Below are positions 1 to 64,000 of a DNA stretch of 64,000 bases, piece after piece. How positions within the stretch are numbered: the stretch's first letter is position 1; the number at the start of each line of letters is the position of its first letter. This DNA comes from an uncultured Planctomycetota bacterium (GTDB lineage: Bacteria > Planctomycetota > Phycisphaerae > Sedimentisphaerales > UBA12454): the NCBI GenBank assembly GCA_903847315.1, contig CAINDG010000038.1, forward strand, positions 1 through 64,000, read 5' to 3'. The notes under the pieces were generated by a model that did not search any database, had not been told where the DNA came from, and saw nothing but the letters and a program-made list of their open reading frames with translations. A program made the position numbers and the translations under genes.

Positions 1-2647
1 GCTCTGGAGTGTTTACGTCACAGGTAAGGTAAATGGCAGGCAGGTTGTAGTCGGGCATAAAGGATTGCTCCTCGGACGGCTGCTGCTCTTCTTGCGATTC
101 GGCCGTCAACTCGGTCGCCGTATCGGCGACGGCTAAACTCCCTGCGCTTTCGCTTGGACTCTGAGAAATACTATCGCCCAACATCATCATTTGCATTTTA
201 ATGCGGCTGTCGAAATCAGCAGTTCTATATAACCAGCAATCGCAAAATTCCTTTAAATCCTTTTTATTTATCCCGCCATCATCAATGAAATCGACAGCAT
301 CATTATAATTATTGCTTCCTGATGAGGTCATCCATGCGTCGGCAAGGACAACGAAATCCATAAAGTTTACAATCCCATCCGGCCCATCAGGCGGCAGTGG
401 AAATACATCTTTGTCGGTACAGGGATAAAATTCATCCGCGCCAATATCGACTCGATTGCTATCTACATTTACCCTTGCTTCGCCGTCGATGTCTATTTCG
501 GTTAAAGGGATATTATTCGAATCGCCTTTGTCAATGCAGGGTGAATTGTATTTCAAATGAAAATTGTTTGCACCTGCATCCCTGAAACACGGATCGCTGG
601 TAATATTATATGAGCAACTGCCTGTATAATTTTCTATGCAATTAAAATGAACTTTTGTAAGTGGGCCGACTAAACTGCCGGCATTGTTGCCCCACACAAT
701 GTTGTTATAAATACATGGGTCGACTGCGGAGTAAATACCATAACAGTAATTCCCAACTATGGTGTTGTTCCTGATTTGAGTAGAGGAACCACCATTCAGA
801 AATATGCCACCGTCCGAATGATTATGATGGATTATATTATTTATTATAGTGGGAGCACGATTATCACCAGATACAGATATACCATTATATACGTTGTCCC
901 GTATATTGCAGTGGCTTATCACCGGATTAGAGCTGGAGAAGCATTCTATTCCGTTGCCGCCGGCGATTAGCGTAAGGCCGGTGATTACGCTGCCATTATT
1001 ACCTGACATATGGATTGGCGGATTTCCTACTTCTTCGTTGTAATTCAGCCATGATGAACCATAAATTCTCGTATTATCAACGATCGACCAGTTATTCGGG
1101 TCCCGGCTCTTAAGGGTTAATGGTTTACCACTAAGATTAATATTTTCGCAAAAATAACCTTCATTCACCTCAATTACATCATTATTATTTGCATCAGTGA
1201 CCGCAGGCTGAATTCGCTTATACCATTTATTTTGCGTTTTGTTGTGAACATTCAAATCGTAAATATGTAAAGGTGTTGGCCTATTGGCGTCAGCATCTGA
1301 GCCGATGCCGAGTCTGCCGTTTGCGCCATTGCCCCACACCCAGACCGTACCCTGTTTATCCACTGCAAGATTGTGCCAATAACCTGCTGAGATATAAACA
1401 ATATCTTTGAGATAGCCAGTACCATCAGGACCAACGACTTTTACCGGTGTGAGCGAAAGATAGGGATAGCTTGTGCCATTACCAAGCTGGCCGTAAGTAT
1501 TATCTCCCCACGTATAAACCCTGCCTTTGCAGTTGGGGTCATTTGCATTAAATTTCTCAAGGGCTATACAGTGGCCCTCACCCGCTGATATTGCGATAAT
1601 GTTTTTCAAATATGTATTTGGATGGTTGGAGTCTTGCTCGCCTGCGTGAACAATTACAGGTGAAGAATTAGAGTCGGTTGTCTGGCCGTTGCCAAGTCTG
1701 CCGCCGTAGGTATAAACAGTACTGCTATTATAACCCCACGTATAAACCCTGCCTTGACAGTTTGAGTCGTTGTGGTCTATTTTCTCGAGAGCCATAGAAT
1801 GATCCCAGCCTGCGGAGATTGCTTTGATATTTTGCAAAAATGCGGTGGTAGGATAATTGGGATTCTGCTCACCCGCAAGAACTTTGACAGGCGTTTTATT
1901 GTAATCTACAGTACTATTTGTACCGAGTTTGCCTTTTTCACCAGCGGCTCGATAAGTATTGCTGCCGAAAGTGTAAACAAAGCCGTTGGCATCGAGCACC
2001 ATCGAATGATTTGCGCCGCCGGAAACGGCGATGATGTTTGTAAAATAGCCATTATTGTTAATGCCGTGAACTTTTACAGGAGTATATCTATTTGTATTAG
2101 AATAATCCCCAAGCTGTCCCTCATAATTTCTGCCCCATGCGTAACAAAAATGATTCGCATCCACAGCAAGGCTGTGTTCGCCGCTTCTGCCTGCTGAAAT
2201 AGAGGCTATATATTTTAGAAATGGTGTTCCCTGGTCGCCACCGAGAACTTTCACAGGCACAGCACTTCCATCAGTACTGCCATTACCAAGCTGGCCATAG
2301 CTACTGTCTCCCCATGCCCAGACATGATTGTTCGCATCCAACGCTAATGAATGAGTCCAACCGCCTGCAATAGCGATAATGTTCTGCAGGTAATTGACAT
2401 TATTAACGCCGTGAACCTGAACGGGAATATTCCTCTCTATGTTTGTACCGTCACCGAGTACGTAATATGAAGTATCAGAATTGCGTCCACACCCCCAAAC
2501 TGTTTTATCGTTGGCGAGGATAAGCGTATGATCTTCACCGCCGGAAACTGTTGAAACGGGAATATAAACCGGTTTTGCCAGACATAAAACAGAAGTAAAG
2601 ATAATTACAAAATAAATCGCTGCTGAAATATTTTTTGCGGAATACAT
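1..2647 (-). CDS. Secreted RCC1-repeat / right-handed beta-helix / dockerin protein (partial, 3' end outside window)
   Basis: The frame stays open from the ATG at 2647 to the left edge (882 codons), so the C-terminus lies outside. The start has a strong AGGAGG just upstream and opens with a signal peptide of about 25 residues (hydrophobic core, then LCLAKP). Residues about 30-450 hold several RCC1-type beta-propeller repeats (recurring SAGxxHSxAL, WGxNxxGQLG and xxPVKV). Residues about 490-740 are a right-handed parallel beta-helix of the NosD/pectate-lyase type ending in the planctomycete-type motif VDIGADEF. Two dockerin-like calcium loops follow (DGIVNFMDF and DGGINKKDL, residues about 760-803), then a Glu/Ser-rich stretch. 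The gene starts 40 nt after a PEP-CTERM gene and is probably cotranscribed with it. Function is unknown; a surface or extracellular binding protein is inferred. No catalytic motif was seen. Confidence 0.85.
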   Translation of the reverse strand, partial: MYSAKNISAAIYFVIIFTSVLCLAKPVYIPVSTVSGGEDHTLILANDKTVWGCGRNSDTSYYVLGDGTNIERNIPVQVHGVNNVNYLQNIIAIAGGWTHSLALDANNHVWAWGDSSYGQLGNGSTDGSAVPVKVLGGDQGTPFLKYIASISAGRSGEHSLAVDANHFCYAWGRNYEGQLGDYSNTNRYTPVKVHGINNNGYFTNIIAVSGGANHSMVLDANGFVYTFGSNTYRAAGEKGKLGTNSTVDYNKTPVKVLAGEQNPNYPTTAFLQNIKAISAGWDHSMALEKIDHNDSNCQGRVYTWGYNSSTVYTYGGRLGNGQTTDSNSSPVIVHAGEQDSNHPNTYLKNIIAISAGEGHCIALEKFNANDPNCKGRVYTWGDNTYGQLGNGTSYPYLSLTPVKVVGPDGTGYLKDIVYISAGYWHNLAVDKQGTVWVWGNGANGRLGIGSDADANRPTPLHIYDLNVHNKTQNKWYKRIQPAVTDANNNDVIEVNEGYFCENINLSGKPLTLKSRDPNNWSIVDNTRIYGSSWLNYNEEVGNPPIHMSGNNGSVITGLTLIAGGNGIECFSSSNPVISHCNIRDNVYNGISVSGDNRAPTIINNIIHHNHSDGGIFLNGGSSTQIRNNTIVGNYCYGIYSAVDPCIYNNIVWGNNAGSLVGPLTKVHFNCIENYTGSCSYNITSDPCFRDAGANNFHLKYNSPCIDKGDSNNIPLTEIDIDGEARVNVDSNRVDIGADEFYPCTDKDVFPLPPDGPDGIVNFMDFVVLADAWMTSSGSNNYNDAVDFIDDGGINKKDLKEFCDCWLYRTADFDSRIKMQMMMLGDSISQSPSESAGSLAVADTATELTAESQEEQQPSEEQSFMPDYNLPAIYLTCDVNTPE

Positions 2648-2687
2648 AGCCTCCTCCTGAAAAGAGTTTCCTGATATATGTATAATT

Positions 2688-3317
2688 TTAACGGCGTTTA
2701 CAGATTGCAACACCGAAAATTATCAATAATAATGTTGCAGGTTCAGGTATAAGCACTGCCGATGTAACCGTAGCATCTATAGTAAAATCTCTATCGTGGG
2801 TAATGCGGAGAAGATTACTGTTCCACTTACTTAAATCCGGTGCTGTAAGCGGCAAAGCATCGCTCGATAAGGCAATGCCAGTTGGATCATAAAGTTCCCA
2901 GTTAATGTACTGAACCAATGTGCCATTTGGTAGAGGAAGGTTATTCCTGCTGAGTATATTATAATAATCACCTGTTAAATTGTTATTTGTAACAGCAAGT
3001 AAAAAATCCACACGGTTAATATCTGTCTTAAACTCAAAACCGCCAACTGAAAGATATATCCCAGCTGGTGGAGTATTATATTCAAACAATCCTTCTGTAG
3101 TGTCAGGATTAGAATCTAACGTTGCCGAATCGTAGGTGTAAGTACCTGTAATAGTATCGCCGATGTGAATTTTGTTTTCCAGATGGCTGCATGGATCGCT
3201 TATGTTTGTGACCTGACCTGAAATCGAAATAGTGATTAACTGGCCGCTGGAAACTGCCGGCAGAAACCCGCACAGCAGAATTACAAGTGCAATCCTCGAA
3301 ACACTTTTATTCTTCAT
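2688..3317 (-). CDS. PEP-CTERM sorting-domain protein
   Basis: A 209-residue exported protein. The chosen ATG at 3317 has AGGAG 9 nt upstream and begins MKNKSVSR followed by a hydrophobic signal peptide. A longer frame to 3362 has no ribosome site. The body is a beta-rich domain with ISGQVTNISDP and DTITGTYTYDSAT, resembling the choice-of-anchor type domains of PEP-CTERM proteins. The C-terminus is a textbook PEP-CTERM: IPEPATLLL, a hydrophobic segment, then CKRR. Such proteins are known to be processed by an exosortase and delivered to the cell surface or matrix. No exosortase lies in this window. It precedes the RCC1-repeat gene by 40 nt, and both may be transcribed from the promoter at 3379-3407. 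Confidence 0.85.
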   Translation of the reverse strand: MKNKSVSRIALVILLCGFLPAVSSGQLITISISGQVTNISDPCSHLENKIHIGDTITGTYTYDSATLDSNPDTTEGLFEYNTPPAGIYLSVGGFEFKTDINRVDFLLAVTNNNLTGDYYNILSRNNLPLPNGTLVQYINWELYDPTGIALSSDALPLTAPDLSKWNSNLLRITHDRDFTIDATVTSAVLIPEPATLLLIIFGVAICKRR

Positions 3318-3378
3318 ACTTCTCACTCCTTTTTTTTGCCAGCGCACTGAAATTTCTGGCATCCCATTGCCTACTATC

Positions 3379-3407
3379 AGAATAGCATATACCCACTTTT
3401 ATGTCAA
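3379..3407 (-). promoter_or_regulatory. Sigma70-like promoter for the PEP-CTERM / RCC1 gene pair
   Basis: On the minus strand TTGACA (3402-3407), a 17-bp spacer and TATTCT (3379-3384). The predicted start is near 3372, giving a leader of about 55 nt to the ATG at 3317. Confidence 0.7.
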
Positions 3408-3529
3408 CCAAAAAATCGTCAAAAATTACCCCTTTTCAGCATAAAACCCCGCCTTTTGGCAATTAAAAAACGGATAAACCCCGATGAGATAGCCGCGGCA
3501 CTTCACAGGGCAGGGATTTGAAAGTTCAG

Positions 3530-3600
3530 ATTTCAGAGATTTCTCGACTGCGCTCGAAATGACGGAGATTATTTCCCCCTAAGGGGTCGCAATGACGCGC
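3530..3600. repeat. Candidate dispersed intergenic repeat
   Basis: Non-coding stretch containing TCGACTGCGCTCGAAATGAC and a short CCCC/GGGG hairpin followed by GTCGCAATGACG. The phrase ending in AATGAC resembles dispersed palindromic repeats seen in many bacterial genomes; a comparable phrase (GGGAATGAC) occurs at 12303-12311. The rest of the 3363-3606 gap holds only the promoter noted separately. Confidence 0.35.
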
Positions 3601-3606
3601 AGCGGA

Positions 3607-4041
3607 TTAGTTCAGGGCGGATTCTATTAGAACCTGGGAATCGTAAGGGGAACTTAGGAAAGACGTGTGCTGGGTATTGTGCGCTACCTGGGAGGCTAAT
3701 AGCGAAATCTGGCGCAATATTATTTCTATAAGATTCGTACAGCCTGCGGAATTCTGGAGACTGCAGCCGGGCATAATCATTATCACATAACCGATATTTT
3801 CATCGGCGGCTGAAAGGCCGGTGGCTGCGACGAGAAAATCATCGACGCGGGTAACCAGCGGCTCATTGCCATCGTCGATTTGCCGGCAGAGATTGTCGAG
3901 CAGTTTTTGATTTGAAAAGACCGTGTTCAAAACGTCAGGGTTGTTGGCGATGCAGCCTGTATCTTTGGAAATAAGGGCAAAAGTAATATCGCTATCCCCG
4001 AAACAATCAAAAACCAGCTGAGCAATTTTTTCCATTATCAT
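3607..4041 (-). CDS. Conserved-looking hypothetical protein, 144 aa
   Basis: I do not recognise this protein. The ATG at 4041 follows AGGATG at good spacing. The protein is soluble, with no signal peptide or membrane segment. It begins MIMEKIAQLVFDCFGDSDI and has alternating strands and helices (TFALISKDTG, DDFLVAATGLS, IGYVIMIMPG), a pattern reminiscent of a small GAF/PAS-like or roadblock-like sensory fold. That is an impression, not an identification. Composition matches its neighbours. It is transcribed alone, divergently from the TMTC-like gene at 4223. Confidence 0.6.
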   Translation of the reverse strand: MIMEKIAQLVFDCFGDSDITFALISKDTGCIANNPDVLNTVFSNQKLLDNLCRQIDDGNEPLVTRVDDFLVAATGLSAADENIGYVIMIMPGCSLQNSAGCTNLIEIILRQISLLASQVAHNTQHTSFLSSPYDSQVLIESALN

Positions 4042-4203
4042 TATTACATCCTTTGAATAAACGCTAATCCTTATAAGATAATTTCGACAAACATAGAGGG
4101 ACGTTTAATCAGAATTATAGAAATCGGCCTAAAATAAGGATTATCGGACTTCCGCAAGACGAACAGACACAGGCTTTTTCACTACCGCCCAAAAGTAAGA
4201 CCG

Positions 4204-4210
4204 TTATAAT
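4204..4210 (+). promoter_or_regulatory. Candidate -10 element just upstream of the TMTC-like gene
   Basis: TTATAAT lies 12 nt before the chosen ATG at 4223. If used, the transcript would be almost leaderless, consistent with the absence of a Shine-Dalgarno sequence. No convincing -35 was found. Confidence 0.35.
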
Positions 4211-4222
4211 GCCTATGAATAG

Positions 4223-5743
4223 ATGGATAAAAATTCTGACAAATACTGGTCTCTTTTTATTTGCCTGGCGCTGGCAGTGATTACGCTGGCTGTTTTTTAT
4301 CAGGTCGGCAGCTTTGGATTCATTGACCTCGACGACCCCGATTATGTCTGGCATAATCCAAACATCCAGGAAGGTTTCACACTAAAGGCGATCAATTGGG
4401 CCTTTACTACCGGTCATGAGGCCAACTGGCATCCCCTGACCTGGCTTTCGCATATTCTCGATTGGCAACTCTTTGGCAACAGTGCCGGCGGACATCATCT
4501 GGTCAATCTTGTCTTTCACATCGCAAATACGTTAATCCTCTTTCTTGTTCTGCAGCGAATGACAGGCGCGGTTTGGCAAAGCGCTTTTGCAGCGGCCTTG
4601 TTCGCCCTTCACCCGCTGCACGTCGAATCTGTCGCCTGGGTTTCTGAACGCAAGGATGTTTTGAGCACATTTTTTTGGCTGCTGACGATGTGGGCTTATG
4701 TTTTTTATGTCAATCGGCCCGGCATTGTACGCTATTTGCCGGTAGTCCTGTTTTTTGCCCTCGGTCTTATGTCAAAACCTATGCTGGTTACTCTGCCTTT
4801 TGTACTTTTGCTTTTGGATTATTGGCCTTTGAACAGGCTTAACTCAAAACGTTCACTTTTCAATCTGCTGGTTGAGAAGATTCCCCTCTTTGTAATGGCC
4901 ATTGCGTCATCTGTAGTCACTTTCATTGCCCAGAAAAAAGGCGGAACAATACGGATAATAGAGGATTATGATTTTGCTGCTCGAATGGCCAATGCTTTTA
5001 TTTCCTATATACAATACATTATCAAAATGATTTGGCCTGCCGGCCTGTCGTATTTTTATCTGCATCCCGGCCGAAACGTTTCTTTTTTTTATGCCGGAAT
5101 TTCAGCCGCTCTTCTACTGGCTGTAACAATTCTTGTGTTTCGATTTGCGAAAAATCATCGCTATCTCGCCGTCGGCTGGCTGTGGTATCTTGGAACGCTT
5201 GTGCCCGTCATAGGTTTTGTTCAGGTCGGTATCCAGGCTATGGCCGACCGCTATAGTTATATCACACTGACAGGTTTATTTATTATTATTGCATGGGGTC
5301 TGCCGGAGCTTTTGGCAAATTGGCGATATCGAAAGATTGTGCTCTGCGGCTCTTCGCTTTTAGTTTTATTTATTTTGACCGCACTTACTTATTTTCAGAC
5401 GCAATACTGGAAAGACAGTGTAACACTTTATCAAAATGCGCTAAAGGTAACCTCAGATAACTGGAAGGTACATATAGACCTGGCGCAGACATTACTGGTG
5501 CAGGGCCGCACCGCCGAATCGATTCAGCACGCAGCCGAATCTGTCAGAATCAAACCTGATTGTGTCGATGCCATCAACGTTCTCGGTGTTGTTCTCTATT
5601 ATGCCGGAAGAACGGACGAGGCCATCACGCAATTTAACCGTGCGCTTCAAATCAATCCTCAGTGCGCGAGCGCAAGAAAGAATCTCAACATTGCGTTAGT
5701 AAAAAAACAAAAAACCCAAATCATACAAGACGTAAACAAATAG
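4223..5743 (+). CDS. TMTC-like polytopic membrane protein with C-terminal TPR repeats
   Basis: A 506-residue protein. Residues about 10-400 hold around nine to ten hydrophobic segments with the loop signature typical of GT-C-fold mannosyltransferase-like TMTC proteins: FIDLDDPDYVWHNP near residue 35, then NWHPLTWLSH, HHLVNLVFH and ALHPLHVESVAWVSERKD. The acidic LDDPDY loop is where GT-C enzymes carry their catalytic acid. Residues about 415-490 form TPR units (ESIQHAAESVRIKPD, AITQFNRALQINPQ). A role in protein or glycan glycosylation at the membrane using a lipid-linked sugar is inferred from the family; substrate unknown. The start at 4223 lacks a ribosome site but is preceded by a TATAAT box. 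Confidence 0.75.
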   Translation: MDKNSDKYWSLFICLALAVITLAVFYQVGSFGFIDLDDPDYVWHNPNIQEGFTLKAINWAFTTGHEANWHPLTWLSHILDWQLFGNSAGGHHLVNLVFHIANTLILFLVLQRMTGAVWQSAFAAALFALHPLHVESVAWVSERKDVLSTFFWLLTMWAYVFYVNRPGIVRYLPVVLFFALGLMSKPMLVTLPFVLLLLDYWPLNRLNSKRSLFNLLVEKIPLFVMAIASSVVTFIAQKKGGTIRIIEDYDFAARMANAFISYIQYIIKMIWPAGLSYFYLHPGRNVSFFYAGISAALLLAVTILVFRFAKNHRYLAVGWLWYLGTLVPVIGFVQVGIQAMADRYSYITLTGLFIIIAWGLPELLANWRYRKIVLCGSSLLVLFILTALTYFQTQYWKDSVTLYQNALKVTSDNWKVHIDLAQTLLVQGRTAESIQHAAESVRIKPDCVDAINVLGVVLYYAGRTDEAITQFNRALQINPQCASARKNLNIALVKKQKTQIIQDVNK

Positions 5744-5780
5744 TTTGTCGCAGATTCTATAAATCTTATATGTCAAATTT

Positions 5781-6941
5781 TCAGTTTTTCACCGGCGCCC
5801 ATTTTGCCTGCCAGGCGGGATAGGCATCCAGAACTTTCTGCGGATTGGAGGTGTAATACCTATAGCCGCTGCGGCGTTCCCTGTCTACTTCGGCTAAGGA
5901 ATAAAGAGGTGTGCCCCGCCTGTCGGCAAATAACGGCTTGTGCGTTCGGAGTTCATAAAACCTCGCCCATATCAGAGGAGCGGCTGTGTCCTGGACTACT
6001 ACCCTGTCAATTTTTGAAACCCTCAAAGGAAATTTGATTTCGGGAGCGGAGATTTCATTTACCCTGATTCCGGAAATTTTCGAATCCTGAAACCATTTAA
6101 CAGCAGACTGCACTGAATTGACAATTTCTTCGGAAGGTTTGTCGAAGCTCATTAAGAAAAGAACTATATTCGCCCCCTCATCATTACAGATGCTGGGCAG
6201 TTCGTACGCCCTGCCCAGCGCGGGGCGCAAATCTTTTTCGTCGTGCTGCTGGCACCAGGCGGTTAATTTTCCGTTATCAACTATCTGGCATTTGAGAATG
6301 CAGTTCAATCCTTTGTCAAAAGCGGTTTTGATTTTTTGCCGGCGGGCTTTATCGACAAAAGAATAAAAGGGTTTGTTATCTATTATATCCTTTAGCATCT
6401 GCATTACGCCGGTCATAGCATCGTCGTTGAACGTGATACGCCTGCTGTAGTTGTTTTCCAGCGGGAAAAATTGCGGCCAGCCGCCGTTGGGATACTGGGC
6501 TGAAAGCGTAAAATTTATGCCGTGCAGGGCGGCATCTTTATATTTTTTTACTTCGGTAATTTCATAAGCTTTCGCCAAATATTTTATCTGTGAATATGTC
6601 GTGTGGTTATCGAATGTCGTATGGTGCAGACCTTTTGCCCTGGCAAGTTTGGCTTTTTCTTCTTTGGTTAATATGGCCCGCATATCGTAATTCTTCGGCC
6701 AGCCGCCGTTGTTTCTCTGGTAAAGAAGAATATTGTCGGCGATTTCTTTTATCTGCGCCGGCTTATATCGCGGCTTGTTCGGCTCAGGAATAATTACATT
6801 ATTTGCCTCGTAGATGTCATACCAATGGTGGCTGCTGTCGTTAAAATCATTCGTATCTATCTTATATTCTTTGTTCTGTGCGTAAGAAGCAGGACAAATA
6901 AATATTGATAATATTGCCAGGACAAATATTTTTTTACCCAT
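5781..6941 (-). CDS. pelA: Pectate lyase, polysaccharide lyase family 10 (second of tandem pair)
   Basis: A 386-residue exported enzyme predicted to cleave polygalacturonate by beta-elimination. The ATG at 6941 follows GAAAGG and begins MGKKIFVLAIL, a signal peptide ending near YAQ. A longer frame reading back into the upstream gene is rejected. PL10 features are clear: NNGGWPKNYDM, TFDNHTTYSQI, NGGWPQFFP, RRITFNDDAMTGVM and a C-terminal WARFYEL with DRERRSGYRYY. It lies 17 nt after its paralogue with very similar sequence along the whole length, so this is a tandem duplication probably transcribed as one unit. Length fits a single catalytic module with no carbohydrate-binding domain. The product would feed the galacturonate pathway represented by uxaE at 38 kb. 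Confidence 0.9.
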   Translation of the reverse strand: MGKKIFVLAILSIFICPASYAQNKEYKIDTNDFNDSSHHWYDIYEANNVIIPEPNKPRYKPAQIKEIADNILLYQRNNGGWPKNYDMRAILTKEEKAKLARAKGLHHTTFDNHTTYSQIKYLAKAYEITEVKKYKDAALHGINFTLSAQYPNGGWPQFFPLENNYSRRITFNDDAMTGVMQMLKDIIDNKPFYSFVDKARRQKIKTAFDKGLNCILKCQIVDNGKLTAWCQQHDEKDLRPALGRAYELPSICNDEGANIVLFLMSFDKPSEEIVNSVQSAVKWFQDSKISGIRVNEISAPEIKFPLRVSKIDRVVVQDTAAPLIWARFYELRTHKPLFADRRGTPLYSLAEVDRERRSGYRYYTSNPQKVLDAYPAWQAKWAPVKN

Positions 6942-6958
6942 TATAAAAAACCTTTCTG

Positions 6959-8146
6959 TTATTTTTTCAGAACATCCAGTTGCGGCGCCCATTTTTTCTG
7001 CCACGCCGGATAGGCGCTCAAAGCCTGCTGCGGATCATAAGTGTACCAGCCGTAAGCGCGGCGTTCCCTGTCGACTTCCGCCATAGTATAGAACCGCTGG
7101 CTCTGCCTGTTGCTGAATAGAGGCTTGTGTGTCCCAAGTTCATAAAACCGAGCCCATATCGGCGGTGCGTTCTTATCCTCGACTACCCTTCTGTCTGTTT
7201 TTAAAAGTCTCAGCGGCGTCTGGAACGGCGGGGTATTGAATTCTTCAACCCTGATTCCCGTAATTTTCGATTCTTCAAGCCATTTAACCGCCGCCTGCAC
7301 TGAATTTATTACTTCCTTGCTGGGTTTGTCTATACTCATTAAAAAAAGAACGACCGTTGTGCCCTCTCTGTTGCAAATGCTTGGCAGTTCGTATTTCCTT
7401 GCCATCACCGGAGCCAGAGTATTCGGGTCGTGCTGCTGGCACCAGCCGGTTAATATGCCGTTCTCTTTTATCTGGCACTTGAGTATGCATTCCAGTCCTT
7501 TGTCATAGGCGGTTTTGATTTTTTCACGCCGCGCTTTATCGACAAAAGAATAAAACGGCTCGTTATCTATTACTATGTCTTTGAGCATCGCCATTACGCC
7601 CGTCATAGCGTCGTCATTGAAGGTAATTTCTCTGCTGTAGTTGTTCTGCAGCGGATAATACTGCGGCCACCCGCCGTTTGCATATTGCGACGAAAGAACA
7701 AAATCTATTCCCTTCAGCGCCGCGTCTTTATATTTTTCATCTTTGAGGATTTGATAGGCTTTGGCCATATATTTTATGTGCGAATACGTCGTGCAGTTAT
7801 CGAATGTCGTATAAAGTTCCGGCTTTGCCGCGATAACTTTTTTTCTTTGGTCTTTGGTTAATATCGCCCGCATATCGTAATTCTTCGGCCAGCCGCCGTT
7901 GTCCCGCTGGTAGAGAAGAACATTGTCTGCGATTTCTTTTACCTGCGTAACATTGTAGCGAGGCTTATTCGGCTCAAAGTTAATTACATTTTTCACCTCG
8001 GCAATATCGTACCAGTGATGTGCGGAGTTATAAAAATCGTTTGTATCTATTCCATTCTCTTTGCCGGCCGGTGTGTCCTTTGCGCAAGAAACCCAACAGA
8101 GAAATAATAATGATAATATGACTGGTGTAATTATTTTTTTATTCAT
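6959..8146 (-). CDS. pelA: Pectate lyase, polysaccharide lyase family 10 (first of tandem pair)
   Basis: A 395-residue paralogue of the following gene with the same PL10 landmarks: NGGWPKNYDM, TFDNCTTYSHI, NGGWPQYYP, REITFNDDAMTGVM and a terminal AYPAWQKKWAP. The ATG at 8146 has GAAAGG 8 nt upstream; a GTG one codon earlier is less likely. The N-terminus is an export signal ending in CWVSCAKD. The Cys could be lipidated, but the residue at -3 (Trp) is atypical for a lipobox, so periplasmic, secreted or membrane-anchored forms are all possible. The internal CQQHD and WARFYELGTHKPLF stretches match the paralogue. A good promoter lies at 8186-8214. Confidence 0.9.
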   Translation of the reverse strand: MNKKIITPVILSLLFLCWVSCAKDTPAGKENGIDTNDFYNSAHHWYDIAEVKNVINFEPNKPRYNVTQVKEIADNVLLYQRDNGGWPKNYDMRAILTKDQRKKVIAAKPELYTTFDNCTTYSHIKYMAKAYQILKDEKYKDAALKGIDFVLSSQYANGGWPQYYPLQNNYSREITFNDDAMTGVMAMLKDIVIDNEPFYSFVDKARREKIKTAYDKGLECILKCQIKENGILTGWCQQHDPNTLAPVMARKYELPSICNREGTTVVLFLMSIDKPSKEVINSVQAAVKWLEESKITGIRVEEFNTPPFQTPLRLLKTDRRVVEDKNAPPIWARFYELGTHKPLFSNRQSQRFYTMAEVDRERRAYGWYTYDPQQALSAYPAWQKKWAPQLDVLKK

Positions 8147-8185
8147 CACAAAAACCTTTCAATAATCTTTCCTGTTCCTGTAGAA

Positions 8186-8214
8186 ATCATATCTCTGTTT
8201 TCCTGAAAACTCAA
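8186..8214 (-). promoter_or_regulatory. Sigma70-like promoter of the pectate lyase pair
   Basis: Minus-strand TTGAGT (8209-8214), 17-bp spacer, TATGAT (8186-8191). The predicted start near 8179 gives a leader of about 33 nt. The GntR palindrome at 37365 is not repeated here. Confidence 0.6.
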
Positions 8215-8230
8215 TCTATTTTCAGGAAAT

Positions 8231-8260
8231 AAAAACCCCGACCTTTGGCCGGGGTTTAAA
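8231..8260 (-). terminator. Intrinsic terminator after the Rrf2-mazG pair
   Basis: Inverted repeat AAACCCCG (8233-8240) and CGGGGTTT (8250-8257) with a T run on the minus-strand RNA. It lies 35 nt after the stop of the MazG-like gene and just upstream of the pectate lyase promoter. Confidence 0.8.
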
Positions 8261-8295
8261 TATCGGAATACCGCTATTTCGATTCTTGAATTGTT

Positions 8296-8568
8296 TTACT
8301 TAAAGCCTTTCGGCTGCTGTTTGCTGTATTTATCTATGCACGCTTTTTCGATATCGACATCGTTTATATTGGCAAGAGTGCACAGCCAGGCGAGGATGTC
8401 CGCGAATTCCTCTTCCTTTTCTTTTTGCGTGCTTTTTTCATCGGCAAGGGCTGTAGCGAGTTCGCCGACCTCTTCGACAAACCACATAAATGTTTTCGGA
8501 GTACCCCTGTCGGTATCCCGCTTTTTGTATCGCTCGGCTATAAGCTTCTGGAAATCCTTTATCTCCAT
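8296..8568 (-). CDS. MazG-like nucleotide pyrophosphohydrolase, short form
   Basis: A 90-residue all-alpha NTP pyrophosphohydrolase of the MazG/RS21-C6 superfamily. The metal-binding motifs are visible as EEVGE (residues 32-36) and EFAD (residues 54-57) followed by ILAWL. Family members hydrolyse (d)NTPs to monophosphate plus pyrophosphate, often as house-cleaning enzymes. The length is that of the short dimeric or tetrameric type, not the two-domain E. coli MazG. It begins 14 nt after the Rrf2 gene stop and is probably cotranscribed; a terminator follows. No toxin gene is adjacent, so a toxin-antitoxin role is not indicated. Confidence 0.85.
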   Translation of the reverse strand: MEIKDFQKLIAERYKKRDTDRGTPKTFMWFVEEVGELATALADEKSTQKEKEEEFADILAWLCTLANINDVDIEKACIDKYSKQQPKGFK

Positions 8569-8582
8569 ATTTTTTATGGACT

Positions 8583-8981
8583 TTAGCCGGCCAGTGTATC
8601 GCCGAGTTTAGCAGCGGCGAAGATTTCTCTTACTTTTTCTGTCGCTTGCTGGCAGACTTTTTCCATCTTCAGACTGAACGGTTCATTGTTTGTCTGCTCT
8701 GCGAGCTGGAGATGACTGAACATCGGGCCATCGACTGCTTCGATGATTTCCAGCAATGTGACATTTTCAGCCGGCCTTGCGAGGAAGAAACCGCCGCGAG
8801 GACCTCTTTTGCTGCGGAGTACATTAGCTCTTACCAGTTGCTGCAGAATTTTCAGCAAATACTCAAGCGGTATATTATATTGCTTGGAGACTCTCGAAGC
8901 GAGAACTGCTCCCTCTTTGTAATACTGGGCAATGTAGCCTACCGCTACAAGGGCATAACCTGTCGACCTACTAATCTTCAT
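8583..8981 (-). CDS. Rrf2 family transcriptional regulator
   Basis: A 132-residue winged-helix regulator. It begins MKISRSTGYALVA with GGAG 8 nt upstream of the ATG at 8981; a TTG five codons earlier is not favoured. The Rrf2 core is clear: SRVSKQYNIPLEYLLKIL (recognition helix), RSKRGPRGGFFLARP (wing) and NVTLLEIIEAVDGP. Iron-sulfur sensing members (IscR, NsrR) carry three cysteines after the wing. Here only one Cys is present in that part (KVCQQA), so a canonical Fe-S cluster is unlikely and the signal is unknown. The mazG-like gene follows. It may control itself and its neighbour, but no operator was identified. Confidence 0.85.
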   Translation of the reverse strand: MKISRSTGYALVAVGYIAQYYKEGAVLASRVSKQYNIPLEYLLKILQQLVRANVLRSKRGPRGGFFLARPAENVTLLEIIEAVDGPMFSHLQLAEQTNNEPFSLKMEKVCQQATEKVREIFAAAKLGDTLAG

Positions 8982-9385
8982 TTTTTCGTTCTCCAATAAT
9001 GAATAATTGTTTTTATGTACTTTTTACTTACGATTTTAAAACTCAATATCGGTTTGAAATGAGTTTAATTGAAAAGCGTTATAAGACCCAAAAAGATATA
9101 TTCAGATATCTTTACTATTGTACTATAGATTGTAATCAAATGTTCAAATATTACAAGAATTTTATATCAAAAAAGTTCCCGATGTTACCAGAAACAGAAC
9201 AGAAAACATCCAAAAAGTCTTCAAATTGTTAAGATGGTATATTTACCAAATCTTATCAGGTATTTCAAGAGATTTTTTAAAATAAATCAAAATTTTAACA
9301 TAAACCCCTCTTTTCTTGACTTTTAACGGTATTTTGCCTATTATTCTTTCATCTAAAATTAAGGAAATTTTTAGGAGCCAGACTT
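8982..9385. other. AT-rich divergent intergenic region
   Basis: About 400 bases between the divergent Rrf2 and STAS genes. It holds the STAS promoter (9316-9344) and presumably the Rrf2 promoter, for which no convincing boxes were found. A 77-codon frame on the plus strand (8999-9232) has no ribosome site or recognisable motif and is not called. No RNA structure stood out. Confidence 0.6.
9316..9344 (+). promoter_or_regulatory. Sigma70-like promoter of the STAS / anti-sigma kinase genes
   Basis: TTGACT (9316-9321), 17-bp spacer, TATTAT (9339-9344). The predicted start is near 9351, followed by AGGAG and the ATG at 9386. Confidence 0.75.
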
Positions 9386-9739
9386 ATGCAAGAAATAAAG
9401 CCTCGTGTCAGTGTTTATTATGCACAGAACGCCGTTGTAGTAACGATTGCGGATGAGAAGATTCTTGAGGATGAAGACATCAAGGCTTTAGAGGACTCTA
9501 TAATGCCTCTAATAGACGGGCCTGTGAATCTCGTAATCGATTTCACCAATGTCCGGTTTCTGTCTAGTGCGGTGCTCGGCCTTTTAATCAGGATAAGCAA
9601 AAAGACAAATGAGCATAAAGGCAAACTGAAACTCTGCGGCATCGGGCCGAGGATTTTTGAGATTTTCAAGATTACCAGACTAAACGAAATTTTCGATATT
9701 TATGACGACCCAAAAAAAGCAATGCTGAGTCTTAAATAA
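9386..9739 (+). CDS. STAS-domain anti-sigma factor antagonist
   Basis: A 117-residue single STAS domain of the SpoIIAA/RsbV type. Such proteins bind a kinase/anti-sigma factor and are switched off by phosphorylation of a conserved serine. The core motif NVRFLSSAVLGLL places the phosphorylatable Ser at residue 61 (S60 is the alternative); the C-terminal LKLCGIGPRIFEIFKITRL is the usual last strand and helix. AGGAG is 9 nt before the ATG. The anti-sigma-type kinase gene starts 27 nt downstream, forming a classic partner-switch pair. No sigma factor gene is nearby, so the controlled target is unknown. Confidence 0.85.
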   Translation: MQEIKPRVSVYYAQNAVVVTIADEKILEDEDIKALEDSIMPLIDGPVNLVIDFTNVRFLSSAVLGLLIRISKKTNEHKGKLKLCGIGPRIFEIFKITRLNEIFDIYDDPKKAMLSLK

Positions 9740-9766
9740 TCGCTTTTATCACCTGGCCGGCAGATT

Positions 9767-10228
9767 ATGCCGGTCATTGTTTATGCCGATAAATATTTAA
9801 TGGCCTTGAAAACTACTACCCACGAAAAAGTTGTTCTAAAGGGGGTAATACCGGGACTGCGGGGCGTTTGCGCCAAGGTTCTAAGCCTTGCCAAATCCCT
9901 CGATTATTCGGACGATGATATTTTCGCTGCGCATCTGGCAATAGAAGAATCTATCGTCAATGCGGTCAAACACGGCAACAGACGCAATATAAATAAAACC
10001 GTAACAATCGAATACGATGTGACACCTGAAAAAATCGATGTCATAGTAACCGACGAAGGACGCGGCTTTAACCCTGAAACCGTCGCAGACCCGCGATGCA
10101 TCGAAAACATTTATAAAACAGGCGGCAGAGGCGTGCTGCTTATGAAGTCCTATATGGATGCCGTTGAATATAACGAAAACGGCAATTCGGTTCATATGGT
10201 TAAATTCAACGGCAGATACACCAGATAA
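9767..10228 (+). CDS. Anti-sigma regulatory factor (RsbW-like HATPase kinase)
   Basis: A GHKL-fold ATPase of the serine-protein kinase/anti-sigma type. The N box is HLAIEESIVNAVKHGN (Asn at residue 65), the G1 box is DEGRGFNP (Asp96) and the G2 box is GGRGVLLMK (residues 119-127). It probably phosphorylates the STAS protein encoded just upstream and in its free form sequesters a sigma factor or other partner. Length (153) suits the family. The start is uncertain: an ATG at 9800 (MALKTTTHEK) would remove 11 atypical residues, and neither start has a strong ribosome site. The secreted amidase gene follows after 71 nt; a functional link is not established. Confidence 0.85.
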   Translation: MPVIVYADKYLMALKTTTHEKVVLKGVIPGLRGVCAKVLSLAKSLDYSDDDIFAAHLAIEESIVNAVKHGNRRNINKTVTIEYDVTPEKIDVIVTDEGRGFNPETVADPRCIENIYKTGGRGVLLMKSYMDAVEYNENGNSVHMVKFNGRYTR

Positions 10229-10299
10229 CACACTTTACTGGTAAAGCCTTCACCTTATTTTGCCGATTTAACATAATACGAAATGTACGGAGTGTAATA

Positions 10300-10989
10300 G
10301 TGTTTAAAAAGATTATAGCGTTTATCGTCGCAGCATACATACCGACAATTGCTGTTCTATTCATCGGCTGTGAGGGGGAGGATTCCTACACGCCTAAAAT
10401 ATCCGGTGTTGTGTCGACACTGCATCACGACAGTTACCGCACCTATAAGCCGCGGGAAGATACCTTCAAAATCGAAGACAACAAGACATCCAAGGCCGTC
10501 TCGACATCCGCGACTTACGGCTGGGTGCCGGTCAGCAGCAGCGAAAAAGGCTGGAAAGCAATCGTAATACATCATTCGGGTACTGACAGCGGCAATGTCG
10601 CTTCAATAGACGATTATCATCGCAGGAACAACGGCTGGGACGGCATAGGGTATGACTTCTTAATCGGCAACGGAAGCGGCTGCGCCAACGGCGAAGTTGA
10701 CGCCACCTTCCGCTGGACAGAGCAGAAAACAGGCGCCCACTGCAAAACAGACGCGTCGAACTGGGCCAACGAAGAGGCAATCGGAATTTGCTTAGTCGGC
10801 AATTTCGACGGTTCGCGGCCGAGCGGCAGCCAGATGGCATCACTTATGAAACTTGTGCGCTTTCTTTCAAAGAGATACGATATACCGGCAAACCGAATCT
10901 ACGGCCATAATACAACCCCCGGCCACATCACAACAACGAGCTGTCCCGGCAGGAATTTCCCGCTGAGCTACGTAAAGTCAAACCTATAA
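10300..10989 (+). CDS. Exported N-acetylmuramoyl-L-alanine amidase (Amidase_2/PGRP fold)
   Basis: A 229-residue peptidoglycan amidase predicted to cut the MurNAc-L-Ala bond. It uses a GTG start with GGAG 7 nt upstream. An export signal is followed by Cys24 in FIGC, a plausible lipoprotein cleavage site though Phe at -3 is not ideal. The catalytic domain covers about residues 85-225: IVIHHSGTDS (zinc His91 or 92), GIGYDFLI, then YGHNTTPGH (His203, His209) and TSCPG (Cys215), the usual zinc His/His/Cys set of the T7-lysozyme-like family. A linker rich in charged residues (30-70) separates anchor and domain. It likely acts in the periplasm on cell-wall turnover. Confidence 0.9.
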   Translation: MFKKIIAFIVAAYIPTIAVLFIGCEGEDSYTPKISGVVSTLHHDSYRTYKPREDTFKIEDNKTSKAVSTSATYGWVPVSSSEKGWKAIVIHHSGTDSGNVASIDDYHRRNNGWDGIGYDFLIGNGSGCANGEVDATFRWTEQKTGAHCKTDASNWANEEAIGICLVGNFDGSRPSGSQMASLMKLVRFLSKRYDIPANRIYGHNTTPGHITTTSCPGRNFPLSYVKSNL

Positions 10990-11031
10990 AGAAAATCAAA
11001 TATCAAAAATAAAAAATCAAAATTGAGGAGT

Positions 11032-11093
11032 TCGGCCACTGGCCGAGACATTGTTTTTATTTTTTGCGAATGTTCCGCCTCGCCTACGGCGAG
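11032..11093. repeat. Two GC-rich hairpins between the amidase and the PIN-like gene
   Basis: TCGGCC/GGCCGA (11032-11046) followed by GACATTG and a T-rich run, and CTCGCC/GGCGAG (11079-11093). The first could act as a terminator for the plus-strand amidase gene. The pair may also be a dispersed palindromic repeat. Confidence 0.4.
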
Positions 11094-11135
11094 TAAACTC
11101 CGGCGGGATTTCCCCAACAGCCCATACAGCCACCA

Positions 11136-12260
11136 TTAATTAGATGAAATTTGTGAAAGTTCACTAATGGCAGTATCAATATCAGAAATAGTTTTGCACC
11201 GAAATACTTCAAAACTTAAATTCTTATTATTAACTAGATTTCTAAGGCTATGTTCAGTTAAGAAATAATCGTAATAAGGAATGGCATCAGTTGCATGGTG
11301 AATATCATAAATATCATTTGGCTTGATTATTCGATTTTTATCCCAACGAAAGGCCGCATGCATTTTAGCAAAAACGTTGAAAGAAGGAAACTCCATCGTT
11401 ATTTTATTAAACCTAAAAGCATTATAAATTAGTTTAAAAAACATTTCTCCAGCATTATCCGAGACAATCTCATCTGGTAATACCTTTCGACCTATTTCTG
11501 ATTCATAAAGATGAACCATCAAACTTTGAAAATTTGGTTTGTATAAATCAAGTATTCCTTCTAATTCTGCCAAAAACATCTGTTTAAAAGAATTATGATC
11601 ATTAATATGCGCAAATTTTCCTTCATTCAACTGTTTAGAAATATCTATGTCAATAAAAGTAGACTTGGAGGACAGTGCCTTGTCATTTATAAAGTCGAGC
11701 ATATCGGTTAATGGAACAACCCACATCTGATCTACAAATGCCTTTTGCATAGCACAATTAAGCTCTGAAGAAAATGCCTCTGACGTTGGTGTAACAAAAC
11801 CCATTATATAAGCAATTTTTGTCCATACCATCTCATCAGGTGCATAAATTGGTTGTTTCAATTTAGAACGCACAAAATGATATAACTCAAAATCTAAACG
11901 TTCGGACAGACTCAGAATTGTAATTCCTTTTGATAATTCATCTATAATTTGAGCGGTAGCTTTTAAAGTTTTAATATCATCTTGTTTAAACATTTCAGTG
12001 AAAATATCATAACTAATTGGACATATAGCATGACCTTGTTTAACAAGACTTTCTATAAGTTTTAGAAGTTTAAGAATATTGTGGTCAACATTTTCTTTTA
12101 TATGGGCGTCTCTTAATAATATCCAAAATTTAAGATCAAGATAAATTTTTTTAGATAAACTGATTTCGTGTGCTAATTCTATGCGCTTTCTTTTTACATA
12201 TGCTTCTACTGATATGTCTGGATTGTTTTTATGGAATTCAAGTGTATTTATATGTTCCAT
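11136..12260 (-). CDS. PIN-like domain protein, AT-rich, possible nuclease
   Basis: A 374-residue protein with base composition and codon use clearly more AT-rich than its neighbours, suggesting acquisition by transfer. Two stretches suggest a PIN-like nuclease fold: YLDLKFWILLRDA (residues 40-52, with Asp42 in the place of the first PIN aspartate) and NDIYDIHHATDAIPYYDYFL (residues 315-334), which matches the last PIN acidic motif (D..H...A...D.F.T). The middle (about 60-310) is helical and unrecognised. PIN proteins are usually magnesium-dependent RNases, found as toxins, in RNA processing or in defence. No antitoxin-like gene adjoins it. The ATG at 12260 was preferred over a TTG five codons earlier; neither has a clear ribosome site. 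Confidence 0.6.
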   Translation of the reverse strand: MEHINTLEFHKNNPDISVEAYVKRKRIELAHEISLSKKIYLDLKFWILLRDAHIKENVDHNILKLLKLIESLVKQGHAICPISYDIFTEMFKQDDIKTLKATAQIIDELSKGITILSLSERLDFELYHFVRSKLKQPIYAPDEMVWTKIAYIMGFVTPTSEAFSSELNCAMQKAFVDQMWVVPLTDMLDFINDKALSSKSTFIDIDISKQLNEGKFAHINDHNSFKQMFLAELEGILDLYKPNFQSLMVHLYESEIGRKVLPDEIVSDNAGEMFFKLIYNAFRFNKITMEFPSFNVFAKMHAAFRWDKNRIIKPNDIYDIHHATDAIPYYDYFLTEHSLRNLVNNKNLSFEVFRCKTISDIDTAISELSQISSN

Positions 12261-12288
12261 TTTTAAACATTTCAATAAACTATTTTCT

Positions 12289-12315
12289 GGACTCCCGTTT
12301 CCACGGGAATGACAA
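12289..12315. repeat. Dispersed palindromic element
   Basis: CTGGACTCCCGTTTCCACGG runs on into GAATGACA and folds as a CCCGT/ACGGG hairpin. It resembles an intergenic palindromic repeat common in many bacterial genomes and sits between the AT-rich PIN-like gene and the amidohydrolase. Confidence 0.5.
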
Positions 12316-12351
12316 ACTCACCTGAAGATGAGGAATTAGAACAGGTATCCC

Positions 12352-13131
12352 TTAATGTGTGATGCCGAGGATTTCGAGAGTGGGACGCTCGATGATTTCA
12401 CGGATTTTTTCGCGCGGCACGGTCGGCAGATTCGTATCGGCAAGCAGTTTGTTAAAGCCCAAAAGAGTTTCAATGCAGCTCTGCGGCTTTTGAACGGGAA
12501 GACCTGAGCCGAAAAATAATTTGCCCAAAACGCCCGCTTCGTGCGCGGCAAGAACGGTATTGTAAACTTCCCATACCTTCTGAGGATGAACGGTCAAGTC
12601 GCCAAAAACGTTTTCGTGTCTGGCAACCATATAGATAGCCTCATTTACAAACGGCAGACCCATAGAGCCGATGATGATTTTGATGTTTTTGAATTTCTGG
12701 GCGATTTCGTCCAAGAGAAACGGCCTGATATATTCGAGAACCGAATCGGGGCCGAAAGGCGGAACAGTATGAAAGAAAAGCGGAAGGTGCAATCTGTCGG
12801 CGACTTCGTAAAACTGCAGGGCTTTGCTGTGAGTTGGATGGAAACCCTCCGAGCCGCAGTAAAGAACGGCGCCGACGAAGCCTGTATCTTTTATGCCTGA
12901 CCAATATCTTACCGAAATGTCATCTATAACCGGATTTACAATGGCAAAACCGAGCATTTTCTTTGGATGACGAGCGACATATTCGCTGACAAGCTGGTTG
13001 GATTGTCTGCTGGGCTGGTCGGGACTTGCCAGTACAAAACAGGCGTCCAGCGGCTCAGCGGCGACAAAATGGTCCTCAGACCTGATTTCATAGCCCGGAA
13101 AACTTAAGTGTGTATGGCAATCTATAATCAT
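12352..13131 (-). CDS. Amidohydrolase-superfamily TIM-barrel protein with altered metal site
   Basis: A 259-residue COG2159-type metal-dependent hydrolase fold. The N-terminal metal motif is present (DCHTH, His6 and His8), as is LPLFFHT. The two later ligand motifs are changed: the usual GHxG reads IIGSMG (His to Ser), and the usual FGSD before Pro reads FGSGLP (Asp to Gly). Related subfamilies lacking the last Asp exist, so it may still be active on an unknown substrate, but standard two-metal chemistry is doubtful. The ATG follows AGGT at close range. It is transcribed alone from the promoter at 13178-13206. No pathway context is evident. Confidence 0.75.
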   Translation of the reverse strand: MIIDCHTHLSFPGYEIRSEDHFVAAEPLDACFVLASPDQPSRQSNQLVSEYVARHPKKMLGFAIVNPVIDDISVRYWSGIKDTGFVGAVLYCGSEGFHPTHSKALQFYEVADRLHLPLFFHTVPPFGPDSVLEYIRPFLLDEIAQKFKNIKIIIGSMGLPFVNEAIYMVARHENVFGDLTVHPQKVWEVYNTVLAAHEAGVLGKLFFGSGLPVQKPQSCIETLLGFNKLLADTNLPTVPREKIREIIERPTLEILGITH

Positions 13132-13177
13132 TTTTTACCTGGAAAAGCCATTGTAAAACAATTATTTAGAATTAGTA

Positions 13178-13206
13178 ATATAATATCGGCGAAACAGGAC
13201 TGTCAA
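13178..13206 (-). promoter_or_regulatory. Sigma70-like promoter of the amidohydrolase gene
   Basis: Minus-strand TTGACA (13201-13206), 17-bp spacer, TTATAT (13178-13183). Overlapping TATTAT or TATATT registers also fit. The predicted leader is about 40 nt. Confidence 0.6.
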
Positions 13207-13267
13207 GAACAATAAACTTGCCTTAAAACAGGGGATAGGGTATAGGGGACAAGGGACAGAAAGATAA

Positions 13268-13286
13268 AGTCGCCGTGCCGGCGACT
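13268..13286 (+). other. Perfect 8-bp hairpin in the leader of the TIGR02757 gene
   Basis: AGTCGCCG, loop TGC, CGGCGACT, ending 15 nt before the ATG at 13302. It could be a leader RNA structure or a small palindromic repeat. No T run follows, so it is not a typical terminator. Confidence 0.5.
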
Positions 13287-13301
13287 GCTAAACAAATATT
13301 T

Positions 13302-14141
13302 ATGTCAAAAACAAATATCAAAAACAAAAAAACACTGAAAAATATTCTCGAAAGACTTTACAGCAGATATAACCATCAAAAATTCATACCGCCTGACCCT
13401 TTGCAGTTCGTTTATCGCTATAAGAACAAAGCGGATATGGAAATCGCAGGTTTCCTATCGGCTTTATTCGCTTACGGGGCAGTGGAGCAAATTGAAAAAT
13501 TCGTAACCGCCCTTTTGGGCAAGATGGGCAGCAGCCCTGCCGGGTTTATCAGGAATTTTTCGGCTAAAGACAAAAAACTTTTTAAATCCCTGAAATACCG
13601 ATTTAATACCGGCGAAGATATAATCAAACTTTTTGAAATCCTGAAAAAAGTACTTATCCGGCACGGCAGTCTGGAAAAACTGTTTCTGGCCGGTTACAAC
13701 GACAGCGACAAAAATATCATACCGGCGGCGGCGAAATTCATACAGGCATTAAACTGCAAAGGCAGCAGAGGCTTGAAATTTCTGCTGTCAGACCCGGCAA
13801 ATGGCGGGACGTGCAAAAGACTGCTGCTTTTTTTACGCTGGATGGTGAGAAAGGACGAAGTTGACGCGGGACTGTGGAAAAAAATCGATAAGACAAAACT
13901 TGTCGTGCCGGTCGATGTGCATATGGGGCGATTGAGCAGGATTTTGGGTCTGTATAAGAGAAAAACGATTAATCTCAAAACGGCTATTGAAATTACCGAA
14001 GGATTCGCGGCAATATGTCCGCAAGACCCTGTTAAATACGACTTTGCGCTATGCAGAATAGGAATACTCGAAAACTGCACAGGCAGAAAAAACAGGCATT
14101 GTCCGGATTGCGAATTGTTCGAACTTTGCGAGAGAAAATAA
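13302..14141 (+). CDS. TIGR02757 (DUF2400) family protein
   Basis: A 279-residue member of a widespread but uncharacterised family. Landmarks are PDPLQFVYRY near the start, EIAGFLSALFAYG, FLRWMVRKDEVDAGLW, VVPVDVHMGRLSRILGL and QDPVKYDFALCRIGI. The C-terminus carries a Cys cluster (ENC, CPDC, LC) like that of HhH-GPD base-excision glycosylases, with which the family shares an overall helical plan. A DNA-repair-like role is only suggested by that resemblance. The ATG at 13302 is preferred to a GTG nine codons upstream, which lies inside a hairpin. Ribosome site weak. It is followed directly by the promoter of the next gene. Confidence 0.8.
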   Translation: MSKTNIKNKKTLKNILERLYSRYNHQKFIPPDPLQFVYRYKNKADMEIAGFLSALFAYGAVEQIEKFVTALLGKMGSSPAGFIRNFSAKDKKLFKSLKYRFNTGEDIIKLFEILKKVLIRHGSLEKLFLAGYNDSDKNIIPAAAKFIQALNCKGSRGLKFLLSDPANGGTCKRLLLFLRWMVRKDEVDAGLWKKIDKTKLVVPVDVHMGRLSRILGLYKRKTINLKTAIEITEGFAAICPQDPVKYDFALCRIGILENCTGRKNRHCPDCELFELCERK

Positions 14142-14170
14142 TTGAAAATTCGCGGGATTCAGGGTAGAAT
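14142..14170 (+). promoter_or_regulatory. Sigma70-like promoter of the exported hypothetical gene
   Basis: TTGAAA (14142-14147), 17-bp spacer, TAGAAT (14165-14170). It starts right after the TIGR02757 stop codon. The predicted start is near 14177. Confidence 0.7.
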
Positions 14171-14208
14171 GCCGGTTTAAGTTAAAACTTATGAAAAAGG
14201 CAATACAA

Positions 14209-14850
14209 ATGAAACAAAGATTATTTTTCGGTATCGCAGCAATAATGCTTTTCACGTCTTTTAACGCGTTTTCGGCTCCGCAGCCAGCAGTTGTGCCGGG
14301 GGAAAATCAGTGGACATTAAATATTGTCTATACCCAGCCGCAGCAGATAACGGTCAAGATGCCCGGCGAGAAACAGGCTCAGCGGTTCTGGTATATCATT
14401 ATAACCGTTACGAATACCGCAGGTACAGATGTGCCTTTTTATCCGAAATGCGAACTTATGACGGACACTTTCCAGATAATCCCGGCTTACCAAAACACAA
14501 AAAATGCCGTTTTTGAGAAAATCAAGAGCCGGCATAAAAAGAAATATCCGTTCCTAGAATCTCTTGAACTTGCAGATAATAAGATATTGCAGGGGCAGGA
14601 TAACACAAAAGATTTTGCGATAATCTGGCCGGACTTCGACCCCAAGGCAAAAAATATTTCTTTGTTTATCGCGGGCCTGAGCAACGAGACGGCGGCAGTT
14701 GAAAATCCGGCGAAAAAAGACCCGAACGGCAACCCGGAAAAAGTTTACCTGAGAAAAACGCTCGAACTGGATTACGCCATCGCCGGCGACGCGAGTTTGC
14801 GAGACAGCACAACAATCGCGTTTAAAGAAAAACGCTGGGTTATGAGATAG
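14209..14850 (+). CDS. Exported hypothetical protein, 213 aa
   Basis: I recognise no named domain. The ATG at 14209 has AAAAAGG 8 nt upstream; an in-frame ATG at 14191 includes that ribosome site in its own codons and is less likely. A signal peptide (MKQRLFFGIAAIMLF) ends near FSAPQ. The mature part is beta-rich: NQWTLNIVYTQPQQITVKMP, RFWYIIITVTNTAGTDVPFY and LELDYAIAGDAS, like an immunoglobulin-type periplasmic domain. No lipobox or membrane anchor. The 3' end overlaps the convergent htpX-like gene by 11 nt. Confidence 0.75.
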   Translation: MKQRLFFGIAAIMLFTSFNAFSAPQPAVVPGENQWTLNIVYTQPQQITVKMPGEKQAQRFWYIIITVTNTAGTDVPFYPKCELMTDTFQIIPAYQNTKNAVFEKIKSRHKKKYPFLESLELADNKILQGQDNTKDFAIIWPDFDPKAKNISLFIAGLSNETAAVENPAKKDPNGNPEKVYLRKTLELDYAIAGDASLRDSTTIAFKEKRWVMR

Positions 14851-16045
14851 GCAAGACCTGTCCGCAACGGGGACATTTGACCTGGGATGCTGTGAAATTG
14901 GGCGGGATTTTCATTTTCAGGCCGCAGGAACAATTCACAAAACTAAATCCGTTTGTTTTAAACATAATATCGCCGATGCTTCGCTGCTGACTTTTGGCGG
15001 TAGCAGAAGTTTGCGGCGATGATGAGCCTCGAACGGAAACGGGCTTTTCGGCTGTGAGAGCGGATGAAGGGATAGGGGCTGTTAATTTTGTCGTTTTCTT
15101 AAATGCATCGGAATAATCTATAAAAGAAGCGCCAGACATACTTCGAAGTATTTTTATACGCTCGGAAATAGGCGGATGGGTGCTTGTCAAATCAGACAGT
15201 TTCATTCCTTCTTTCTGCAGCGGATTAACTATATACATCGGGGCGGTGACTTTGTTGGCGACGGAAAGAGGAACGGTATTTTGCGAGATTTTTTCGAGGG
15301 CACAAGCCAGGCCTTCAGGATAGCGGGTCAGTCTGGCAGAGCCGGCATCGGCAAGATATTCACGTTTTCTTGAAAGAGCGAAATATAAAAGCGTAGCCAT
15401 AATCGGGGCAAGAATAGCGGCCACAATCGCAATCAAAAGCATAATCGCCTGTGCCTGACCTGAACCTTTGCCCCTCGATGAGTACCGCCTGCCCATCGAA
15501 CTGTAAAACATTCCGCGAAGAAAAACTTCCGCAATCAAAGTTATCGCGCCGAGCATAACGCCCGCAACGGTTACAAATAAAATATCGCGATGTAGAATAT
15601 GGCTCATCTCGTGGCCGATAACACCTTGTAATTCGTCCCTATTGAGCCTGCCGAGCAGGCCTGCGGTAACGGCAATTGATGCACTTTGCGGACTTCTGCC
15701 TGTGGCAAAGGCGTTTGGCGCAGGGTCGTTAATTACATAAACTTTCGGAACAGGTAATTGAGCCGCGATTGCCATTTCCTCGACAACATTAAAAAGCTGC
15801 GGGTGCATATCCTTTGTTACCGGCACTGCTTTGCTGGAGGCAAGTAAAATCGCATCGCCGCCGGTGAAACTGACCATCGCAAGAATCATCCAGACAATTA
15901 ACGCGATGACCAGACCGAAAACGCCGGCCATCGGGTCGGGCGAAGCGGCCATTCCTATTACCCAGCCTAAAGTTCCAAGTACTACTGCCATTAAGACAAG
16001 CAGCAATATCGAATTTCGCTTATTTGCCCGTATTTGTTCCCACAT
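14840..16045 (-). CDS. htpX: HtpX-like M48 membrane zinc metalloprotease with C-terminal zinc ribbon
   Basis: A 401-residue integral membrane protease for quality control of membrane proteins. Two N-terminal membrane helices (residues about 14-34 and 42-60) precede the active site GHEMSHILHRD (HExxH at 145-149). Two more membrane segments follow, and the third zinc ligand lies in REYLADAGSARL. Beyond the usual HtpX length of about 290 residues there is a linker and a C-terminal ribbon with CSCG and CPRCG, which would bind another zinc and is unusual for HtpX. It starts 5 nt after lemA, a pairing common in bacteria, and ends overlapping the convergent exported gene. Confidence 0.9.
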   Translation of the reverse strand: MWEQIRANKRNSILLLVLMAVVLGTLGWVIGMAASPDPMAGVFGLVIALIVWMILAMVSFTGGDAILLASSKAVPVTKDMHPQLFNVVEEMAIAAQLPVPKVYVINDPAPNAFATGRSPQSASIAVTAGLLGRLNRDELQGVIGHEMSHILHRDILFVTVAGVMLGAITLIAEVFLRGMFYSSMGRRYSSRGKGSGQAQAIMLLIAIVAAILAPIMATLLYFALSRKREYLADAGSARLTRYPEGLACALEKISQNTVPLSVANKVTAPMYIVNPLQKEGMKLSDLTSTHPPISERIKILRSMSGASFIDYSDAFKKTTKLTAPIPSSALTAEKPVSVRGSSSPQTSATAKSQQRSIGDIMFKTNGFSFVNCSCGLKMKIPPNFTASQVKCPRCGQVLPIS

Positions 16046-16050
16046 AGTAA

Positions 16051-16617
16051 TTAATTACCGAAGCTGACTTTTGGAACTGATTTTTCGGCGGAGTCTTCGA
16101 TTTCAAAAAAGTCGCGTTTTGCGAAGCTAAACATTCCTGCAACGACATTCGACGGGAACATCTGGATTTTGTTGTTATAGAACAAAACTTCGTCGTTATA
16201 GGCCTGTCGTGAAAAAGCGATTTTGTTTTCCGTACTGGCAAGCTCTTCCTGCAGGGCAAGAAAATTTTGATTGGCCTTTAAGTCCGGATACGCTTCGACC
16301 GTCACGAGGAATTTGCTCAGCGCCCTGCCGAGCATACCTTCGGCTTTGGCGGATTCTGCGACGCTTTTTGCACCCATCGCCTGACTGCGGGCGTTGGTAA
16401 CGGCCTCGAGGGTTCCCCGCTCGTGCTGCATATAACCCTTTGCAGTCTCAATAAGATTTGGTATCAGGTCGTGGCGGCGTTTGAGCTGAACGTTAATCTG
16501 CGACCATGCATTGGCGACCCGATTGCGAAGTCCGACAAGTGAGTTGTAAATGCCAATCACAAACATAATCAGCAGAGCAACCGCTACAATCAGTAAAAGA
16601 AAAATCTTCATAAACAT
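16051..16617 (-). CDS. lemA: LemA family protein
   Basis: A 188-residue membrane-anchored protein with an N-terminal helix (MKIFLLLIVAVALLIMFVIG) and the LemA core: YNSLVGLRNRVANAWSQINV, LKRRHDLIPNLIETAKGYM and AYPDLKANQNFLALQEEL, then IAFSRQAYNDEVLFYNNKIQ and MFPSNVVAG. The fold is a long helical bundle. The biochemical role is unsettled; linkage to htpX-type proteases is widespread and seen here with a 5-nt gap. The ATG at 16617 has AGGA 6 nt upstream, and a second ATG two codons later is possible. It follows galM by 18 nt in the same operon. Confidence 0.9.
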   Translation of the reverse strand: MFMKIFLLLIVAVALLIMFVIGIYNSLVGLRNRVANAWSQINVQLKRRHDLIPNLIETAKGYMQHERGTLEAVTNARSQAMGAKSVAESAKAEGMLGRALSKFLVTVEAYPDLKANQNFLALQEELASTENKIAFSRQAYNDEVLFYNNKIQMFPSNVVAGMFSFAKRDFFEIEDSAEKSVPKVSFGN

Positions 16618-16635
16618 AAACTGTCCTTTCAAAAA

Positions 16636-17676
16636 TTACCGGACTGAAAATTTATATATCGTCAACTGCCGATAGACTTCGCCCGGCTGTAAAACCGTCG
16701 ATGGGAAATAAGGCCTGTTGGGCGAATCGGGAAAATGCTGTGCTTCAAGACAAAAGGCACTATGCTTATTATAAATTCCGGCGGCTTTGCCGGTTACGCC
16801 ATCAAGGAAATTACTGGTACAAAATTGGACAGCCGGTTCGGTCGTGAAAACTTCCATTACCCTGCCGCTTTTGGGTTCGACGACCTTTGCGGCAAAGGAA
16901 AACTCCTCTGGCGAGGGCTTATTCAGAATATAATTAAAATCGTATCCGAGCCTGAATTTACCGATATTTTCGCCGATTTCTTTGGATTCTATAAGGTCAA
17001 ATTCAGTATCTTTGATATTTTTAATTTCGCCCGTGGGAATATAACAGTTGTCAACAGTGGTGATTTTGTCGGCATTTATATTTATCAGGTGCGCAAGGAT
17101 ATCGCCGCCGTCGTGGCCGGCAAGATTGTAACAACTGTGGTTTGTAAGATTAACAATCGTTTTTTTGTCCGTTACCGCTTCATAGCCTATTTTCAGTTCG
17201 TTATCATCGGTCAAAGTATAAGTAACAGATGTATTTAAATTTCCGGGATAGCTTTCTTCGCCGTCAGGGCTTAAATATTTGAAGATAACGCCGCAGGCGT
17301 CGCCGTCCTTAAATTCCTTTCCCTGCCAGGGAGCCCTGCTAAAGCCCCGGATACCGCCGTGGAGGTGATTTTTGCCGTCATTAGCGGCCAGTTTGTATTC
17401 TTTGCCGTCGAGTGTGAATTTGGCATTGGCTATACGATTTGCGTACCGTCCGACCGTACAGCCTAAATAAAATCTATCGCTTATATACGCTTCAAGGTTA
17501 TCATAACCGAGGACGATATCGGCCGGTTTGCCTTTTTTGTTAGGAACTTCGAGCGAAACAAGCGTTGCGCCAAACGAGATGAGCTTTGCCGTCATACCGG
17601 CGTTGTTTTTTAAGATAAAAAATTCGACACTTCTGTTTCCGCTGAGTTTCCCGAAAATGCCTTTTTCAACTGTCAT
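16636..17676 (-). CDS. galM: Aldose 1-epimerase (galactose mutarotase)
   Basis: A 346-residue cytoplasmic enzyme interconverting alpha and beta anomers of galactose and related aldoses. Family motifs are FGATLVSLEVPNKKGKPADI, GCTVGRYANRIANAKF, NHLHGGIRGFSRAPW, LTNHSCYNLAG (catalytic His) and the C-terminal CLEAQHFPDSPN (catalytic Glu). Length is typical. The ATG at 17676 is preceded by GAGGCGAAAA and lies inside the end of the upstream zinc-finger gene (11-nt overlap), implying translational coupling. It shares an operon with lemA and htpX, an unusual mixture of sugar metabolism and envelope quality control. Confidence 0.95.
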   Translation of the reverse strand: MTVEKGIFGKLSGNRSVEFFILKNNAGMTAKLISFGATLVSLEVPNKKGKPADIVLGYDNLEAYISDRFYLGCTVGRYANRIANAKFTLDGKEYKLAANDGKNHLHGGIRGFSRAPWQGKEFKDGDACGVIFKYLSPDGEESYPGNLNTSVTYTLTDDNELKIGYEAVTDKKTIVNLTNHSCYNLAGHDGGDILAHLININADKITTVDNCYIPTGEIKNIKDTEFDLIESKEIGENIGKFRLGYDFNYILNKPSPEEFSFAAKVVEPKSGRVMEVFTTEPAVQFCTSNFLDGVTGKAAGIYNKHSAFCLEAQHFPDSPNRPYFPSTVLQPGEVYRQLTIYKFSVR

Positions 17677-18079
17677 TTTTCGCCTCACATTTATCCTTAT
17701 CGAATATTTCCGCCAGAAGTTTAATTATCTTTCTATCCTTATCCAAAGTTCCTTTGGCAAGGACCTGAGACAATTCGCCTCTGTCGAACCATAAACCATG
17801 CCCTTTTGGGCAGCGGTCAATAATAACAGGGTGATTTTCCTGACCGGCGTTAATTTTGTGCATTTTTTTGAGGCATATCGGACAGGGTCGGAGCCGTTCT
17901 TTAGAGGATTGTGCCTGTTTAAATGAATCGATAAGGAGTTTCCCCCGTTTTTCGTCTTCCAAAAGCAATTCGAGTTCGCCGCCGTCGAGCCAGATGCCGC
18001 CGCAGGCGACACAGTGGTCAATCTCCACCTGCTGAAGCTCAAGTACAATCATCGGATTTTTACAGGCCGGGCAATCCAT
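17666..18079 (-). CDS. Double zf-TFIIB zinc-ribbon protein
   Basis: A 137-residue protein made of two related zinc-ribbon units. The first has CPAC (residues 3-6) with HCVACGGIWLDGGEL. The second has CPIC with DRCPKGHGLWFDRGEL. The IW/LW-LDxGEL signature is that of the zf-TFIIB (COG3809-type) family. In the second unit the last Cys-x2-Cys pair reads CPKGH, so His may replace Cys as a ligand. Function is unknown; such proteins are often fused or linked to membrane proteases. First gene of the zf-galM-lemA-htpX operon. Confidence 0.85.
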   Translation of the reverse strand: MDCPACKNPMIVLELQQVEIDHCVACGGIWLDGGELELLLEDEKRGKLLIDSFKQAQSSKERLRPCPICLKKMHKINAGQENHPVIIDRCPKGHGLWFDRGELSQVLAKGTLDKDRKIIKLLAEIFDKDKCEAKNDS

Positions 18080-18186
18080 TTTATCACTTTTTCCGCTAAG
18101 TCTATTTACAATTGTGCTAATTCTAACAAGCCCCGTCCTGATGAGAAAGCAAAAAATCTATTTGGCCGGCCAGTGCACTAAAAGCT

Positions 18187-18214
18187 TTGACATTTTTTGG
18201 GGCGTTCTTACAAT
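18187..18214 (+). promoter_or_regulatory. Sigma70-like promoter of sppA
   Basis: TTGACA (18187-18192), 16-bp spacer, TACAAT (18209-18214). The predicted start near 18221 is followed by GAAAGGG and the ATG at 18248. Confidence 0.75.
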
Positions 18215-18247
18215 TATACCGATATCCAAAAAAGAAAGGGTAAAAAA

Positions 18248-19273
18248 ATGGAAACAGCAGGAAATCCTTATCCATCCAGTCCGCTACAGCAAACCGTCCG
18301 AAAAGGCACCGGCTGGAAGATATTCTTCGGCATTATCTTAGGATTGTCAATAATAGTAAATCTTGTTCTGTTTATTGCCCTTATCGCCATCGGCGCCGAA
18401 ATACTGATTGGGACAGACACAAGCGAGTATTTCATCGAAAAGGTAATCGAGGACGGCCCTGGCAGCAGTAAAATAGTGGTTATAAAAATAGAAGATATAA
18501 TCAATAACGACCTTGCCGATGAGGTTGCCAGCCAGATAAAAGCAGCCAAAAATGATAAAAACGTCAAGGCGTTAATATTCAAAACCATTACTCCCGGCGG
18601 CGAAGACTCGGCCAGCGACAGAATTTATGATGCAATAAGCCGATTCAAAAAGGAGACCGGTAAGCCCGCAGTCGCATTTATGCAGACAATCGCTACATCC
18701 GGCGGCTTTTATACCTCGGCGGCCTGCGATAAAATTATCGCAGAACCTACCGCTATCACAGGTTCAATCGGCGTGATAATGGGGCATTTCGTCATTCAGG
18801 ACCTGCTCGAAATGAAACTGGGCATAAAACCTGTAATTGTCAAATCGGGACCAAAGAAGGACTGGCCTACATCATTTGAGCCGGTAACTGAAGAACAGCT
18901 GGCATATCTCAGGGAAACACTGATTATGCCGGCTTATGAAAGATTTGTTGGAATTGTGGCCAAGAGCAGAAAAGATAAACTCACCATCGAACAGATACGC
19001 GTTTTGGCGGACGGCAGCGTTTATAATGCTCAACAGGCTCTTGATAACAAACTGATTGATGAAATCGGATATATGGAGGAGGCGGTAGCGAGCGCAAAAT
19101 CGCTGGCAAAGATTACCAATGCCAAAGTTGTGGAATATAACAAGCCTTTTTCGCTCCAAGACTGGCTGGGAGCAAAATCAGGAAAATCATTTCTGCATTT
19201 TGACCGCAATACGCTGTACGAACTTACAACGCCGCGGTTGATGTATCTGTGGGACGCAGGACTAAACTTTTAG
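18248..19273 (+). CDS. sppA: Signal peptide peptidase SppA, short form
   Basis: A 341-residue membrane-bound serine protease that degrades cleaved signal peptides. The ATG at 18248 is chosen for the GAAAGGG before it; the frame extends upstream but would cross the promoter. A single N-terminal membrane helix (about residues 24-52) precedes the ClpP-like fold. The nucleophile is predicted as Ser151 in TIATSGGFYTSA. The general base is predicted as Lys203 in KSGPKKD, 52 residues later, as in the B. subtilis enzyme. ITGSIGVIMG and LADGSVYNAQQALDNKLID are typical. The short single-domain form contrasts with the double-length E. coli SppA. Its end overlaps the convergent PEP-CTERM gene by 12 nt. 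Confidence 0.92.
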   Translation: METAGNPYPSSPLQQTVRKGTGWKIFFGIILGLSIIVNLVLFIALIAIGAEILIGTDTSEYFIEKVIEDGPGSSKIVVIKIEDIINNDLADEVASQIKAAKNDKNVKALIFKTITPGGEDSASDRIYDAISRFKKETGKPAVAFMQTIATSGGFYTSAACDKIIAEPTAITGSIGVIMGHFVIQDLLEMKLGIKPVIVKSGPKKDWPTSFEPVTEEQLAYLRETLIMPAYERFVGIVAKSRKDKLTIEQIRVLADGSVYNAQQALDNKLIDEIGYMEEAVASAKSLAKITNAKVVEYNKPFSLQDWLGAKSGKSFLHFDRNTLYELTTPRLMYLWDAGLNF

Positions 19274-19975
19274 CTTCGAACTCCTGCGGCCAAACAGCAT
19301 AAATCCCACAGCGGTAAAGATCGCAATCGAAGCCGGTTCTGGAATATTACATCCGGCTACAGCCACGGACATATTATCCAGTCCCCAGCTTTCATCGCAA
19401 ACATTCTGAAGTCCGAGTCCGGAAAATTTGAGGGCTAATAAACTATTAACGTGATTAAAGGTGAAGCTCAAATGATAAACAGAATCGCCGTAAAAGTCAT
19501 AGCCAAGCGTGTTTATTTCCGCCGCACCTGTATAGGCCGGATATTCTTCTCCGCTCGAATAAGAACCCGGATAAGACTGCATATGTCCATCTTCCCATGA
19601 ATTACTGAACGATGTACTTAACAATACCGGGCCGTTAACTACGCCAAGCTGCCAAACGTCCGGACCCCAGTCGGTGCTTGTGCCGTCCCAGGACTGAATC
19701 ACGAACAAATCAAACGATACCGTAACAGAGTTATGCACAGGCAGATTGCCAAGAGATAAAGTAACAGTGTCATTTTCGGCAAACTGGCCAAGAAATTCCC
19801 TGTTATTGGCCGGAGTTGTATCTGTTGACGTGCTTGACCACTCTGAGCCAACAACAGATTCAAAATCATTGGAATAAATAACGGCGGCATTTGCCTTACC
19901 CGCCGTCAAAGCTAATACAACAATAATACTGATTAAAGAGCCCGCTAAACAAAATGCAATTACCTTTTTCATCAT
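19262..19975 (-). CDS. PEP-CTERM sorting-domain protein
   Basis: A 237-residue exported protein. AGGA lies 6 nt before the first of two ATGs. A signal peptide (KKVIAFCLAGSLISIIVVLAL) ends near ANA. The mature part starts VIYSNDFESVVGSEWSS and continues as a jelly-roll-like beta domain (VTVSFDLFVIQSWDG, YHLSFTFNHVNSLLALKFSG, ESWGLDNMSVAV), similar in outline to lectin-like or carbohydrate-binding modules. The C-terminus is IPEPASIAI, a hydrophobic stretch and GRRSSKLKV: a PEP-CTERM signal for exosortase processing. Ligand unknown. Confidence 0.85.
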   Translation of the reverse strand: MMKKVIAFCLAGSLISIIVVLALTAGKANAAVIYSNDFESVVGSEWSSTSTDTTPANNREFLGQFAENDTVTLSLGNLPVHNSVTVSFDLFVIQSWDGTSTDWGPDVWQLGVVNGPVLLSTSFSNSWEDGHMQSYPGSYSSGEEYPAYTGAAEINTLGYDFYGDSVYHLSFTFNHVNSLLALKFSGLGLQNVCDESWGLDNMSVAVAGCNIPEPASIAIFTAVGFMLFGRRSSKLKV

Positions 19976-20089
19976 AGTCTTCCTATTCCTGTTTTTTCTA
20001 TTTTATTTACTGACGATAAAGCAGAGAATCAGCCGTTTTTTTTAACAGCAGTGGTGTCCGCCCCAAAATATTCAACCCCAAAAAAATTT

Positions 20090-20851
20090 CTAAGCAGTCT
20101 TTGCTGATTTTTTCTTGCCGATGACCAAAATAGAACCCAAGGCAACAAAAGCAACAGTAGCAGGTTCCGGTATCGGAGGACACTTTACAAGGTAATCCTG
20201 CGAGCCGCAATAAGAAAGCGACCACAATTCGGTCGTAGGGCCTGTGCCATTAAGAGAATGCAGCCAGGCATTTGCCGTCTGATAATCCAGATTTGTCGCT
20301 TTAAAGCCTTTATCGCCAGCGGTACCATCAACCGTAACATCCCAGCCAGCAGGAGAAGTCGGCAGATTTTCATAGATAATCTCCCAGACGGCAGCGGCAA
20401 AGGCCTCGGCATTGCTGTTCTGAAGCGAAGTATAGCTGCCACCGGCAGACCATGCCGGGTCATAATATCTGCCCCACAGTTCGGAAAGATAAGCAGCTTT
20501 TGCCGAGCCCATCGTCTCGCCGAGGAATGTTGTCGGTATTGGGCCATCCTGCGGCTTAATCACATTGTAAGTAAGACTACCGGGCGCAATATATTCGGAA
20601 AGGTCCATACAGAAACCGCCAACATAGCCGTTATTAAGATACTGGCCCTGGCCTGTACCGGCAGTTTTGTTTAACATATAAACACCCGCATAAACATCTA
20701 CGCCATTAAGACCGCCGCCCCAGATTGTCATCGTATCCTTGGCTCCGAAGCCAGGCTGAGTGGCCGTAACAGTGCTGTAAACCGGCGTAGCCAGAGTTTG
20801 TGCATTTAGAACAAACAATACACCCAAAAACAGAGATATTATCTTTTTCAT
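20090..20851 (-). CDS. PEP-CTERM sorting-domain protein
   Basis: A 253-residue exported protein with signal peptide MKKIISLFLGVLFVLNAQ. The mature region contains GGFCMDLSEYI, AAYLSELWGRYYDPAW, AFAAAVWEIIYE and LDYQTANAWLHSL, a pattern found in other planctomycete and proteobacterial PEP-CTERM proteins of unknown role. It ends IPEPATVAF, a hydrophobic helix and GKKKSAKTA. The ATG at 20851 has AGGA 4 nt and GGAGG 12 nt upstream. A second, decayed copy of this start region, including the ribosome site, lies 72 bp upstream. Confidence 0.85.
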   Translation of the reverse strand: MKKIISLFLGVLFVLNAQTLATPVYSTVTATQPGFGAKDTMTIWGGGLNGVDVYAGVYMLNKTAGTGQGQYLNNGYVGGFCMDLSEYIAPGSLTYNVIKPQDGPIPTTFLGETMGSAKAAYLSELWGRYYDPAWSAGGSYTSLQNSNAEAFAAAVWEIIYENLPTSPAGWDVTVDGTAGDKGFKATNLDYQTANAWLHSLNGTGPTTELWSLSYCGSQDYLVKCPPIPEPATVAFVALGSILVIGKKKSAKTA

Positions 20852-20966
20852 CTATCCTGAAACCTCCAAAAAAATAGTTTTTGTATAAAGTCCACCCCAA
20901 AACAGAGATACTATGTTTTCTATCTGTCCTAAAACCTCCCAAAAAACAGTTTTTGTATAAAGTACC
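20823..20966. repeat. 72-bp tandem duplication spanning the start of the PEP-CTERM gene
   Basis: Two head-to-tail copies, 20823-20894 and 20895-20966, share long blocks such as CAGAGATA and GTTTTTGTATAAAGT at a constant 72-bp offset. On the minus strand each copy contains GGAGG and the first codons of the gene. In the outer copy the ATG has become ATAG, so only the inner start can work. Confidence 0.8.
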
Positions 20967-21197
20967 CCAGTAAAAAGTTCCCTTCCTATATATATTACGA
21001 AATAAAAAAGGTGGTGCTAAACAAGACAAGGGAAAGATTCTTCAGTTCCGATAATATGAAGTTCAATTAAGAAGTTTACAGAAAGAGACCGCTGAAATTT
21101 TTAGAAAAAATTTTTCTGGTCTTATAATGTGCAGGATTTGAAAAAAATTATTACTGTGTTATATGCTGTTTTCGAGCAAAGCAGGATATGTCCCGAT

Positions 21198-22673
21198 TTA
21201 TCGAGATTCCGAATTTTCGCCGGAAACCCGCCAGGAAAGGCCATAGGCAGTAATGCCATCCGGAAGAGGAGAATTGAGGCTGTGAGAGACAACAAGCTCA
21301 TAGGTGGTATTCGGGTCGAGCGGCGTATAAAGATGTTCAACGTTATCAACTGGACTATCACTATAGTCAACGAGTTCCGACCTGCCGGTTTCATTGATAA
21401 TCCATAACTGAAGCTGTAAATCTCTCCATAAGTTCAACTGGAGATTAAAGGGGTATTGGTCTTCGTAAACCTTGTTCCATACAAGGGTCGCGGTCAGCTG
21501 ATTATGAGAGTCGCCGGCGGTTTGGAATTTGTAAACTTTTTCCTCAATATAATTGGGGTCAATCATATTAAGATCCCAGCCGATTATTTTCACGTCGCCG
21601 TCGCGCTGCATACCGGCAGTAAGAACCTTATAGGCAGTTAAGCCGTCAATCATTCCAGCCCCCTGCCTGAAGTCGAGCGGATATTCATAGTCATCGTTAG
21701 CAGTAGAATAACCTTTATGCCAGCCGACCAGCTTTTTGGCGCCAGTCATCAAAATAGATTTCATTACACAATTGCCTGCAAAAGGAGAAGCCGCAAACTG
21801 CAGGTTCGGGTCTGTCTTTGCCTTTTGAATAAGCACAGATGCAACGCCGGCTACTACCGGAGCGGCAAAACTCGAATAGTCGCCGCTCGGCCTGTAAAGC
21901 CCGTCAGTGCCCGCTACGGCGACAAGACAATTACCCGGCGCAACAATGTCGGGCTTGCATCGGCCGTCAAGCGTTGGGCCCGCGGTAGAATGGTTCGCAT
22001 CGGGTATATTGAATTCCGAGAGTGAATCGGCCGAATTGACAACACCGACTGCGAGGACATTCGTGCCCGCCGCCGGATACAACGGCAAATCGTAAGAAGC
22101 CTTGCCGTTGCCGATTGAGGCAACTATCAATACGCCGAACCTATCGGCCATATTATCAATGCCTCTTGTCCACCAGGCCTCAGAAGACCAGCCAAGACTC
22201 ATTGTAATCAAATCATCCTGCGGCCAACGGCCCGGAAATACATAATCCACAATAAAGTGCCAGAATTCATAAACATTCAATCGCGCGTCAGGAACTGCGG
22301 TTTTGTATGAAAAATCGCCAAGCGGTTTATAAAACGCATTGGCATCAAAACCGGCAAGAATCGAAGCAATCGCTGTTGAGTGACTTGATACACCGCCGGC
22401 GAGAGCCTGGTCATCATAAAAACTAACTTTAAGGCCTTTGAAACACTTATGAGAAATATCAGGCCTGTAATCATTCTGAGGCTCAGAGCCAATATACGTA
22501 TCGCTCCTGCAGACAAGGCCAATATTCAGGCCTTTGCCTGTAAGATTGGGGTCTATATCGCTGATTTTGTACAGGCCGGCAACATCGAAAGCAGCCGGCT
22601 GAACACCACCGGCCATTGCCAGCGACGTGCAAAACAGCAAAATTACAACCAAATTTAAAAATCTACGGGCCAA
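21198..22673 (-). CDS. Secreted subtilisin-like serine protease (S8 family)
   Basis: A 491-residue exported protease. The start is a TTG at 22673 with AAGGGA at correct spacing, giving a signal peptide ARRFLNLVVILLFCTSLAMA. The subtilase core has a probable catalytic Asp in LNIGLVCRSD, His in SSHSTAIASILAG (aligned with HGTHVAG), oxyanion Asn in VASIGNGKASY and nucleophile Ser in GDYSSFAAPVVAG (aligned with GTSMAAP). The variant sequence around each catalytic residue marks a divergent branch, but all four key positions are present. Residues about 370-491 form a beta-sandwich (P-domain-like) tail without a sorting signal, so it is likely periplasmic or secreted. Confidence 0.85.
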   Translation of the reverse strand: MARRFLNLVVILLFCTSLAMAGGVQPAAFDVAGLYKISDIDPNLTGKGLNIGLVCRSDTYIGSEPQNDYRPDISHKCFKGLKVSFYDDQALAGGVSSHSTAIASILAGFDANAFYKPLGDFSYKTAVPDARLNVYEFWHFIVDYVFPGRWPQDDLITMSLGWSSEAWWTRGIDNMADRFGVLIVASIGNGKASYDLPLYPAAGTNVLAVGVVNSADSLSEFNIPDANHSTAGPTLDGRCKPDIVAPGNCLVAVAGTDGLYRPSGDYSSFAAPVVAGVASVLIQKAKTDPNLQFAASPFAGNCVMKSILMTGAKKLVGWHKGYSTANDDYEYPLDFRQGAGMIDGLTAYKVLTAGMQRDGDVKIIGWDLNMIDPNYIEEKVYKFQTAGDSHNQLTATLVWNKVYEDQYPFNLQLNLWRDLQLQLWIINETGRSELVDYSDSPVDNVEHLYTPLDPNTTYELVVSHSLNSPLPDGITAYGLSWRVSGENSESR

Positions 22674-22708
22674 AAAAGTCCCTTAAAAATCAAGAAAACT
22701 TAAATCAT

Positions 22709-22737
22709 ATTATATCACATTTTGCCTAACTTTTCCA
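22709..22737 (-). promoter_or_regulatory. Sigma70-like promoter of the subtilase gene
   Basis: Minus-strand TGGAAA (22732-22737), 17-bp spacer, perfect TATAAT (22709-22714). The predicted start is near 22702, 29 nt before the TTG start codon. Confidence 0.7.
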
Positions 22738-22808
22738 GACTATCTGTTTTAATTTTTAAGTCTTTATGAGTACAGAATTAACGGCATAAAATAAGGCCTA
22801 TTTACGCC

Positions 22809-22837
22809 TTGCTAAAAAATCCTCAGATTGCTATACT
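22809..22837 (+). promoter_or_regulatory. Sigma70-like promoter of the pyrimidine/aromatic operon
   Basis: TTGCTA (22809-22814), 17-bp spacer, TATACT (22832-22837). The predicted start near 22844 leaves a leader of only about 38 nt before pyrR. Confidence 0.7.
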
Positions 22838-22881
22838 CTTTAGCTGTTTCGGACATTTGAAACACAGGGATAAGCAATAAT

Positions 22882-23409
22882 ATGGAAGTCCTTTTAAGTT
22901 CCGATAAAATCGCTGATTGCATTACCGCTCTGGCTGATGAGATTGTTTCAAAGGCAGCCAGGGGCGACAAAATCGCTGTTATTGGAATTAGGAGCAGGGG
23001 CGAAATTCTCGGCAAACGCCTTAGCGACGCACTATCCAAAAAACTCAAAACAAAGCTCCCCTGCGGCACTCTGGATATAACGCTTTACCGCGACGATATA
23101 AACAATCCACAGGGCCAGAGCCAGCCGCTGGTAAGAAGCACCGAAATAGGCTTTGATATCGACGACAAAATAATCATTCTCGTCGATGATGTTTTGTACA
23201 CAGGCAGAAGCACCCGTGCAGCGATGGATGCCTTGATTGACCTGGGCAGACCAAAAGCGATAAGACTTGCGGTACTTATCGAAAGAACCGGCAGAGAACT
23301 GCCAATCTCAGCGGATTTTGTCGGCCTCAAGGTTGACCTGCCCGCCGAAAAAAGCGTACAGGTTAATTTCGTTGAATCCGACGGCAAAGACAGAGTTATT
23401 GTAATATGA
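22882..23409 (+). CDS. pyrR: PyrR: pyrimidine regulator / uracil phosphoribosyltransferase
   Basis: A 175-residue type I phosphoribosyltransferase. The PRPP loop is ILVDDVLYTGRSTRAAMDAL, and the family also shows GIRSRGEILGKRL and TLDITLYRDD. In Bacilli PyrR binds pyr mRNA to promote termination and has weak uracil phosphoribosyltransferase activity. Here the leader between the predicted promoter and the ATG is only about 38 nt, with no room for an anti-terminator hairpin. RNA binding at an internal site or a purely enzymatic role should therefore be considered. First gene of pyrR-pyrB-pyrC; its stop overlaps the pyrB start (ATGA). Confidence 0.93.
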   Translation: MEVLLSSDKIADCITALADEIVSKAARGDKIAVIGIRSRGEILGKRLSDALSKKLKTKLPCGTLDITLYRDDINNPQGQSQPLVRSTEIGFDIDDKIIILVDDVLYTGRSTRAAMDALIDLGRPKAIRLAVLIERTGRELPISADFVGLKVDLPAEKSVQVNFVESDGKDRVIVI

Positions 23410-24353
23410 GCAAAAAAGAATTTATCTGGAATCGCAAACACCTTATCGGGCTGCGGGATTTGAGCAGAGAGGAAATTGAATATATTCTCGATACCGCACA
23501 GGGCTTCGAGCAGGTAAGTACGAGAAGCATTAAAAAAGCCCCTACCCTTCGCGGAAAAGTAGTAGTAAATTTATTTTTTGAAGACAGTACAAGAACACGC
23601 AACAGTTTTACGCTGGCAGCCAACAGGCTCAGCGCGGACGTCATAGAATTCACGCAAAAAAGCAGCAGCGTAAACAAAGGCGAAACGCTGCTGGATACCG
23701 CAAGAAATCTCGAAGCGATGGGTATTGACATTGTCGTGATAAGACACAGCGCGGGAGGCGCACCGAAATTCCTGAGCAGAAATATAAACGCCAGCGTCGT
23801 CAACGCAGGCGACGGCTACTGCGAACATCCGACACAGGGATTGCTGGATACTTTCACAATAAGAAAGATAAGAGGCTCGCTCGAAGGGCTTAAAATCGCG
23901 ATTGTGGGCGATATAGCCCATTCACGGGTGGCGAGAAGCGATATATACGCGATGACAAAACTCGGCGCCGAAGTTACGCTTGTCGGCCCGCCGACTCTTA
24001 TGCCGGCAAAAATCAACCAGCTTCCGGTACAGGTGAGCTATTCGCTGGATGCGGTCATCGGGCAGGTCGATGTAATCAATATGCTGCGGATACAATTTGA
24101 AAGAATGGGAACAAATCCATTTCCATCCATAAAAGAATATTCGCACTACTTCGGCCTGACGGTTGACAGGATGAAAAAAATGAAAAAAGACGTCCTTGTT
24201 ATGCATCCCGGACCAATCAACAGAGGCGTGGAGATAGAAAGCGAAGTGGCCGACGGCCCAAACAGCGTAATCCTGCAGCAGGTAACAAACGGACTGGCGG
24301 TAAGAATGGCGGTACTGTTCCTTGTCAATCAGGGCGCGATGGTAAAAGAATAA
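23406..24353 (+). CDS. pyrB: Aspartate carbamoyltransferase catalytic subunit
   Basis: A 315-residue enzyme joining carbamoyl phosphate and aspartate, the first committed step of pyrimidine synthesis. Carbamoyl-phosphate motif FFEDSTRTRNSF, later HPTQGLLDTFTI, KIAIVGDIAHSRVARSD and MHPGPINRGVE are all intact. Length fits the catalytic chain. No pyrI regulatory subunit is nearby, so class B or C type organisation is likely. The ATG overlaps the pyrR stop by 4 nt and the pyrC start follows after 1 nt. Confidence 0.96.
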   Translation: MSKKEFIWNRKHLIGLRDLSREEIEYILDTAQGFEQVSTRSIKKAPTLRGKVVVNLFFEDSTRTRNSFTLAANRLSADVIEFTQKSSSVNKGETLLDTARNLEAMGIDIVVIRHSAGGAPKFLSRNINASVVNAGDGYCEHPTQGLLDTFTIRKIRGSLEGLKIAIVGDIAHSRVARSDIYAMTKLGAEVTLVGPPTLMPAKINQLPVQVSYSLDAVIGQVDVINMLRIQFERMGTNPFPSIKEYSHYFGLTVDRMKKMKKDVLVMHPGPINRGVEIESEVADGPNSVILQQVTNGLAVRMAVLFLVNQGAMVKE

Positions 24354-24354
24354 T

Positions 24355-25647
24355 ATGGCTAAAAATATCCTTATAAAAAATGGTTTCGTAATCGACCCAG
24401 CCAACAAGATAAATCAAAAGGCTAATGTTTATATTGTTGACGGCAAAATTGCCGAGGTCGGTAAAATCGAGCCAAAGGCGGATATGGTTATCGACGCTGC
24501 CGGCAAATATGTTCTGCCCGGTTTGATTGATATTCATGTTCACTTCCGCGAGCCAGGCGACGAAGAAGAAGAAACAATCGCGTCAGGTTCTGCCGCTGCT
24601 GTCGCGGGCGGATTCACATCGGTTGTCTGTATGCCCAATACCGAACCTGCAATCGATGACGCGACAAGCGTCGAATATATTCATAGAATGGGCAGGCAGG
24701 CCCGAAAGACACACGTATATGTGATGGGGGCAATTACAAAAGGCAGAGCAGGCGAGCAGCTTAGCGAGATGGGATTTATGGCACAAGCCGGCGCCGTCGG
24801 TTTTACCGACGATGGAAGCGGCGTGCAAAATGTCTCAGTAATGCTGCGGGCGCTTAAATACTCATCAATGTTCAAAAATATCGTCATAAGCCAGCACTGT
24901 CAGGATAATTCTCTTGCCGGTTCGGGCGTAATGAATGCCGGTTTTAATTCAACCGTGCTGGGAATACCGGGAATTGACCCGCTGGCGGAAGAAATGATGC
25001 TCTGGCGGGATATTCAGCTCGTGCGAAAAACAAATATGCGATATCACGTTCAGCACGTTTCGACCGCAAAATCGGTAGAGCTGATAAGACAAGCCAAAAA
25101 GGATTGCCTGCCGATAACCTGCGAGGCGGCGCCGCATCATTTGCTTTTGACCGATGATGCCTGCTGTGATTATGATACAAATTACAAAGTCAATCCGCCG
25201 TTGAGAACGGAAAAAGACATCGAGGCAATAAAACAGGCGATAAAAGACGGCACAATCGATGCCCTTGCGTCCGACCATGCTCCGCATCTGAAAAGCGAAA
25301 AGGAACTTGAGTTTCTGGCGGCGCCGTTTGGAATCGCAAGCCTCGAATGTGCCCTGGGACTTTATATCAAGGCTTTGATTGAACCGAAGATAATAGATTG
25401 GCCGCAATTGGTTTCGATAATGGCTGAAAAACCCGCGAAAATAATCAGCGTCGATAAAGGCACTCTCGGCAAAGGCAAACAGGCCGATATAACCATTATC
25501 AACCCCAACTATGAGTACACGGTCGATGTGAATAAATTCCGGTCAAAGAGCAAAAATTGTCCTTACAACGGCGACAAGCTTAAGGGCAAAGTCGAATATA
25601 CAATCGTCGGCGGAGAAATCAGATACTCGGCATTCGCCACAGTGTAA
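24355..25647 (+). CDS. pyrC: Dihydroorotase
   Basis: A 430-residue amidohydrolase closing carbamoyl-aspartate to dihydroorotate. Metal motif DIHVHFREPGDEEEE, then GGFTSVVCMPNTEPAID, QHVSTAKSVELIRQAK (metal His), CEAAPHHLLLTD and LASDHAPHL (catalytic Asp) are intact, so this is an active type I enzyme and not a pyrC' pseudo-subunit. It shares the operon with pyrB, matching the common PyrB-PyrC pairing in which the two proteins form a complex. Confidence 0.95.
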   Translation: MAKNILIKNGFVIDPANKINQKANVYIVDGKIAEVGKIEPKADMVIDAAGKYVLPGLIDIHVHFREPGDEEEETIASGSAAAVAGGFTSVVCMPNTEPAIDDATSVEYIHRMGRQARKTHVYVMGAITKGRAGEQLSEMGFMAQAGAVGFTDDGSGVQNVSVMLRALKYSSMFKNIVISQHCQDNSLAGSGVMNAGFNSTVLGIPGIDPLAEEMMLWRDIQLVRKTNMRYHVQHVSTAKSVELIRQAKKDCLPITCEAAPHHLLLTDDACCDYDTNYKVNPPLRTEKDIEAIKQAIKDGTIDALASDHAPHLKSEKELEFLAAPFGIASLECALGLYIKALIEPKIIDWPQLVSIMAEKPAKIISVDKGTLGKGKQADITIINPNYEYTVDVNKFRSKSKNCPYNGDKLKGKVEYTIVGGEIRYSAFATV

Positions 25648-25675
25648 TCGTGTCGCAACAGGCGGGAAATATAAA

Positions 25676-26155
25676 GTGTTTATAATCGACGGATACAACC
25701 TGCTGCGGGCTGTGCAGAACCTTTTGGAAGAACCCTCCGATATTACCGATGTTCAACTCTGCCGAATTGTCGGCGAATATCTTTACAGGACAAAAAAGAA
25801 AGGCAGTATTATCTTCGACGGAATCGGGCCGAGGGATAAGACGGGCTTCAATAATTTATTTAATCTGGAAGTTGTCTTCTCCGGCGCTGGCCACGAGGCT
25901 GACGATGTTATTGAGAAATTAATTCTCGAAAATACCGCCCCGAAAAGTCTTGCCGTCATCAGCAGCGACAGACGCATAAAAACCGCTGCGGAAAAAAGAA
26001 AGGCAGATGCGGTTGACTGCGTCGATTTTTGGACAGAGGTTATAAAGCAGCTTGAGAAAAAAAATAGAAGACAGGCCGAGCCGCAGGCGAAATTTGTCGG
26101 AATAAGCGAAGCCGAAACGGAATACTGGCTGAAAGAATTCGGATTTATAAAATAA
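25676..26155 (+). CDS. YacP-like NYN-domain ribonuclease
   Basis: A 159-residue protein with a PIN-related NYN fold. The N-terminal acidic motif is FIIDGYNLLRAV, followed by GSIIFDGIGP, FSGAGHEADDVIEKLI and LAVISSDRRIKTAA, which supply the conserved Asp residues of the YacP/Rae1 family. Rae1 of B. subtilis cuts mRNA in the ribosomal A site; whether this protein does so is unknown. A basic/helical tail ends in EAETEYWLKEFGF, also typical of the family. GTG start with GGGA upstream; aroA follows after 4 nt. Confidence 0.85.
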   Translation: MFIIDGYNLLRAVQNLLEEPSDITDVQLCRIVGEYLYRTKKKGSIIFDGIGPRDKTGFNNLFNLEVVFSGAGHEADDVIEKLILENTAPKSLAVISSDRRIKTAAEKRKADAVDCVDFWTEVIKQLEKKNRRQAEPQAKFVGISEAETEYWLKEFGFIK

Positions 26156-26159
26156 ACTT

Positions 26160-27422
26160 ATGAAAATAGTAAAAAAAATAAAAAATTCTGATGTCGAGAT
26201 AACCGCTCCGCCTTCAAAGGCGCATACATTAAGGGCCTTAATCATAGGCTCTTTAGCCCAAGGCACTACCGTTATAAAAAATCCCCTGCTCGGAGAAGAC
26301 CAGCGGAATGTTCTCGATTGCCTTAAAAAACTCGGAGTAAAAACAGGACTGACCACTTGTAAAATAATAGTGGAAGGCGCCGGCGGCAAATACAGCCCCA
26401 TGGAAAATGAATTGAACGTGGGCGAATCAGGCGTTGGAATGAATTTTCTCTGTTCGGCGGCAAATCTTGCCGATAAGCCGGTTATCATTGCAGGCTCAAA
26501 GAGACTTATGGAAAGGCCTATCGGCGAAGTTATAAACGGAATGAGGCAACTCGGCTGCAAAATAGATTACCTCGATAAAGACAGTTTCCCGCCTGTTAAA
26601 ATTTACGGCGGCGCAATCAAAGGAGGTGCCGCTTCGATAAAAGGTTCGAAGACCTCTCAGTATTTCAGCTCGATTGCGATTTCGTCGCCTTATGCTCAAA
26701 CAGATGTAACGTTAAACTGCACCGATGAAATGACGGAAAGGCCTTACTTCGATATAAGTCTGCAAATGATGTCCGAGTTCGGCGTAAACGCGGTAAATAA
26801 AAATTACAGGCAGATTACTATCCCAAACGGGAAAAAATATTGTGCAAGAGAAATGACGATCGAAGGCGACTACAGCAGCGCATCGTTTTTCTTCCTCGCC
26901 GGGGCAATCTGCAAAAGCAAAGTAACTGTCGGCGGGTTGCGAACCGATACTAAACAGGGCGACAAGGCTTTTTTAAATCTTATCGATAAAATGGGCTGTA
27001 AGGTATCAGATGCAAAGGATAAAATTTGTGTTCAGGGCGCAGAGCTTATCGCCATCGAGCAGGATATGAGCAATATTCCCGATTTGGTGCCGCCGATGGC
27101 TATAGCGGCAGCCTTTGCCAAAGGCAAGTCCAGACTAACAAACATCGGCCATTTGAGACACAAAGAATGCGACAGGCTGGCGGTTATGGCCTCGGAACTG
27201 AATAAAATGGGCGTATCTGCCGAATGCAATGAGGATTCATTAATAATAGAAGGCACTAAACAGGCCAAAGGGGCAAAAATAGACCCTCACAACGACCATA
27301 GGATAGCGATGAGCTTCGCTGTCGCGGGGCTTGCCGTCGGCGACCAGATTATCAAAGACGAAAGCTGTGTGGCAAAATCATTTCCGGATTTTTGGGAAAT
27401 ATTTGAAGTTTTCCATAAATAA
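26160..27422 (+). CDS. aroA: 3-phosphoshikimate 1-carboxyvinyltransferase (EPSP synthase)
   Basis: A 420-residue shikimate-pathway enzyme transferring enolpyruvyl from PEP to shikimate-3-phosphate. Motifs: PPSKAHTLRALIIGSLAQG (substrate-binding Lys), LNVGESGVGMNFLCSAA in place of the usual GNAGT segment, GSKRLMERPIGEVINGM, SSQYFSS-type KTSQYFSSIAI, then HLRHKECDRLAVMASEL and DPHNDHRIAMSFAVAG. The GESGVGMNFL segment differs from the GNAGTAMRPL consensus of class I enzymes and suggests a divergent class. It sits between the NYN gene and aroC. Confidence 0.9.
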   Translation: MKIVKKIKNSDVEITAPPSKAHTLRALIIGSLAQGTTVIKNPLLGEDQRNVLDCLKKLGVKTGLTTCKIIVEGAGGKYSPMENELNVGESGVGMNFLCSAANLADKPVIIAGSKRLMERPIGEVINGMRQLGCKIDYLDKDSFPPVKIYGGAIKGGAASIKGSKTSQYFSSIAISSPYAQTDVTLNCTDEMTERPYFDISLQMMSEFGVNAVNKNYRQITIPNGKKYCAREMTIEGDYSSASFFFLAGAICKSKVTVGGLRTDTKQGDKAFLNLIDKMGCKVSDAKDKICVQGAELIAIEQDMSNIPDLVPPMAIAAAFAKGKSRLTNIGHLRHKECDRLAVMASELNKMGVSAECNEDSLIIEGTKQAKGAKIDPHNDHRIAMSFAVAGLAVGDQIIKDESCVAKSFPDFWEIFEVFHK

Positions 27423-27477
27423 TATATACTACACCTCAAATAAGACATAATAACCGGATATAGGAGATTTAGCAGAG

Positions 27478-28806
27478 ATGTTAGGCTGTCATTTTGGAAA
27501 ATTATTTCAGGTAACCGTTGCCGGCGGGTCGTATCAGGATGGTATGACTGCGGTAGTACAAGGTCTCCCCCCCGCTATGGCAATAACCGAACAGGAAATC
27601 TACGGCGATTTGCTTTTGCGAAAGCCCGGGGCAGATGAATTAAGCTCGCCCCGCAAAGAGCCGGATTTGCCGGTAATCTATACGGGCATTAACGCTGCCG
27701 ACACTGTTGAGGGAGCAAAGAATAAAGGCCTTACAAACGGCACGCCCCTGACTATCCTTATTCCGAATCTCGACAGGCATTTTACACATATCAAACAGTA
27801 TCAGGACACAAACCGCACACCTCGGCCGGGACACGCTTCATACGCGTCATTCATTAAATACGGCCCTGCCGACGACGCTATCGGCGCAGGCTTTTTCAGC
27901 GGCAGATATTCCTCGACAATCGTAGCTGCCGGTTCCGTCGCCAAGAAAGTACTCCAAAAATGCGGAATAGAAGTTTTCAGTTTCGTCAGGGAACTTGCGA
28001 GCATACGGTGCGGACAAATTGACAGTTTCAAAGCCCTCAAGTATACCCAGAATTATAAAAAAATGCGGCGAGACCTCGACCCGTTCTATCAGGAAATATA
28101 TGTAAAAGGCAGAATAACACCTGAAATGCGATTCCTTGAAAAAATGGCAGTCTTCGCAGAAATTGAACAGGAAATCGACAAGATTCGCGATAAAGCTCCG
28201 AAAATAACGGCTGCTGAAATTGAGAAAAAATACGGCGTCCATCATATTCTCAACTGTCCGGACGTAGAGACTGCGGAACAAATGGTAAATGCCTGCAACA
28301 GAATTTCCGCAAGCGGCGATTCGGCGGGCGGCGTTGTGGAAGTTATTGTCAAAGGCGCTCCGGTCGGCCTGGGAGAGCCGATTTTCGACAAGCTCGATGC
28401 CCAACTGGGACAAATGCTCGGCATCGGTGCGGTAAAGGGCATTGAAATAGGAGCAGGCTTTGCCGTAAAGGATATGACAGGCTCTAAATCCAACGACCAG
28501 ATGCACGCAGAAAAAGGCAAAGTGGTATTTGACTCAAACAACGCAGGCGGCATAACTGGCGGCCTGTCAACAGGACAGGATATTATTATCAGATTGGCGG
28601 TCAAGCCTACTCCTACAATCGACAAACAGCAGAGAACCGTCGACAAATACACGCTTGAGAACAAAACACTGGCCGCAATTACAAGAAGAGACCCGACAAT
28701 CGTGGCGCGAATCTGGCCGGTAGCGGAAAATTATACCGCAATAATTATTCTCGATAACCTGATGGCACACTGCGGCTATCAGGAAATAAAAAAGAAATTC
28801 GAATAG
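27478..28806 (+). CDS. aroC: Chorismate synthase, divergent
   Basis: A 442-residue homologue of the FMN-dependent enzyme that makes chorismate from EPSP. Conserved parts include RPGHASY (119 is the His), SNNAGGITGGLSTGQDI and IKAKPTPTI-like LAVKPTPTI. However, the N-terminal signature GESHG reads GGSYQDG (16-22), so Tyr19 stands where the catalytic His is expected. The GGGRSSARET-type loop reads GAGFFSGRYSSTI (136-148). The protein is also longer than the usual 350-390 residues, with a charged helical insert at about 185-262. AGGAG lies upstream of the ATG. The context (aroA directly upstream, no other aroC in the window) suggests it does the pathway step, but this is not certain. Confidence 0.85.
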   Translation: MLGCHFGKLFQVTVAGGSYQDGMTAVVQGLPPAMAITEQEIYGDLLLRKPGADELSSPRKEPDLPVIYTGINAADTVEGAKNKGLTNGTPLTILIPNLDRHFTHIKQYQDTNRTPRPGHASYASFIKYGPADDAIGAGFFSGRYSSTIVAAGSVAKKVLQKCGIEVFSFVRELASIRCGQIDSFKALKYTQNYKKMRRDLDPFYQEIYVKGRITPEMRFLEKMAVFAEIEQEIDKIRDKAPKITAAEIEKKYGVHHILNCPDVETAEQMVNACNRISASGDSAGGVVEVIVKGAPVGLGEPIFDKLDAQLGQMLGIGAVKGIEIGAGFAVKDMTGSKSNDQMHAEKGKVVFDSNNAGGITGGLSTGQDIIIRLAVKPTPTIDKQQRTVDKYTLENKTLAAITRRDPTIVARIWPVAENYTAIIILDNLMAHCGYQEIKKKFE

Positions 28807-28820
28807 AACGGCAGGCACAA

Positions 28821-28850
28821 AAAAAGGCCGACGTTAAAGTCGGCCTTTTT
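28821..28850. terminator. Bidirectional intrinsic terminator
   Basis: Perfect 12-bp stem AAAAAGGCCGAC / GTCGGCCTTTTT with loop GTTAAA. It lies between the convergent aroC and secretin genes and has a T run on both strands. Confidence 0.92.
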
Positions 28851-28872
28851 AATTTTCCTAAAAATCCCTCAA

Positions 28873-31734
28873 TTACTCCTCAAGCGGGGCGAAGTATTCA
28901 CGCTCAGCCTCCTGCTGAATCATAATTGTGGGCTTAACAAGTATCAGCAATACATCCTGGTCCTTGACCTTGCTACGGTTGCTGAACAATCTGCCTATAA
29001 GAGGCACTTTTGAAAGACCCGGTACGCCGGCCTCTTTGTTGATCTCAGCGCCAAGTTTCTGACCGCCTATCAATAACGTACCGCCGTCAGGCACACTTAC
29101 ACGCGTCTGAATTTCGGAAACATCCGATACGGGAAGCTGAAGCGAAAATTTTTCGCCGGTAGTCGAAGCATAAACAGGAAACTCTTTATCAAGATTGACC
29201 TGTGTATAGTTAGCGCTGATTCGAAGAATAACATATTTTTTGTCGGCGCTTATTGTCGGGGTTACGAGAAGCAGAACACCGCCGCTAATTATTTGAGTTG
29301 TAGGATTTGCAACAGTCTTTGTTGGTTGACCTATACCCGCAGCTGTTATATCCTGGAATTGATAATCCGAAACATAAGCGGATTCCTGGACTACTTTAAT
29401 ATAAGCCTGCTCGCCGCTGAGAACTGTAACCCTTGGAGCGGTGAGCATTTTGGCGTCCCTGTGCGCCTGCGTCGCCCTTAATAAAAATGAGACAGATAAA
29501 CCATCAAGAACCGAACCATAGGTTCCACCGACACCGCTATTAAGATTGATTGCAGGCGGTGTTCCAGCCGGTGTCGTTGATGTGGTCGTCGGCATACCAA
29601 ACTCTTTAGCCAGACTTCCCGGAACAACTGTTGCAGACGGGACTGTATAATCACCCGTAGCCTGAGTAAAATTCAGAGAACCAAAACTCCCAAGTCCATT
29701 GATTAGAATATTCGTGTCTATACCTATGTCCTCAAGGAAGTTTTCTGTAACGAACAGAAATCTGGCTTCAATCGAAACCTGTTGGCCAAGTGCCACACGC
29801 AGGTCTTCCATAAGCAGCTTTTGAATCTGAATATGAACCTGAGGAGTCTGGCTTATAATAAGTCGTTTATTGTCATTAGTCCGGCTGATTGTGCCTTCAC
29901 CGCCGTTAACTAACCATGTAAGAGGGGCGATCGTTCCTTGTATCATCTGAATTATATCATCGGCATTTTTAGTAATTATGTCGGTTGTCACTTGTATCTG
30001 CCCGTTGCTCTGAGTAGCCCTACCCTGTCCTCCCGTCTGCATTTCCGTCTGGAAATCTGCCGGTGCGCCAATAAGCTCGGTAATATCATAAACCTGTGTA
30101 ATAAGCTTGCCGCTCGGCAGCGATGCTTTGGTTGCTACGGTTATAATACCCTCTTCAATAGAAAAATCTATGTTTGCAACACCGCCGGAAATTGCGGCCA
30201 GCAGCTTCTTTAAGGCCTCTCCAACAGGAATGCCGGCAAATCCCTGCATTCCTATTACGGTATCCTGCTCAACATATACATTGTCGGCAAGGTCTTTCCA
30301 AAGTACAAAAATCTTCAGGGGCGGATCAACCGAGTTCTTTATAATATCTATTGCCTCATTTAACGGGGTGTCCGGCGTAAGGGCAGTTAAATCGACTACA
30401 GTTTCAAGCTGCTTGTAAACAGCCGCATCAGCAGGTGAAAGACCTGAAATTACATTCGGTTTTCTTTTGGCAACTATGTCCTGCCAATTGCGCGGATATG
30501 TTATCAGGTCGGCGTGAGGAATCATAGACCTTTGGGTATCAGTCAAAACAGCCTCTTCCTGCCGGCCGATTTCTTTTTTAATTTCAAGCTGTTTTCGAAG
30601 ATTTATAATATCCTCGAGCATCTGCTTGTTTCTTTCCGCTTCTCTATTTGTCGGGTCGATTGCCAGAAGTGTATCCATCTGGGCAAGAGCCTCATCGTAT
30701 TTCTGCTGCTCCTGATATTCCTGAGCATGCGTCAGAAGGTCCTGTATTCTCTTCTGCTTGTCGGCTGACTGCTGAGCTCTTAACTGCTCCTGCGATGTCT
30801 TGGCCTCGGCTTTTGCCTTTTCAGTTTTTTGGAGTTCCGTCTGTGACTGACGGGTATTGACGTCATTTAAAAGCTGCTGGAGAGCAGTGGTGTATTGTGT
30901 GTAATCTGCATTATCGAGAAGCATCTTATTCTTTTCAACAACTAACGATGCACGGGATATTTCATCCCTGGCCCTTGCGAAGTCCTGCTTGTCTGCATAT
31001 TCTTTTGCCTTTGCAACGGCTTCATTGACCACAGCCTTTGTGTAGCTCTGCTGAATACGCTGTTTCTGCTTAACAACCTCGATATAATTCTCTTTTGTCT
31101 GCTCCTGTGCAGTCTGGACAGGCTCTGTTTGAACAACACGAACCTGCGGCTGCTGAGATGCCTTGATATTGTTTGCATCTACGGGAACAAACTTGATGTA
31201 TTCAGGATTGACTGCCTGCTGCTTAACCTGTGTCTGCTGTGTTGCCAGCGTCTGGTCAAGGGCAGCAAGTTCGGCATCTACCGCTGAAAGTTCCTGTGCG
31301 GAAAGCTGGCCGGTTTGTTTCGCCTGCATATATTTTTGTTTTGCCTGCGGGAACTGCCCCTGCGAGGCAAGACTTCTTGCCTGACTTAAAAGTTCTGTCG
31401 CTATGTTTTGCGGGACGGGCTGATTAGCTTTCTGCGGACCGGGCTGTACATCTAACTTCTTGGCAAGCTCGTCGAGTCTGTTCGTATCAGAAACACTCAG
31501 ATAATCCCTGTACGGGATTGCTCTCTGGAGCGTTGCTTTCGCATCGTCAGACTTGCCTCTTTGGTACTGCTCGTAAGCAACATCAAGAATTTGTTTTCCT
31601 GTCTGCTGCATAGCCCGTGCCTTGGCGGGAGTTTCGTCTGCCGCAAAGGTAAACGAAACAGCCAGGCAAAAAACTAATAGCGCCGTCAAAATGACTTTCA
31701 TCGGCCATCTCGCCGTCGATACACAATTAGACAC
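28873..31734 (-). CDS. Secretin (GspD/PilQ superfamily) with long N-terminal TPR/coiled-coil region
   Basis: A 953-residue outer-membrane channel protein. The GTG at 31734 is chosen for AGGAG 7 nt upstream; a longer frame to 31881 lacks a ribosome site and an ATG at 31701 is possible. A signal peptide (VILTALLVFCLAVSFTFA) precedes about 400 residues of TPR-like repeats and Gln/Lys-rich coiled coil. An N0-type domain comes next (TPLNEAIDIIKNS to ITQVYDITELI), then an N-domain (IQMIQGTIAPLTW) and the C-terminal secretin barrel: SFLLRATQAHRDAKMLTAPR, VPDGGTLLIGGQ and GVPGLSKVPLIGRLFSNRS. It stands alone, 23 kb from the gsp operon, which lacks a secretin within the window and could use it. Confidence 0.9.
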   Translation of the reverse strand: MSNCVSTARWPMKVILTALLVFCLAVSFTFAADETPAKARAMQQTGKQILDVAYEQYQRGKSDDAKATLQRAIPYRDYLSVSDTNRLDELAKKLDVQPGPQKANQPVPQNIATELLSQARSLASQGQFPQAKQKYMQAKQTGQLSAQELSAVDAELAALDQTLATQQTQVKQQAVNPEYIKFVPVDANNIKASQQPQVRVVQTEPVQTAQEQTKENYIEVVKQKQRIQQSYTKAVVNEAVAKAKEYADKQDFARARDEISRASLVVEKNKMLLDNADYTQYTTALQQLLNDVNTRQSQTELQKTEKAKAEAKTSQEQLRAQQSADKQKRIQDLLTHAQEYQEQQKYDEALAQMDTLLAIDPTNREAERNKQMLEDIINLRKQLEIKKEIGRQEEAVLTDTQRSMIPHADLITYPRNWQDIVAKRKPNVISGLSPADAAVYKQLETVVDLTALTPDTPLNEAIDIIKNSVDPPLKIFVLWKDLADNVYVEQDTVIGMQGFAGIPVGEALKKLLAAISGGVANIDFSIEEGIITVATKASLPSGKLITQVYDITELIGAPADFQTEMQTGGQGRATQSNGQIQVTTDIITKNADDIIQMIQGTIAPLTWLVNGGEGTISRTNDNKRLIISQTPQVHIQIQKLLMEDLRVALGQQVSIEARFLFVTENFLEDIGIDTNILINGLGSFGSLNFTQATGDYTVPSATVVPGSLAKEFGMPTTTSTTPAGTPPAINLNSGVGGTYGSVLDGLSVSFLLRATQAHRDAKMLTAPRVTVLSGEQAYIKVVQESAYVSDYQFQDITAAGIGQPTKTVANPTTQIISGGVLLLVTPTISADKKYVILRISANYTQVNLDKEFPVYASTTGEKFSLQLPVSDVSEIQTRVSVPDGGTLLIGGQKLGAEINKEAGVPGLSKVPLIGRLFSNRSKVKDQDVLLILVKPTIMIQQEAEREYFAPLEE

Positions 31735-31852
31735 TGGTTGTCTCCTGAAACTAATTAATTTTTTAAAACAGTCGCTGCGGAATTGTCCCTTCCCACTTAA
31801 CTGTCCGATTTCACATATCCCTATGATCTTACGACTGTTGCTGAGATTATCC

Positions 31853-31881
31853 ATCTTACCAAAAGCTTTCATTTTATTCAA
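31853..31881 (-). promoter_or_regulatory. Sigma70-like promoter of the secretin gene
   Basis: Minus-strand TTGAAT (31876-31881), 17-bp spacer, TAAGAT (31853-31858). The predicted leader is about 110 nt. Confidence 0.6.
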
Positions 31882-31923
31882 GCTAAATTTATGTTTTTTA
31901 TCAGCGATGTTTTTAACAGTATT

Positions 31924-31951
31924 TTGCGTTTTTCAGATTGCATTGTATAAT
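31924..31951 (+). promoter_or_regulatory. Candidate promoter upstream of tsaB
   Basis: TTGCGT (31924-31929), 16-bp spacer, perfect TATAAT (31946-31951). The leader to tsaB would be about 120 nt. Confidence 0.45.
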
Positions 31952-32078
31952 CAGAATATCTGTTATTATTTCGGTAATTACATCGACCGCTTAGGGCTGA
32001 TTGTAGAGTAAAATTTTTAAAAAAAAGTTAGCCGATAAAATACTAAAAAAACGATAATTCCCTAAAATAACTGAACTT

Positions 32079-32807
32079 ATGGAAAAATCAGCAATTACAC
32101 ACCAAATATTCAGCTTGGCTCTGGAGACCACCGGTAGAATTGGCTCCGTTGCCGTTGGCTGCGGAGAAGATTTATCGGACGAAAAAACCTTTTCCGCCCC
32201 CCTTCGACACAGTGCCGAATTATTTGATTCTATAATTGAACTTATGAAAAAAAACGGCAAAAGCGCTAACCAGATAAGCCATATCTACATTTCAATCGGT
32301 CCCGGCAGCTTCACCGGCATACGAATTTCGGTAACGGTTGCAAAAATGATGGCATTGGCAGCACAAAGTAAAATCGTTGCCGTAAACACCAGCGATGCAA
32401 TGGCACTTAACGCTGATGACGACAAAATCAAAAAAATCGCTACGGTTATCGATGCCAAGCGCAGCCAGTTTTTTATCGCGGTGTTTGAAAAGAAGAGCAA
32501 CTCGTGGGGGAAAATCCTGCCGGACTGTATGATGACAGCCGAACAGTTCAAGGAAAAATTTAATAACGAACCGATATGGCTGCTCGGCGAAGGTCTGCTT
32601 TACTACGCCAAAAACTTTGAGACTGATAATATTAAAATACTCGATAAGAAATACTGGTCGCCCAGAGCGTCAAATGTTTTTAGAATTGGAACACAGTTGG
32701 CTGCGAAAGGAAATTTTTCTGACCCGGTCGGTCTTGTACCATTTTACATAAGAAGACCGGATGCGGAAGAAAACCTGGAGAAAAAACAGGCTGAATCAAT
32801 CGGTTGA
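32079..32807 (+). CDS. tsaB: tRNA threonylcarbamoyladenosine synthesis protein TsaB
   Basis: A 242-residue ASKHA-fold protein that partners TsaD in making t6A37 of ANN-decoding tRNAs. Characteristic stretches are LALETTGRIGSVAVG, RHSAELFDSIIELM, HIYISIGPGSFTGIRISV and ATVIDAKRSQFFIAVFE. It lacks the metal-binding His pair of TsaD, as expected for TsaB. No good ribosome site precedes the ATG at 32079, and the first nine residues before SLALETT are longer than usual. It stands alone, and its 3' end overlaps the convergent miaB by 12 nt, so two tRNA position-37 modification genes meet tail to tail. Confidence 0.93.
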   Translation: MEKSAITHQIFSLALETTGRIGSVAVGCGEDLSDEKTFSAPLRHSAELFDSIIELMKKNGKSANQISHIYISIGPGSFTGIRISVTVAKMMALAAQSKIVAVNTSDAMALNADDDKIKKIATVIDAKRSQFFIAVFEKKSNSWGKILPDCMMTAEQFKEKFNNEPIWLLGEGLLYYAKNFETDNIKILDKKYWSPRASNVFRIGTQLAAKGNFSDPVGLVPFYIRRPDAEENLEKKQAESIG

Positions 32808-34163
32808 CCTGCCAAAAAGTGTTAACGCACTTGCCCTTTTTATATTTACATCGACAAACCGCCCTGCCAAATCTGCCGGGCCGTCAAAAACAACAATACA
32901 ATCGCCGCTTGTCCGCCCGATAAGCTGAGGATGTTGCTTTTTGTCGATATTATCAAGATGAGATTTGCCGCTTGCGCCCTCGACAAGGACTTTTACCGTC
33001 CTGCCAATAAAAGATTTGTTTAATTCGGCGCTGATTTTTCCCTGAACAGCAAGAAGTTCGATGTTTCTTTGCTTTTTTATCTCTATTGGCACATCATCTG
33101 CAAGCTTATCGTCCGCTCTCGTGCCGGGGCGAGGCGAATATTTGAAGATAAAGCAGTTTTTGTATTGAGCTTTTTGAATAAGCTCAACACTTTTCTGGAA
33201 ATCTTCCTGTGTTTCGCCCGGAAAACCGACAATAAAATCGCCTGCTATTGCAATATCCGGCACAATCTCTCTCGCTTTATCTATAATCCGGAGATATTGG
33301 TCGCAGGTATAGCCGCGATTCATTGCCTTTAAGATTTTATCCGAGCCGCTCTGGGCGGGAATATGCAGATATCGGCAGACTTTGGGTAAATCAATCATCG
33401 CCTTAAAAATTCTTTCGTCGAAATTTTTAGGATAACAGGTAACAAACTTAATCCATTCGATGTCGGTTATTTTGCTTACCTCGTAAAGCAAATCCGCAAA
33501 AGAAAAATCTTCATAGTGATAGGAATTTACTGTTTGCCCCAGCAGCGTTACCTGCTTTATGCCGGCATCGGCAAGTTTTTTAATTTGCGCGATAATCTTT
33601 TCCGGCGGTCTTGACGCTTCAGGACCTCTTACATAAGGCACAACGCAATATGAACAGAATTTATCGCAGCCGCGCATTACGCGAACATACGCCTGTGCGG
33701 GCAGATTATCCTCGGCTGAATCATAAGAATATTCAAAATCGTCAAGCTGCTGCGATTGCTGCTGCGAAGATTTATGCCTGATATCTTCGCTTACGGCAGT
33801 TGATTTCGTTTTTTGTCCGACGGCCTTGTTCACAAGATTCACAAGTTCAGGTATTTGCAGCGGTCCGCAGACGATATTTACCGCTTCGTGGCTGAGTAAA
33901 TCTTCCTTTAATCTTTGAGCCATACATCCGAACACGGCGACAACAAGTTCTGGGTTGGTTTTTTTTATATGTTTCAGAAGCCCCAGCAGCGACAAAACTC
34001 TTTCCTCAGCGTGATTACGAACAGAGCAGGTATTGACAAGTACAACATCAGCCTGCGCAAGCACTTGCGTCAGCTTGAAACCTGCTTGCAGAAATGAATT
34101 GACTACCAGATTGGTGTCGAGCTTATTCATCTGACACCCAAAGCTTCTCAGGAATACTTTCAC
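32796..34163 (-). CDS. miaB: tRNA-2-methylthio-N6-dimethylallyladenosine synthase
   Basis: A 455-residue radical-SAM methylthiotransferase acting on i6A37 of tRNA. The N-terminal MTTase domain has the three cluster cysteines in FGCQMN, VNTCSVRNHAEERV and FGCMAQR. The radical-SAM motif is GCDKFCSYCVVPYVRG (Cx3Cx2C). The C-terminal TRAM domain ends FVDVNIKRAS. A short Gln/Ser-rich linker near residue 130 is non-conserved. GTG start with GAGG upstream; the start overlaps the stop of the GIY-YIG gene by 4 nt, implying coupling in a hydrolase/GIY-YIG/miaB operon. MiaB and not RimO or MtaB is favoured by the Cys spacing and PxVRGPEASR motif. Confidence 0.94.
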   Translation of the reverse strand: MKVFLRSFGCQMNKLDTNLVVNSFLQAGFKLTQVLAQADVVLVNTCSVRNHAEERVLSLLGLLKHIKKTNPELVVAVFGCMAQRLKEDLLSHEAVNIVCGPLQIPELVNLVNKAVGQKTKSTAVSEDIRHKSSQQQSQQLDDFEYSYDSAEDNLPAQAYVRVMRGCDKFCSYCVVPYVRGPEASRPPEKIIAQIKKLADAGIKQVTLLGQTVNSYHYEDFSFADLLYEVSKITDIEWIKFVTCYPKNFDERIFKAMIDLPKVCRYLHIPAQSGSDKILKAMNRGYTCDQYLRIIDKAREIVPDIAIAGDFIVGFPGETQEDFQKSVELIQKAQYKNCFIFKYSPRPGTRADDKLADDVPIEIKKQRNIELLAVQGKISAELNKSFIGRTVKVLVEGASGKSHLDNIDKKQHPQLIGRTSGDCIVVFDGPADLAGRFVDVNIKRASALTLFGRSTD

Positions 34164-34447
34164 AGTATTCCTCTGATTTCATATTTTCTTATAAGTTCTT
34201 CCTTTTTTTTACGGCTTAATGTTTTAATATCTCTTTCTCCATTTAAAGCGCTTTTATAATACCGGTATTCTTTGGCATAAGCCAATGTCACCGGCAGTTT
34301 ATTTCTCACATATTTCGCCCCTTTGCCGCCATTATGTAAAGCAATGCGTTTCTCCAGATTACTCGTGTAGCCGGTATAATACGTCCCGTCTTTGCATCTG
34401 AGGATATAAACCCAGTACTTTCCTTTACGAATCGGCACCTTTGACAT
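34160..34447 (-). CDS. GIY-YIG domain nuclease (UPF0213/YhbQ type)
   Basis: A 95-residue single-domain protein of the small GIY-YIG family. The core reads WVYILRCKDGTYYTGYTSN (GIY and YIG elements as VYI and YTG), then LEKRIALHNGGKGAKYVRNK and LAYAKEYRYYKSALNGERDI with the catalytic Arg and Glu positions. Such small proteins are frequent in bacteria and some act on nucleic acids; a specific role here is not known. It starts 4 nt after the hydrolase gene and overlaps miaB by 4 nt. Confidence 0.88.
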   Translation of the reverse strand: MSKVPIRKGKYWVYILRCKDGTYYTGYTSNLEKRIALHNGGKGAKYVRNKLPVTLAYAKEYRYYKSALNGERDIKTLSRKKKEELIRKYEIRGIL

Positions 34448-34451
34448 ATTG

Positions 34452-35336
34452 TTAATTCTGTTTTTTATAAATTTTAATTATCTCTTTAATATAATTATTC
34501 AGATTCTTATTAAACTCGTCCGGCCTTTCGAGCATAACAAAATACCCTGCCCCTTTAATAATTGTAACATCGAAAGACGACATATACTTGCGATTGGCCT
34601 CTGGATTCGTCGGCCAAAGGTCGGCATTGACACATCGCACAGGAACTTTAACTTCCTTGAAAATATTCGCGATTCCTTTATTTTCAAATTTTGTAACATA
34701 TTCTTTAAATGTACTTATAGCTACATACGAAGGCTCGCAGGAAATGTCATTAATAATCCATTTTTTCAATTCCGGTTTGATTTTTTTACCAAACATCGGC
34801 TCGATAAACTTCTTAACCTCGCCTTTAAAATCGTTTTGAAATCCATCGACCATTTGTTTAAATTGCTCTTCCGGCATAGTGTCTTCAACATTTTGTATTG
34901 AATCGGCTCCGATAATACCAATGACACGCTCCGGCATCAGTCTGGCCGCTTCAGCAACGATTTCGCCTGACATCGAATGGCCGATTAGGACAACTTTCTT
35001 TGCGTTGACATCTTCGACAACTGCTTTTACATCCTGTCCGAATGCTTCGAGCGAATATACTTTCCGGTTCTGCTCTGAATTTCCGTGTCCTGCAAGGTCA
35101 ATGGTAACTACTCTATATTTTTGAGAAAAATATGGAATCTGATAGCGCCAATATCTGCTGTCGCCGCTCCAGCCGTGAACGAATACAAGGGTTGTATCGC
35201 CGCTGCCGAACACGTTATAACTGATAATCTCGCCATCGAAGGATTTAACGTAATAACTATTTCCGTTAGTCGCTGCCGTCAAATACGACGCTGCCGCAAT
35301 AATAATTGCCGCAATCAAAAACTTTCCTTTTCTCAT
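34452..35336 (-). CDS. Exported alpha/beta hydrolase with the catalytic His replaced by Tyr
   Basis: A 294-residue protein with a signal peptide (GKFLIAAIIIAAASYLTAA). The alpha/beta hydrolase fold is clear: VFVHGWSGDSRYWRYQIPYF (oxyanion region), TIDLAGHGNS and the nucleophile elbow LIGHSMSGEIVAEA (Ser121). The acid is probably the Asp in VNADLWPTN. The histidine normally found in the GAGHFVMLE motif is Tyr265 here (KGAGYFVMLERPDEFN). A C-to-T change of CAT to TAT would explain it. Either the enzyme is inactive, uses another His, or has a non-hydrolytic role. First gene of the operon with GIY-YIG and miaB. Confidence 0.85.
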   Translation of the reverse strand: MRKGKFLIAAIIIAAASYLTAATNGNSYYVKSFDGEIISYNVFGSGDTTLVFVHGWSGDSRYWRYQIPYFSQKYRVVTIDLAGHGNSEQNRKVYSLEAFGQDVKAVVEDVNAKKVVLIGHSMSGEIVAEAARLMPERVIGIIGADSIQNVEDTMPEEQFKQMVDGFQNDFKGEVKKFIEPMFGKKIKPELKKWIINDISCEPSYVAISTFKEYVTKFENKGIANIFKEVKVPVRCVNADLWPTNPEANRKYMSSFDVTIIKGAGYFVMLERPDEFNKNLNNYIKEIIKIYKKQN

Positions 35337-35358
35337 CGCAATCTTCCTAAATTATAGT

Positions 35359-35409
35359 TTATATCGCTATTTTCATACCCAGTGAAATAACTTTTTAGCG
35401 AATATCGGG
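35359..35409 (-). pseudogene. Remnant of a flavodoxin-like gene 3' end
   Basis: On the minus strand this reads PDIR, a stop, then KVISLGMKIAI and a final stop. It matches the end of the intact flavodoxin at 36686 (PDIRDKVISLGMKMAQ) at about 37 of 45 nucleotides over 35365-35409. The match stops at the exchanger gene end, so only the last 15-17 codons survive. Confidence 0.75.
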
Positions 35410-35433
35410 CAACCGGAAGTTTTTGAAAAATTT

Positions 35434-36588
35434 TTATCCGGCTGTATCGGTTTTTAAATACTTTTTGCTCAATTCCAGGAAAATATGAAAGGCATTTCTC
35501 TGCCTGAAGTTTATTATCATCCGCAATGTTTCAATCAACGCCCACAGTCCATAAACCCATGTAATTTCCTGGCGTATGCCGGGAACCACAAATTGGACGA
35601 GCCACAATACAAACAAGGCGGCAGCTTCAAAAAATCTGAAATCCATACTCGCCAGGAAAAGAAATCCCAGATAAGACTGAATAATAGTCAATAGTATTTC
35701 GACTCTTTGGTGCTGGTCAAAATGAACAACTGAAATTTTTCCCATGCCGAAGGAGTAAATGAAAGGTATCATCGCAACAAGAATCGTCCATTGATTAATG
35801 GACGAGGAGACAAAATTGGCAAGAGCCATCGGCGCTTTGCTGACTTTTCTGGCCCAGTTAAAAGCCGAGAGTTTCTCAGGAAACTCGCTCAGGAACGGCG
35901 CTACCCACTGGACAAAAACAAACTGTGAAATTCCAATAGATGTCGCCAGGGCAAGCATCGAATTAAGAAATGGATGCACCGAATAATATATAACCACAGC
36001 GCCGACCACAAAAAGACTTACTATCCATATTATACTGACCGGCTTGCTATGCTTCATCACATATTTTGAAACCCAGCCCAAATCGCTCATCTCTTCCTTG
36101 TCCTGTGGCGGTATTTTCGACAGCAGATAAAGATAAGCAAAATAAATGGCGCTTAATACCAGGCCGTCAAAAATATCCAGCGTGCCTTTAAAATAAATCA
36201 CTAAAAAGTAAAGCAGCGTCGGCAAAAGCGAAACAACGGCGATGGAATGTTCATCCTCCAGTTTTATGACCCATGAATCTTTTTTATTTCCTTTCCTTCG
36301 CCCAAAAAACAGTGCCACAAAATAAACCATAGGCCAACCCAGGCCGACGAATAATCTTAATGACCCTGTATAATTAGCGGTAATAAGATGCAATCTTGAC
36401 GGGTCTTTGGCCGCATCCAATGCGATAACAGCCTCAACCGCAAACTCGGGGATTGTCTGAATCCACGCAAGTAACGCCAGCGCCAAGCCCTGCGAAATAT
36501 AGAATTGGCCGCACTCAGCAGCCCAGGCGATAAGCAGTGCCGCCAGAACTATTGCCGGAAACGTCCATAAGGAACTCAATGCTTCCAT
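35434..36588 (-). CDS. Sodium/calcium exchanger family membrane protein
   Basis: A 384-residue protein with about ten membrane segments and the two alpha-repeats of the Ca2+/cation antiporter family. The first is IQTIPEFAVEAVIALDAA with NYTGSLRLFVG. The second is QWVAPFLSEFPEKLSAF with ALANFVSSSINQWTILVA. The PE and SEFPE glutamates and the N-x-SxS/NxTGS pattern match ion-binding positions. A charged cytoplasmic loop (about 155-175) separates the halves. The transported ion is unknown. The start at 36588 (MEALSSLWTFP) begins directly with the first helix; a good promoter lies at 36622-36650. Confidence 0.85.
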   Translation of the reverse strand: MEALSSLWTFPAIVLAALLIAWAAECGQFYISQGLALALLAWIQTIPEFAVEAVIALDAAKDPSRLHLITANYTGSLRLFVGLGWPMVYFVALFFGRRKGNKKDSWVIKLEDEHSIAVVSLLPTLLYFLVIYFKGTLDIFDGLVLSAIYFAYLYLLSKIPPQDKEEMSDLGWVSKYVMKHSKPVSIIWIVSLFVVGAVVIYYSVHPFLNSMLALATSIGISQFVFVQWVAPFLSEFPEKLSAFNWARKVSKAPMALANFVSSSINQWTILVAMIPFIYSFGMGKISVVHFDQHQRVEILLTIIQSYLGFLFLASMDFRFFEAAALFVLWLVQFVVPGIRQEITWVYGLWALIETLRMIINFRQRNAFHIFLELSKKYLKTDTAG

Positions 36589-36621
36589 AATATCTTTACC
36601 CGGTATTTAATGCATAAACCT

Positions 36622-36650
36622 TTTATAGTATATAAATTATAATAAGGCAA
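36622..36650 (-). promoter_or_regulatory. Sigma70-like promoter of the exchanger gene
   Basis: Minus-strand TTGCCT (36645-36650), 17-bp spacer, TATAAA (36622-36627), in a very AT-rich stretch. Confidence 0.6.
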
Positions 36651-36685
36651 AAATAAGTAAAAAGAAAGCACAGAAGAAACTTTTT

Positions 36686-37264
36686 TCACTGTGCCATTTT
36701 CATGCCCAGTGAGATGACTTTATCGCGGATATCGGGGCGTTTTTTTGTAATTTCTCCGGAGACGCCCGCGTTAGCAGCAAGAATAGATTCAAATTTCATG
36801 CCGGAATATTCGGCCGTTAAAGCAAAAGGTTTTTCAAGGGCGTCAAGACCTATATCTTCAAACGCGCTTGCCAAAACAACAAGAGTTTTCCCCTTCAAAG
36901 GCGTTTGCATCGTGCCGGCATCATTGTCCCATTTATAAAGCGAAAACATCCTGTCGAAAATAAGCTTTAACTGCGCACTCGGGCCAAAAAAATATAGCGG
37001 AGTAGCAAAAACAATCACATCGACTTGTGCCATTTTGGCTAAAAATGGTTTCGCCTCGTCATTAACACAGCATTCGTATTTGTCGCTCTCCTGACACGTT
37101 CGGCAGGATATACAGCCAAGCGTTTTATATTTAAGAAAAGCGGTACGGACAATTTCAATATCGGCTCCTTTTGAACGAGCGCCCTGACAGAACCAGTCCG
37201 CCATCATAGCGGTGTTTCCATCCTTTTTAGGACTTCCATTAAGTATCAGAATTTTTTTAGACAT
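36686..37264 (-). CDS. Flavodoxin-fold NAD(P)H-dependent oxidoreductase
   Basis: A 192-residue FMN-binding protein of the NADPH-dependent FMN reductase / iron-sulfur flavoprotein-like group. The phosphate-binding loop is LILNGSPKKDGNTAMMADWF, followed by ATPLYFFGPSAQLKLIFDRM for the isoalloxazine site. A cysteine-rich segment CISCRTCQESDKYECC (about residues 51-66) resembles the compact Cys motif that holds a 4Fe-4S cluster in archaeal iron-sulfur flavoproteins, so a cluster is possible. AAGGGGC precedes the ATG. A remnant of a second copy of its 3' end lies 1.3 kb downstream. Confidence 0.85.
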   Translation of the reverse strand: MSKKILILNGSPKKDGNTAMMADWFCQGARSKGADIEIVRTAFLKYKTLGCISCRTCQESDKYECCVNDEAKPFLAKMAQVDVIVFATPLYFFGPSAQLKLIFDRMFSLYKWDNDAGTMQTPLKGKTLVVLASAFEDIGLDALEKPFALTAEYSGMKFESILAANAGVSGEITKKRPDIRDKVISLGMKMAQ

Positions 37265-37346
37265 AAAATTGCCCCTTATAACCTTTCATATAAAAACTAT
37301 GATAAAGCAGAGACATAAAAAAATAAAGAGCCTTTAATATTTGTTC

Positions 37347-37375
37347 TTGACGGACGAGCAATATTGGTATATACA
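37347..37375 (+). promoter_or_regulatory. Sigma70-like promoter of the gntR-uxaE operon
   Basis: TTGACG (37347-37352), 17-bp spacer, TATACA (37370-37375). The -10 lies inside the palindrome at 37365-37383. Confidence 0.7.
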
Positions 37376-37383
37376 ATATACCA
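37365..37383 (+). promoter_or_regulatory. Candidate GntR operator
   Basis: Perfect palindrome TGGTATAT-ACA-ATATACCA covering the -10 box, 25 nt before the gntR ATG. The shape (short half-sites, odd centre) fits FadR-subfamily operators. Binding would block transcription, so autorepression relieved by a uronate-type ligand is inferred. Confidence 0.65.
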
Positions 37384-37407
37384 GTTTACTGTAATCTTGA
37401 GGTATAG

Positions 37408-38100
37408 ATGGACAAGGAACTGCTACACACAAAACTTGTCAGGGAAGTAATCGCTATGATAGCGTCCGGCAAATACAGCGACGGGACCAGGCTGCCTGCC
37501 GAAAGAAAACTCTGTGAACAATTCCAGTTAAGCCGCGGTACGGTAAGACAGGCGTTCTACGACCTTGAAAAACTCGGCATAGTAAAAATCAGGGCCGGCT
37601 CCGGCGCCTATGTTCAGAAGATTTCACAAAAGAAACTGCCGACCCATCTTCTCCCGCCGGACTTCAGCAAAGTAACGCTCACAGATATTATCTACGCCCG
37701 AAAAGCAATCGAGACGGCAGCGATAACGCTTGCCTGCGAAAAAATAAGCATCAGTCAGCTTGAACAGCTTGAACAGTTAATAGAAAAGATGGAACAGTCG
37801 AAAGACAATCTTCTGGAGTTTCTCAAATTAGATACCCAATTCCATCAGTTCATAATTCACGCAAGCGGAAATATGCCGCTGGTTACGGCTTTCGAGGCAA
37901 TCGCGGAATACCATAAATATTCGCAGGTCTTCTCAAGTCTTTACGAAGAAGAGGTAAAGATAGCGATAAAATATCACAAAAAAATGCTCTTGGCTTTGAA
38001 ACTCCGCAACGCCAGAAATGCCGCAAAAGCAATTATGAAACATCTGGAACATACGGAACAAATAACAAACATGGCGAAACAAAAAGATATTGCTGTTTAA
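37408..38100 (+). CDS. GntR family (FadR subfamily) transcriptional regulator
   Basis: A 230-residue regulator. The N-terminal winged helix reads VIAMIASGKYSDGTRLPAER and LCEQFQLSRGTVRQAFYDLE, followed by GIVKIRAGSGAYV. The C-terminal FCD-type helical domain (about 90-215) has IIYARKAIETAAITLACE, DTQFHQFIIHASGNM and IKYHKKMLLALKLRNA, the Asp and His residues being the usual metal/ligand site. GAGG lies 5 nt before the ATG. uxaE starts 26 nt after its stop. In other bacteria FadR-subfamily regulators such as UxuR and ExuR control uronate use, which agrees with the neighbour. Confidence 0.9.
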   Translation: MDKELLHTKLVREVIAMIASGKYSDGTRLPAERKLCEQFQLSRGTVRQAFYDLEKLGIVKIRAGSGAYVQKISQKKLPTHLLPPDFSKVTLTDIIYARKAIETAAITLACEKISISQLEQLEQLIEKMEQSKDNLLEFLKLDTQFHQFIIHASGNMPLVTAFEAIAEYHKYSQVFSSLYEEEVKIAIKYHKKMLLALKLRNARNAAKAIMKHLEHTEQITNMAKQKDIAV

Positions 38101-38126
38101 TAAAAAATTATTGAAAGGTTTATGAA

Positions 38127-39374
38127 ATGAAACTTGAAAAATTCTCTTTCGGCATCGGCGACAGGTTCGCACATCAGGGCAAGGCTCAGCTTGCTGCAAT
38201 AATCAAAGCGAAACAGCAGGGCTGCAACATCGTCCCCGTTTGGAACAAATCCAACAGGGAACATTCCATCATTGGAACTGAACCTGCCGACGTAAAAAAA
38301 GAGGCGGAGGCTGCCGTAAAGGCGCTCGGCTGGAAAGATTCATATTATATTGACGCGGACCATATAAACCTTAATAACGTCGATGGTTTTATAGATTCAA
38401 GCAATTTCTTTACGCTCGATGTCGCTGATTACATCGGCCAGAAATGTGATGAAAAAGATTTGAAAGCCTTTGTGGCAGCCAACAAAAAATTCATCGGCAA
38501 AATTGAAATACCCGGAATCGGCGAAAAATTAAACATAACCCAAAGCGACCTTGAAAAAATCGGGGCGAAATTCCTGCTTGCCGTCAAAAAGGCCGGCGAA
38601 ACTTACAGGCATGTGGCCGCAAAGAAAGGCGCCGATAAATTTGTAACCGAAGTTTCGGTGGACGAATCGAATCTGCCGCAAAGTCCAGTTGAAATGTTAT
38701 TTATCTTGTCCGCCATCGCCGCCGAAGGAATACCCGCACAGACAATCGCGCCTAAATTCACAGGCAGATTCAACAAGGGCGTCGATTACGTCGGCAATGT
38801 TGCGCAATTCGAAAAAGAATTCAACGAAGATATAGCGGTAATAAATTTTGTGATTAAACAGTTCGGTCTGCCCGCCACTCTGAAATTAAGCGTTCATTCC
38901 GGCAGCGATAAATTTTCGATTTACACGCCGATAAAGAAGGCATTGAAGAAATTCAACGCCGGTCTGCATTTGAAAACCGCAGGAACAACCTGGCTTGAGG
39001 AAATCATCGGCCTTGCACTGGCCGGCGGCTGCGGCCTTGATATCGCAAAGGAAGTTTATAAGCAGGCTCTTGAACATTTCGACGAGCTTTGCGGACCATA
39101 CGCAACGGTTATCGATATTAACAAATCAAAATTGCCCAGTCCTGAGGAAGTTTTTAAATGGGACAGCACAAAATACGCAAATACTTTACGGCACGACCAG
39201 AAATGCAAGGATTACAATCCTAATTTCAGACAGTTAATCCACGTCGGCTACAAAATCGCGGCAAAGATGGGACATTGTTATATTGAAGCACTGGAAAAAT
39301 ACGAAGACGTAATCGCAAAAACAGTAACTGAAAACATCTACGACAGGCATATCAAGCGAGTCTTCCTGGATTAA
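38127..39374 (+). CDS. uxaE: Tagaturonate epimerase family protein
   Basis: A 415-residue protein of the UxaE family, first described in Thermotoga. There it interconverts D-tagaturonate and D-fructuronate, linking galacturonate to the glucuronate/mannonate branch. Recognisable stretches are FSFGIGDRFAHQGKAQLAAI at the N-terminus, VPVWNKSNREHSIIG, KFTGRFNKGVDYVGNV, KLSVHSGSDKFSIY and HLKTAGTTWLEEIIGLA; conserved His, Asp and Glu residues probably bind the metal. AAAGG lies 8 nt before the ATG. It sits in an operon behind a GntR regulator and is closed by a strong terminator. Together with the pectate lyases at 6-8 kb it supports pectin catabolism. Confidence 0.85.
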   Translation: MKLEKFSFGIGDRFAHQGKAQLAAIIKAKQQGCNIVPVWNKSNREHSIIGTEPADVKKEAEAAVKALGWKDSYYIDADHINLNNVDGFIDSSNFFTLDVADYIGQKCDEKDLKAFVAANKKFIGKIEIPGIGEKLNITQSDLEKIGAKFLLAVKKAGETYRHVAAKKGADKFVTEVSVDESNLPQSPVEMLFILSAIAAEGIPAQTIAPKFTGRFNKGVDYVGNVAQFEKEFNEDIAVINFVIKQFGLPATLKLSVHSGSDKFSIYTPIKKALKKFNAGLHLKTAGTTWLEEIIGLALAGGCGLDIAKEVYKQALEHFDELCGPYATVIDINKSKLPSPEEVFKWDSTKYANTLRHDQKCKDYNPNFRQLIHVGYKIAAKMGHCYIEALEKYEDVIAKTVTENIYDRHIKRVFLD

Positions 39375-39380
39375 AACCTT

Positions 39381-39411
39381 AAAAGGCTGGAAATAATGCT
39401 TCCAGCCTTTT
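39381..39411 (+). terminator. Intrinsic terminator after uxaE
   Basis: 12-bp stem AAAAGGCTGGAA / TTCCAGCCTTTT with a 7-nt loop (39393-39399) followed by ATTTT. It lies just after the uxaE stop. Confidence 0.9.
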
Positions 39412-39463
39412 ATTTTGCAATAATACGGGACATACCAGACATTTTTATTGCCTAATGTTTTCC

Positions 39464-39491
39464 TTGCCTCCACGGCATTAATAGATATACT
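39464..39491 (+). promoter_or_regulatory. Sigma70-like promoter of the fmdB-leuS operon
   Basis: TTGCCT (39464-39469), 16-bp spacer, TATACT (39486-39491). The predicted start near 39498 gives a leader of about 36 nt with GGGAG before the ATG at 39534. Confidence 0.65.
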
Positions 39492-39533
39492 ATTGTGTTT
39501 TAGCCAAAAATTTAACCTGCAGGGAGTTAATTT

Positions 39534-39749
39534 ATGCCCATTTTTGAGTACAAGTGCGCCGATTGCGGCAAGGTAAGCGAGTTTCTGGAAAAGGCGGATT
39601 CAAGAGCCGACCATCCCTGCCCTGCCTGCGGCAGTAAAAATCTTAAAAAACAGTTCTCAACATTCTCGGCTGTAGTAAAGCAGTCTTCAGCCGGTTCGAA
39701 ATGCCATACCTGTCCATCAGGCGGAAACTGCCCTCATTCAGGATTGTAA
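39534..39749 (+). CDS. FmdB family zinc-ribbon protein
   Basis: A 71-residue protein with the FmdB/CxxC-CxxC regulatory-protein ribbon: [17 protein letters not shown] and [20 protein letters not shown] supply four zinc cysteines. A short tail holds two more Cys (CHTC) and a final CPH. The role is unknown; small ribbons of this type occur singly throughout bacteria. GGGAG lies upstream of the ATG; leuS starts 5 nt after the stop. Confidence 0.88.
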
Positions 39750-39754
39750 AAACT

Positions 39755-42397
39755 ATGGAAGAAAACAAAGAATTATACAATTTTAACGAAATAGAGAAAA
39801 AGTGGCAAAATTTTTGGGAAACCAATAAGACTTTTGCCGCCAAAGACTATGACAAAAGCAAGCCCAAGTACTACGTGCTTGATATGTTCCCATATCCATC
39901 GGCTCAAGGCCTGCACGTCGGACATCCGGAAGGTTATACCGCAAGCGATATCGTCGCCCGCTATAAAAGAATGAAAGGCTTTAACGTCCTGCATCCAATC
40001 GGGTGGGACGCCTTCGGTCTGCCCGCGGAACAATACGCCGTCAAGACCGGCACACATCCTGCCATAACCACACAGCAGAATATCGAAAATATGCGTAGAC
40101 AAATAAAAGCCCTCGGTTTTTCCTATGACTGGGACAGGCAGGTCGATACAACAGACCCGAAATATTACAAATGGACGCAGTGGATTTTTCTTAAATTCTT
40201 CAATAGCTACTTCGACCAGACAGAGCAAAAGGCAAGACCAATTTCTGAATTGATTAAGAAGCTCGATGCCGGGAAATTATGCGTTGGCACCGATGGCCAG
40301 GCTGTTGCCGCTAATCTTGTACCTGCGGTTATGGGCGAGCCGGTCGGCACACGCAAATGGTACGAACTGAACAAAGAAGAAAAAGAAGAATTTATAGATG
40401 AACATCGGCTCGCTTACGAAGATGAAGTGCCGGTAAACTGGTGTCCTGAACTCGGAACGGTTCTTGCGAATGAAGAAGTTATCGGCGGAATAAGCGAACG
40501 CGGAGGATATCCGGTAATACGAAAACCGATGCGGCAATGGATGCTGCGAATTACAAAATACGCCGACAGGCTGCAGGACGATTTGAAATTCGTCGATTGG
40601 CCTCCGTCGATAAAGAAATTACAAACCGACTGGATTGGCAAAAGCATCGGCGCAGAAGTCGATTTTAAGGTCGATGGTTTCGATGAAACAATTACCGTCT
40701 TTACCACCCGCCCGGATACGCTTTTCGGTGCAACATATATGGTTCTTTCACCGGAACATCCGATTGTCGATGAAATCGCAACGGGCGGTCAGATAAAAGC
40801 CGTCGAAGAATATAAGAAAGCTGCTCAAAGCAAAAGCGACCTCGACAGGACAGACCTGGCAAAAGAGAAAACAGGTGTCTTTACCGGTGCTTATGCAATC
40901 AATCCGGTCAATGAGACAAAAATTCCAATCTGGATTAGTGATTATGTGCTGATAAGCTACGGCACAGGCGCAATAATGAGCGTTCCCGCTCACGATGATA
41001 GAGATTTCGAATTTGCGAAGAAATTTAACCTGCCGATTATCCCGGTTGTCGAGCCGGAAGATAAAACCCTCGCCCAAAAAGTTGAAAAAGGCGAATATTG
41101 TTTTATCGGCGACGGCATTGCGATAAACAGCGGAAAATTTACCGGCCTGTCAACGGCTGATTTCAAGGAACAAATCACAAACTGGCTCGAAGAAAAAGAT
41201 CTCGGCTCAAAGGCAGTCAATTACAAATTGCGTGACTGGCTGTTTTCGAGGCAGCGATATTGGGGTGAGCCGTTTCCGCTATTGCACTGCGAAGACGGAA
41301 GCACAATCGCAGTTGACGAAAAAGATTTGCCGCTCGTGTTGCCGCAGGTCGATAGTTTCAAACCTACCGGCGACGGTCAGCCGCCGCTGGCGAAGAGCGT
41401 AAACTGGCTCAATGTAAAACTGCCGGACGGCAGGAACGCCAAACGCGAGACAAATACAATGCCGCAGTGGGCGGGAAGCTGCTGGTATTATCTGCGGTAT
41501 CTCGATGCGCAAAATGACAAGGCAGGCTGGGCAAAGGAAAATGAAAAATACTGGATGCCGGTCGATTTATACATCGGCGGAGCCGAGCATGCGGTTCTGC
41601 ATCTGCTTTACTCGCGGTTCTGGCACAAGATGCTTTACGATTTGGGTTATGTAAGTACGCCGGAGCCGTTTACGAAATTAATCAACCAGGGAATGATACT
41701 CGGCGAAGACGGCCAGAAGATGAGCAAATCCAGAGGCAACGTTGTCAATCCCGATAAGGTTATTACAGACTACGGCGCAGATTCGATGAGACTTTATGAG
41801 ATGTTTATGGGGCCGCTGGAAGCTGTTAAGCCCTGGAACACACAAGGAGTTGAAGGTGTTTACAGATTTTTAAATAAAGTCTGGCGCATGGTAATTGACG
41901 AGCCGAACAATATAGCAGATATCGACGCTGACGAGGAAACAGGGCGATTGCTCCATCAAACGATAAAGAAAGTTACGCAGGACATAGATAATTTCCGATT
42001 CAACACAGCAATAAGCCAAATGATGATTTTTATAAATCACATAAACAGACTTGAAACAAAACCGAAAAAGGCAATTGAAGCATTTGTTCTTATATTATCG
42101 CCTTTCGCGCCGCATATCGCAGAGGAGCTTTGGCAAAGATTAGGAAATAAAAATACGCTGGCGCACGAAAATTGGCCGAAGTTCGACGAGAACCTTGCCA
42201 AAGAAAAAGAGATTGAGCTTGCCGTTCAGGTTCTGGGCAAAATAAAGGATAAAATCATCGTCTCTATTGATGCGGACGAAGAAGAAATAAAGCAAAAGGC
42301 TCTGGCAAGCGAAAAAGTTATCTCCGCAATCGCAGGCAAAGAAATAAAAAAGATAATCGTCATAAAATCCCGATTAGTCAATATTGTCATAGGCTGA
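39755..42397 (+). CDS. leuS: Leucyl-tRNA synthetase
   Basis: An 880-residue class I synthetase. The HIGH motif is HVGH within [15 protein letters not shown], the KMSKS motif is [10 protein letters not shown], and the editing domain motif [14 protein letters not shown] with its threonine-rich site is intact. The region around residues 150-225 carries an insertion ([20 protein letters not shown]) and replaces the zinc cysteines by [15 protein letters not shown] and [11 protein letters not shown] have seen this form in planctomycete and Bacteroidetes enzymes. The ATG at 39755 is preferred over an upstream frame that would overlap fmdB. Confidence 0.97.
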
Positions 42398-42400
42398 AAT

Positions 42401-42964
42401 ATGTTAGAAATAGAGCTGAAATTAAAAGTAGACAGTCTGCAGCCGATAGCGGAGAAACTCAGACAATTGGGCGCTGAATTTGAGGGCGATTTTATTCAGA
42501 CTGACGCCTATTACGATGATTCGGAGGATTCGCTTGTCAACTCAGACCGCTGCCTGCGGATAAGAAAACACAAAAACCATTTAGGCGAGGCAATCGAGCT
42601 TACCTATAAAGGCGCAAGGGAAAATCATCGTTTCAAGAGCCGACGGGAAATCGGCTTGAAAGTCGAAAAGGCTGAAGAGCTTGCGCAGCTTTTCGTTGAG
42701 CTCGGCTACAAAGAAAGACTCGCTTTCGAGAAAAAGCGAAGCCTTTGGGAATTTAGCGACTGCAAAGTCGCTCTCGATGAATTGCCGCTGCTTGGAAAAT
42801 TCGTGGAAATTGAAGGGCCGAGTGACGACGCGATTGAGCTGGCGCAGAAAGAGCTGGGGCTTGGAAGCCTCAAACACATACCTGAAAGTTATGCGCATCT
42901 TATGGAAGAGGCAATCGCCAAAAACGGCATAAAGAAAAGAAAAATATCATTCGGTTCAAAATAA
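42401..42964 (+). CDS. CYTH domain protein (class IV adenylate cyclase-like)
   Basis: A 187-residue CYTH-fold protein. The ExExK signature is EIELKLKV at residues 3-10, followed by the basic strands CLRIRKHKN, AIELTYKG and RFKSRREIGL, then FVEIEGPSDD. This tunnel fold binds triphosphates; members include CyaB adenylate cyclase and thiamine triphosphatase, and sequence alone does not separate them. The stop overlaps the start of the lipid kinase gene by one base, so the two are coupled. Starts 3 nt after leuS. Confidence 0.85.
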   Translation: MLEIELKLKVDSLQPIAEKLRQLGAEFEGDFIQTDAYYDDSEDSLVNSDRCLRIRKHKNHLGEAIELTYKGARENHRFKSRREIGLKVEKAEELAQLFVELGYKERLAFEKKRSLWEFSDCKVALDELPLLGKFVEIEGPSDDAIELAQKELGLGSLKHIPESYAHLMEEAIAKNGIKKRKISFGSK

Positions 42965-43905
42965 TGAAACCAGAGAACGGTTATATATCCCTTATAATAA
43001 ACACCAGAGCAGGGGCAAACTGCAATAAGCTGACGGCTAAAAAATTTATCGAATACCTGCAGCAGAAAAACTTCAAAACGAAAATCGACCATACAGAATC
43101 CCTTATTCATGCCCGTGAACTTGCCGCAGATGCGGCTGTCAAGTATGACTGTTCAATGGTCGTCGTTGCCGGCGGCGACGGCACGATAAGAGAAGTCGTT
43201 CACGGTCTCGAAGGCAGCGACAAGCCGCTGATGATTCTTCCGTGCGGCACTGAAAATCTTCTGGCCAACGAGCTCGGCTGCGAAACATCATTTAAGAATA
43301 TAATAAACGTTTTTGAATCGGGCATCGTACGGCCGCTGGATTTGTGCAAGGCAAACGACAGATTTTTTACTTCAGTCGGCGGCATAGGCTTTGACGGCGA
43401 GGTCGTAAGACTCGTTGACGCGCAAAGACAGGGTAATATTACTCACCTTCATTATTTTTGGCCTATATGGCATACTTTTTGGGGCTATGATTTTCCGAAA
43501 GTAAGCGTTGAGGTAGAGGATAAACTTATTTTTTCAGACCGCGGCATTGTTATTTTCGGCAACATTTCCAGATACGCGCTCGGTTTGCCCATACTGCAGT
43601 CGGCAAATTTCGGCGACGGCCTGCTTGATGTATGTATATACAAATGTTCCGGCAAATTTTCTCTTTTATATCATTCCTTTATGACAACATTAAAAAGTCA
43701 TCGCAGAAGCAAAAATGTCATTTACAAACAGTGTAAAAAAATCAAAATATATTCCGAAAGTCCGATGAGTACCGAGCTTGACGGCGACCCGGGACCGCAA
43801 CTGCCGCTTGAAGTTACTATTATTCCGCAGGCTGTCAAAATTCTTGTGCCATCGCAGGCCAAACCTGTCGGGATGAGAAGAAGAATATTTAGAATTTTTG
43901 AATGA
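42964..43905 (+). CDS. Diacylglycerol kinase catalytic-domain lipid kinase (YegS/BmrU type)
   Basis: A 313-residue soluble lipid kinase. The nucleotide motif is VVVAGGDGTIREVVHGL with PCGTENLLANELG next, then GGIGFDGEVVRLV and the C-terminal STELDGDPGPQLPLEVTIIP. These match the diacylglycerol/sphingosine kinase catalytic fold. The lipid substrate cannot be told from sequence; recycling diacylglycerol to phosphatidate is the default expectation. kdsA follows after 15 nt, so the cluster has an envelope flavour. Confidence 0.88.
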   Translation: MKPENGYISLIINTRAGANCNKLTAKKFIEYLQQKNFKTKIDHTESLIHARELAADAAVKYDCSMVVVAGGDGTIREVVHGLEGSDKPLMILPCGTENLLANELGCETSFKNIINVFESGIVRPLDLCKANDRFFTSVGGIGFDGEVVRLVDAQRQGNITHLHYFWPIWHTFWGYDFPKVSVEVEDKLIFSDRGIVIFGNISRYALGLPILQSANFGDGLLDVCIYKCSGKFSLLYHSFMTTLKSHRRSKNVIYKQCKKIKIYSESPMSTELDGDPGPQLPLEVTIIPQAVKILVPSQAKPVGMRRRIFRIFE

Positions 43906-43920
43906 GGTTGAGAATATAAT

Positions 43921-44733
43921 ATGTTCAAAATAGGAAACGTAAAAATAGAACCTGACGGCGGATTATTCGTCATAGCCGGCCCCTGCGTAATTGAAACAGA
44001 AGAGATTTGTCTGAATATCGCTTCGCGGCTGGCTGAAATCAGTAAAAAAACGAGTATCCCGATAATTTTCAAAGCGAGTTTCGACAAGGCCAACCGCAGC
44101 AGCCTCGAAAGTTTCCGCGGGCCCGGTCTGGAAAAGGGACTAGCGATTCTGGCGAAGGTAAAACAAAAAACCTCGCTTGCCATACTGACCGATGTTCATG
44201 AAATTCAGCAGGTATCGGCAGCGGCACAGGTCGTTGACTGCCTTCAGGTGCCGGCATTTTTGTGCAGGCAAACAGATTTACTTCTGGCCTGCGGCAAGAC
44301 GGGCAAACCTGTCAATGTCAAAAAGGGTCAGTTTATGTCTCCCGAGGAGATGAAAAACGCAGTAGAAAAAATCCGGTCAACGGGCAATGAAAAAATACTG
44401 CTGACTGAACGCGGCACATTTTTCGGATATAACCATCTTGTCAACGATATGACGGCAATATTCGCTATGAAAAAACTCGGCTGTCCGGTTGTCTTTGACG
44501 CTACTCACAGCACACAGCAGCCGGGTGGTTTGGGCAGCAGTTCGGCAGGCACAAGAGAAATGTCGCCGATTTTGGCCAAGGCCGCTGTCGCGGCAGGAGC
44601 TGACGGTCTGTTTCTCGAAGTCCATACCGACCCCAAAAACGCAAAATCCGATGCGACAACGGTTATGCCAATCGAATGGGTAGAAAATTTATTAAATATC
44701 TGCCAAAAAATATATAAAACTATCAGGAATTAA
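43921..44733 (+). CDS. kdsA: 3-deoxy-8-phosphooctulonate synthase (KDO-8-P synthase)
   Basis: A 270-residue TIM-barrel enzyme condensing PEP and arabinose-5-phosphate for the LPS core sugar KDO. Motifs: FVIAGPCVIETEE, IIFKASFDKANRSS, LTDVHEIQQVSAAAQVVDCL, VPAFLCRQTDLL, NVKKGQFMSPEEM and FDATHSTQQPGG. The Cys in AGPC marks the metal-dependent class; the metal-independent E. coli type has Asn there. Its presence supports an LPS-bearing outer membrane. Other KDO genes are not in the window. Confidence 0.95.
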   Translation: MFKIGNVKIEPDGGLFVIAGPCVIETEEICLNIASRLAEISKKTSIPIIFKASFDKANRSSLESFRGPGLEKGLAILAKVKQKTSLAILTDVHEIQQVSAAAQVVDCLQVPAFLCRQTDLLLACGKTGKPVNVKKGQFMSPEEMKNAVEKIRSTGNEKILLTERGTFFGYNHLVNDMTAIFAMKKLGCPVVFDATHSTQQPGGLGSSSAGTREMSPILAKAAVAAGADGLFLEVHTDPKNAKSDATTVMPIEWVENLLNICQKIYKTIRN

Positions 44734-44989
44734 GGATAATCACAGTCTTTAATTGCTTTTTAGGCCTTAATAATACTGATACCACCTGTAGTGCTAAACA
44801 GCCTTTCCACCATCCCACCACTTGGGTATGCCGACCATAGCAAAAGTTAGCTAACTGCCTTTCTATAAAAGCACTTATTTAAAATCTTTTGCCTGTCTGT
44901 CTAAAGTAAATATTTGTTAATGGCCGATAACTTCTATATGCCGACTCCGTGGTAAAGGAGTGAATTAGGGAAAGTTAAAAAATTTGGTT

Positions 44990-45307
44990 ATGGGTCCGGT
45001 AAATCAGGCCGATAACTACGAGGCAGTAATGTTAGAAATTACGGGTAGAAAATTGCAACGAAACTTAAGACAGCTTGTTCTCAATAAAGGCGCCGAAAAA
45101 TACATATTCCGGTATGAAGCGGGCAGCGAAGATCTCCTGCTCGACGCCTTTGTCGCTCAGGCCAGAAACGGCCGAACCGGTTTTGACTGGTTCGACGCGG
45201 CGGTTCTGAGTTTCAAGCTGACCCAGTCGCTGATAAATGAAGCGGACAGACTCCTGAACGAACAGGCTCCGCAAATGACAGAACATTTTGAAAAACAGGA
45301 TTACTAA
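44990..45307 (+). CDS. Small hypothetical protein, 105 aa
   Basis: I do not recognise it. It is soluble, charged and largely helical: AVMLEITGRKLQRNLRQLVL, KGAEKYIFRYEAGSEDLLLD and FKLTQSLINEADRLLNEQAP. A TTG two codons upstream (44984) is an alternative start; AGGGAAAG lies 10-16 nt before them, so spacing is poor for both. The Xer gene starts 34 nt downstream and the two may be cotranscribed. The preceding 250-base gap (44734-44983) contains the palindrome GTTAGCTAAC near 44846 and an ACTCC/GGAGT hairpin near 44944-44961, but no identified promoter. Confidence 0.7.
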   Translation: MGPVNQADNYEAVMLEITGRKLQRNLRQLVLNKGAEKYIFRYEAGSEDLLLDAFVAQARNGRTGFDWFDAAVLSFKLTQSLINEADRLLNEQAPQMTEHFEKQDY

Positions 45308-45341
45308 CATCCTCGCTATTGAGGTGATTTGGAGATAAAAA

Positions 45342-46334
45342 ATGGAAAACTGTGCGGTAATACATGAGTTTCTAGACTATTTGAAATTCGAAAAACACTT
45401 TTCCGAACACACGGCCAAGTGCTACAACGCAGACCTTGAACAGTTCTGCCAGTATCTGACCGGCGGTCAGGCTCCTCAGCAGGACTGGTCGCATACGGAA
45501 CAAGGCGGCGTTGCGACGCAGACCCAGACGAAAGTCGAACAGTTTCTTCTGTCTCTGACCACTGATAACGTCAGGGCATATATGGTTGTTCTGAACGACA
45601 AGCAATATTCCAAATCCACGATAGCGAGGAAGCTGGCAACTCTGAGAAGTTTTTATAAATTCCTTGTAAAAAGAGGACATCTCACTAATAACCCGGTTAC
45701 AGCGGTCAGAACGCCTAAGCAGGATAAGAAGCTGCCGAAATTTCTTGAATATGACCAGGTCAAGAAGCTTCTTGAGACCCCGCCGGCCGACAACTGGCTG
45801 GGAGCGAGAGACCGCGCAATTATGGAAACCCTCTATGGCACGGGCGTAAGGGTAAGCGAACTGGTCGCCCTGAATCTGGAAGATGTGGACTTCCTCGGCG
45901 AAGTGCTGCACGTAAGAGGCAAGGGCAAAAAGGAAAGAATAACGCCAATCGGCTCATCGGCGTTGCAGTCGATACAGCATTATATGGAATTCCGCAATAG
46001 ACGAGCACAGAGCAACGGCAATTTCGACTCGAAGGTGCTGTTTGTCAATAAGCACGGCAAAAGACTGAGCACAAGAAGCGTTCGCAGGAAAATGGATAAA
46101 TATTTGAAGATGGCAGGCCTTGACCCGACAATCAGCCCGCATACGTTAAGACACAGTTTTGCAACTCATCTGCTCAATAACGGCGCTGATTTGCGGAGCG
46201 TTCAGGAACTTTTAGGCCATCAGTCGCTGTCAACAACTCAGATTTATACTCACCTTACAACGAAAAAGCTTAAAGAAGTTTACGACGGCGCCCATCCGCG
46301 TGATGAACAGGTGGATAAAGCCAATAACAGCTAA
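45342..46334 (+). CDS. xerC: Xer-type tyrosine recombinase
   Basis: A 330-residue integrase-fold recombinase. All catalytic residues are present: Arg170 (YGTGVRVSEL), Lys194 (RGKGKKERI), His267 and Arg270 (SPHTLRHSFATH), His293 (LLGHQSLSTTQ) and Tyr302 (IYTH). The N-terminal SAM-like domain starts HEFLDYLKFEKHFSEHTAKC and carries a 25-30 residue Gln/Thr-rich insert (about 41-68) absent from E. coli XerC/D. Chromosome dimer resolution is the likely role; whether it is XerC or XerD is not decidable here. GGAG precedes the ATG and a terminator follows. No mobile-element cargo surrounds it. Confidence 0.88.
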   Translation: MENCAVIHEFLDYLKFEKHFSEHTAKCYNADLEQFCQYLTGGQAPQQDWSHTEQGGVATQTQTKVEQFLLSLTTDNVRAYMVVLNDKQYSKSTIARKLATLRSFYKFLVKRGHLTNNPVTAVRTPKQDKKLPKFLEYDQVKKLLETPPADNWLGARDRAIMETLYGTGVRVSELVALNLEDVDFLGEVLHVRGKGKKERITPIGSSALQSIQHYMEFRNRRAQSNGNFDSKVLFVNKHGKRLSTRSVRRKMDKYLKMAGLDPTISPHTLRHSFATHLLNNGADLRSVQELLGHQSLSTTQIYTHLTTKKLKEVYDGAHPRDEQVDKANNS

Positions 46335-46340
46335 GTTAAC

Positions 46341-46370
46341 AAAAAACCCGCTTTTAAAAGCGGGTTTTTT
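46341..46370. terminator. Bidirectional intrinsic terminator
   Basis: Perfect 30-bp palindrome with AAAAAACCCGC / GCGGGTTTTTT around TTTTAAAA. It lies between the convergent xer and sugar-epimerase genes. Confidence 0.92.
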
Positions 46371-46394
46371 TATGCGCTCTTCCCGAAGGAAAGT

Positions 46395-48350
46395 TTAATT
46401 TTTATTATTAACTTTGTCGCCGATGTATTCCGGAACAAGCTGTTTGATAGCGGAAACGATTTGCTTATAATCCTGTTTATCGGCTATTGAAACAAGGTTA
46501 TTAATTTTCTCGTAAAGAACTTCTCTGCTTAGAGGAGTATTTTTCTGCCAGACTCCTATTTTGGAATGTCTCGTCGGCATCATATCCTCGCCTTCTACCG
46601 ACAACTCTTCAAAAAGTTTTTCGCCGGGCCGCACACCTGTAAAGACAATTTCTATATCCTCGCCGGGCCGAAAACCGCTAAGCGTTATAAGTTCCTTGGC
46701 AAGGTCAACGATTTTCACCGGCTCACCCATATCGAGCACAAAAATTTCGCCGCCTTTTCCCATCGCGGCAGCCTGCAGAACAAGCTGAGAGGCTTCCGGT
46801 ATCGTCATAAAATATCTTCTCATTTCCGGATGCGTTACGGTGACAGGTCCGCCGGCGGCAATCTGATTTTTGAATATCGGCACTACCGAGCCGTTTGAGC
46901 CAAGCACATTGCCAAACCTGACGGTTACAAAAAGTGTCTCGCTGGTCCTGTCGAGATCCTGAGTATACATCTCAGCGATGCGTTTGGACGAACCCATAAT
47001 GCTTGTCGGGTTTACGGCCTTGTCGGTACTTATCATCACAAAGCTGTTCGCTCCGTATTTATCAGATGCATCAGCAACTGTTTTTGTTCCAATGATATTA
47101 TTTTTAATAGCCTCGCCCGAATTAAGCTCCATCAGCGGCACATGCTTATGAGCGGCGGCATGAATAACAACCTGCGGCTTAAAACGATCAAAAATTTGTT
47201 CGACCCGCTTTTTGTCAGTGATGTCGCAGATAAGCAATTCCATCGCAACCTGCGGGAAACTTGCGCGAAGCTCTCTCTCGATAAAAAATAACGCATTTTC
47301 CGCCTGCTCAACCAGCAGTAGTAATTTCGGGCCGAAAAGACAAACCTGCCTGCACATTTCCGAACCGATTGAGCCGCCGGCTCCTGTAACAAGTATTACC
47401 TTGTTCTTAAGGAACTGTTCAACAATATCAAGATCGAGATGAACAGCTTCGCGGCCCAGCAGGTCGTTGATGTCCACGTTTCTAATCTGCGAAACCCTGT
47501 ACCTGCCGCTTGCGATATCGGCAACAGACGGAACGGTTCTGAACCGGATTTTAGTGCCTTCGCAAATCTGCACTACCTTTCGCAGCTGCTTTGCGGAGGC
47601 ACTCGGCATCGCTATGGCGATTTCTTCAATACTTTTTTCAGCACAGATTTTAGGCAGTTCATCTACCCTGCCGAGAACGGGAATACCGTGAATATTGACA
47701 CCATGTTTTGCGGGGTCATCGTCGATAAAGCCAATAACATCGTACTGTTCTATGGGCATACGATGCAGTTCGCGAAGCAGTGCTTCGCCGGCATTTCCAG
47801 CGCCTATAATGAGAAATTTTTTCAGTTTACCGGCCTGTTCGGTATGAAACTCTTCATGATAGAGTCTGACCGCCATTCGCAATCCGCCGAGAATAACAAT
47901 TGTCGCAAACATATCGAGGATGAAAATTGCCTGACTGAAAGTGGTGAAATCTCGCAAATATATTCGCAACGGCTCGGCAGACAGAAGCAGAAACCATAAA
48001 ATAACCAGAATCAGCGTACTGACAAGAGAAGCTTTGACTATCGCCAGCAGGTCGGAAATGCTTACGAATCGCCACCAGCCCTGATATTGTCTAAAGTAAT
48101 AAAAAACCAGAAGTTTGATTACTATGAAACACAATAAAAGTTTGGGATACTGCTGACTAAGCCAATCATTGCTTAACTGCATATTGTTGACAAGCAGAAA
48201 AGCCATCATCAGACTTACGGCAAAAACCACGATATGGGCAAGTATTATTATCTGCTTGCGAAATCGCAGTATTCCCGAAAGCGGTATTTCCACAGAGTCT
48301 TCTTTTTGGAGTTCTTGTGAAGTTTGCGTATTATAATTTTTTTCGGCCAT
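46395..48350 (-). CDS. Membrane-bound nucleotide-sugar 4,6-dehydratase/epimerase (CapD/WbpM/PglF type)
   Basis: A 651-residue enzyme. Four to five N-terminal membrane helices (about 30-165) are followed by a CoA-binding-like Rossmann domain (IIGAGNAGEALLRELHRM) and the extended SDR domain (VTGAGGSIGSEMCRQV). The catalytic segment is MISTDKAVNPTSIMGSSKR, with Asp-Lys in place of the usual Tyr as in FlaA1/WbpM-like UDP-GlcNAc 4,6-dehydratases; VRFGNVLGSNGSVVPIF is typical. It acts on UDP-sugars at the inner membrane for O-antigen, capsule or glycoprotein sugars. The ATG at 48350 follows AGGA. No glycosyltransferase cluster is next to it. Confidence 0.9.
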   Translation of the reverse strand: MAEKNYNTQTSQELQKEDSVEIPLSGILRFRKQIIILAHIVVFAVSLMMAFLLVNNMQLSNDWLSQQYPKLLLCFIVIKLLVFYYFRQYQGWWRFVSISDLLAIVKASLVSTLILVILWFLLLSAEPLRIYLRDFTTFSQAIFILDMFATIVILGGLRMAVRLYHEEFHTEQAGKLKKFLIIGAGNAGEALLRELHRMPIEQYDVIGFIDDDPAKHGVNIHGIPVLGRVDELPKICAEKSIEEIAIAMPSASAKQLRKVVQICEGTKIRFRTVPSVADIASGRYRVSQIRNVDINDLLGREAVHLDLDIVEQFLKNKVILVTGAGGSIGSEMCRQVCLFGPKLLLLVEQAENALFFIERELRASFPQVAMELLICDITDKKRVEQIFDRFKPQVVIHAAAHKHVPLMELNSGEAIKNNIIGTKTVADASDKYGANSFVMISTDKAVNPTSIMGSSKRIAEMYTQDLDRTSETLFVTVRFGNVLGSNGSVVPIFKNQIAAGGPVTVTHPEMRRYFMTIPEASQLVLQAAAMGKGGEIFVLDMGEPVKIVDLAKELITLSGFRPGEDIEIVFTGVRPGEKLFEELSVEGEDMMPTRHSKIGVWQKNTPLSREVLYEKINNLVSIADKQDYKQIVSAIKQLVPEYIGDKVNNKN

Positions 48351-48387
48351 AGTCCTACTTACCAATTTCGGTTAAAAATCACCCTGT

Positions 48388-49731
48388 CTACTGAGAGCCT
48401 TTAGCTTGAGCCGTCTGGGCGGATTGTTCGGTATTTTCCGGTCCGGTTATCTGTTCGGCTTCAATGAAAACTTTATCAAGAGGAGTACTGTCCACCTTAT
48501 TTCTCAGCAGGCAATACATAACTGTCCCGGCAGAGAAATATAAACTGACGGCAAAGGAAATTACCAGCCCTGAAATAATAAGCACCATAAGATAAACTAC
48601 GAACGCTGCGACATATTCCGTTGGATTTTTTGAGACATCAAGCCCATTGCCTAAAAAATTGAAAAATTCCGGTCTGGGCCAGATTACCATTAGCTTGTCG
48701 AACTGCTCTGCCCTGCTGCTGTGTGTAAAAATACCCAACTGGAGGAACCACCTGCTTATACTCAGCAGGACAAATGCAAAAAACCTTATAAATAAATAAC
48801 TGATTGAACCGTAAACAGCAGTCAGAAGGGTATAAAATCCAAGCCGCCAGGGTCTTGAATAAACATAATTGAACGACCTGCATACAGCGTCGAAGGTATC
48901 TGAATTTTCATACGCAATTGCACCAAACATAAGATTGACGCCAGCCGCGGCCCATATAATCGTAAAGGCCATCAGCAGGCCCGCAAAAAGAACGACTATG
49001 AAACACAGGGCCAGAATAAGCTCCCCAACCCATGGGATGTTTGTTATCAGGCCGAGCCCAAAGACAATTACCAATCCCAAAAGAGCAACCAGTATCACCG
49101 GAGCCATCGGAGCGAAGAAAAGCGAAAGAAACTTTTTCAGGGCAAATCGTATGCACGGACTCATGCCCGGCTTTTCATCTTTTGAGAAGTGCAGTGCCGC
49201 TCCTCTGCATATTGCGCCGCCGGCTATGGAAAATACCAAAAGCGAAAACAGGAGAAAAATAATACCATAAATTGCATGATATTTCAGCAGCCATACGCAG
49301 GCCAGGACGCAACTGGCAATAGCCCCTGTTACAATATCGAATCTCAACTGCAGAAGCGAAACAACGGCTTCATTGAAATTCGCAACACAGAAACTCGAGA
49401 AGACCTTAAAAACGCCCAGTCCTTCGGTTCTGCCTTTGTACATCCCAATAAAATCTTTCGTTCTGGCGGGGCTGCTGACAAAACAATGCAGCTCCGTAGG
49501 CCATGTTACAGAACCTGTTAATGCAGTAGTGCTGAGATCGCGTGCGGTAAGTTTCCCGGAAACAACCACTGTTTTGCTGAAATCCATCAGCCAGCCCATA
49601 ATAAAAATCAAACTCAGGGCGAAAAAAGCGGTCAAAAGCCTGCTGGGCTGAACAGATATTTTGAACAGCTTAAAAATGTTCAGGAAAAGAAGATTTCCAA
49701 AATATTGATTTATATCTTTTTGCTCTGCCAT
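48388..49731 (-). CDS. Polytopic membrane protein of unknown function
   Basis: A 447-residue integral membrane protein with about six to eight hydrophobic segments, including LLTAFFALSLIFIMGW, GIIFLLFSLLVFSIAGGAI, FAPMAPVILVALLGLVIVFG and VVYLMVLIISGLVISFAVSL. A soluble loop follows the first helix (residues about 50-110). The short C-terminal tail is rich in Thr/Gln. There is no recognisable transporter or enzyme motif. The preserved layout, with RFALKKFLSLFFAP and YENSDTFDAVCRSFNYVYSR, is that of a conserved planctomycete membrane family, an impression only. It lies 37 nt upstream of the sugar dehydratase and may be cotranscribed. Confidence 0.75.
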   Translation of the reverse strand: MAEQKDINQYFGNLLFLNIFKLFKISVQPSRLLTAFFALSLIFIMGWLMDFSKTVVVSGKLTARDLSTTALTGSVTWPTELHCFVSSPARTKDFIGMYKGRTEGLGVFKVFSSFCVANFNEAVVSLLQLRFDIVTGAIASCVLACVWLLKYHAIYGIIFLLFSLLVFSIAGGAICRGAALHFSKDEKPGMSPCIRFALKKFLSLFFAPMAPVILVALLGLVIVFGLGLITNIPWVGELILALCFIVVLFAGLLMAFTIIWAAAGVNLMFGAIAYENSDTFDAVCRSFNYVYSRPWRLGFYTLLTAVYGSISYLFIRFFAFVLLSISRWFLQLGIFTHSSRAEQFDKLMVIWPRPEFFNFLGNGLDVSKNPTEYVAAFVVYLMVLIISGLVISFAVSLYFSAGTVMYCLLRNKVDSTPLDKVFIEAEQITGPENTEQSAQTAQAKGSQ

Positions 49732-49801
49732 TGCATAGTTCTTTCAAAAATCCGGACAGACCTGGAATTTTAGCAAGTTTTATATGTTATCACCCTTTAA
49801 G

Positions 49802-50026
49802 TTATTGTTCCAGCATATTTTCCGAGCTGTTTTCATCGTTATTTTTCTGCCGCTGAATGGGCGAAGAGATAGTATATTCACTCTCAAACCACCGGCCAAG
49901 GTCGATAAGTTTGCATCTTTCCGAGCAGAACGGAAAAAAACCTGCGGCCTGGGCGGTTTTAGGAGATTTTAAGACCGCTTTTTTGCAAATTGGACATTGT
50001 CTTTTTTTCACGATTGAATATTGCAA
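49802..50026 (-). CDS. yacG: YacG-like zinc-binding DNA gyrase inhibitor
   Basis: A 74-residue zinc-ribbon protein. The four cysteines are in CPICKK and FPFCSERCKLIDLGRWFE, the hallmark of YacG, which in E. coli binds GyrB and inhibits gyrase. A Gln/Asn-rich tail follows. The start is uncertain: TTG at 50026, 3 nt after the ZIP gene stop, or GTG at 50011 (KKRQCPIC). Either implies translation coupled to the ZIP transporter gene. Confidence 0.85.
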   Translation of the reverse strand: MQYSIVKKRQCPICKKAVLKSPKTAQAAGFFPFCSERCKLIDLGRWFESEYTISSPIQRQKNNDENSSENMLEQ

Positions 50027-50028
50027 CT

Positions 50029-50760
50029 TTATGCGAAACGTGTAATGACAAAAATAAAAATTACACCTAAAATGGTAAGCCCTACGAGTTTGAGTGAACT
50101 ATGTTTGCTGTGGGCTTCCGGCAAAATATCACTTGCCCCGATGTAAAGCAAAAAGCCGGCGAAAAATCCCAGATATAGAACCAGAAAACGCGGAGGTACT
50201 TTTAAAAACAGAGTTGAAATCACCCCGAGAATCGGAACTATGGCATCGAGGAACAAAAATATCCTGGCTCTTTTTGGGCTGTTTTTATTAGCCAGCATCA
50301 AAGTTACGGTATTCATTCCATCGGTGAAATCGTGAGAGATTACAGCAATGGCAACCAGCGCTCCTACCGAGGGGTTAACCTGAAAACCAAGCCCGATACT
50401 CACTCCATCCATAAAACTATGACCAATCAACGCCAGGGCAGAAATAATTCCGACAGACGGATGTTTATGTTCCGCATAATCTTCTTCATGGGCGTGGTGT
50501 ATGAGAATAGTTTTTTCCATAATATGGAAAACCAGGAACCCCACAACCAAAGCAACCATAACTTCAATCGGGTCATAATTATTGATTTTTATCTGCTCAA
50601 TAATTTCGGGAAAGATTTCAAAACTTACAACCCCAAGCAGCACTCCGGCTGCAAAGGCCATAATGAAATGAAGTTTGTCCTTAAACTTTATGGCAAACAT
50701 TCCGCCAAAAAAGGTTGAGGCAAAAGTCGCTAATGAAAATATAACTGGTTCTATCGACAT
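50029..50760 (-). CDS. ZIP family metal transporter
   Basis: A 243-residue protein with seven to eight membrane segments. Metal-path motifs are HSFMDGVSIGLGF in helix IV and HDFTDGMNTVTLML in helix V, in which HxxxDG/HDFTDG supply the ligands. A His-rich loop (IHHAHEEDYAEHKH) lies between helices III and IV, typical of ZIP zinc/iron importers. The ATG at 50760 is chosen because the strong promoter overlaps the longer frame (a TTG at 50784), leaving a nearly leaderless message. Confidence 0.9.
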   Translation of the reverse strand: MSIEPVIFSLATFASTFFGGMFAIKFKDKLHFIMAFAAGVLLGVVSFEIFPEIIEQIKINNYDPIEVMVALVVGFLVFHIMEKTILIHHAHEEDYAEHKHPSVGIISALALIGHSFMDGVSIGLGFQVNPSVGALVAIAVISHDFTDGMNTVTLMLANKNSPKRARIFLFLDAIVPILGVISTLFLKVPPRFLVLYLGFFAGFLLYIGASDILPEAHSKHSSLKLVGLTILGVIFIFVITRFA

Positions 50761-50772
50761 ATTCCAAATGTA

Positions 50773-50801
50773 GTTATATGCCAAAAGACACAGAATGTCA
50801 A
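50773..50801 (-). promoter_or_regulatory. Strong sigma70-like promoter of the ZIP transporter gene
   Basis: Minus-strand TTGACA (50796-50801), 17-bp spacer, TATAAC (50773-50778). The predicted start is near 50766, only about 6 nt before the ATG. Confidence 0.75.
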
Positions 50802-50888
50802 CAGTTGTCAGGAGAAGATAATAACAAAGTTAAACAAGGCAAAAAATTGAAATGGGTTTTTGGCTGATTTGCTTTAACTTTTTAATGG

Positions 50889-51419
50889 TCAATCGAATTC
50901 AATGTTTTCAGGGACAGGGTCGCCCGGTATTATGACGCCTTTTTCAACCAGTTTAGCGTATTCGATACAGTATCTTGCCCAGGGTCTTGCCTCAAGCCGT
51001 GCTTTCGATATGCCTCTGCCGGTGACTTCACAGATACCGTATGTGCCTTCCTCTATTCGCTGCAGCGCCTCGGTAATTTCGTGTAGAATTTTCCTTTCGC
51101 TGTCAATAAGATTCAGTGCGAATTCCTGCTCGTAATTATCTGTTCCAATATCAGCCATGTGTATTGGCATACTGGAAAGGTCGCCTGATGCGTCGAGGCG
51201 GGATTTTTTCAGCGCTTCATCCTCAATAGAATTTACATCGCCGACAATTTCCTGCATCTTTTCAACAAGCGATTTCTGATAATGCCCTACTTCCTCGGCG
51301 GTAAGATACTCGCTCGTTTTGGTATAGACAGGTGCAGGCGCACTTTTCTTTTTGAGACTCGGTTTGCGTATAAGCCTCTCGAGGAGCGTTCTCTTTTTCG
51401 TGTTTTCTTTTTTCTTCAC
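50889..51419 (-). CDS. TraR/DksA-type protein with incomplete zinc finger
   Basis: A 176-residue protein. The N-terminus is basic (KKKENTKKRTLLERLIRK) and is followed by a long coiled-coil hairpin (LTAEEVGHYQKSLVEKMQEI to ALQRIEEG). The C-terminal zinc-finger region reads YGICEVTGRGISKARLEARP and WARYCIEYAKLVE. Only two of the four DksA cysteines remain (CEVT for CExC, CIEY for CIxC), so zinc binding by the usual set is impossible; related variants without a full set exist. Binding to the RNA polymerase secondary channel is inferred from the family. The coil tip contains DASGD near the usual DxxDxA position. GTG start; a promoter lies at 51520-51548. Confidence 0.85.
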   Translation of the reverse strand: MKKKENTKKRTLLERLIRKPSLKKKSAPAPVYTKTSEYLTAEEVGHYQKSLVEKMQEIVGDVNSIEDEALKKSRLDASGDLSSMPIHMADIGTDNYEQEFALNLIDSERKILHEITEALQRIEEGTYGICEVTGRGISKARLEARPWARYCIEYAKLVEKGVIIPGDPVPENIEFD

Positions 51420-51519
51420 AGTCTCTGCACCTTGTATTTTAAAAACCTGCGAGCAGCCGGCATTCCTGACCTTAAGTCCGAAAACTTACGCAGGAAACCG
51501 TACATTTTAAAGAGCAAAT

Positions 51520-51548
51520 ACTATATTCAGCGACCCGACCGTTTGCAA
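51520..51548 (-). promoter_or_regulatory. Sigma70-like promoter of the DksA-like gene
   Basis: Minus-strand TTGCAA (51543-51548), 17-bp spacer, TATAGT (51520-51525). The leader is about 94 nt. Confidence 0.6.
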
Positions 51549-51589
51549 GTCAATTAAATTTTAGTCGCAACTCTTTACCGCCAAAGTGG

Positions 51590-53395
51590 TTACGTTCTCT
51601 TGAATTGTTTTTCAAGCTCAGCCAGCGAAAATCTTATAGCTGTCGGTCTGCCGTGCGGACATCGGCTGGCTCGCTCTATCGCCTCTTTATCGGCCAAAAG
51701 CTGATGCATCTCAACTTGATTTAATTTTTGTCCCGCCTTTACGGCTGCCTTGCAGGCAGTCATTTCAAGAATCTTATGGAGGAGTCTTTCGGCATCAAGC
51801 TTGCCCGCGGAATCGGCGAGTATATCAAGCAGGTCTATAACAAAATCCACCGGCTTTACTTTAGCCAGCAGAGTGGGAAAAGATTGCACTGCCCATAATC
51901 CCGGCCCGAACGGTTCTACTATTATGCCAAGTTTATCAAGAATATCCGCCGCTCTATCGAGCGTTTCCTGCCGGGCAGGATTTACTTCGAATGTTTCCGG
52001 TATAAGAAGTTTTTGCGATTGTAGTTTCGCACTGTCATCCCCTGCCAGACGTCTGCACAGGTCTTCATACATTATCCGCTCGTGGAGGGCGTGCTGGTCG
52101 ACAATTAAAAATCCGTCTCCTGTCTGGGTTATTATGTAACTGTCGTGAATCTGAAAATATTCCGGAGCGGTCGGTTTGCTATAAAAATCCTCCCGCCGGT
52201 CGGCAGCGGTAAAATCGCTTCTTTGAGCAATTTCTGAAAAATCAAAATGCGGCTGAGATCCCGGCTGTTTATTTTTGTCAAAAAATCCGGCTATCGCCTC
52301 GGTAATGGATTCGACAGGCTCACCATAAATCTGCTGCCTTGCTTCCTGATTCTGAGCAGAAGAGGACATATTTCCCGCTCTCGGCAATTTTGCGTTTGTG
52401 TCGAGGTCGATTGACAGCAGTTTTTCCCGAATCAGGCCGAGAACCTGCGAATAAATCAGATTTGAATTATCGAATCTGACTTCTATTTTTGTCGGATGAA
52501 CATTTACATCAAATTCGCTGCTCGGCATTTGAAGAAAAAGGAAAACTACCGGGTACTTATCCGGCTCAATCATTCCCCGATACGCTTCTCTGACGGCGGC
52601 GGAAATAAATTTGTCGCGAATGAATCTGCCATTGAGAAAGAAATACTGAAATTTTGTGTTTGCCCTGCCGTTTTCAGGTCTGCAGAGCAACGCGGACAAT
52701 TCAAGACTTTTTTCTGTGCTGTGCAGTTCTAATAAAGAGTCCGCAAGGTCGGCGGAAAATAAGCTTCCAATCCGTCCTCTTATGCCCAAACCGCCGGACA
52801 ATTTGTAAAGCTCCCTGTCGTTATGAAACAAAGACATAGTAATATTGGTATGGGCCAGAGCGATTCTGGCGAATTGCTCGACAATGTGCGTTATTTCCGT
52901 ATTTGCTGTCCGCAGAAATTTTCTTCTGGCAGGCAATTTATAAAACAGATTTCTCACTTCTATCGTTGTGCCGGTATTTGCGCTGCAGGGTTTAACCTCG
53001 TTGTTGATGCCGCAATCAATCTCAATTTTATTTCCCTCTATTGATTCTGATGTTCTGCTGATAACAGTAATTTTGGCAACAGAAGCGATACTCGCCAAAG
53101 CTTCGCCGCGAAAACCCATCGTTGAAATATTCAGCAAATCTGCGCTGGATTTAAGTTTGCTTGTGGCGTGCGATTCAAAAGCAATGGAAAGGTCATCAGC
53201 GGCCATTCCGCAGCCGTTATCAATTACGCGGATAAGTCCTTTTCCGCCGTCTTCTATATGAATGGTTATATCTGTTGCGCCGGCATCGATGCTGTTTTCA
53301 ACAAGCTCCTTGACAACACTGGCAGGTCTTTCGATAACCTCACCGGCAGCAATCATATTAACCGTATTCTGGTCAAGTACCTTTATCTGACCCAT
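51590..53395 (-). CDS. mutL: DNA mismatch repair protein MutL (endonuclease type)
   Basis: A 601-residue protein. The N-terminal GHKL ATPase has IAAGEVIERPASVVKELVEN, DNGCGM, ATSKL and TMGFRGEALASI. The C-terminal dimer domain carries the endonuclease motif DQHALHERIMYE (DQHAx2Ex4E), with ACKAAVKAGQKL and CPHGRPTAIRF as the accompanying metal motifs. This MutL therefore nicks DNA itself, as in bacteria lacking MutH. It is translated 23 nt after gpmI, from the same transcript. No mutS in the window. Confidence 0.95.
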   Translation of the reverse strand: MGQIKVLDQNTVNMIAAGEVIERPASVVKELVENSIDAGATDITIHIEDGGKGLIRVIDNGCGMAADDLSIAFESHATSKLKSSADLLNISTMGFRGEALASIASVAKITVISRTSESIEGNKIEIDCGINNEVKPCSANTGTTIEVRNLFYKLPARRKFLRTANTEITHIVEQFARIALAHTNITMSLFHNDRELYKLSGGLGIRGRIGSLFSADLADSLLELHSTEKSLELSALLCRPENGRANTKFQYFFLNGRFIRDKFISAAVREAYRGMIEPDKYPVVFLFLQMPSSEFDVNVHPTKIEVRFDNSNLIYSQVLGLIREKLLSIDLDTNAKLPRAGNMSSSAQNQEARQQIYGEPVESITEAIAGFFDKNKQPGSQPHFDFSEIAQRSDFTAADRREDFYSKPTAPEYFQIHDSYIITQTGDGFLIVDQHALHERIMYEDLCRRLAGDDSAKLQSQKLLIPETFEVNPARQETLDRAADILDKLGIIVEPFGPGLWAVQSFPTLLAKVKPVDFVIDLLDILADSAGKLDAERLLHKILEMTACKAAVKAGQKLNQVEMHQLLADKEAIERASRCPHGRPTAIRFSLAELEKQFKRT

Positions 53396-53418
53396 TACAA
53401 CACCGGCAAGAATAAATT

Positions 53419-54987
53419 TTAATGTACGAACAAACTTTTTCCGGTCATCTCTTCCGGCTTCGGCAGTTCCATCATATCCAGCAGCGTCGGCATAACATCA
53501 GCAAGCCTTCCGTTATGGAGCTTTCTATTTTTATTAAGCTCATCGAAAACAATTAGCGGCACATCGCCGATTGTATGAGCGGTATACGGATTACCGTTTT
53601 CATCACTCATTTTTTCGAAATTGCCGTGGTCTGCGGTGACAATCGCGGCGCCGCCAAGCTGCTTTACTTTTTCGAGAATTTTGCCGACACAGGCGTCAAC
53701 CGTCTGGGCGGCTATTACCGCGGCTACGAGAATGCCGGTATGACCGACCATATCCGGATTGGCGAAATTTATTACAATAACATCATATTTGTTCGCTTCG
53801 AGTCTTTGCATTACGACATCGCAGACTTCGAATGCGCTCATTTCAGGCTTTAAATCATAAGTCCTGACCTTAGGCGACGGGACAATCTGCCTGTCTTCGC
53901 CAGGGAAAGGAGTTTCGGTATAATCATTAAAGAAAAACGTAACGTGCGCGTACTTTTCTGTTTCGGCACATCGGAATTGCGTAAGTCCCAGCGAGCTGAA
54001 ATAGGCCGCGGCGATATTTTTCATTTTCGGAGGTTTTGAAAAGATAACCGGGGCGGGAATCGTAGCGTCATATTCGGTCATACAAAGATAATAAGTTTTC
54101 GGCCTTGTGGTTCTTACAAATCCCGTAAACGCCTCGTCAACGAAGGCACGCGTGATTTCACGGGGCCTGTCGCCTCGGAAATTGAAAAAGACAATGCCGT
54201 CGCCGTCCTCTATTTTCGCCAGCGGCTGGTCATTTTCATCAACAACGCAGACCGGCTCGATAAATTCATCTGTTACTTTTTTCTGATAGCTTTGCTCCAT
54301 GGCCTGGGCCGCACTTTTCGCCCTGCCTCCTTTGCCCATCACCATACACTCATAAGCCCTTTGCACCCTGTCCCATCGGCTGTCCCGGTCCATCGCGTAA
54401 AATCGTCCCATTATAGTCGCGATTTTTCCTGCGCCGATTTGCGCCATTTTATTTTCTATATCGGCAAGATAACCTTTCCCGCTATCTGGCGGAGAATCTC
54501 TGCCGTCGGTAAAGGCGTGCAGATAAACTTTTGTAAGATTATTTCTTTTTGCGAACTCAAGCAGTCCGTAAAGATGTTCCAGAAACGAATGAACGCCTAT
54601 ATTGCTGCATAACCCCAGCAGATGCAGTTTGCCGTTGTGCTCTTTTATGAAAGCTGCAAGCTTAAGCAATTCTTCTTCTTGAAAAAAAGAACCGTCACGA
54701 ACAGCCTTGGTGATTCTGACGGATTCCTGGTCAACGATTCTTCCTGCTCCGAGGTTCTGGTGCCCGACTTCGCTGTTTCCCATAGTGCCTGCGGGCAGGC
54801 CGACATCTTCGCCGCTCGTATGGATAAGGCAATGCGGATACTGGCTCATCAGCATATTGTCCACAGGTATATTGGCCTGTTTTGTGGTGTTATACGCGTC
54901 TTCTTTGGGATTGGGGTTATAACCCCAGCCGTCACGAATGATTAACACAAACGGCCGTCGTTTGAGACTTATTTTTTCTTTAGCCAT
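53419..54987 (-). CDS. gpmI: 2,3-bisphosphoglycerate-independent phosphoglycerate mutase
   Basis: A 522-residue two-metal enzyme interconverting 3- and 2-phosphoglycerate. Motifs: IIRDGWGYN, PAGTMGNSEVGHQNLGAGR (Ser nucleophile), HAFTDGRDSPPDSG, GRFYAMDRDSRWDR, NFANPDMVGHTG and TADHGNFE, which hold the Mn2+ ligands and phosphoserine. Length is that of the usual bacterial enzyme. GAGG lies 5 nt before the ATG, with a strong promoter at 55029-55057. First gene of the gpmI-mutL unit. Confidence 0.96.
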   Translation of the reverse strand: MAKEKISLKRRPFVLIIRDGWGYNPNPKEDAYNTTKQANIPVDNMLMSQYPHCLIHTSGEDVGLPAGTMGNSEVGHQNLGAGRIVDQESVRITKAVRDGSFFQEEELLKLAAFIKEHNGKLHLLGLCSNIGVHSFLEHLYGLLEFAKRNNLTKVYLHAFTDGRDSPPDSGKGYLADIENKMAQIGAGKIATIMGRFYAMDRDSRWDRVQRAYECMVMGKGGRAKSAAQAMEQSYQKKVTDEFIEPVCVVDENDQPLAKIEDGDGIVFFNFRGDRPREITRAFVDEAFTGFVRTTRPKTYYLCMTEYDATIPAPVIFSKPPKMKNIAAAYFSSLGLTQFRCAETEKYAHVTFFFNDYTETPFPGEDRQIVPSPKVRTYDLKPEMSAFEVCDVVMQRLEANKYDVIVINFANPDMVGHTGILVAAVIAAQTVDACVGKILEKVKQLGGAAIVTADHGNFEKMSDENGNPYTAHTIGDVPLIVFDELNKNRKLHNGRLADVMPTLLDMMELPKPEEMTGKSLFVH

Positions 54988-55028
54988 AATACCTCTGTAA
55001 AATGCTTAAAATTGGATACAAGAAAGAT

Positions 55029-55057
55029 ATGTTAAGAAAAAACGATGCGGAAGTCAA
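55029..55057 (-). promoter_or_regulatory. Sigma70-like promoter of gpmI-mutL
   Basis: Minus-strand TTGACT (55052-55057), 17-bp spacer, TAACAT (55029-55034). It starts 12 nt after the last gsp gene, with no terminator between, so read-through from the gsp operon is possible. Confidence 0.7.
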
Positions 55058-55069
55058 ATATTATCATTG

Positions 55070-55576
55070 TTACTGATAATATATGAATTTAACATCTGCC
55101 TTCCACGCGTCTTTTTCGCCTTTGATTTTTGCAAGTGTCACGTTAGTACACTGCAGGTTCGACCATCGCATATGCATAACAGAAATAAATTTTGAGAATT
55201 TACCGATATCTATTTTATCTATCGTCATCGAGGCGTCCTGATTTATTTGTCCCCCTTTTGTTTTTCGCACCGGACTGGAGCTGAGCTTATACTCGGTCGG
55301 CAATATTCTGCAAAGCTTGGTTACCTGGTCAATGGCGGTGGTATAATCGAACGCCTCGCCGGTCTTTTTCGTTCTGGCATAATCAAGTCTCTGCGGGTCA
55401 AGTTCGCCGAGTATCTGCTCAATAAGTTTTTCAGCTTCAGCGTAATCGTCCATCTCGCTTCTCAAACTGCTTTTGGCGCCGGGAATGCCCAGACCCAAAA
55501 GCCAGAGAGGCCATAAACCGATTAATATCGGTATAAGTACATAATAAAAAATCGGTTTTTTGTAAATGTCTTTCAC
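55070..55576 (-). CDS. Type II secretion GspM/PilO-like inner-membrane protein
   Basis: A 168-residue bitopic protein: a single N-terminal membrane helix (IFYYVLIPILIGLWPLWLLG), a coiled coil (KSSLRSEMDDYAEAEKLIEQ) and a small alpha/beta domain (SMTIDKIDIGKFSKFISVMH), the layout of GspM and PilO. Sequence identity to either is low. Position right after the GspL-like gene and last in the operon supports the assignment. It would pair with GspL in the periplasmic part of the assembly platform. Confidence 0.75.
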   Translation of the reverse strand: MKDIYKKPIFYYVLIPILIGLWPLWLLGLGIPGAKSSLRSEMDDYAEAEKLIEQILGELDPQRLDYARTKKTGEAFDYTTAIDQVTKLCRILPTEYKLSSSPVRKTKGGQINQDASMTIDKIDIGKFSKFISVMHMRWSNLQCTNVTLAKIKGEKDAWKADVKFIYYQ

Positions 55577-55587
55577 TTGTCAATCTT

Positions 55588-57084
55588 TCATTTTAATTCG
55601 ATGGTCAACCTGAAATTATCCCTGCCGTCTTTCGATTGATAACTCGACTGGCCTCTTGTAAGTTTTGGATGCTTGTCGATTGCGCCGAAAAGCTGCAAGT
55701 ATCCGCCGGCGCTGGTGCTGCCGGTTATATTCATTGTATTTGTCGTAACGGCAATTTTGTCAATGTCGATATCAACGTTTTTCGGCACACTATTAAGAGC
55801 CTCGAACAACAGGGTCATTTTTGTTTCCACGGAATCCTCGCCGGAAGCGCTGAGCAGGCCGTTTTTAACGTCTTTTAACCTGTTTATTTCACGTTTGAGT
55901 TTTCCGACCGCTTCTTTGCTTTGTGGAAATTTTCCACCCGGCATAGCTATGACATATTCCGCCTTGAATTTGTCCGCGATTCGGCTGCGGTCCTTGTTGA
56001 TTTTATAAGAGTACATCTGGAACAAAACACCCAGTATGATAAACATCGCGAAAAAGCATACGCTGAAAATTTTGACGGTTTTTTCAAGGGCTTCTTTCTT
56101 ACCCTGATAAGGCATAAAATCTGTACGGAAATCCACTTTATCGGTTCGTCCCACAAGCCCCGCGGCCGCTCCTGCGGCTATAATAAGTTCAAGATATTCG
56201 CAATCCTGCTCGCCTCGCGTCGCGGGCGAAGCGGGCTGCGAATCCTGTTTGGACTGCAGAACAACTTTCCCGGAAAGGTCCAAAGTCTCAACGGCCATTG
56301 AGGTTTGCTCGCCGAGAACTTTGAAATCAACCTGGTTTGCGGTATCGTAAATTTTTATTGTTTCAGCCCTTTTGTCCGCGCTGAACGCGGTCATAGTCAT
56401 CATTATCTCTCTGGCAAAAAGGTTTGTTTTATTCTGTGCCTGTGAGGTAATAAACGAACGAACAGCAGCTTTGCCGTCGGGCCGGGGCGGACAGACGAGG
56501 AAACATCTTGTTTGCGAAACGGCGGCGACAATCGCATTTTGGCCGGTCTCTTCGACAATCCTGCGGAGACATATCGAATCCGGCTCAATAGTTAAAGGGT
56601 CGAGTTTATTATTCTGCAGGGCAAGTATTATTCCGGATATTACATCGGCAGCGGCAGCAAAGGCCGACACGTCCGAGCCGGAAAGCTGCTTGCCGATTAT
56701 TTCAAAAGCGACAGCCGTCTGGGCGGCGTCAACCGCAAGCGCCTCTTCAGCATCAAATCTTATAGTCTGCGCAACCTGCCGATATTCCTGAAATTCCGAA
56801 TGGAGTTTCTGCTGCCTGTAGAGCCTGCAGTCAAGGGCAATGGCTGCATCAGAAAAAACAATCTGTTTTTCTATGCAGACGGCGGAAATTTGGGCGGCAA
56901 GCTGGGAAAAAGAAAATTTCTGCCCCTGCTGCTGTTCAGTCTGTCCTTCGGCCTGGGGCTTAACGCAAAAATAATCTAATATCTCAACCCCGCCGACCGT
57001 TTTGGACACCAGAACAACGGTCGCTTTTTCAGCCGCAATATATATGCCAAGATATTTATTCTGTTCCAACCGCTGCCGCTCCAT
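55588..57084 (-). CDS. Type II secretion GspL-like protein (PilM-type and PilN-type halves)
   Basis: A 498-residue protein with a cytoplasmic actin-like half (KYLGIYIAAEKATVVLVSK, then VAQTIRFDAEEALAVDAAQT and IIAAGAAAGLVG) typical of PilM/GspL. It is followed by a membrane helix (IFSVCFFAMFIILGVLFQMY, about 345-365) and a periplasmic coil plus ferredoxin-like domain (INRLKDVKNGLLSASGEDS to FRLTIELK), as in PilN or GspL. The single-chain layout is that of GspL. It links the ATPase GspE in the cytoplasm to GspM outside. Confidence 0.78.
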   Translation of the reverse strand: MERQRLEQNKYLGIYIAAEKATVVLVSKTVGGVEILDYFCVKPQAEGQTEQQQGQKFSFSQLAAQISAVCIEKQIVFSDAAIALDCRLYRQQKLHSEFQEYRQVAQTIRFDAEEALAVDAAQTAVAFEIIGKQLSGSDVSAFAAAADVISGIILALQNNKLDPLTIEPDSICLRRIVEETGQNAIVAAVSQTRCFLVCPPRPDGKAAVRSFITSQAQNKTNLFAREIMMTMTAFSADKRAETIKIYDTANQVDFKVLGEQTSMAVETLDLSGKVVLQSKQDSQPASPATRGEQDCEYLELIIAAGAAAGLVGRTDKVDFRTDFMPYQGKKEALEKTVKIFSVCFFAMFIILGVLFQMYSYKINKDRSRIADKFKAEYVIAMPGGKFPQSKEAVGKLKREINRLKDVKNGLLSASGEDSVETKMTLLFEALNSVPKNVDIDIDKIAVTTNTMNITGSTSAGGYLQLFGAIDKHPKLTRGQSSYQSKDGRDNFRLTIELK

Positions 57085-57096
57085 AACTAATATTAA

Positions 57097-58521
57097 CTAT
57101 TCGATAATTATACCTATTTGCTGGATTTTTTCTTTATCTTTTTTAATGCCTGCCGTAGCGCAGACTTTTGCCACGCCGCTGGTGGCGATTACACGAATCG
57201 AAAAACAATCGCTTCTGGTCGTTATATACGGCTTGGCTTTATCAATCGACGTATTAAAACTATAAAGCCTCTTTGACAGGTCGTTGACATCCTTGAAAGG
57301 TTCCTGTCTTCTCATTTCGATAATTTGCTTGGCAATTTCAGCCGCGTCTCCTCCGAAGGTAAAGGCCGCTTCAAGCACCTGTCTTGGCGCCGTGTTTATA
57401 TTTACTTTTTGCGTACCCCAGAGGCTGATATATTTCAGAGCCGATTCGGTACGGTTTTCATCTTTGTTTACAGGTTTCGCAAGCGTCTCAAGGTCCACCA
57501 TAGGACTGTGCAGAAGCTTTGCGAAATCCAATGTATTGCCGATATCTGACCTGGTCTGCTGAGTAACTTTCTCTACTATTTTTTCTCTATTCCGCTGTCT
57601 GCTTCGGCTGGATCTTCTTGTGCTGCGTTCTGTCGAGGCCGACTGACTGGTAGAGTTGCTGTCTTTTTGCAATTCTTTGGTAGTTATAACAGTCGGTTTG
57701 AGGTTTATACTGAACGGTTTGATTTCCTTCATCTGCCCAAGTTCTTTCATAAGAGGTTCGATAGCATTCGGCTCCATTTGCATCCATTCGCAAAAAGTCT
57801 GAATAGCGGCTTTCGTCTCTTTTTTGACATTCGGGTCCGAGGAAATGCCCCAGACAAGCGGCAATTTGGCGTTCTCGTCGATAATTTCTATCGTTACGCT
57901 GGCGTCGCCGAATTCTATTTCAACAGGTTTTGTTATATACGGCCATGGCGGCCCGTAAGGACCGCGAACAAAAAGCTCATTCGGTTCCTGCCTCGAATTA
58001 TTGGCGTCATTGACATCATTAACATCGTGCAGCCTGGAAGAAAAACCTGAATTTGTCTGCCTGCTGCTAAAATCGGTTCCGCTCAAATTTTTATCCGCTG
58101 CGGTGTAATTACTGTCATTGGCGTCGGGGCGTCTCAAATCTTTGAAAATAGTAAATAAAGTATTTTTGTTCAGGCTGTTTACGTCAACCTGCACGCCGCG
58201 TTTTTTCGCCCACTCTTCCATCATTGTTCTATATTTCTCATCGCTCATAGTGAAAAGGTCGGAAAAATCCGGCTCGTTCGGCCTTGAAACATAATTAGGG
58301 TCGTTTCCGCTGATTGTCGAAAGGGTATATTTCAGCCCCGATTCGCAGGCGTACCTGGCCGTCTGGTAATCAATCATATACTGCACCCGGTGTTTCCACT
58401 GGCTGACAGCCGAACCCAACCGGTATATCAGCGCCGTAAGCAGTACAAGCACTATCATTGTGAGTATCAGCGCGACACCCGGCTTTTGAGTATAAAACTT
58501 TTTATTTTCGTGAAGGTTCAT
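57097..58521 (-). CDS. gspK: Type II secretion minor pseudopilin GspK
   Basis: A 474-residue minor pseudopilin, longer than the usual 300-350. The N-terminal hydrophobic helix is GVALILTMIVLVLLTALIY. Cleavage would follow QKPG, and the Glu at +5 is absent, as is normal for GspK. The inserted region around 150-215 and a Ser/Arg-rich stretch (SASTERSTRRSSRSRQR near 310) make up the extra length. The C-terminal helix-hairpin-helix-like part has VNINTAPRQVLEAAF and EPFKDVNDLSKRLY. GspK caps the pseudopilus tip with I and J. The start overlaps gspJ by 20 nt. Confidence 0.88.
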   Translation of the reverse strand: MNLHENKKFYTQKPGVALILTMIVLVLLTALIYRLGSAVSQWKHRVQYMIDYQTARYACESGLKYTLSTISGNDPNYVSRPNEPDFSDLFTMSDEKYRTMMEEWAKKRGVQVDVNSLNKNTLFTIFKDLRRPDANDSNYTAADKNLSGTDFSSRQTNSGFSSRLHDVNDVNDANNSRQEPNELFVRGPYGPPWPYITKPVEIEFGDASVTIEIIDENAKLPLVWGISSDPNVKKETKAAIQTFCEWMQMEPNAIEPLMKELGQMKEIKPFSINLKPTVITTKELQKDSNSTSQSASTERSTRRSSRSRQRNREKIVEKVTQQTRSDIGNTLDFAKLLHSPMVDLETLAKPVNKDENRTESALKYISLWGTQKVNINTAPRQVLEAAFTFGGDAAEIAKQIIEMRRQEPFKDVNDLSKRLYSFNTSIDKAKPYITTRSDCFSIRVIATSGVAKVCATAGIKKDKEKIQQIGIIIE

Positions 58522-59425
58522 TTACTTCTTTTTTCCGACGGGCTGACTTGCTATTGGCGTCAGCAGGTTTATTTGGTTTATTCATATCAGCGACTTTATT
58601 GGCGTCCAAGTCTCTATAAACAAATTGATACGGTATCTGCCTGAAACGGTTGATTGCAACAGTTCTTGTTCTTATCGATTCTTCCGGTACTGTTATATTA
58701 CCCAGTAAATCCTGCTGGCGAGGCTCAAATGATATTGAAATCTTCACACCCGGCGGAAAATCCTGTCCCGTCCAGGTCTTAACCGTGTTGTTGTCCACGA
58801 CTGCTTCGATTGCAAAAAAAGTAATGCCGCTGCAAACAGGGACAAAGAGTTCTCTTTCGTATTTTTCTTTCGGCTCTTCGAGCATTTTATCTTCGAGCAT
58901 ATATCCGCTGTGCGCACGGTAGAGAATCAGGCCGTTTGAGTCCGTATCAACCCGGCTCTGCCAGATTATTTTCCCAAAAGTCTGCGGTTTGTCATCCTTA
59001 TCATATATTTTATTCTCGATAATCATCTGTGAGACATTGTAGCCTCTGGTATCGATTTTATTTTGGATGGACATTGTCACATCCGAAGCCGGCAGAGCAA
59101 GCCCATCGACATCTTCAGCGATTCGCTGAAGGATTTCCATCGCCAGGTAACCTGCCTGAAGACGTTTATTCATCGCCGCTTCAGTGCGTTTTATGCCCAT
59201 ATAAACACCGACAACGGCAACCATAATCATCGTGGCAATAGCAAGAGTCGCCATCGCCTCGGCAAGGGTAAACCCTCGACACCTATTCGCGCAGTAGCGT
59301 TGCAAGCTAACAACGCCTGAATTTATAGTACCTTTAGATTCCTCATCTGCGGCTATATCGCAAATAGGTGTGAGGGTAAAGCCTTTTTCGCCGCTATTAT
59401 ATTTTATTTTATCCCGGTGTTTCAT
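58502..59425 (-). CDS. gspJ: Type II secretion minor pseudopilin GspJ with in-frame element insertion
   Basis: A 307-residue minor pseudopilin. The functional prepilin motif is CRG/FTLAEAMATLAIATMIM with Gly51 at -1 and Glu at +5, then a long helix and the GspJ body (MEILQRIAEDVDGLA to TRTVAINRF). The leader is abnormally long because a 100-bp element plus 8-bp duplication (59265-59372) inserted in frame. An earlier GEKG/FTL (Gly15) has lost its helix, and 36 codons separate the two GFTL motifs. The original leader was probably MKHRDKIKYNSGEKG. The start overlaps the gspI stop (ATGA). A charged Lys/Asn-rich tail ends the protein. Confidence 0.85.
   Translation of the reverse strand: MKHRDKIKYNSGEKGFTLTPICDIAADEESKGTINSGVVSLQRYCANRCRGFTLAEAMATLAIATMIMVAVVGVYMGIKRTEAAMNKRLQAGYLAMEILQRIAEDVDGLALPASDVTMSIQNKIDTRGYNVSQMIIENKIYDKDDKPQTFGKIIWQSRVDTDSNGLILYRAHSGYMLEDKMLEEPKEKYERELFVPVCSGITFFAIEAVVDNNTVKTWTGQDFPPGVKISISFEPRQQDLLGNITVPEESIRTRTVAINRFRQIPYQFVYRDLDANKVADMNKPNKPADANSKSARRKKEVNEPSRK
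59273..59372 (-). mobile_element. 100-bp MITE-like element inserted in gspJ
   Basis: Ends are near-perfect inverted repeats: CCCTCGACACCTATTCGCG (59273-59291) and CGCAAATAGGTGTGAGGG (59359-59376, reaching 4 bases into the flanking repeat). Direct 8-bp repeats AGGGTAAA flank it at 59265-59272 and 59373-59380. The net 108-bp gain is a multiple of three and free of stops in the gspJ frame. Confidence 0.7.
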
Positions 59426-60153
59426 TTATTGCCCAATTTCCCTGTTACAGCCTTTAAAAATTGTTCTGCGGGCACTTCGCCCCAATTTTTGTACCCTTCT
59501 GGCGGAGGACCAAAATCCTTTTCCATCTGCGCCCAGGCTTCGGCATCCGCCTGTTGCGAACTCTGCTTGGTCTGCTCCTGCTGCTGTTGTTCCTGTGACT
59601 GCTCCTGCTGCTGTTGCTCCTGTGACTGCTCTTGCTGCTGTTGTCCGTTTTGCTGCTTATTCGATTGCCCCTGAGATTTTTCGTTAGCGTCTTTGGCCGC
59701 CAGCAGATTTTGCTGAGACTGCCATGCGAGTACCTGTTTAACCTGTTCCTTGCTGAGACTTGTGAGCCAGTGAGTCAACTCAATTTTCTGTTCCTTCCCC
59801 TGGCTGTCTGTAAAGTGCGCGGTACATACAGCCCGCATCCACATAAGATTTGAAATCGGCTCATAAAACGATTCTGTCGTCTTCTCCCATTCTATACCGA
59901 GGTTCTTCTCGCTTGTACCGTATTCAACCATATCGACTACGGTGCCCTGAGACAGCAATTTCTCCATATTTTCTCTTGCCACCTCGAACGCATCCATTTT
60001 CATCTGCCAGTCAGCGATGGTATCAACCGCCCGATTCATTACAACAAGCACCGTCGCGGTTATCATCCCGAATATAACCAGCGCAACTGAGACCTCAATG
60101 AGGGTAAAGGCCTTTTGATTCGCCGGCAAATTTTTTCTAAAAACCCATTTCAT
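59422..60153 (-). CDS. gspI: Type II secretion minor pseudopilin GspI-like with Gln-rich tail
   Basis: A 243-residue pseudopilin; the usual GspI is about 120. The ATG at 60153 follows AAGGG at 6 nt. The prepilin motif is NQKA/FTLIEVSVALVIFGMI with Ala at -1 instead of Gly and Glu at +5. After a normal-sized body (to about residue 135) comes a Gln/Glu-rich region with a 9-residue repeat (QQQQEQSQE) and a short conserved-looking end (GPPPEGYKNWGEVPAEQFL). The assignment to GspI rests on operon position between H and J. It overlaps gspH by 17 nt. Confidence 0.8.
   Translation of the reverse strand: MKWVFRKNLPANQKAFTLIEVSVALVIFGMITATVLVVMNRAVDTIADWQMKMDAFEVARENMEKLLSQGTVVDMVEYGTSEKNLGIEWEKTTESFYEPISNLMWMRAVCTAHFTDSQGKEQKIELTHWLTSLSKEQVKQVLAWQSQQNLLAAKDANEKSQGQSNKQQNGQQQQEQSQEQQQQEQSQEQQQQEQTKQSSQQADAEAWAQMEKDFGPPPEGYKNWGEVPAEQFLKAVTGKLGNK
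59572..59643. repeat. 27-bp tandem repeat coding a Gln-rich stretch
   Basis: Unit beginning CTGCTCCTGCTGCTGTTG, 2.7 copies at 59572, 59599 and 59626, encoding QQQQEQSQE units in gspI. Copies differ by single bases. Confidence 0.85.
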
Positions 60154-60712
60154 CCGCAGCCCTTGGCATAAGAACTTCCACATCGCCGTCAACGAGGTCA
60201 ATCATCCTGCTCAACCTGCTGATTACAATCGTATATTGTCTTCCATTCTCGTCCATAACGACTACTTTCCCGCCGTACTGCCAGCCGTTTTTGCCTGCTC
60301 TGAAAAGGGCCGGCGAATTGTTTGTCCAGGCGCCGTCGTCAAACATCACATAAGACAGCTGGAACCGGTCGTTGAAGTTTCCTGTCTGGATAATTTCTTC
60401 ATCCTTTATATCTTCGACAGCGACAAGTCCCGTTGTTATCTCCCGCAGCATATATGAGTTTTGTGTAAAATCGATAATTATTTCGTATCTTTTTCCGGTT
60501 TCAGCCGAGCCTGCTGCCGCCATTTGAAAGAGCTGTACAAGGTCGTACGCCCTGCTTCGGAAACTATCTTTACTGAGCACATCGGAAAGATTTATCATCG
60601 CAATCACCGTGAACATCGCAATAATGAAGAGCACCATAACAACTTCAGCCAGTACCGCCCCTGCTTTGGCAGATGTTTTTTTCAGCAGACAATATGAATC
60701 AGACAGTATCAT
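60137..60712 (-). CDS. gspH: Type II secretion minor pseudopilin GspH-like
   Basis: A 191-residue pseudopilin-like protein. The N-terminal segment SAKAG/AVLAEVVMVLFIIAMFT has Gly at -1 and Glu at +5, but Ala instead of Phe at +1, a variant prepilin site. The body is beta-rich: RYEIIIDFTQNSYMLREI and GKVVVMDENGRQYTIVISRL. Placement between the major pseudopilin gspG and gspI fits GspH. The start overlaps the gspG stop by 4 nt (ATGA). Confidence 0.8.
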   Translation of the reverse strand: MILSDSYCLLKKTSAKAGAVLAEVVMVLFIIAMFTVIAMINLSDVLSKDSFRSRAYDLVQLFQMAAAGSAETGKRYEIIIDFTQNSYMLREITTGLVAVEDIKDEEIIQTGNFNDRFQLSYVMFDDGAWTNNSPALFRAGKNGWQYGGKVVVMDENGRQYTIVISRLSRMIDLVDGDVEVLMPRAADEMGF

Positions 60713-61143
60713 TGTGCATCGGTGCTGTAAAGGTCCGCATCGAAATTTTCGCCGCCTTCCTGACCATCGGCCCCATAACTGATAATTACATAAGGTTTGC
60801 CGCTTTCCGGATAGGCTCGATATATAAAATCATTGCCCCACGCATCCTTTGGCAGGGCCGTCGCATCAAGATATCCGCCCGGCTGGTAATTTTTAATATC
60901 GGTTGGCGCCGTAATCAGAACAGACAATCCCTCTTCTTCGGTCGGATATCTGCCCGTATCCATTTTAAATTGAGCAATCGCATGATGCAGCATTTTCAGG
61001 TTGGCTTTTGTTGTGATAACTTTGGCCTTATCGGTTTGTCCCAGAAAATTCATCGCCCCCAGTGCGGCGAGCAGGCCAACAATGATAATTACCGCCATAA
61101 TTTCAATAAGTGTAAAACCTTTTTGTCTGTTTTTCTGTATCAT
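60709..61143 (-). CDS. gspG: Type II secretion major pseudopilin GspG
   Basis: A 144-residue major pseudopilin. The cleavage site RQKG/FTLIEIMAVIIIVGLLAA is canonical with Glu at +5. The C-terminal calcium-site region has GRYPTEEEGLSVLI, LPKDAWGNDFIYR and ISYGADGQEGGENFDADL, all diagnostic of GspG. It is expected to polymerise into the periplasmic pseudopilus. AAAGG lies 6 nt before the ATG. The gene directly upstream is an inserted four-helix-bundle gene where gspF would normally abut. Confidence 0.95.
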   Translation of the reverse strand: MIQKNRQKGFTLIEIMAVIIIVGLLAALGAMNFLGQTDKAKVITTKANLKMLHHAIAQFKMDTGRYPTEEEGLSVLITAPTDIKNYQPGGYLDATALPKDAWGNDFIYRAYPESGKPYVIISYGADGQEGGENFDADLYSTDAQ

Positions 61144-61165
61144 ATAAAACCTTTCGTTAGAATTT

Positions 61166-61194
61166 AAGATTGAAGATTGTAGATTGAAGATTTT
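61166..61194. repeat. Left flanking repeat of the four-helix-bundle insertion
   Basis: AAGATTGAAGATTGTAGATT continues as GAAGATTTT. It is the inverted counterpart of 61602-61636 on the other side of the gene. Confidence 0.7.
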
Positions 61195-61216
61195 AAAATT
61201 AAAAACATCATAAAAA

Positions 61217-61588
61217 TTACCGCTTTCTTTTTGAATTTAACGTTTTGCGAGCCGCAAAAAATATAGCTTTTAATTCGTTTGCTTCTTCGAGTAATAATTT
61301 AACTTTTGACCTTTGTATTAATTTTTCTTCTGATGAAAAATCTATCCAGAAAATTGATTCATCTGTTTCTTCCAGCACAATGCTTAATTTAGCAGCAAAA
61401 CTGGCTTTTGACTGTGCCAAATTACTGGCTCGATAATTTGCGGCCGCTGACGTGGAACATCTTATCAATTGTCCCGATATGTGATTACCCAATTTCGTCC
61501 CCTCCAGGGCCATTGCAAGCTTCACGCACCGATGGGCAAAATCGTTTGTTCGTTTTTCCATTTGCTTGTATTTACTAATTTCAGCCAT
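61217..61588 (-). CDS. Four-helix-bundle protein (23S rRNA intervening-sequence / S23 family)
   Basis: A 123-residue helical protein of the IVP family. Typical stretches are NDFAHRCVKLAMALEGTKLG, QLIRCSTSAAANYRASNLAQ, FAAKLSIVLEETDESIFW and EANELKAIFFAARKTLN. Relatives occur inside 23S rRNA intervening sequences, as Avd in diversity-generating retroelements, and as stand-alone genes. Function of the stand-alone form is unknown. Here it separates gspF and gspG and is bracketed by ATTGAAGATT-type inverted repeats, which points to a mobile origin. Not a known secretion component. Confidence 0.88.
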   Translation of the reverse strand: MAEISKYKQMEKRTNDFAHRCVKLAMALEGTKLGNHISGQLIRCSTSAAANYRASNLAQSKASFAAKLSIVLEETDESIFWIDFSSEEKLIQRSKVKLLLEEANELKAIFFAARKTLNSKRKR

Positions 61589-61601
61589 AACTAAAACCTA
61601 T

Positions 61602-61636
61602 AATCTTCAATCTTCATTTTTCAATCTTCAATCTTT
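61602..61636. repeat. Right flanking repeat of the four-helix-bundle insertion
   Basis: AATCTTCAATCTTC, ATTTTT, then CAATCTTCAATCTTT, running into the gspF stop codon. It is the inverse of 61166-61194. Confidence 0.7.
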
Positions 61637-62849
61637 AGAAGTTTCCTGCGGAAAATCTTAAAATCGGCAGCAGTGCCGCCAGAGCAATCAGGCCGACAAA
61701 GAAAGCCATTGCAACGATAATCAGCGGCATCAGAGCGGCCATTAATCTTTCGATGACTACATCCGAGGCAGATTCCAGACTCTCGCTGATACTCTGGAGC
61801 ATTTTCGTAAGCTCGCCGCTTTTTTCGCCGACGGCAACCATATGAGCGATTGCCGGCGAAATCACACCGCTTTCGCGAAGAGGAGTAGCGATATCGGCAC
61901 CGGAAAGAATCCTGTCCCTGGCTTTTTTGACGGCATCAACCATAATAACGTTTCCGGTAACTTCCGCGACGACCCGCAGCGACTCAGCCATACTCAATCC
62001 TGAGCCGAGCAGCGTTGAAAGCGTCGAGGCAAACCGTGAAACAACCCGCTGTTTTATTAGCGGGCCGAATATCGGAATCGTCAAAAGAAGTTTGTCCCGC
62101 ATATAAGCGCCTTTTTCGGTACGCAGAGACCTCCTGACAATAAAAACAATCAGGGCGACTACGAATACAACTATATACCAGTAATTGATAAGAATATGGC
62201 TGAAGCCCATTAACATTTTGGTAATCAGCGGAAGCTGCATTTTCGTCTTTTCAAGCTGAACGATAATCTTAGGCAGAACAAACGTCGTAAGAAATATCAC
62301 GACGCCAAGTCCTATCACCACCACAAATGCAGGATAAATCATAGCAGTCGTAACTTTTGACTCGATGCGCCGGCGTTTCTCCATAAAATCGGAAATAGTC
62401 TCCATCGTTTTCCCGAGCGTTCCCGTAGCCTCGCCGACTCTAATCATACTTATATATATGACATCGAAATATTCGGTATAATCATTCAGCGCATCGGTAA
62501 ACGATTCTCCGGTAACAACCCTGTCGCGTATGTCAGTGATTACGTTTTTAAAACGCAAGTCCGCCGTCTGCTCAATCATTACCGAAAGCGACTCGGTAAG
62601 TTTAATGTCGGAATTGAGCAGAATGGACATCTGCTTGGTAAATTCTATTATATGAGACTTTTTAGTCCTGACCAGCATAGCCAGAAAACTGCTTTTGGTT
62701 TCACTTTCAGCGGCGACTTGTTTTACGTCGGTAGCGTGAATGCCGCGAGCACGGAGTTGTTTTCGTGCAGAGTACGGATTTTCCGCGGATACCGTGCCCT
62801 TGACGGTTTTTCCGCCCCCTGACAACGCTGTGTATGAATATCTTGGCAT
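61635..62849 (-). CDS. gspF: Type II secretion inner-membrane platform protein GspF
   Basis: A 404-residue polytopic protein that anchors the assembly platform. It opens MPRYSYTALSGGGKTVKGTV, with the usual two GspF domains: FTKQMSILLNSDIKLTESLS and FASTLSTLLGSGLSMAESLR. Membrane helices lie at about 170-195, 215-235 and 375-400, and the C-terminal MVAVGEKSGELTKMLQSISE is characteristic. An ATG five codons upstream (62864) lies in a small hairpin and is an alternative start. The last bases of the gene merge into the repeat flanking the four-helix-bundle gene. Confidence 0.95.
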   Translation of the reverse strand: MPRYSYTALSGGGKTVKGTVSAENPYSARKQLRARGIHATDVKQVAAESETKSSFLAMLVRTKKSHIIEFTKQMSILLNSDIKLTESLSVMIEQTADLRFKNVITDIRDRVVTGESFTDALNDYTEYFDVIYISMIRVGEATGTLGKTMETISDFMEKRRRIESKVTTAMIYPAFVVVIGLGVVIFLTTFVLPKIIVQLEKTKMQLPLITKMLMGFSHILINYWYIVVFVVALIVFIVRRSLRTEKGAYMRDKLLLTIPIFGPLIKQRVVSRFASTLSTLLGSGLSMAESLRVVAEVTGNVIMVDAVKKARDRILSGADIATPLRESGVISPAIAHMVAVGEKSGELTKMLQSISESLESASDVVIERLMAALMPLIIVAMAFFVGLIALAALLPILRFSAGNF

Positions 62850-62862
62850 AATTAAGAAAATC

Positions 62863-62879
62863 ATCCGCCAAAGGCGGAT
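62863..62879. repeat. Short palindrome between gspE and gspF
   Basis: ATCCGCC-AAA-GGCGGAT, 7-bp arms. It could form a hairpin just before the gspF start, or be a copy of a small dispersed palindrome. Confidence 0.5.
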
Positions 62880-62902
62880 TCATAATTTTAAATTTTAAAT
62901 CA

Positions 62903-64000
62903 TTACACGTCTGCTTGAGTCACGCGCAAAACTTCTGCAATCGTCGTAACGCCGGCAATAACTTTCCTTGCCCCGTCCATCCGCAGGGACTGAAGACCCT
63001 TTTCGATAGCCTTCTGTTTTATTATGCCTGCGGTCTGACGAATATGAATCATTTCGCGGACTTCCTCATCAATCATCATAAGTTCATATATGCCTGTTCT
63101 GCCCTTATAGCCGGTATTGAAGCATTTGCTGCATCCTGCTCCGGTAAAGAATTGGCCGTCGGCCTTGTCTGCGCCAATGCCGAGTTCCCGCAATTCATGC
63201 TCAGCAGGTTTATACAGTTGTCTGCATTCGGGGCATATTTTTCGCACAAGTCTTTGCGCAAGAACAGCGATAAGCGATGAGCTTACAAGATAAGGCTCGA
63301 CGCCGAGGTCCAAAAGTCTGCTGATAGCCCCTGCCGAATCGTTGGTATGCAAAGTGCTGAAAACAAGATGGCCTGTCAGAGATGATTGTATCGCCATTCT
63401 TGCCGTCTCTTCATCACGGACTTCGCCGACCATTATAACGTCAGGGTCCTGCCGCAAAACGTGCCGCAGCGCGGTAACGAAAGTCATACCCTTCCTCGTA
63501 GCAACCTGCATCTGGCTTATCCCGCCAAGCTGATATTCAATCGGGTCTTCTATGGTAATAATATTTTTCTCAACGGCGTTCATTCTGTTAAGAGCGGCGT
63601 AAAGCGTAGTGCTTTTGCCGCTGCCGGTCGGGCCTGTAACGAATATTACGCCGTGCGAACGGTCAAGCAGCGAATCGAATATCTTCAGGTCGTCTGCCCA
63701 CATCCCCAATTCGGTAAGACTGAACAGACCTGTGCTCTTGTCGAGCAATCGAAGCACGCATCTTTCGCCGTAACTTGTCGGCACGGTGCTAACACGCAGG
63801 TCGATTTCACGATTGCCCAGCCGAACCGAGCATCTTCCATCCTGAGGCATCCTGCGCTCGGCTATATCCATTCCAGCCATAACCTTGATACGCGAAACGA
63901 CAAGGGACAGAACATTGCGGTTAAGGCTTAGTGTATCGTACAAAATACCGTCAATCCTGTAGCGGATTTGAATCTTGCCTTCGTAAGGGTGAACGTGAAT
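62903..64000 (-). CDS. gspE: Type II secretion ATPase GspE (partial, 5' end outside window)
   Basis: The frame is open to the right edge (365 codons present); an internal TTG start is not the true one, since upstream codons encode HPYEGKIQIRYRIDG, the conserved N2 strand of the family. The ATPase core is intact: Walker A GPTGSGKSTT, the Asp box with IITIEDPIEYQ, Walker B DVIMVGEVRDEET, His box LVFSTLHTNDSAGA and the tetracysteine zinc domain CPECRQ with CSKCFNTGYKGRTGIYEL. It powers pseudopilus assembly at the inner membrane. gspF follows 53 nt downstream. Confidence 0.95.
   Translation of the reverse strand: MHVHPYEGKIQIRYRIDGILYDTLSLNRNVLSLVVSRIKVMAGMDIAERRMPQDGRCSVRLGNREIDLRVSTVPTSYGERCVLRLLDKSTGLFSLTELGMWADDLKIFDSLLDRSHGVIFVTGPTGSGKSTTLYAALNRMNAVEKNIITIEDPIEYQLGGISQMQVATRKGMTFVTALRHVLRQDPDVIMVGEVRDEETARMAIQSSLTGHLVFSTLHTNDSAGAISRLLDLGVEPYLVSSSLIAVLAQRLVRKICPECRQLYKPAEHELRELGIGADKADGQFFTGAGCSKCFNTGYKGRTGIYELMMIDEEVREMIHIRQTAGIIKQKAIEKGLQSLRMDGARKVIAGVTTIAEVLRVTQADV

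Follow-up and report, generated by a model that had tools for sequence, protein, structure and literature searches.

The gspJ locus

The window, that is, the whole stretch of 64,000 nucleotides analysed, contains a gsp secretion operon in which a gspJ-like open reading frame (ORF) has gspK, gspI, gspG, and gspF as neighbours (Table 1). The gspJ assignment is based on a class III signal (G/FxxxE) with an N_methyl helix and on the position in the operon between gspI and gspK; a GspJ-specific model did not match the product. The ORF reads MKHRDKIKYNSGEKGF-TLTPICDIAADEESKGTINSGVVSLQRYCANRCRG-FTLAEAMATLAIATMIM, and the Pfam N_methyl model (PF07963) matches residues 47 to 71, i.e., the downstream copy of the cleavage site only.

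The leader of this gene holds an inverted-repeat insert, whose arms form one of only two pairs of that size in the window and whose DNA fold is unusually stable (z = -5.8; 0 of 200 shuffles as stable). As the first-pass annotation had described, the insertion adds 108 bp, contains no in-frame stop, duplicates the GFTL motif, and gives the ORF a long leader. The comparison with close relatives that it suggested shows an empty site: the gspJ leader is uninterrupted in 11 members of the same bacterial family. In one of them (G003), the empty site reads MNRRNKLKFDCSEKGFTLAEAIATLVIATMIM (also given as MNRRNKLKFDCSEKGFTLAEAIATL), with SEKGFTLAEA corresponding to GEKGF[35 aa]FTLAEA in the window. Because these 11 relatives have an uninterrupted leader, we place the gain of the 108 bp in the lineage of the window.

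Table 1. Features of the window that bear on the gspJ insertion, with neighbouring genes and inverted pairs
Feature	Position	Strand	Remarks
MITE-like coding palindromic element	59273..59376	-	104 bp; minus strand CCCTCACACCTATTTGCG...CGCGAATAGGTGTCGAGGG; in-frame reading TLTPICDIAADEESKGTINSGVVSLQRYCANRCRG
Terminal inverted repeat, gene-upstream end	59359..59376	-	CCCTCACACCTATTTGCG
Terminal inverted repeat, gene-downstream end	59273..59291	-	CGCGAATAGGTGTCGAGGG; last codons CGA GGG, Arg(-2) Gly(-1)
Inverted arms	59279..59298 / 59352..59371		20 nt, 80% complementary
Target site duplication TAAA, upstream copy in gene sense	59377..59380		TTTA on minus strand; identical to 59269-59272
Target site duplication TAAA, downstream copy in gene sense	59269..59272		gives Phe(+1) and first base of Thr(+2)
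Regenerated prepilin peptidase site GGG/TTT (predicted from sequence)	59270..59275	-	Gly(-1) from element, Phe(+1) from duplicated target
Host gene, gspJ-like minor pseudopilin	58502..59425	-	307 aa including 51-residue leader
gspI-like minor pseudopilin, element-free	59422..60201	-	KAFTLIEVSVALVIF
gspK-like (T2SSK)	57097..58521	-	PF03934
gspG major pseudopilin, element-free	60709..61143	-	TIGR01710
23S rRNA-intervening-sequence-type protein	61217..61588	-	PF05635; between gspG and gspF in the secretion operon
Second inverted pair	55044..55096		23-nt arms, 7-nt loop, 78% complementary; overlaps 3' end of ORF 55070-55576; possibly a terminator

A family of elements with common ends

The annotation would have counted a lack of further copies of the ends in the genome as evidence against its reading. 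BLAST of a 126-bp block against the window's own genome returned only itself and would have misled that test, because the interiors of the elements differ; it is searches with the ends that recover the family. The end motif GCAAATAGGTGTGRGGG came from relatives, where it occurs as inverted pairs spaced by about 100 bp. A mismatch-tolerant search found 22 such ends in the window's own genome (G000) and 38 in G009, the Lake Pavin sediment MAG Phycisphaerae bacterium LacPavin_0920_SED3_MAG_44_51, with 3 and 1, respectively, for a reversed control pattern. A covariance model built from 22 copies (A1, R1) places about 20 more copies in G000, about 34 in G009, and a few in G003, G006, G005, G001, G010, and G012, with none in G002, G004, G007, G008, or G011. 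An exact-pattern scan of genome contigs returned only the Lake Pavin MAG. In an order-wide exact search, the ends were almost confined to this one bacterial family; one weaker copy (L176) comes from a different family. The ~104-bp element family is found mainly in one family of Phycisphaerae. Rfam gave no family matching the element itself at the element loci.

Model R1 matches the window at 59274-59376 with 56.8 bits (E 1e-11 in the window), the gspJ copy being among the 22 from which the model was built. A chance inverted repeat or an assembly artefact has nothing specific in its favour except the MAG origin of the sequence, and with the DNA fold, this match, and the same structure in independent MAGs all against it, its probability is practically negligible.

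On both sides the family ends are CCCC[C]ACACC[A/T]AT..., inverted, and nearly all copies measure 80 to 110 bp, well within the size of a MITE (<~600 bp) and with no transposase gene. We recognize three subtypes that have their outer bases in common and differ in their interiors: A, CCCCCACACC[A/T]ATTT; B, [T/C]CCCGCACCTATTT, which includes 63-bp forms; and C, CCCCCACACCAATGTAAA. The short B forms (62 to 64 bp; L095, L096, L112, and L122) run CCCCGCACC...GGTGCGGGA, and three of the four have an interior close to ATCGTAGCGATATAGGAAT. Type-C elements (L144, L145, L150, L161, L162, L165, L166, L168, and L159:4404) read roughly ...AAAAATGAAAATAAAATCTTTATCAAAAAAACAGTTTACATTGGTGTGGGGG, like a start codon plus a prepilin leader ending FTLVWG, and their end TTTACATTGGTG resembles DNA encoding the FTLVE motif. 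Another palindrome family, D (CCCGTTAGAG...CTCTAACGGG), resembles these in the style of its ends and duplications. Its copies (L118:1324-1386, L109:1383-1441, and L106:2277-2443) show 4-bp duplications of TTTA, TAAA, TGAA, and CGCA, and one D palindrome lies in frame at a prepilin cleavage site, another inside an A element.

The boundaries of the gspJ element were set by comparison with about 50 copies, where TNNA, usually TTTA or TAAA, borders the C-run and the G-run. Among 37 non-prepilin copies, the two central bases of the flanking tetranucleotides match directly at 41 of 74 positions versus 26 +/- 3.8 in shuffled sets (0 of 5,000), although in many individual copies the duplication is imperfect, usually at these two bases. 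Reading the flanking TTTA/TAAA as an inverted extension of the terminal repeats was rejected, as inverted matches are not enriched. Given the flanks across the family and this duplication test, the element runs from 59273 to 59376 and is flanked by a 4-bp TAAA duplication, and is not the 100-bp block with 8-bp direct repeats (AGGGTAAA) of the first-pass annotation: to judge from the ~50 other copies, whose C-runs and G-runs stop next to TNNA, the right-hand AGGG is part of the element end, so the 8-bp repeat comprises the 4-bp duplication and a partly fortuitous AGGG. Other copies share the ends and carry 4-bp TNNA rather than 8-bp duplications. Terminal inverted repeats and a fixed-length target site duplication, the latter backed by the empty sites, are features of a MITE, and the original view of a MITE-like, non-autonomous element lying in frame at a prepilin cleavage site, analogous to the palindromic elements of Rickettsia, is supported.

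Copies in structural RNAs and other genes

The single RNase P RNA match of G000 (C47:68887-69325, L143:1188-1626; 298 bits) contains an element that extends P3. The RNase P RNA gene of G003 is 338 nt long, with no room for an element, and in that of G006 a B-type palindrome occupies the position of the G000 insert. Related hairpin ends also lie near other parts of the RNase P RNA gene in G005, G009, and G010. STRR repeats, tandem heptanucleotide repeats inserted in cyanobacterial rnpB, are similar in that a repeat occupies an RNase P RNA helix without loss of the gene, but they are not terminal-inverted-repeat elements. Element copies probably also extend P3 of the TPP riboswitch: a match of 53.9 bits (gathering score 54.3) spans an element in the P3 region at L092:1359-1559, and two loci, L128:~445-627 (43.4 bits) and L126:~1350-1546 (24.9 bits, weak), were judged by eye to be TPP-like with an element.

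Protein-coding copies outside the prepilins lie in frame in a UvrC-like gene (L114) and at the start of MurG (L104), and at L169 an element alters the C-terminus of a PstS-like protein. Locus L110, taken by eye for an aminomethyltransferase, was matched by no Pfam or NCBIfam model and was dropped.

Repeated insertion at prepilin cleavage sites

The finding is wider than first proposed. Counting the gspJ copy, 14 insertions occupy one and the same codon of prepilin cleavage sites, spread over four genomes: five in G000, six in G009, two in G001, and one in G005. G000 has about 30 N_methyl prepilins, and those with an element at exactly this codon are the window gspJ and genes at C29:30920, C25:56436, C47:44340, and C7:7417; in G009 they lie on C44, C65, C73, and C72, with two on C11. 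One of these loci (L120, G009 C72:12200-14008) has a gspI-type leader upstream and the start of another prepilin downstream, followed by a frame shift, and is probably a recombination or assembly chimera at the element.

Aligned across prepilin copies, the encoded peptides read ...TPTPI...KLVRG/FTLVE. This likeness is what would be expected of an ancestral long leader carried by a duplicated prepilin gene family, with no insertion at all. We consider such an origin very improbable, since the mature regions of the host genes are related only within orthologous pairs, the same elements occur in intergenic DNA, RNase P RNA, and a TPP riboswitch, and empty orthologous sites exist for at least four genes. 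In addition to gspJ, the C25 prepilin of G000 has an empty ortholog on G009 C26 (LKATVKNEG/FTLAEAMIALVILSIAAAGLLLPF), and both C11 prepilins of G009 have empty orthologous sites on G000 C40, orthology in these cases being assigned by comparing mature N-termini.

In two orthologous pairs, C29/C44 and C47/C65 (L091/L115 and L093/L118), both partners are occupied. Here pS is 0.29 and 0.25 for the elements versus 0.72 and 0.65 for the genes. That the elements have diverged less than their host genes speaks for independent insertion into one site in each of two genera and suggests parallel insertion in orthologous prepilins. On G009 C65, a D-family palindrome occupies the same site just upstream of the A element, in frame and with a TTTA duplication.

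About 21 of the G000 prepilins have TTTA at the Phe-Thr/Ser codons, and five of these are occupied (~24%). By comparison, elements occupy ~13 of ~6,100 intergenic TTTA/TAAA sites (~0.2%), a denominator extrapolated from crude gene calls in one 64-kb window. If all sites had an equal chance under neutrality, the binomial probability of 5 of 20 copies at prepilins would be ~6e-9. No extended DNA target beyond TTTA is seen at non-prepilin, intergenic sites, so such a target is not the cause of the prepilin excess; the excess without it points either to an insertion bias that is invisible in the flanks or to occupied prepilins being favoured.

The missing target motif would also fit pure survivorship, in which elements enter TTTA sites indiscriminately and prepilin leaders belong to the small set of coding positions that take an insert without harm, and the in-frame copies in the UvrC-like gene and at the MurG start and those in RNA helices point the same way. 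We regard this explanation as possible, if on balance doubtful: the prepilin occupancy exceeds that of intergenic TTTA sites some 100-fold, although the latter should accept insertions no less readily, and the suggested parallel insertions in two genera also count against it.

Reading frame and junction codon

The 12 prepilin copies with the host start intact all have a length divisible by three and no stop, as in-frame coding insertions with an open element frame, versus 4 of 33 intergenic copies (Fisher 6e-8), the intergenic class being copies at which no convincing ORF was seen. Gly(-1) comes from the end of the element itself, whose final codon is GGG (in a few cases GGA or GGT); Phe(+1) and the initial base of Thr/Ser(+2) come from the duplicated TTTA. 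In the unmodified element, the -2 codon is TGG (Trp). Arg or Lys replaces it at 9 of 13 prepilin junctions versus 3 of 66 element ends elsewhere (Fisher 6.5e-7), by way of five different codons (AAG, AGG, AGA, CGG, and CGA), and K or R at -2 is common in element-free prepilins of G000. These tallies were compiled by hand from printed sequences, all of them from MAGs; leaving out L120, beside the probable chimera, they become 11 of 11 in frame and 8 of 12 with Arg/Lys. The convergent change at -2 is a sign of selection on the translated leader and indicates, from sequence comparison, that the leader is translated and under selection. Within the elements, pN/pS is similar in prepilin copies (0.49) and intergenic copies (0.56) and does not discriminate between them, so the peptide body seems little constrained, which would be expected if the peptide is discarded.

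Prepilin peptidase sites are characterised by Gly(-1) and Glu(+5). An element that enters a prepilin GF(T/S) motif at its TTTA adds 108 bp and so keeps the reading frame, and the element's own frame is open in one orientation. As the element gives Gly(-1) through its GGG and the duplicated TTTA gives Phe(+1), a prepilin peptidase site is predicted to be regenerated immediately downstream. We propose that the 35-residue element peptide acts as an extended leader, which prepilin peptidase would take off in one piece with the host-coded leader, and that the mature pseudopilin would be left unchanged. Selection after insertion would tune the junction from Trp(-2) to Arg/Lys. We put at roughly 0.8 the probability that the gspJ block is a copy of a non-autonomous MITE-like family and that the regenerated cleavage site lets the prepilin survive. 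Translation, cleavage after the new Gly, and unchanged function are what we infer, the cleavage from knowledge of prepilin peptidase.

Against this model stand the leaders of about 50 residues, longer than those of element-free prepilins here, and the undiscriminating pN/pS values. The element might instead act on the mRNA or the start site, with the hairpin or an internal start codon regulating prepilin translation and the long leader being incidental. An in-frame TTG inside the window copy could give an 11-residue leader, and in L159 (G009 C11:4404) both the start codon and a basic leader, MKSLSKKKYLRINTLVWG/FTIMELLVAVG, come from a type-C element; L154 may be similar. We nevertheless judge such action unlikely as the general explanation, since the 12 start-keeping prepilin copies all retain the upstream start and the frame, neither of which would be needed if initiation were internal.

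Starting again from the regenerated cleavage site, the elements could be selfish ones that use the host prepilin peptidase as a protein-level excision device and colonise prepilins preferentially, with type C bringing its own start and leader. The GGG ends and a TTTA target at GFT would re-create the cleavage site, and the peptide would be discarded with the leader. This extension is offered tentatively, at somewhat short of even odds.

Mobility and relation to known elements

No match to PF01609 (DDE_Tnp_1), PF13701 (IS1380-type), or PF01797 (Y1_Tnp) was found in G000, and all that G009 contains is a 92-aa IS1380 fragment that lacks matching ends. The end, model, and order-wide searches likewise gave no autonomous element with the same ends. 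For lack of an autonomous partner, we call the family MITE-like and do not claim membership of a named IS family; its copies may be moved by a source acting in trans, or the family may have died out in G000.

To our knowledge, REPs make no target site duplication. REP/BIME sequences, which are mobilised by RAYT (Y1) transposases, resemble the present family in being palindromic and present in many copies (PMC3733652), but they measure 20 to 40 bp, whereas the elements here are 104 bp long with a 4-bp duplication, and G000 lacks a Y1_Tnp match. Bacterial MITEs such as ERIC/RU are closer, at ~100 bp with terminal inverted repeats, short duplications, both intergenic and intragenic copies, and some ORFs (PMC2229807, PMC2759123). 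Unlike classical MITEs, however, the family has no parent transposase that we could find in the genome, is biased to prepilins, and has a junction codon adapted after insertion.

The Rickettsia palindromic elements (RPEs; Ogata et al. 2000 Science 290:347, as recounted in PMC10969869) are ~150 bp long and lie in unrelated genes. They have much in common with the elements described here: they are short, palindromic, multi-copy, and non-autonomous, they insert in frame in protein-coding genes, and they have one open frame and a conserved encoded peptide in host genes presumed functional. The likeness claimed is one of features, and it has limits, for our family belongs to a different phylum, has hit the prepilin cleavage site 14 times, and regenerates the processing site. 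We found no paper linking such elements to prepilins in the literature searched, and as far as that literature shows, neither the prepilin bias nor the regenerated cleavage site nor the convergent junction change has been described.

Coding palindromic elements have hitherto been known mainly from Rickettsia, where it is not clear why the host proteins survive. Here the survival can be read from the sequence: the insert falls within a leader peptide that is removed in any case, and it brings along the residue that cleavage requires. Tolerance at the RNA level runs parallel, in P3 of the sole RNase P RNA and probably in the TPP riboswitch, where a palindrome landing in a helix lengthens that helix, the RNA counterpart of landing in a discarded leader. 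The repeated independent insertions at one codon, together with the change from Trp to Arg/Lys at -2, amount to a natural experiment on what prepilin peptidase accepts, and protein-level excision of a mobile element becomes directly testable.
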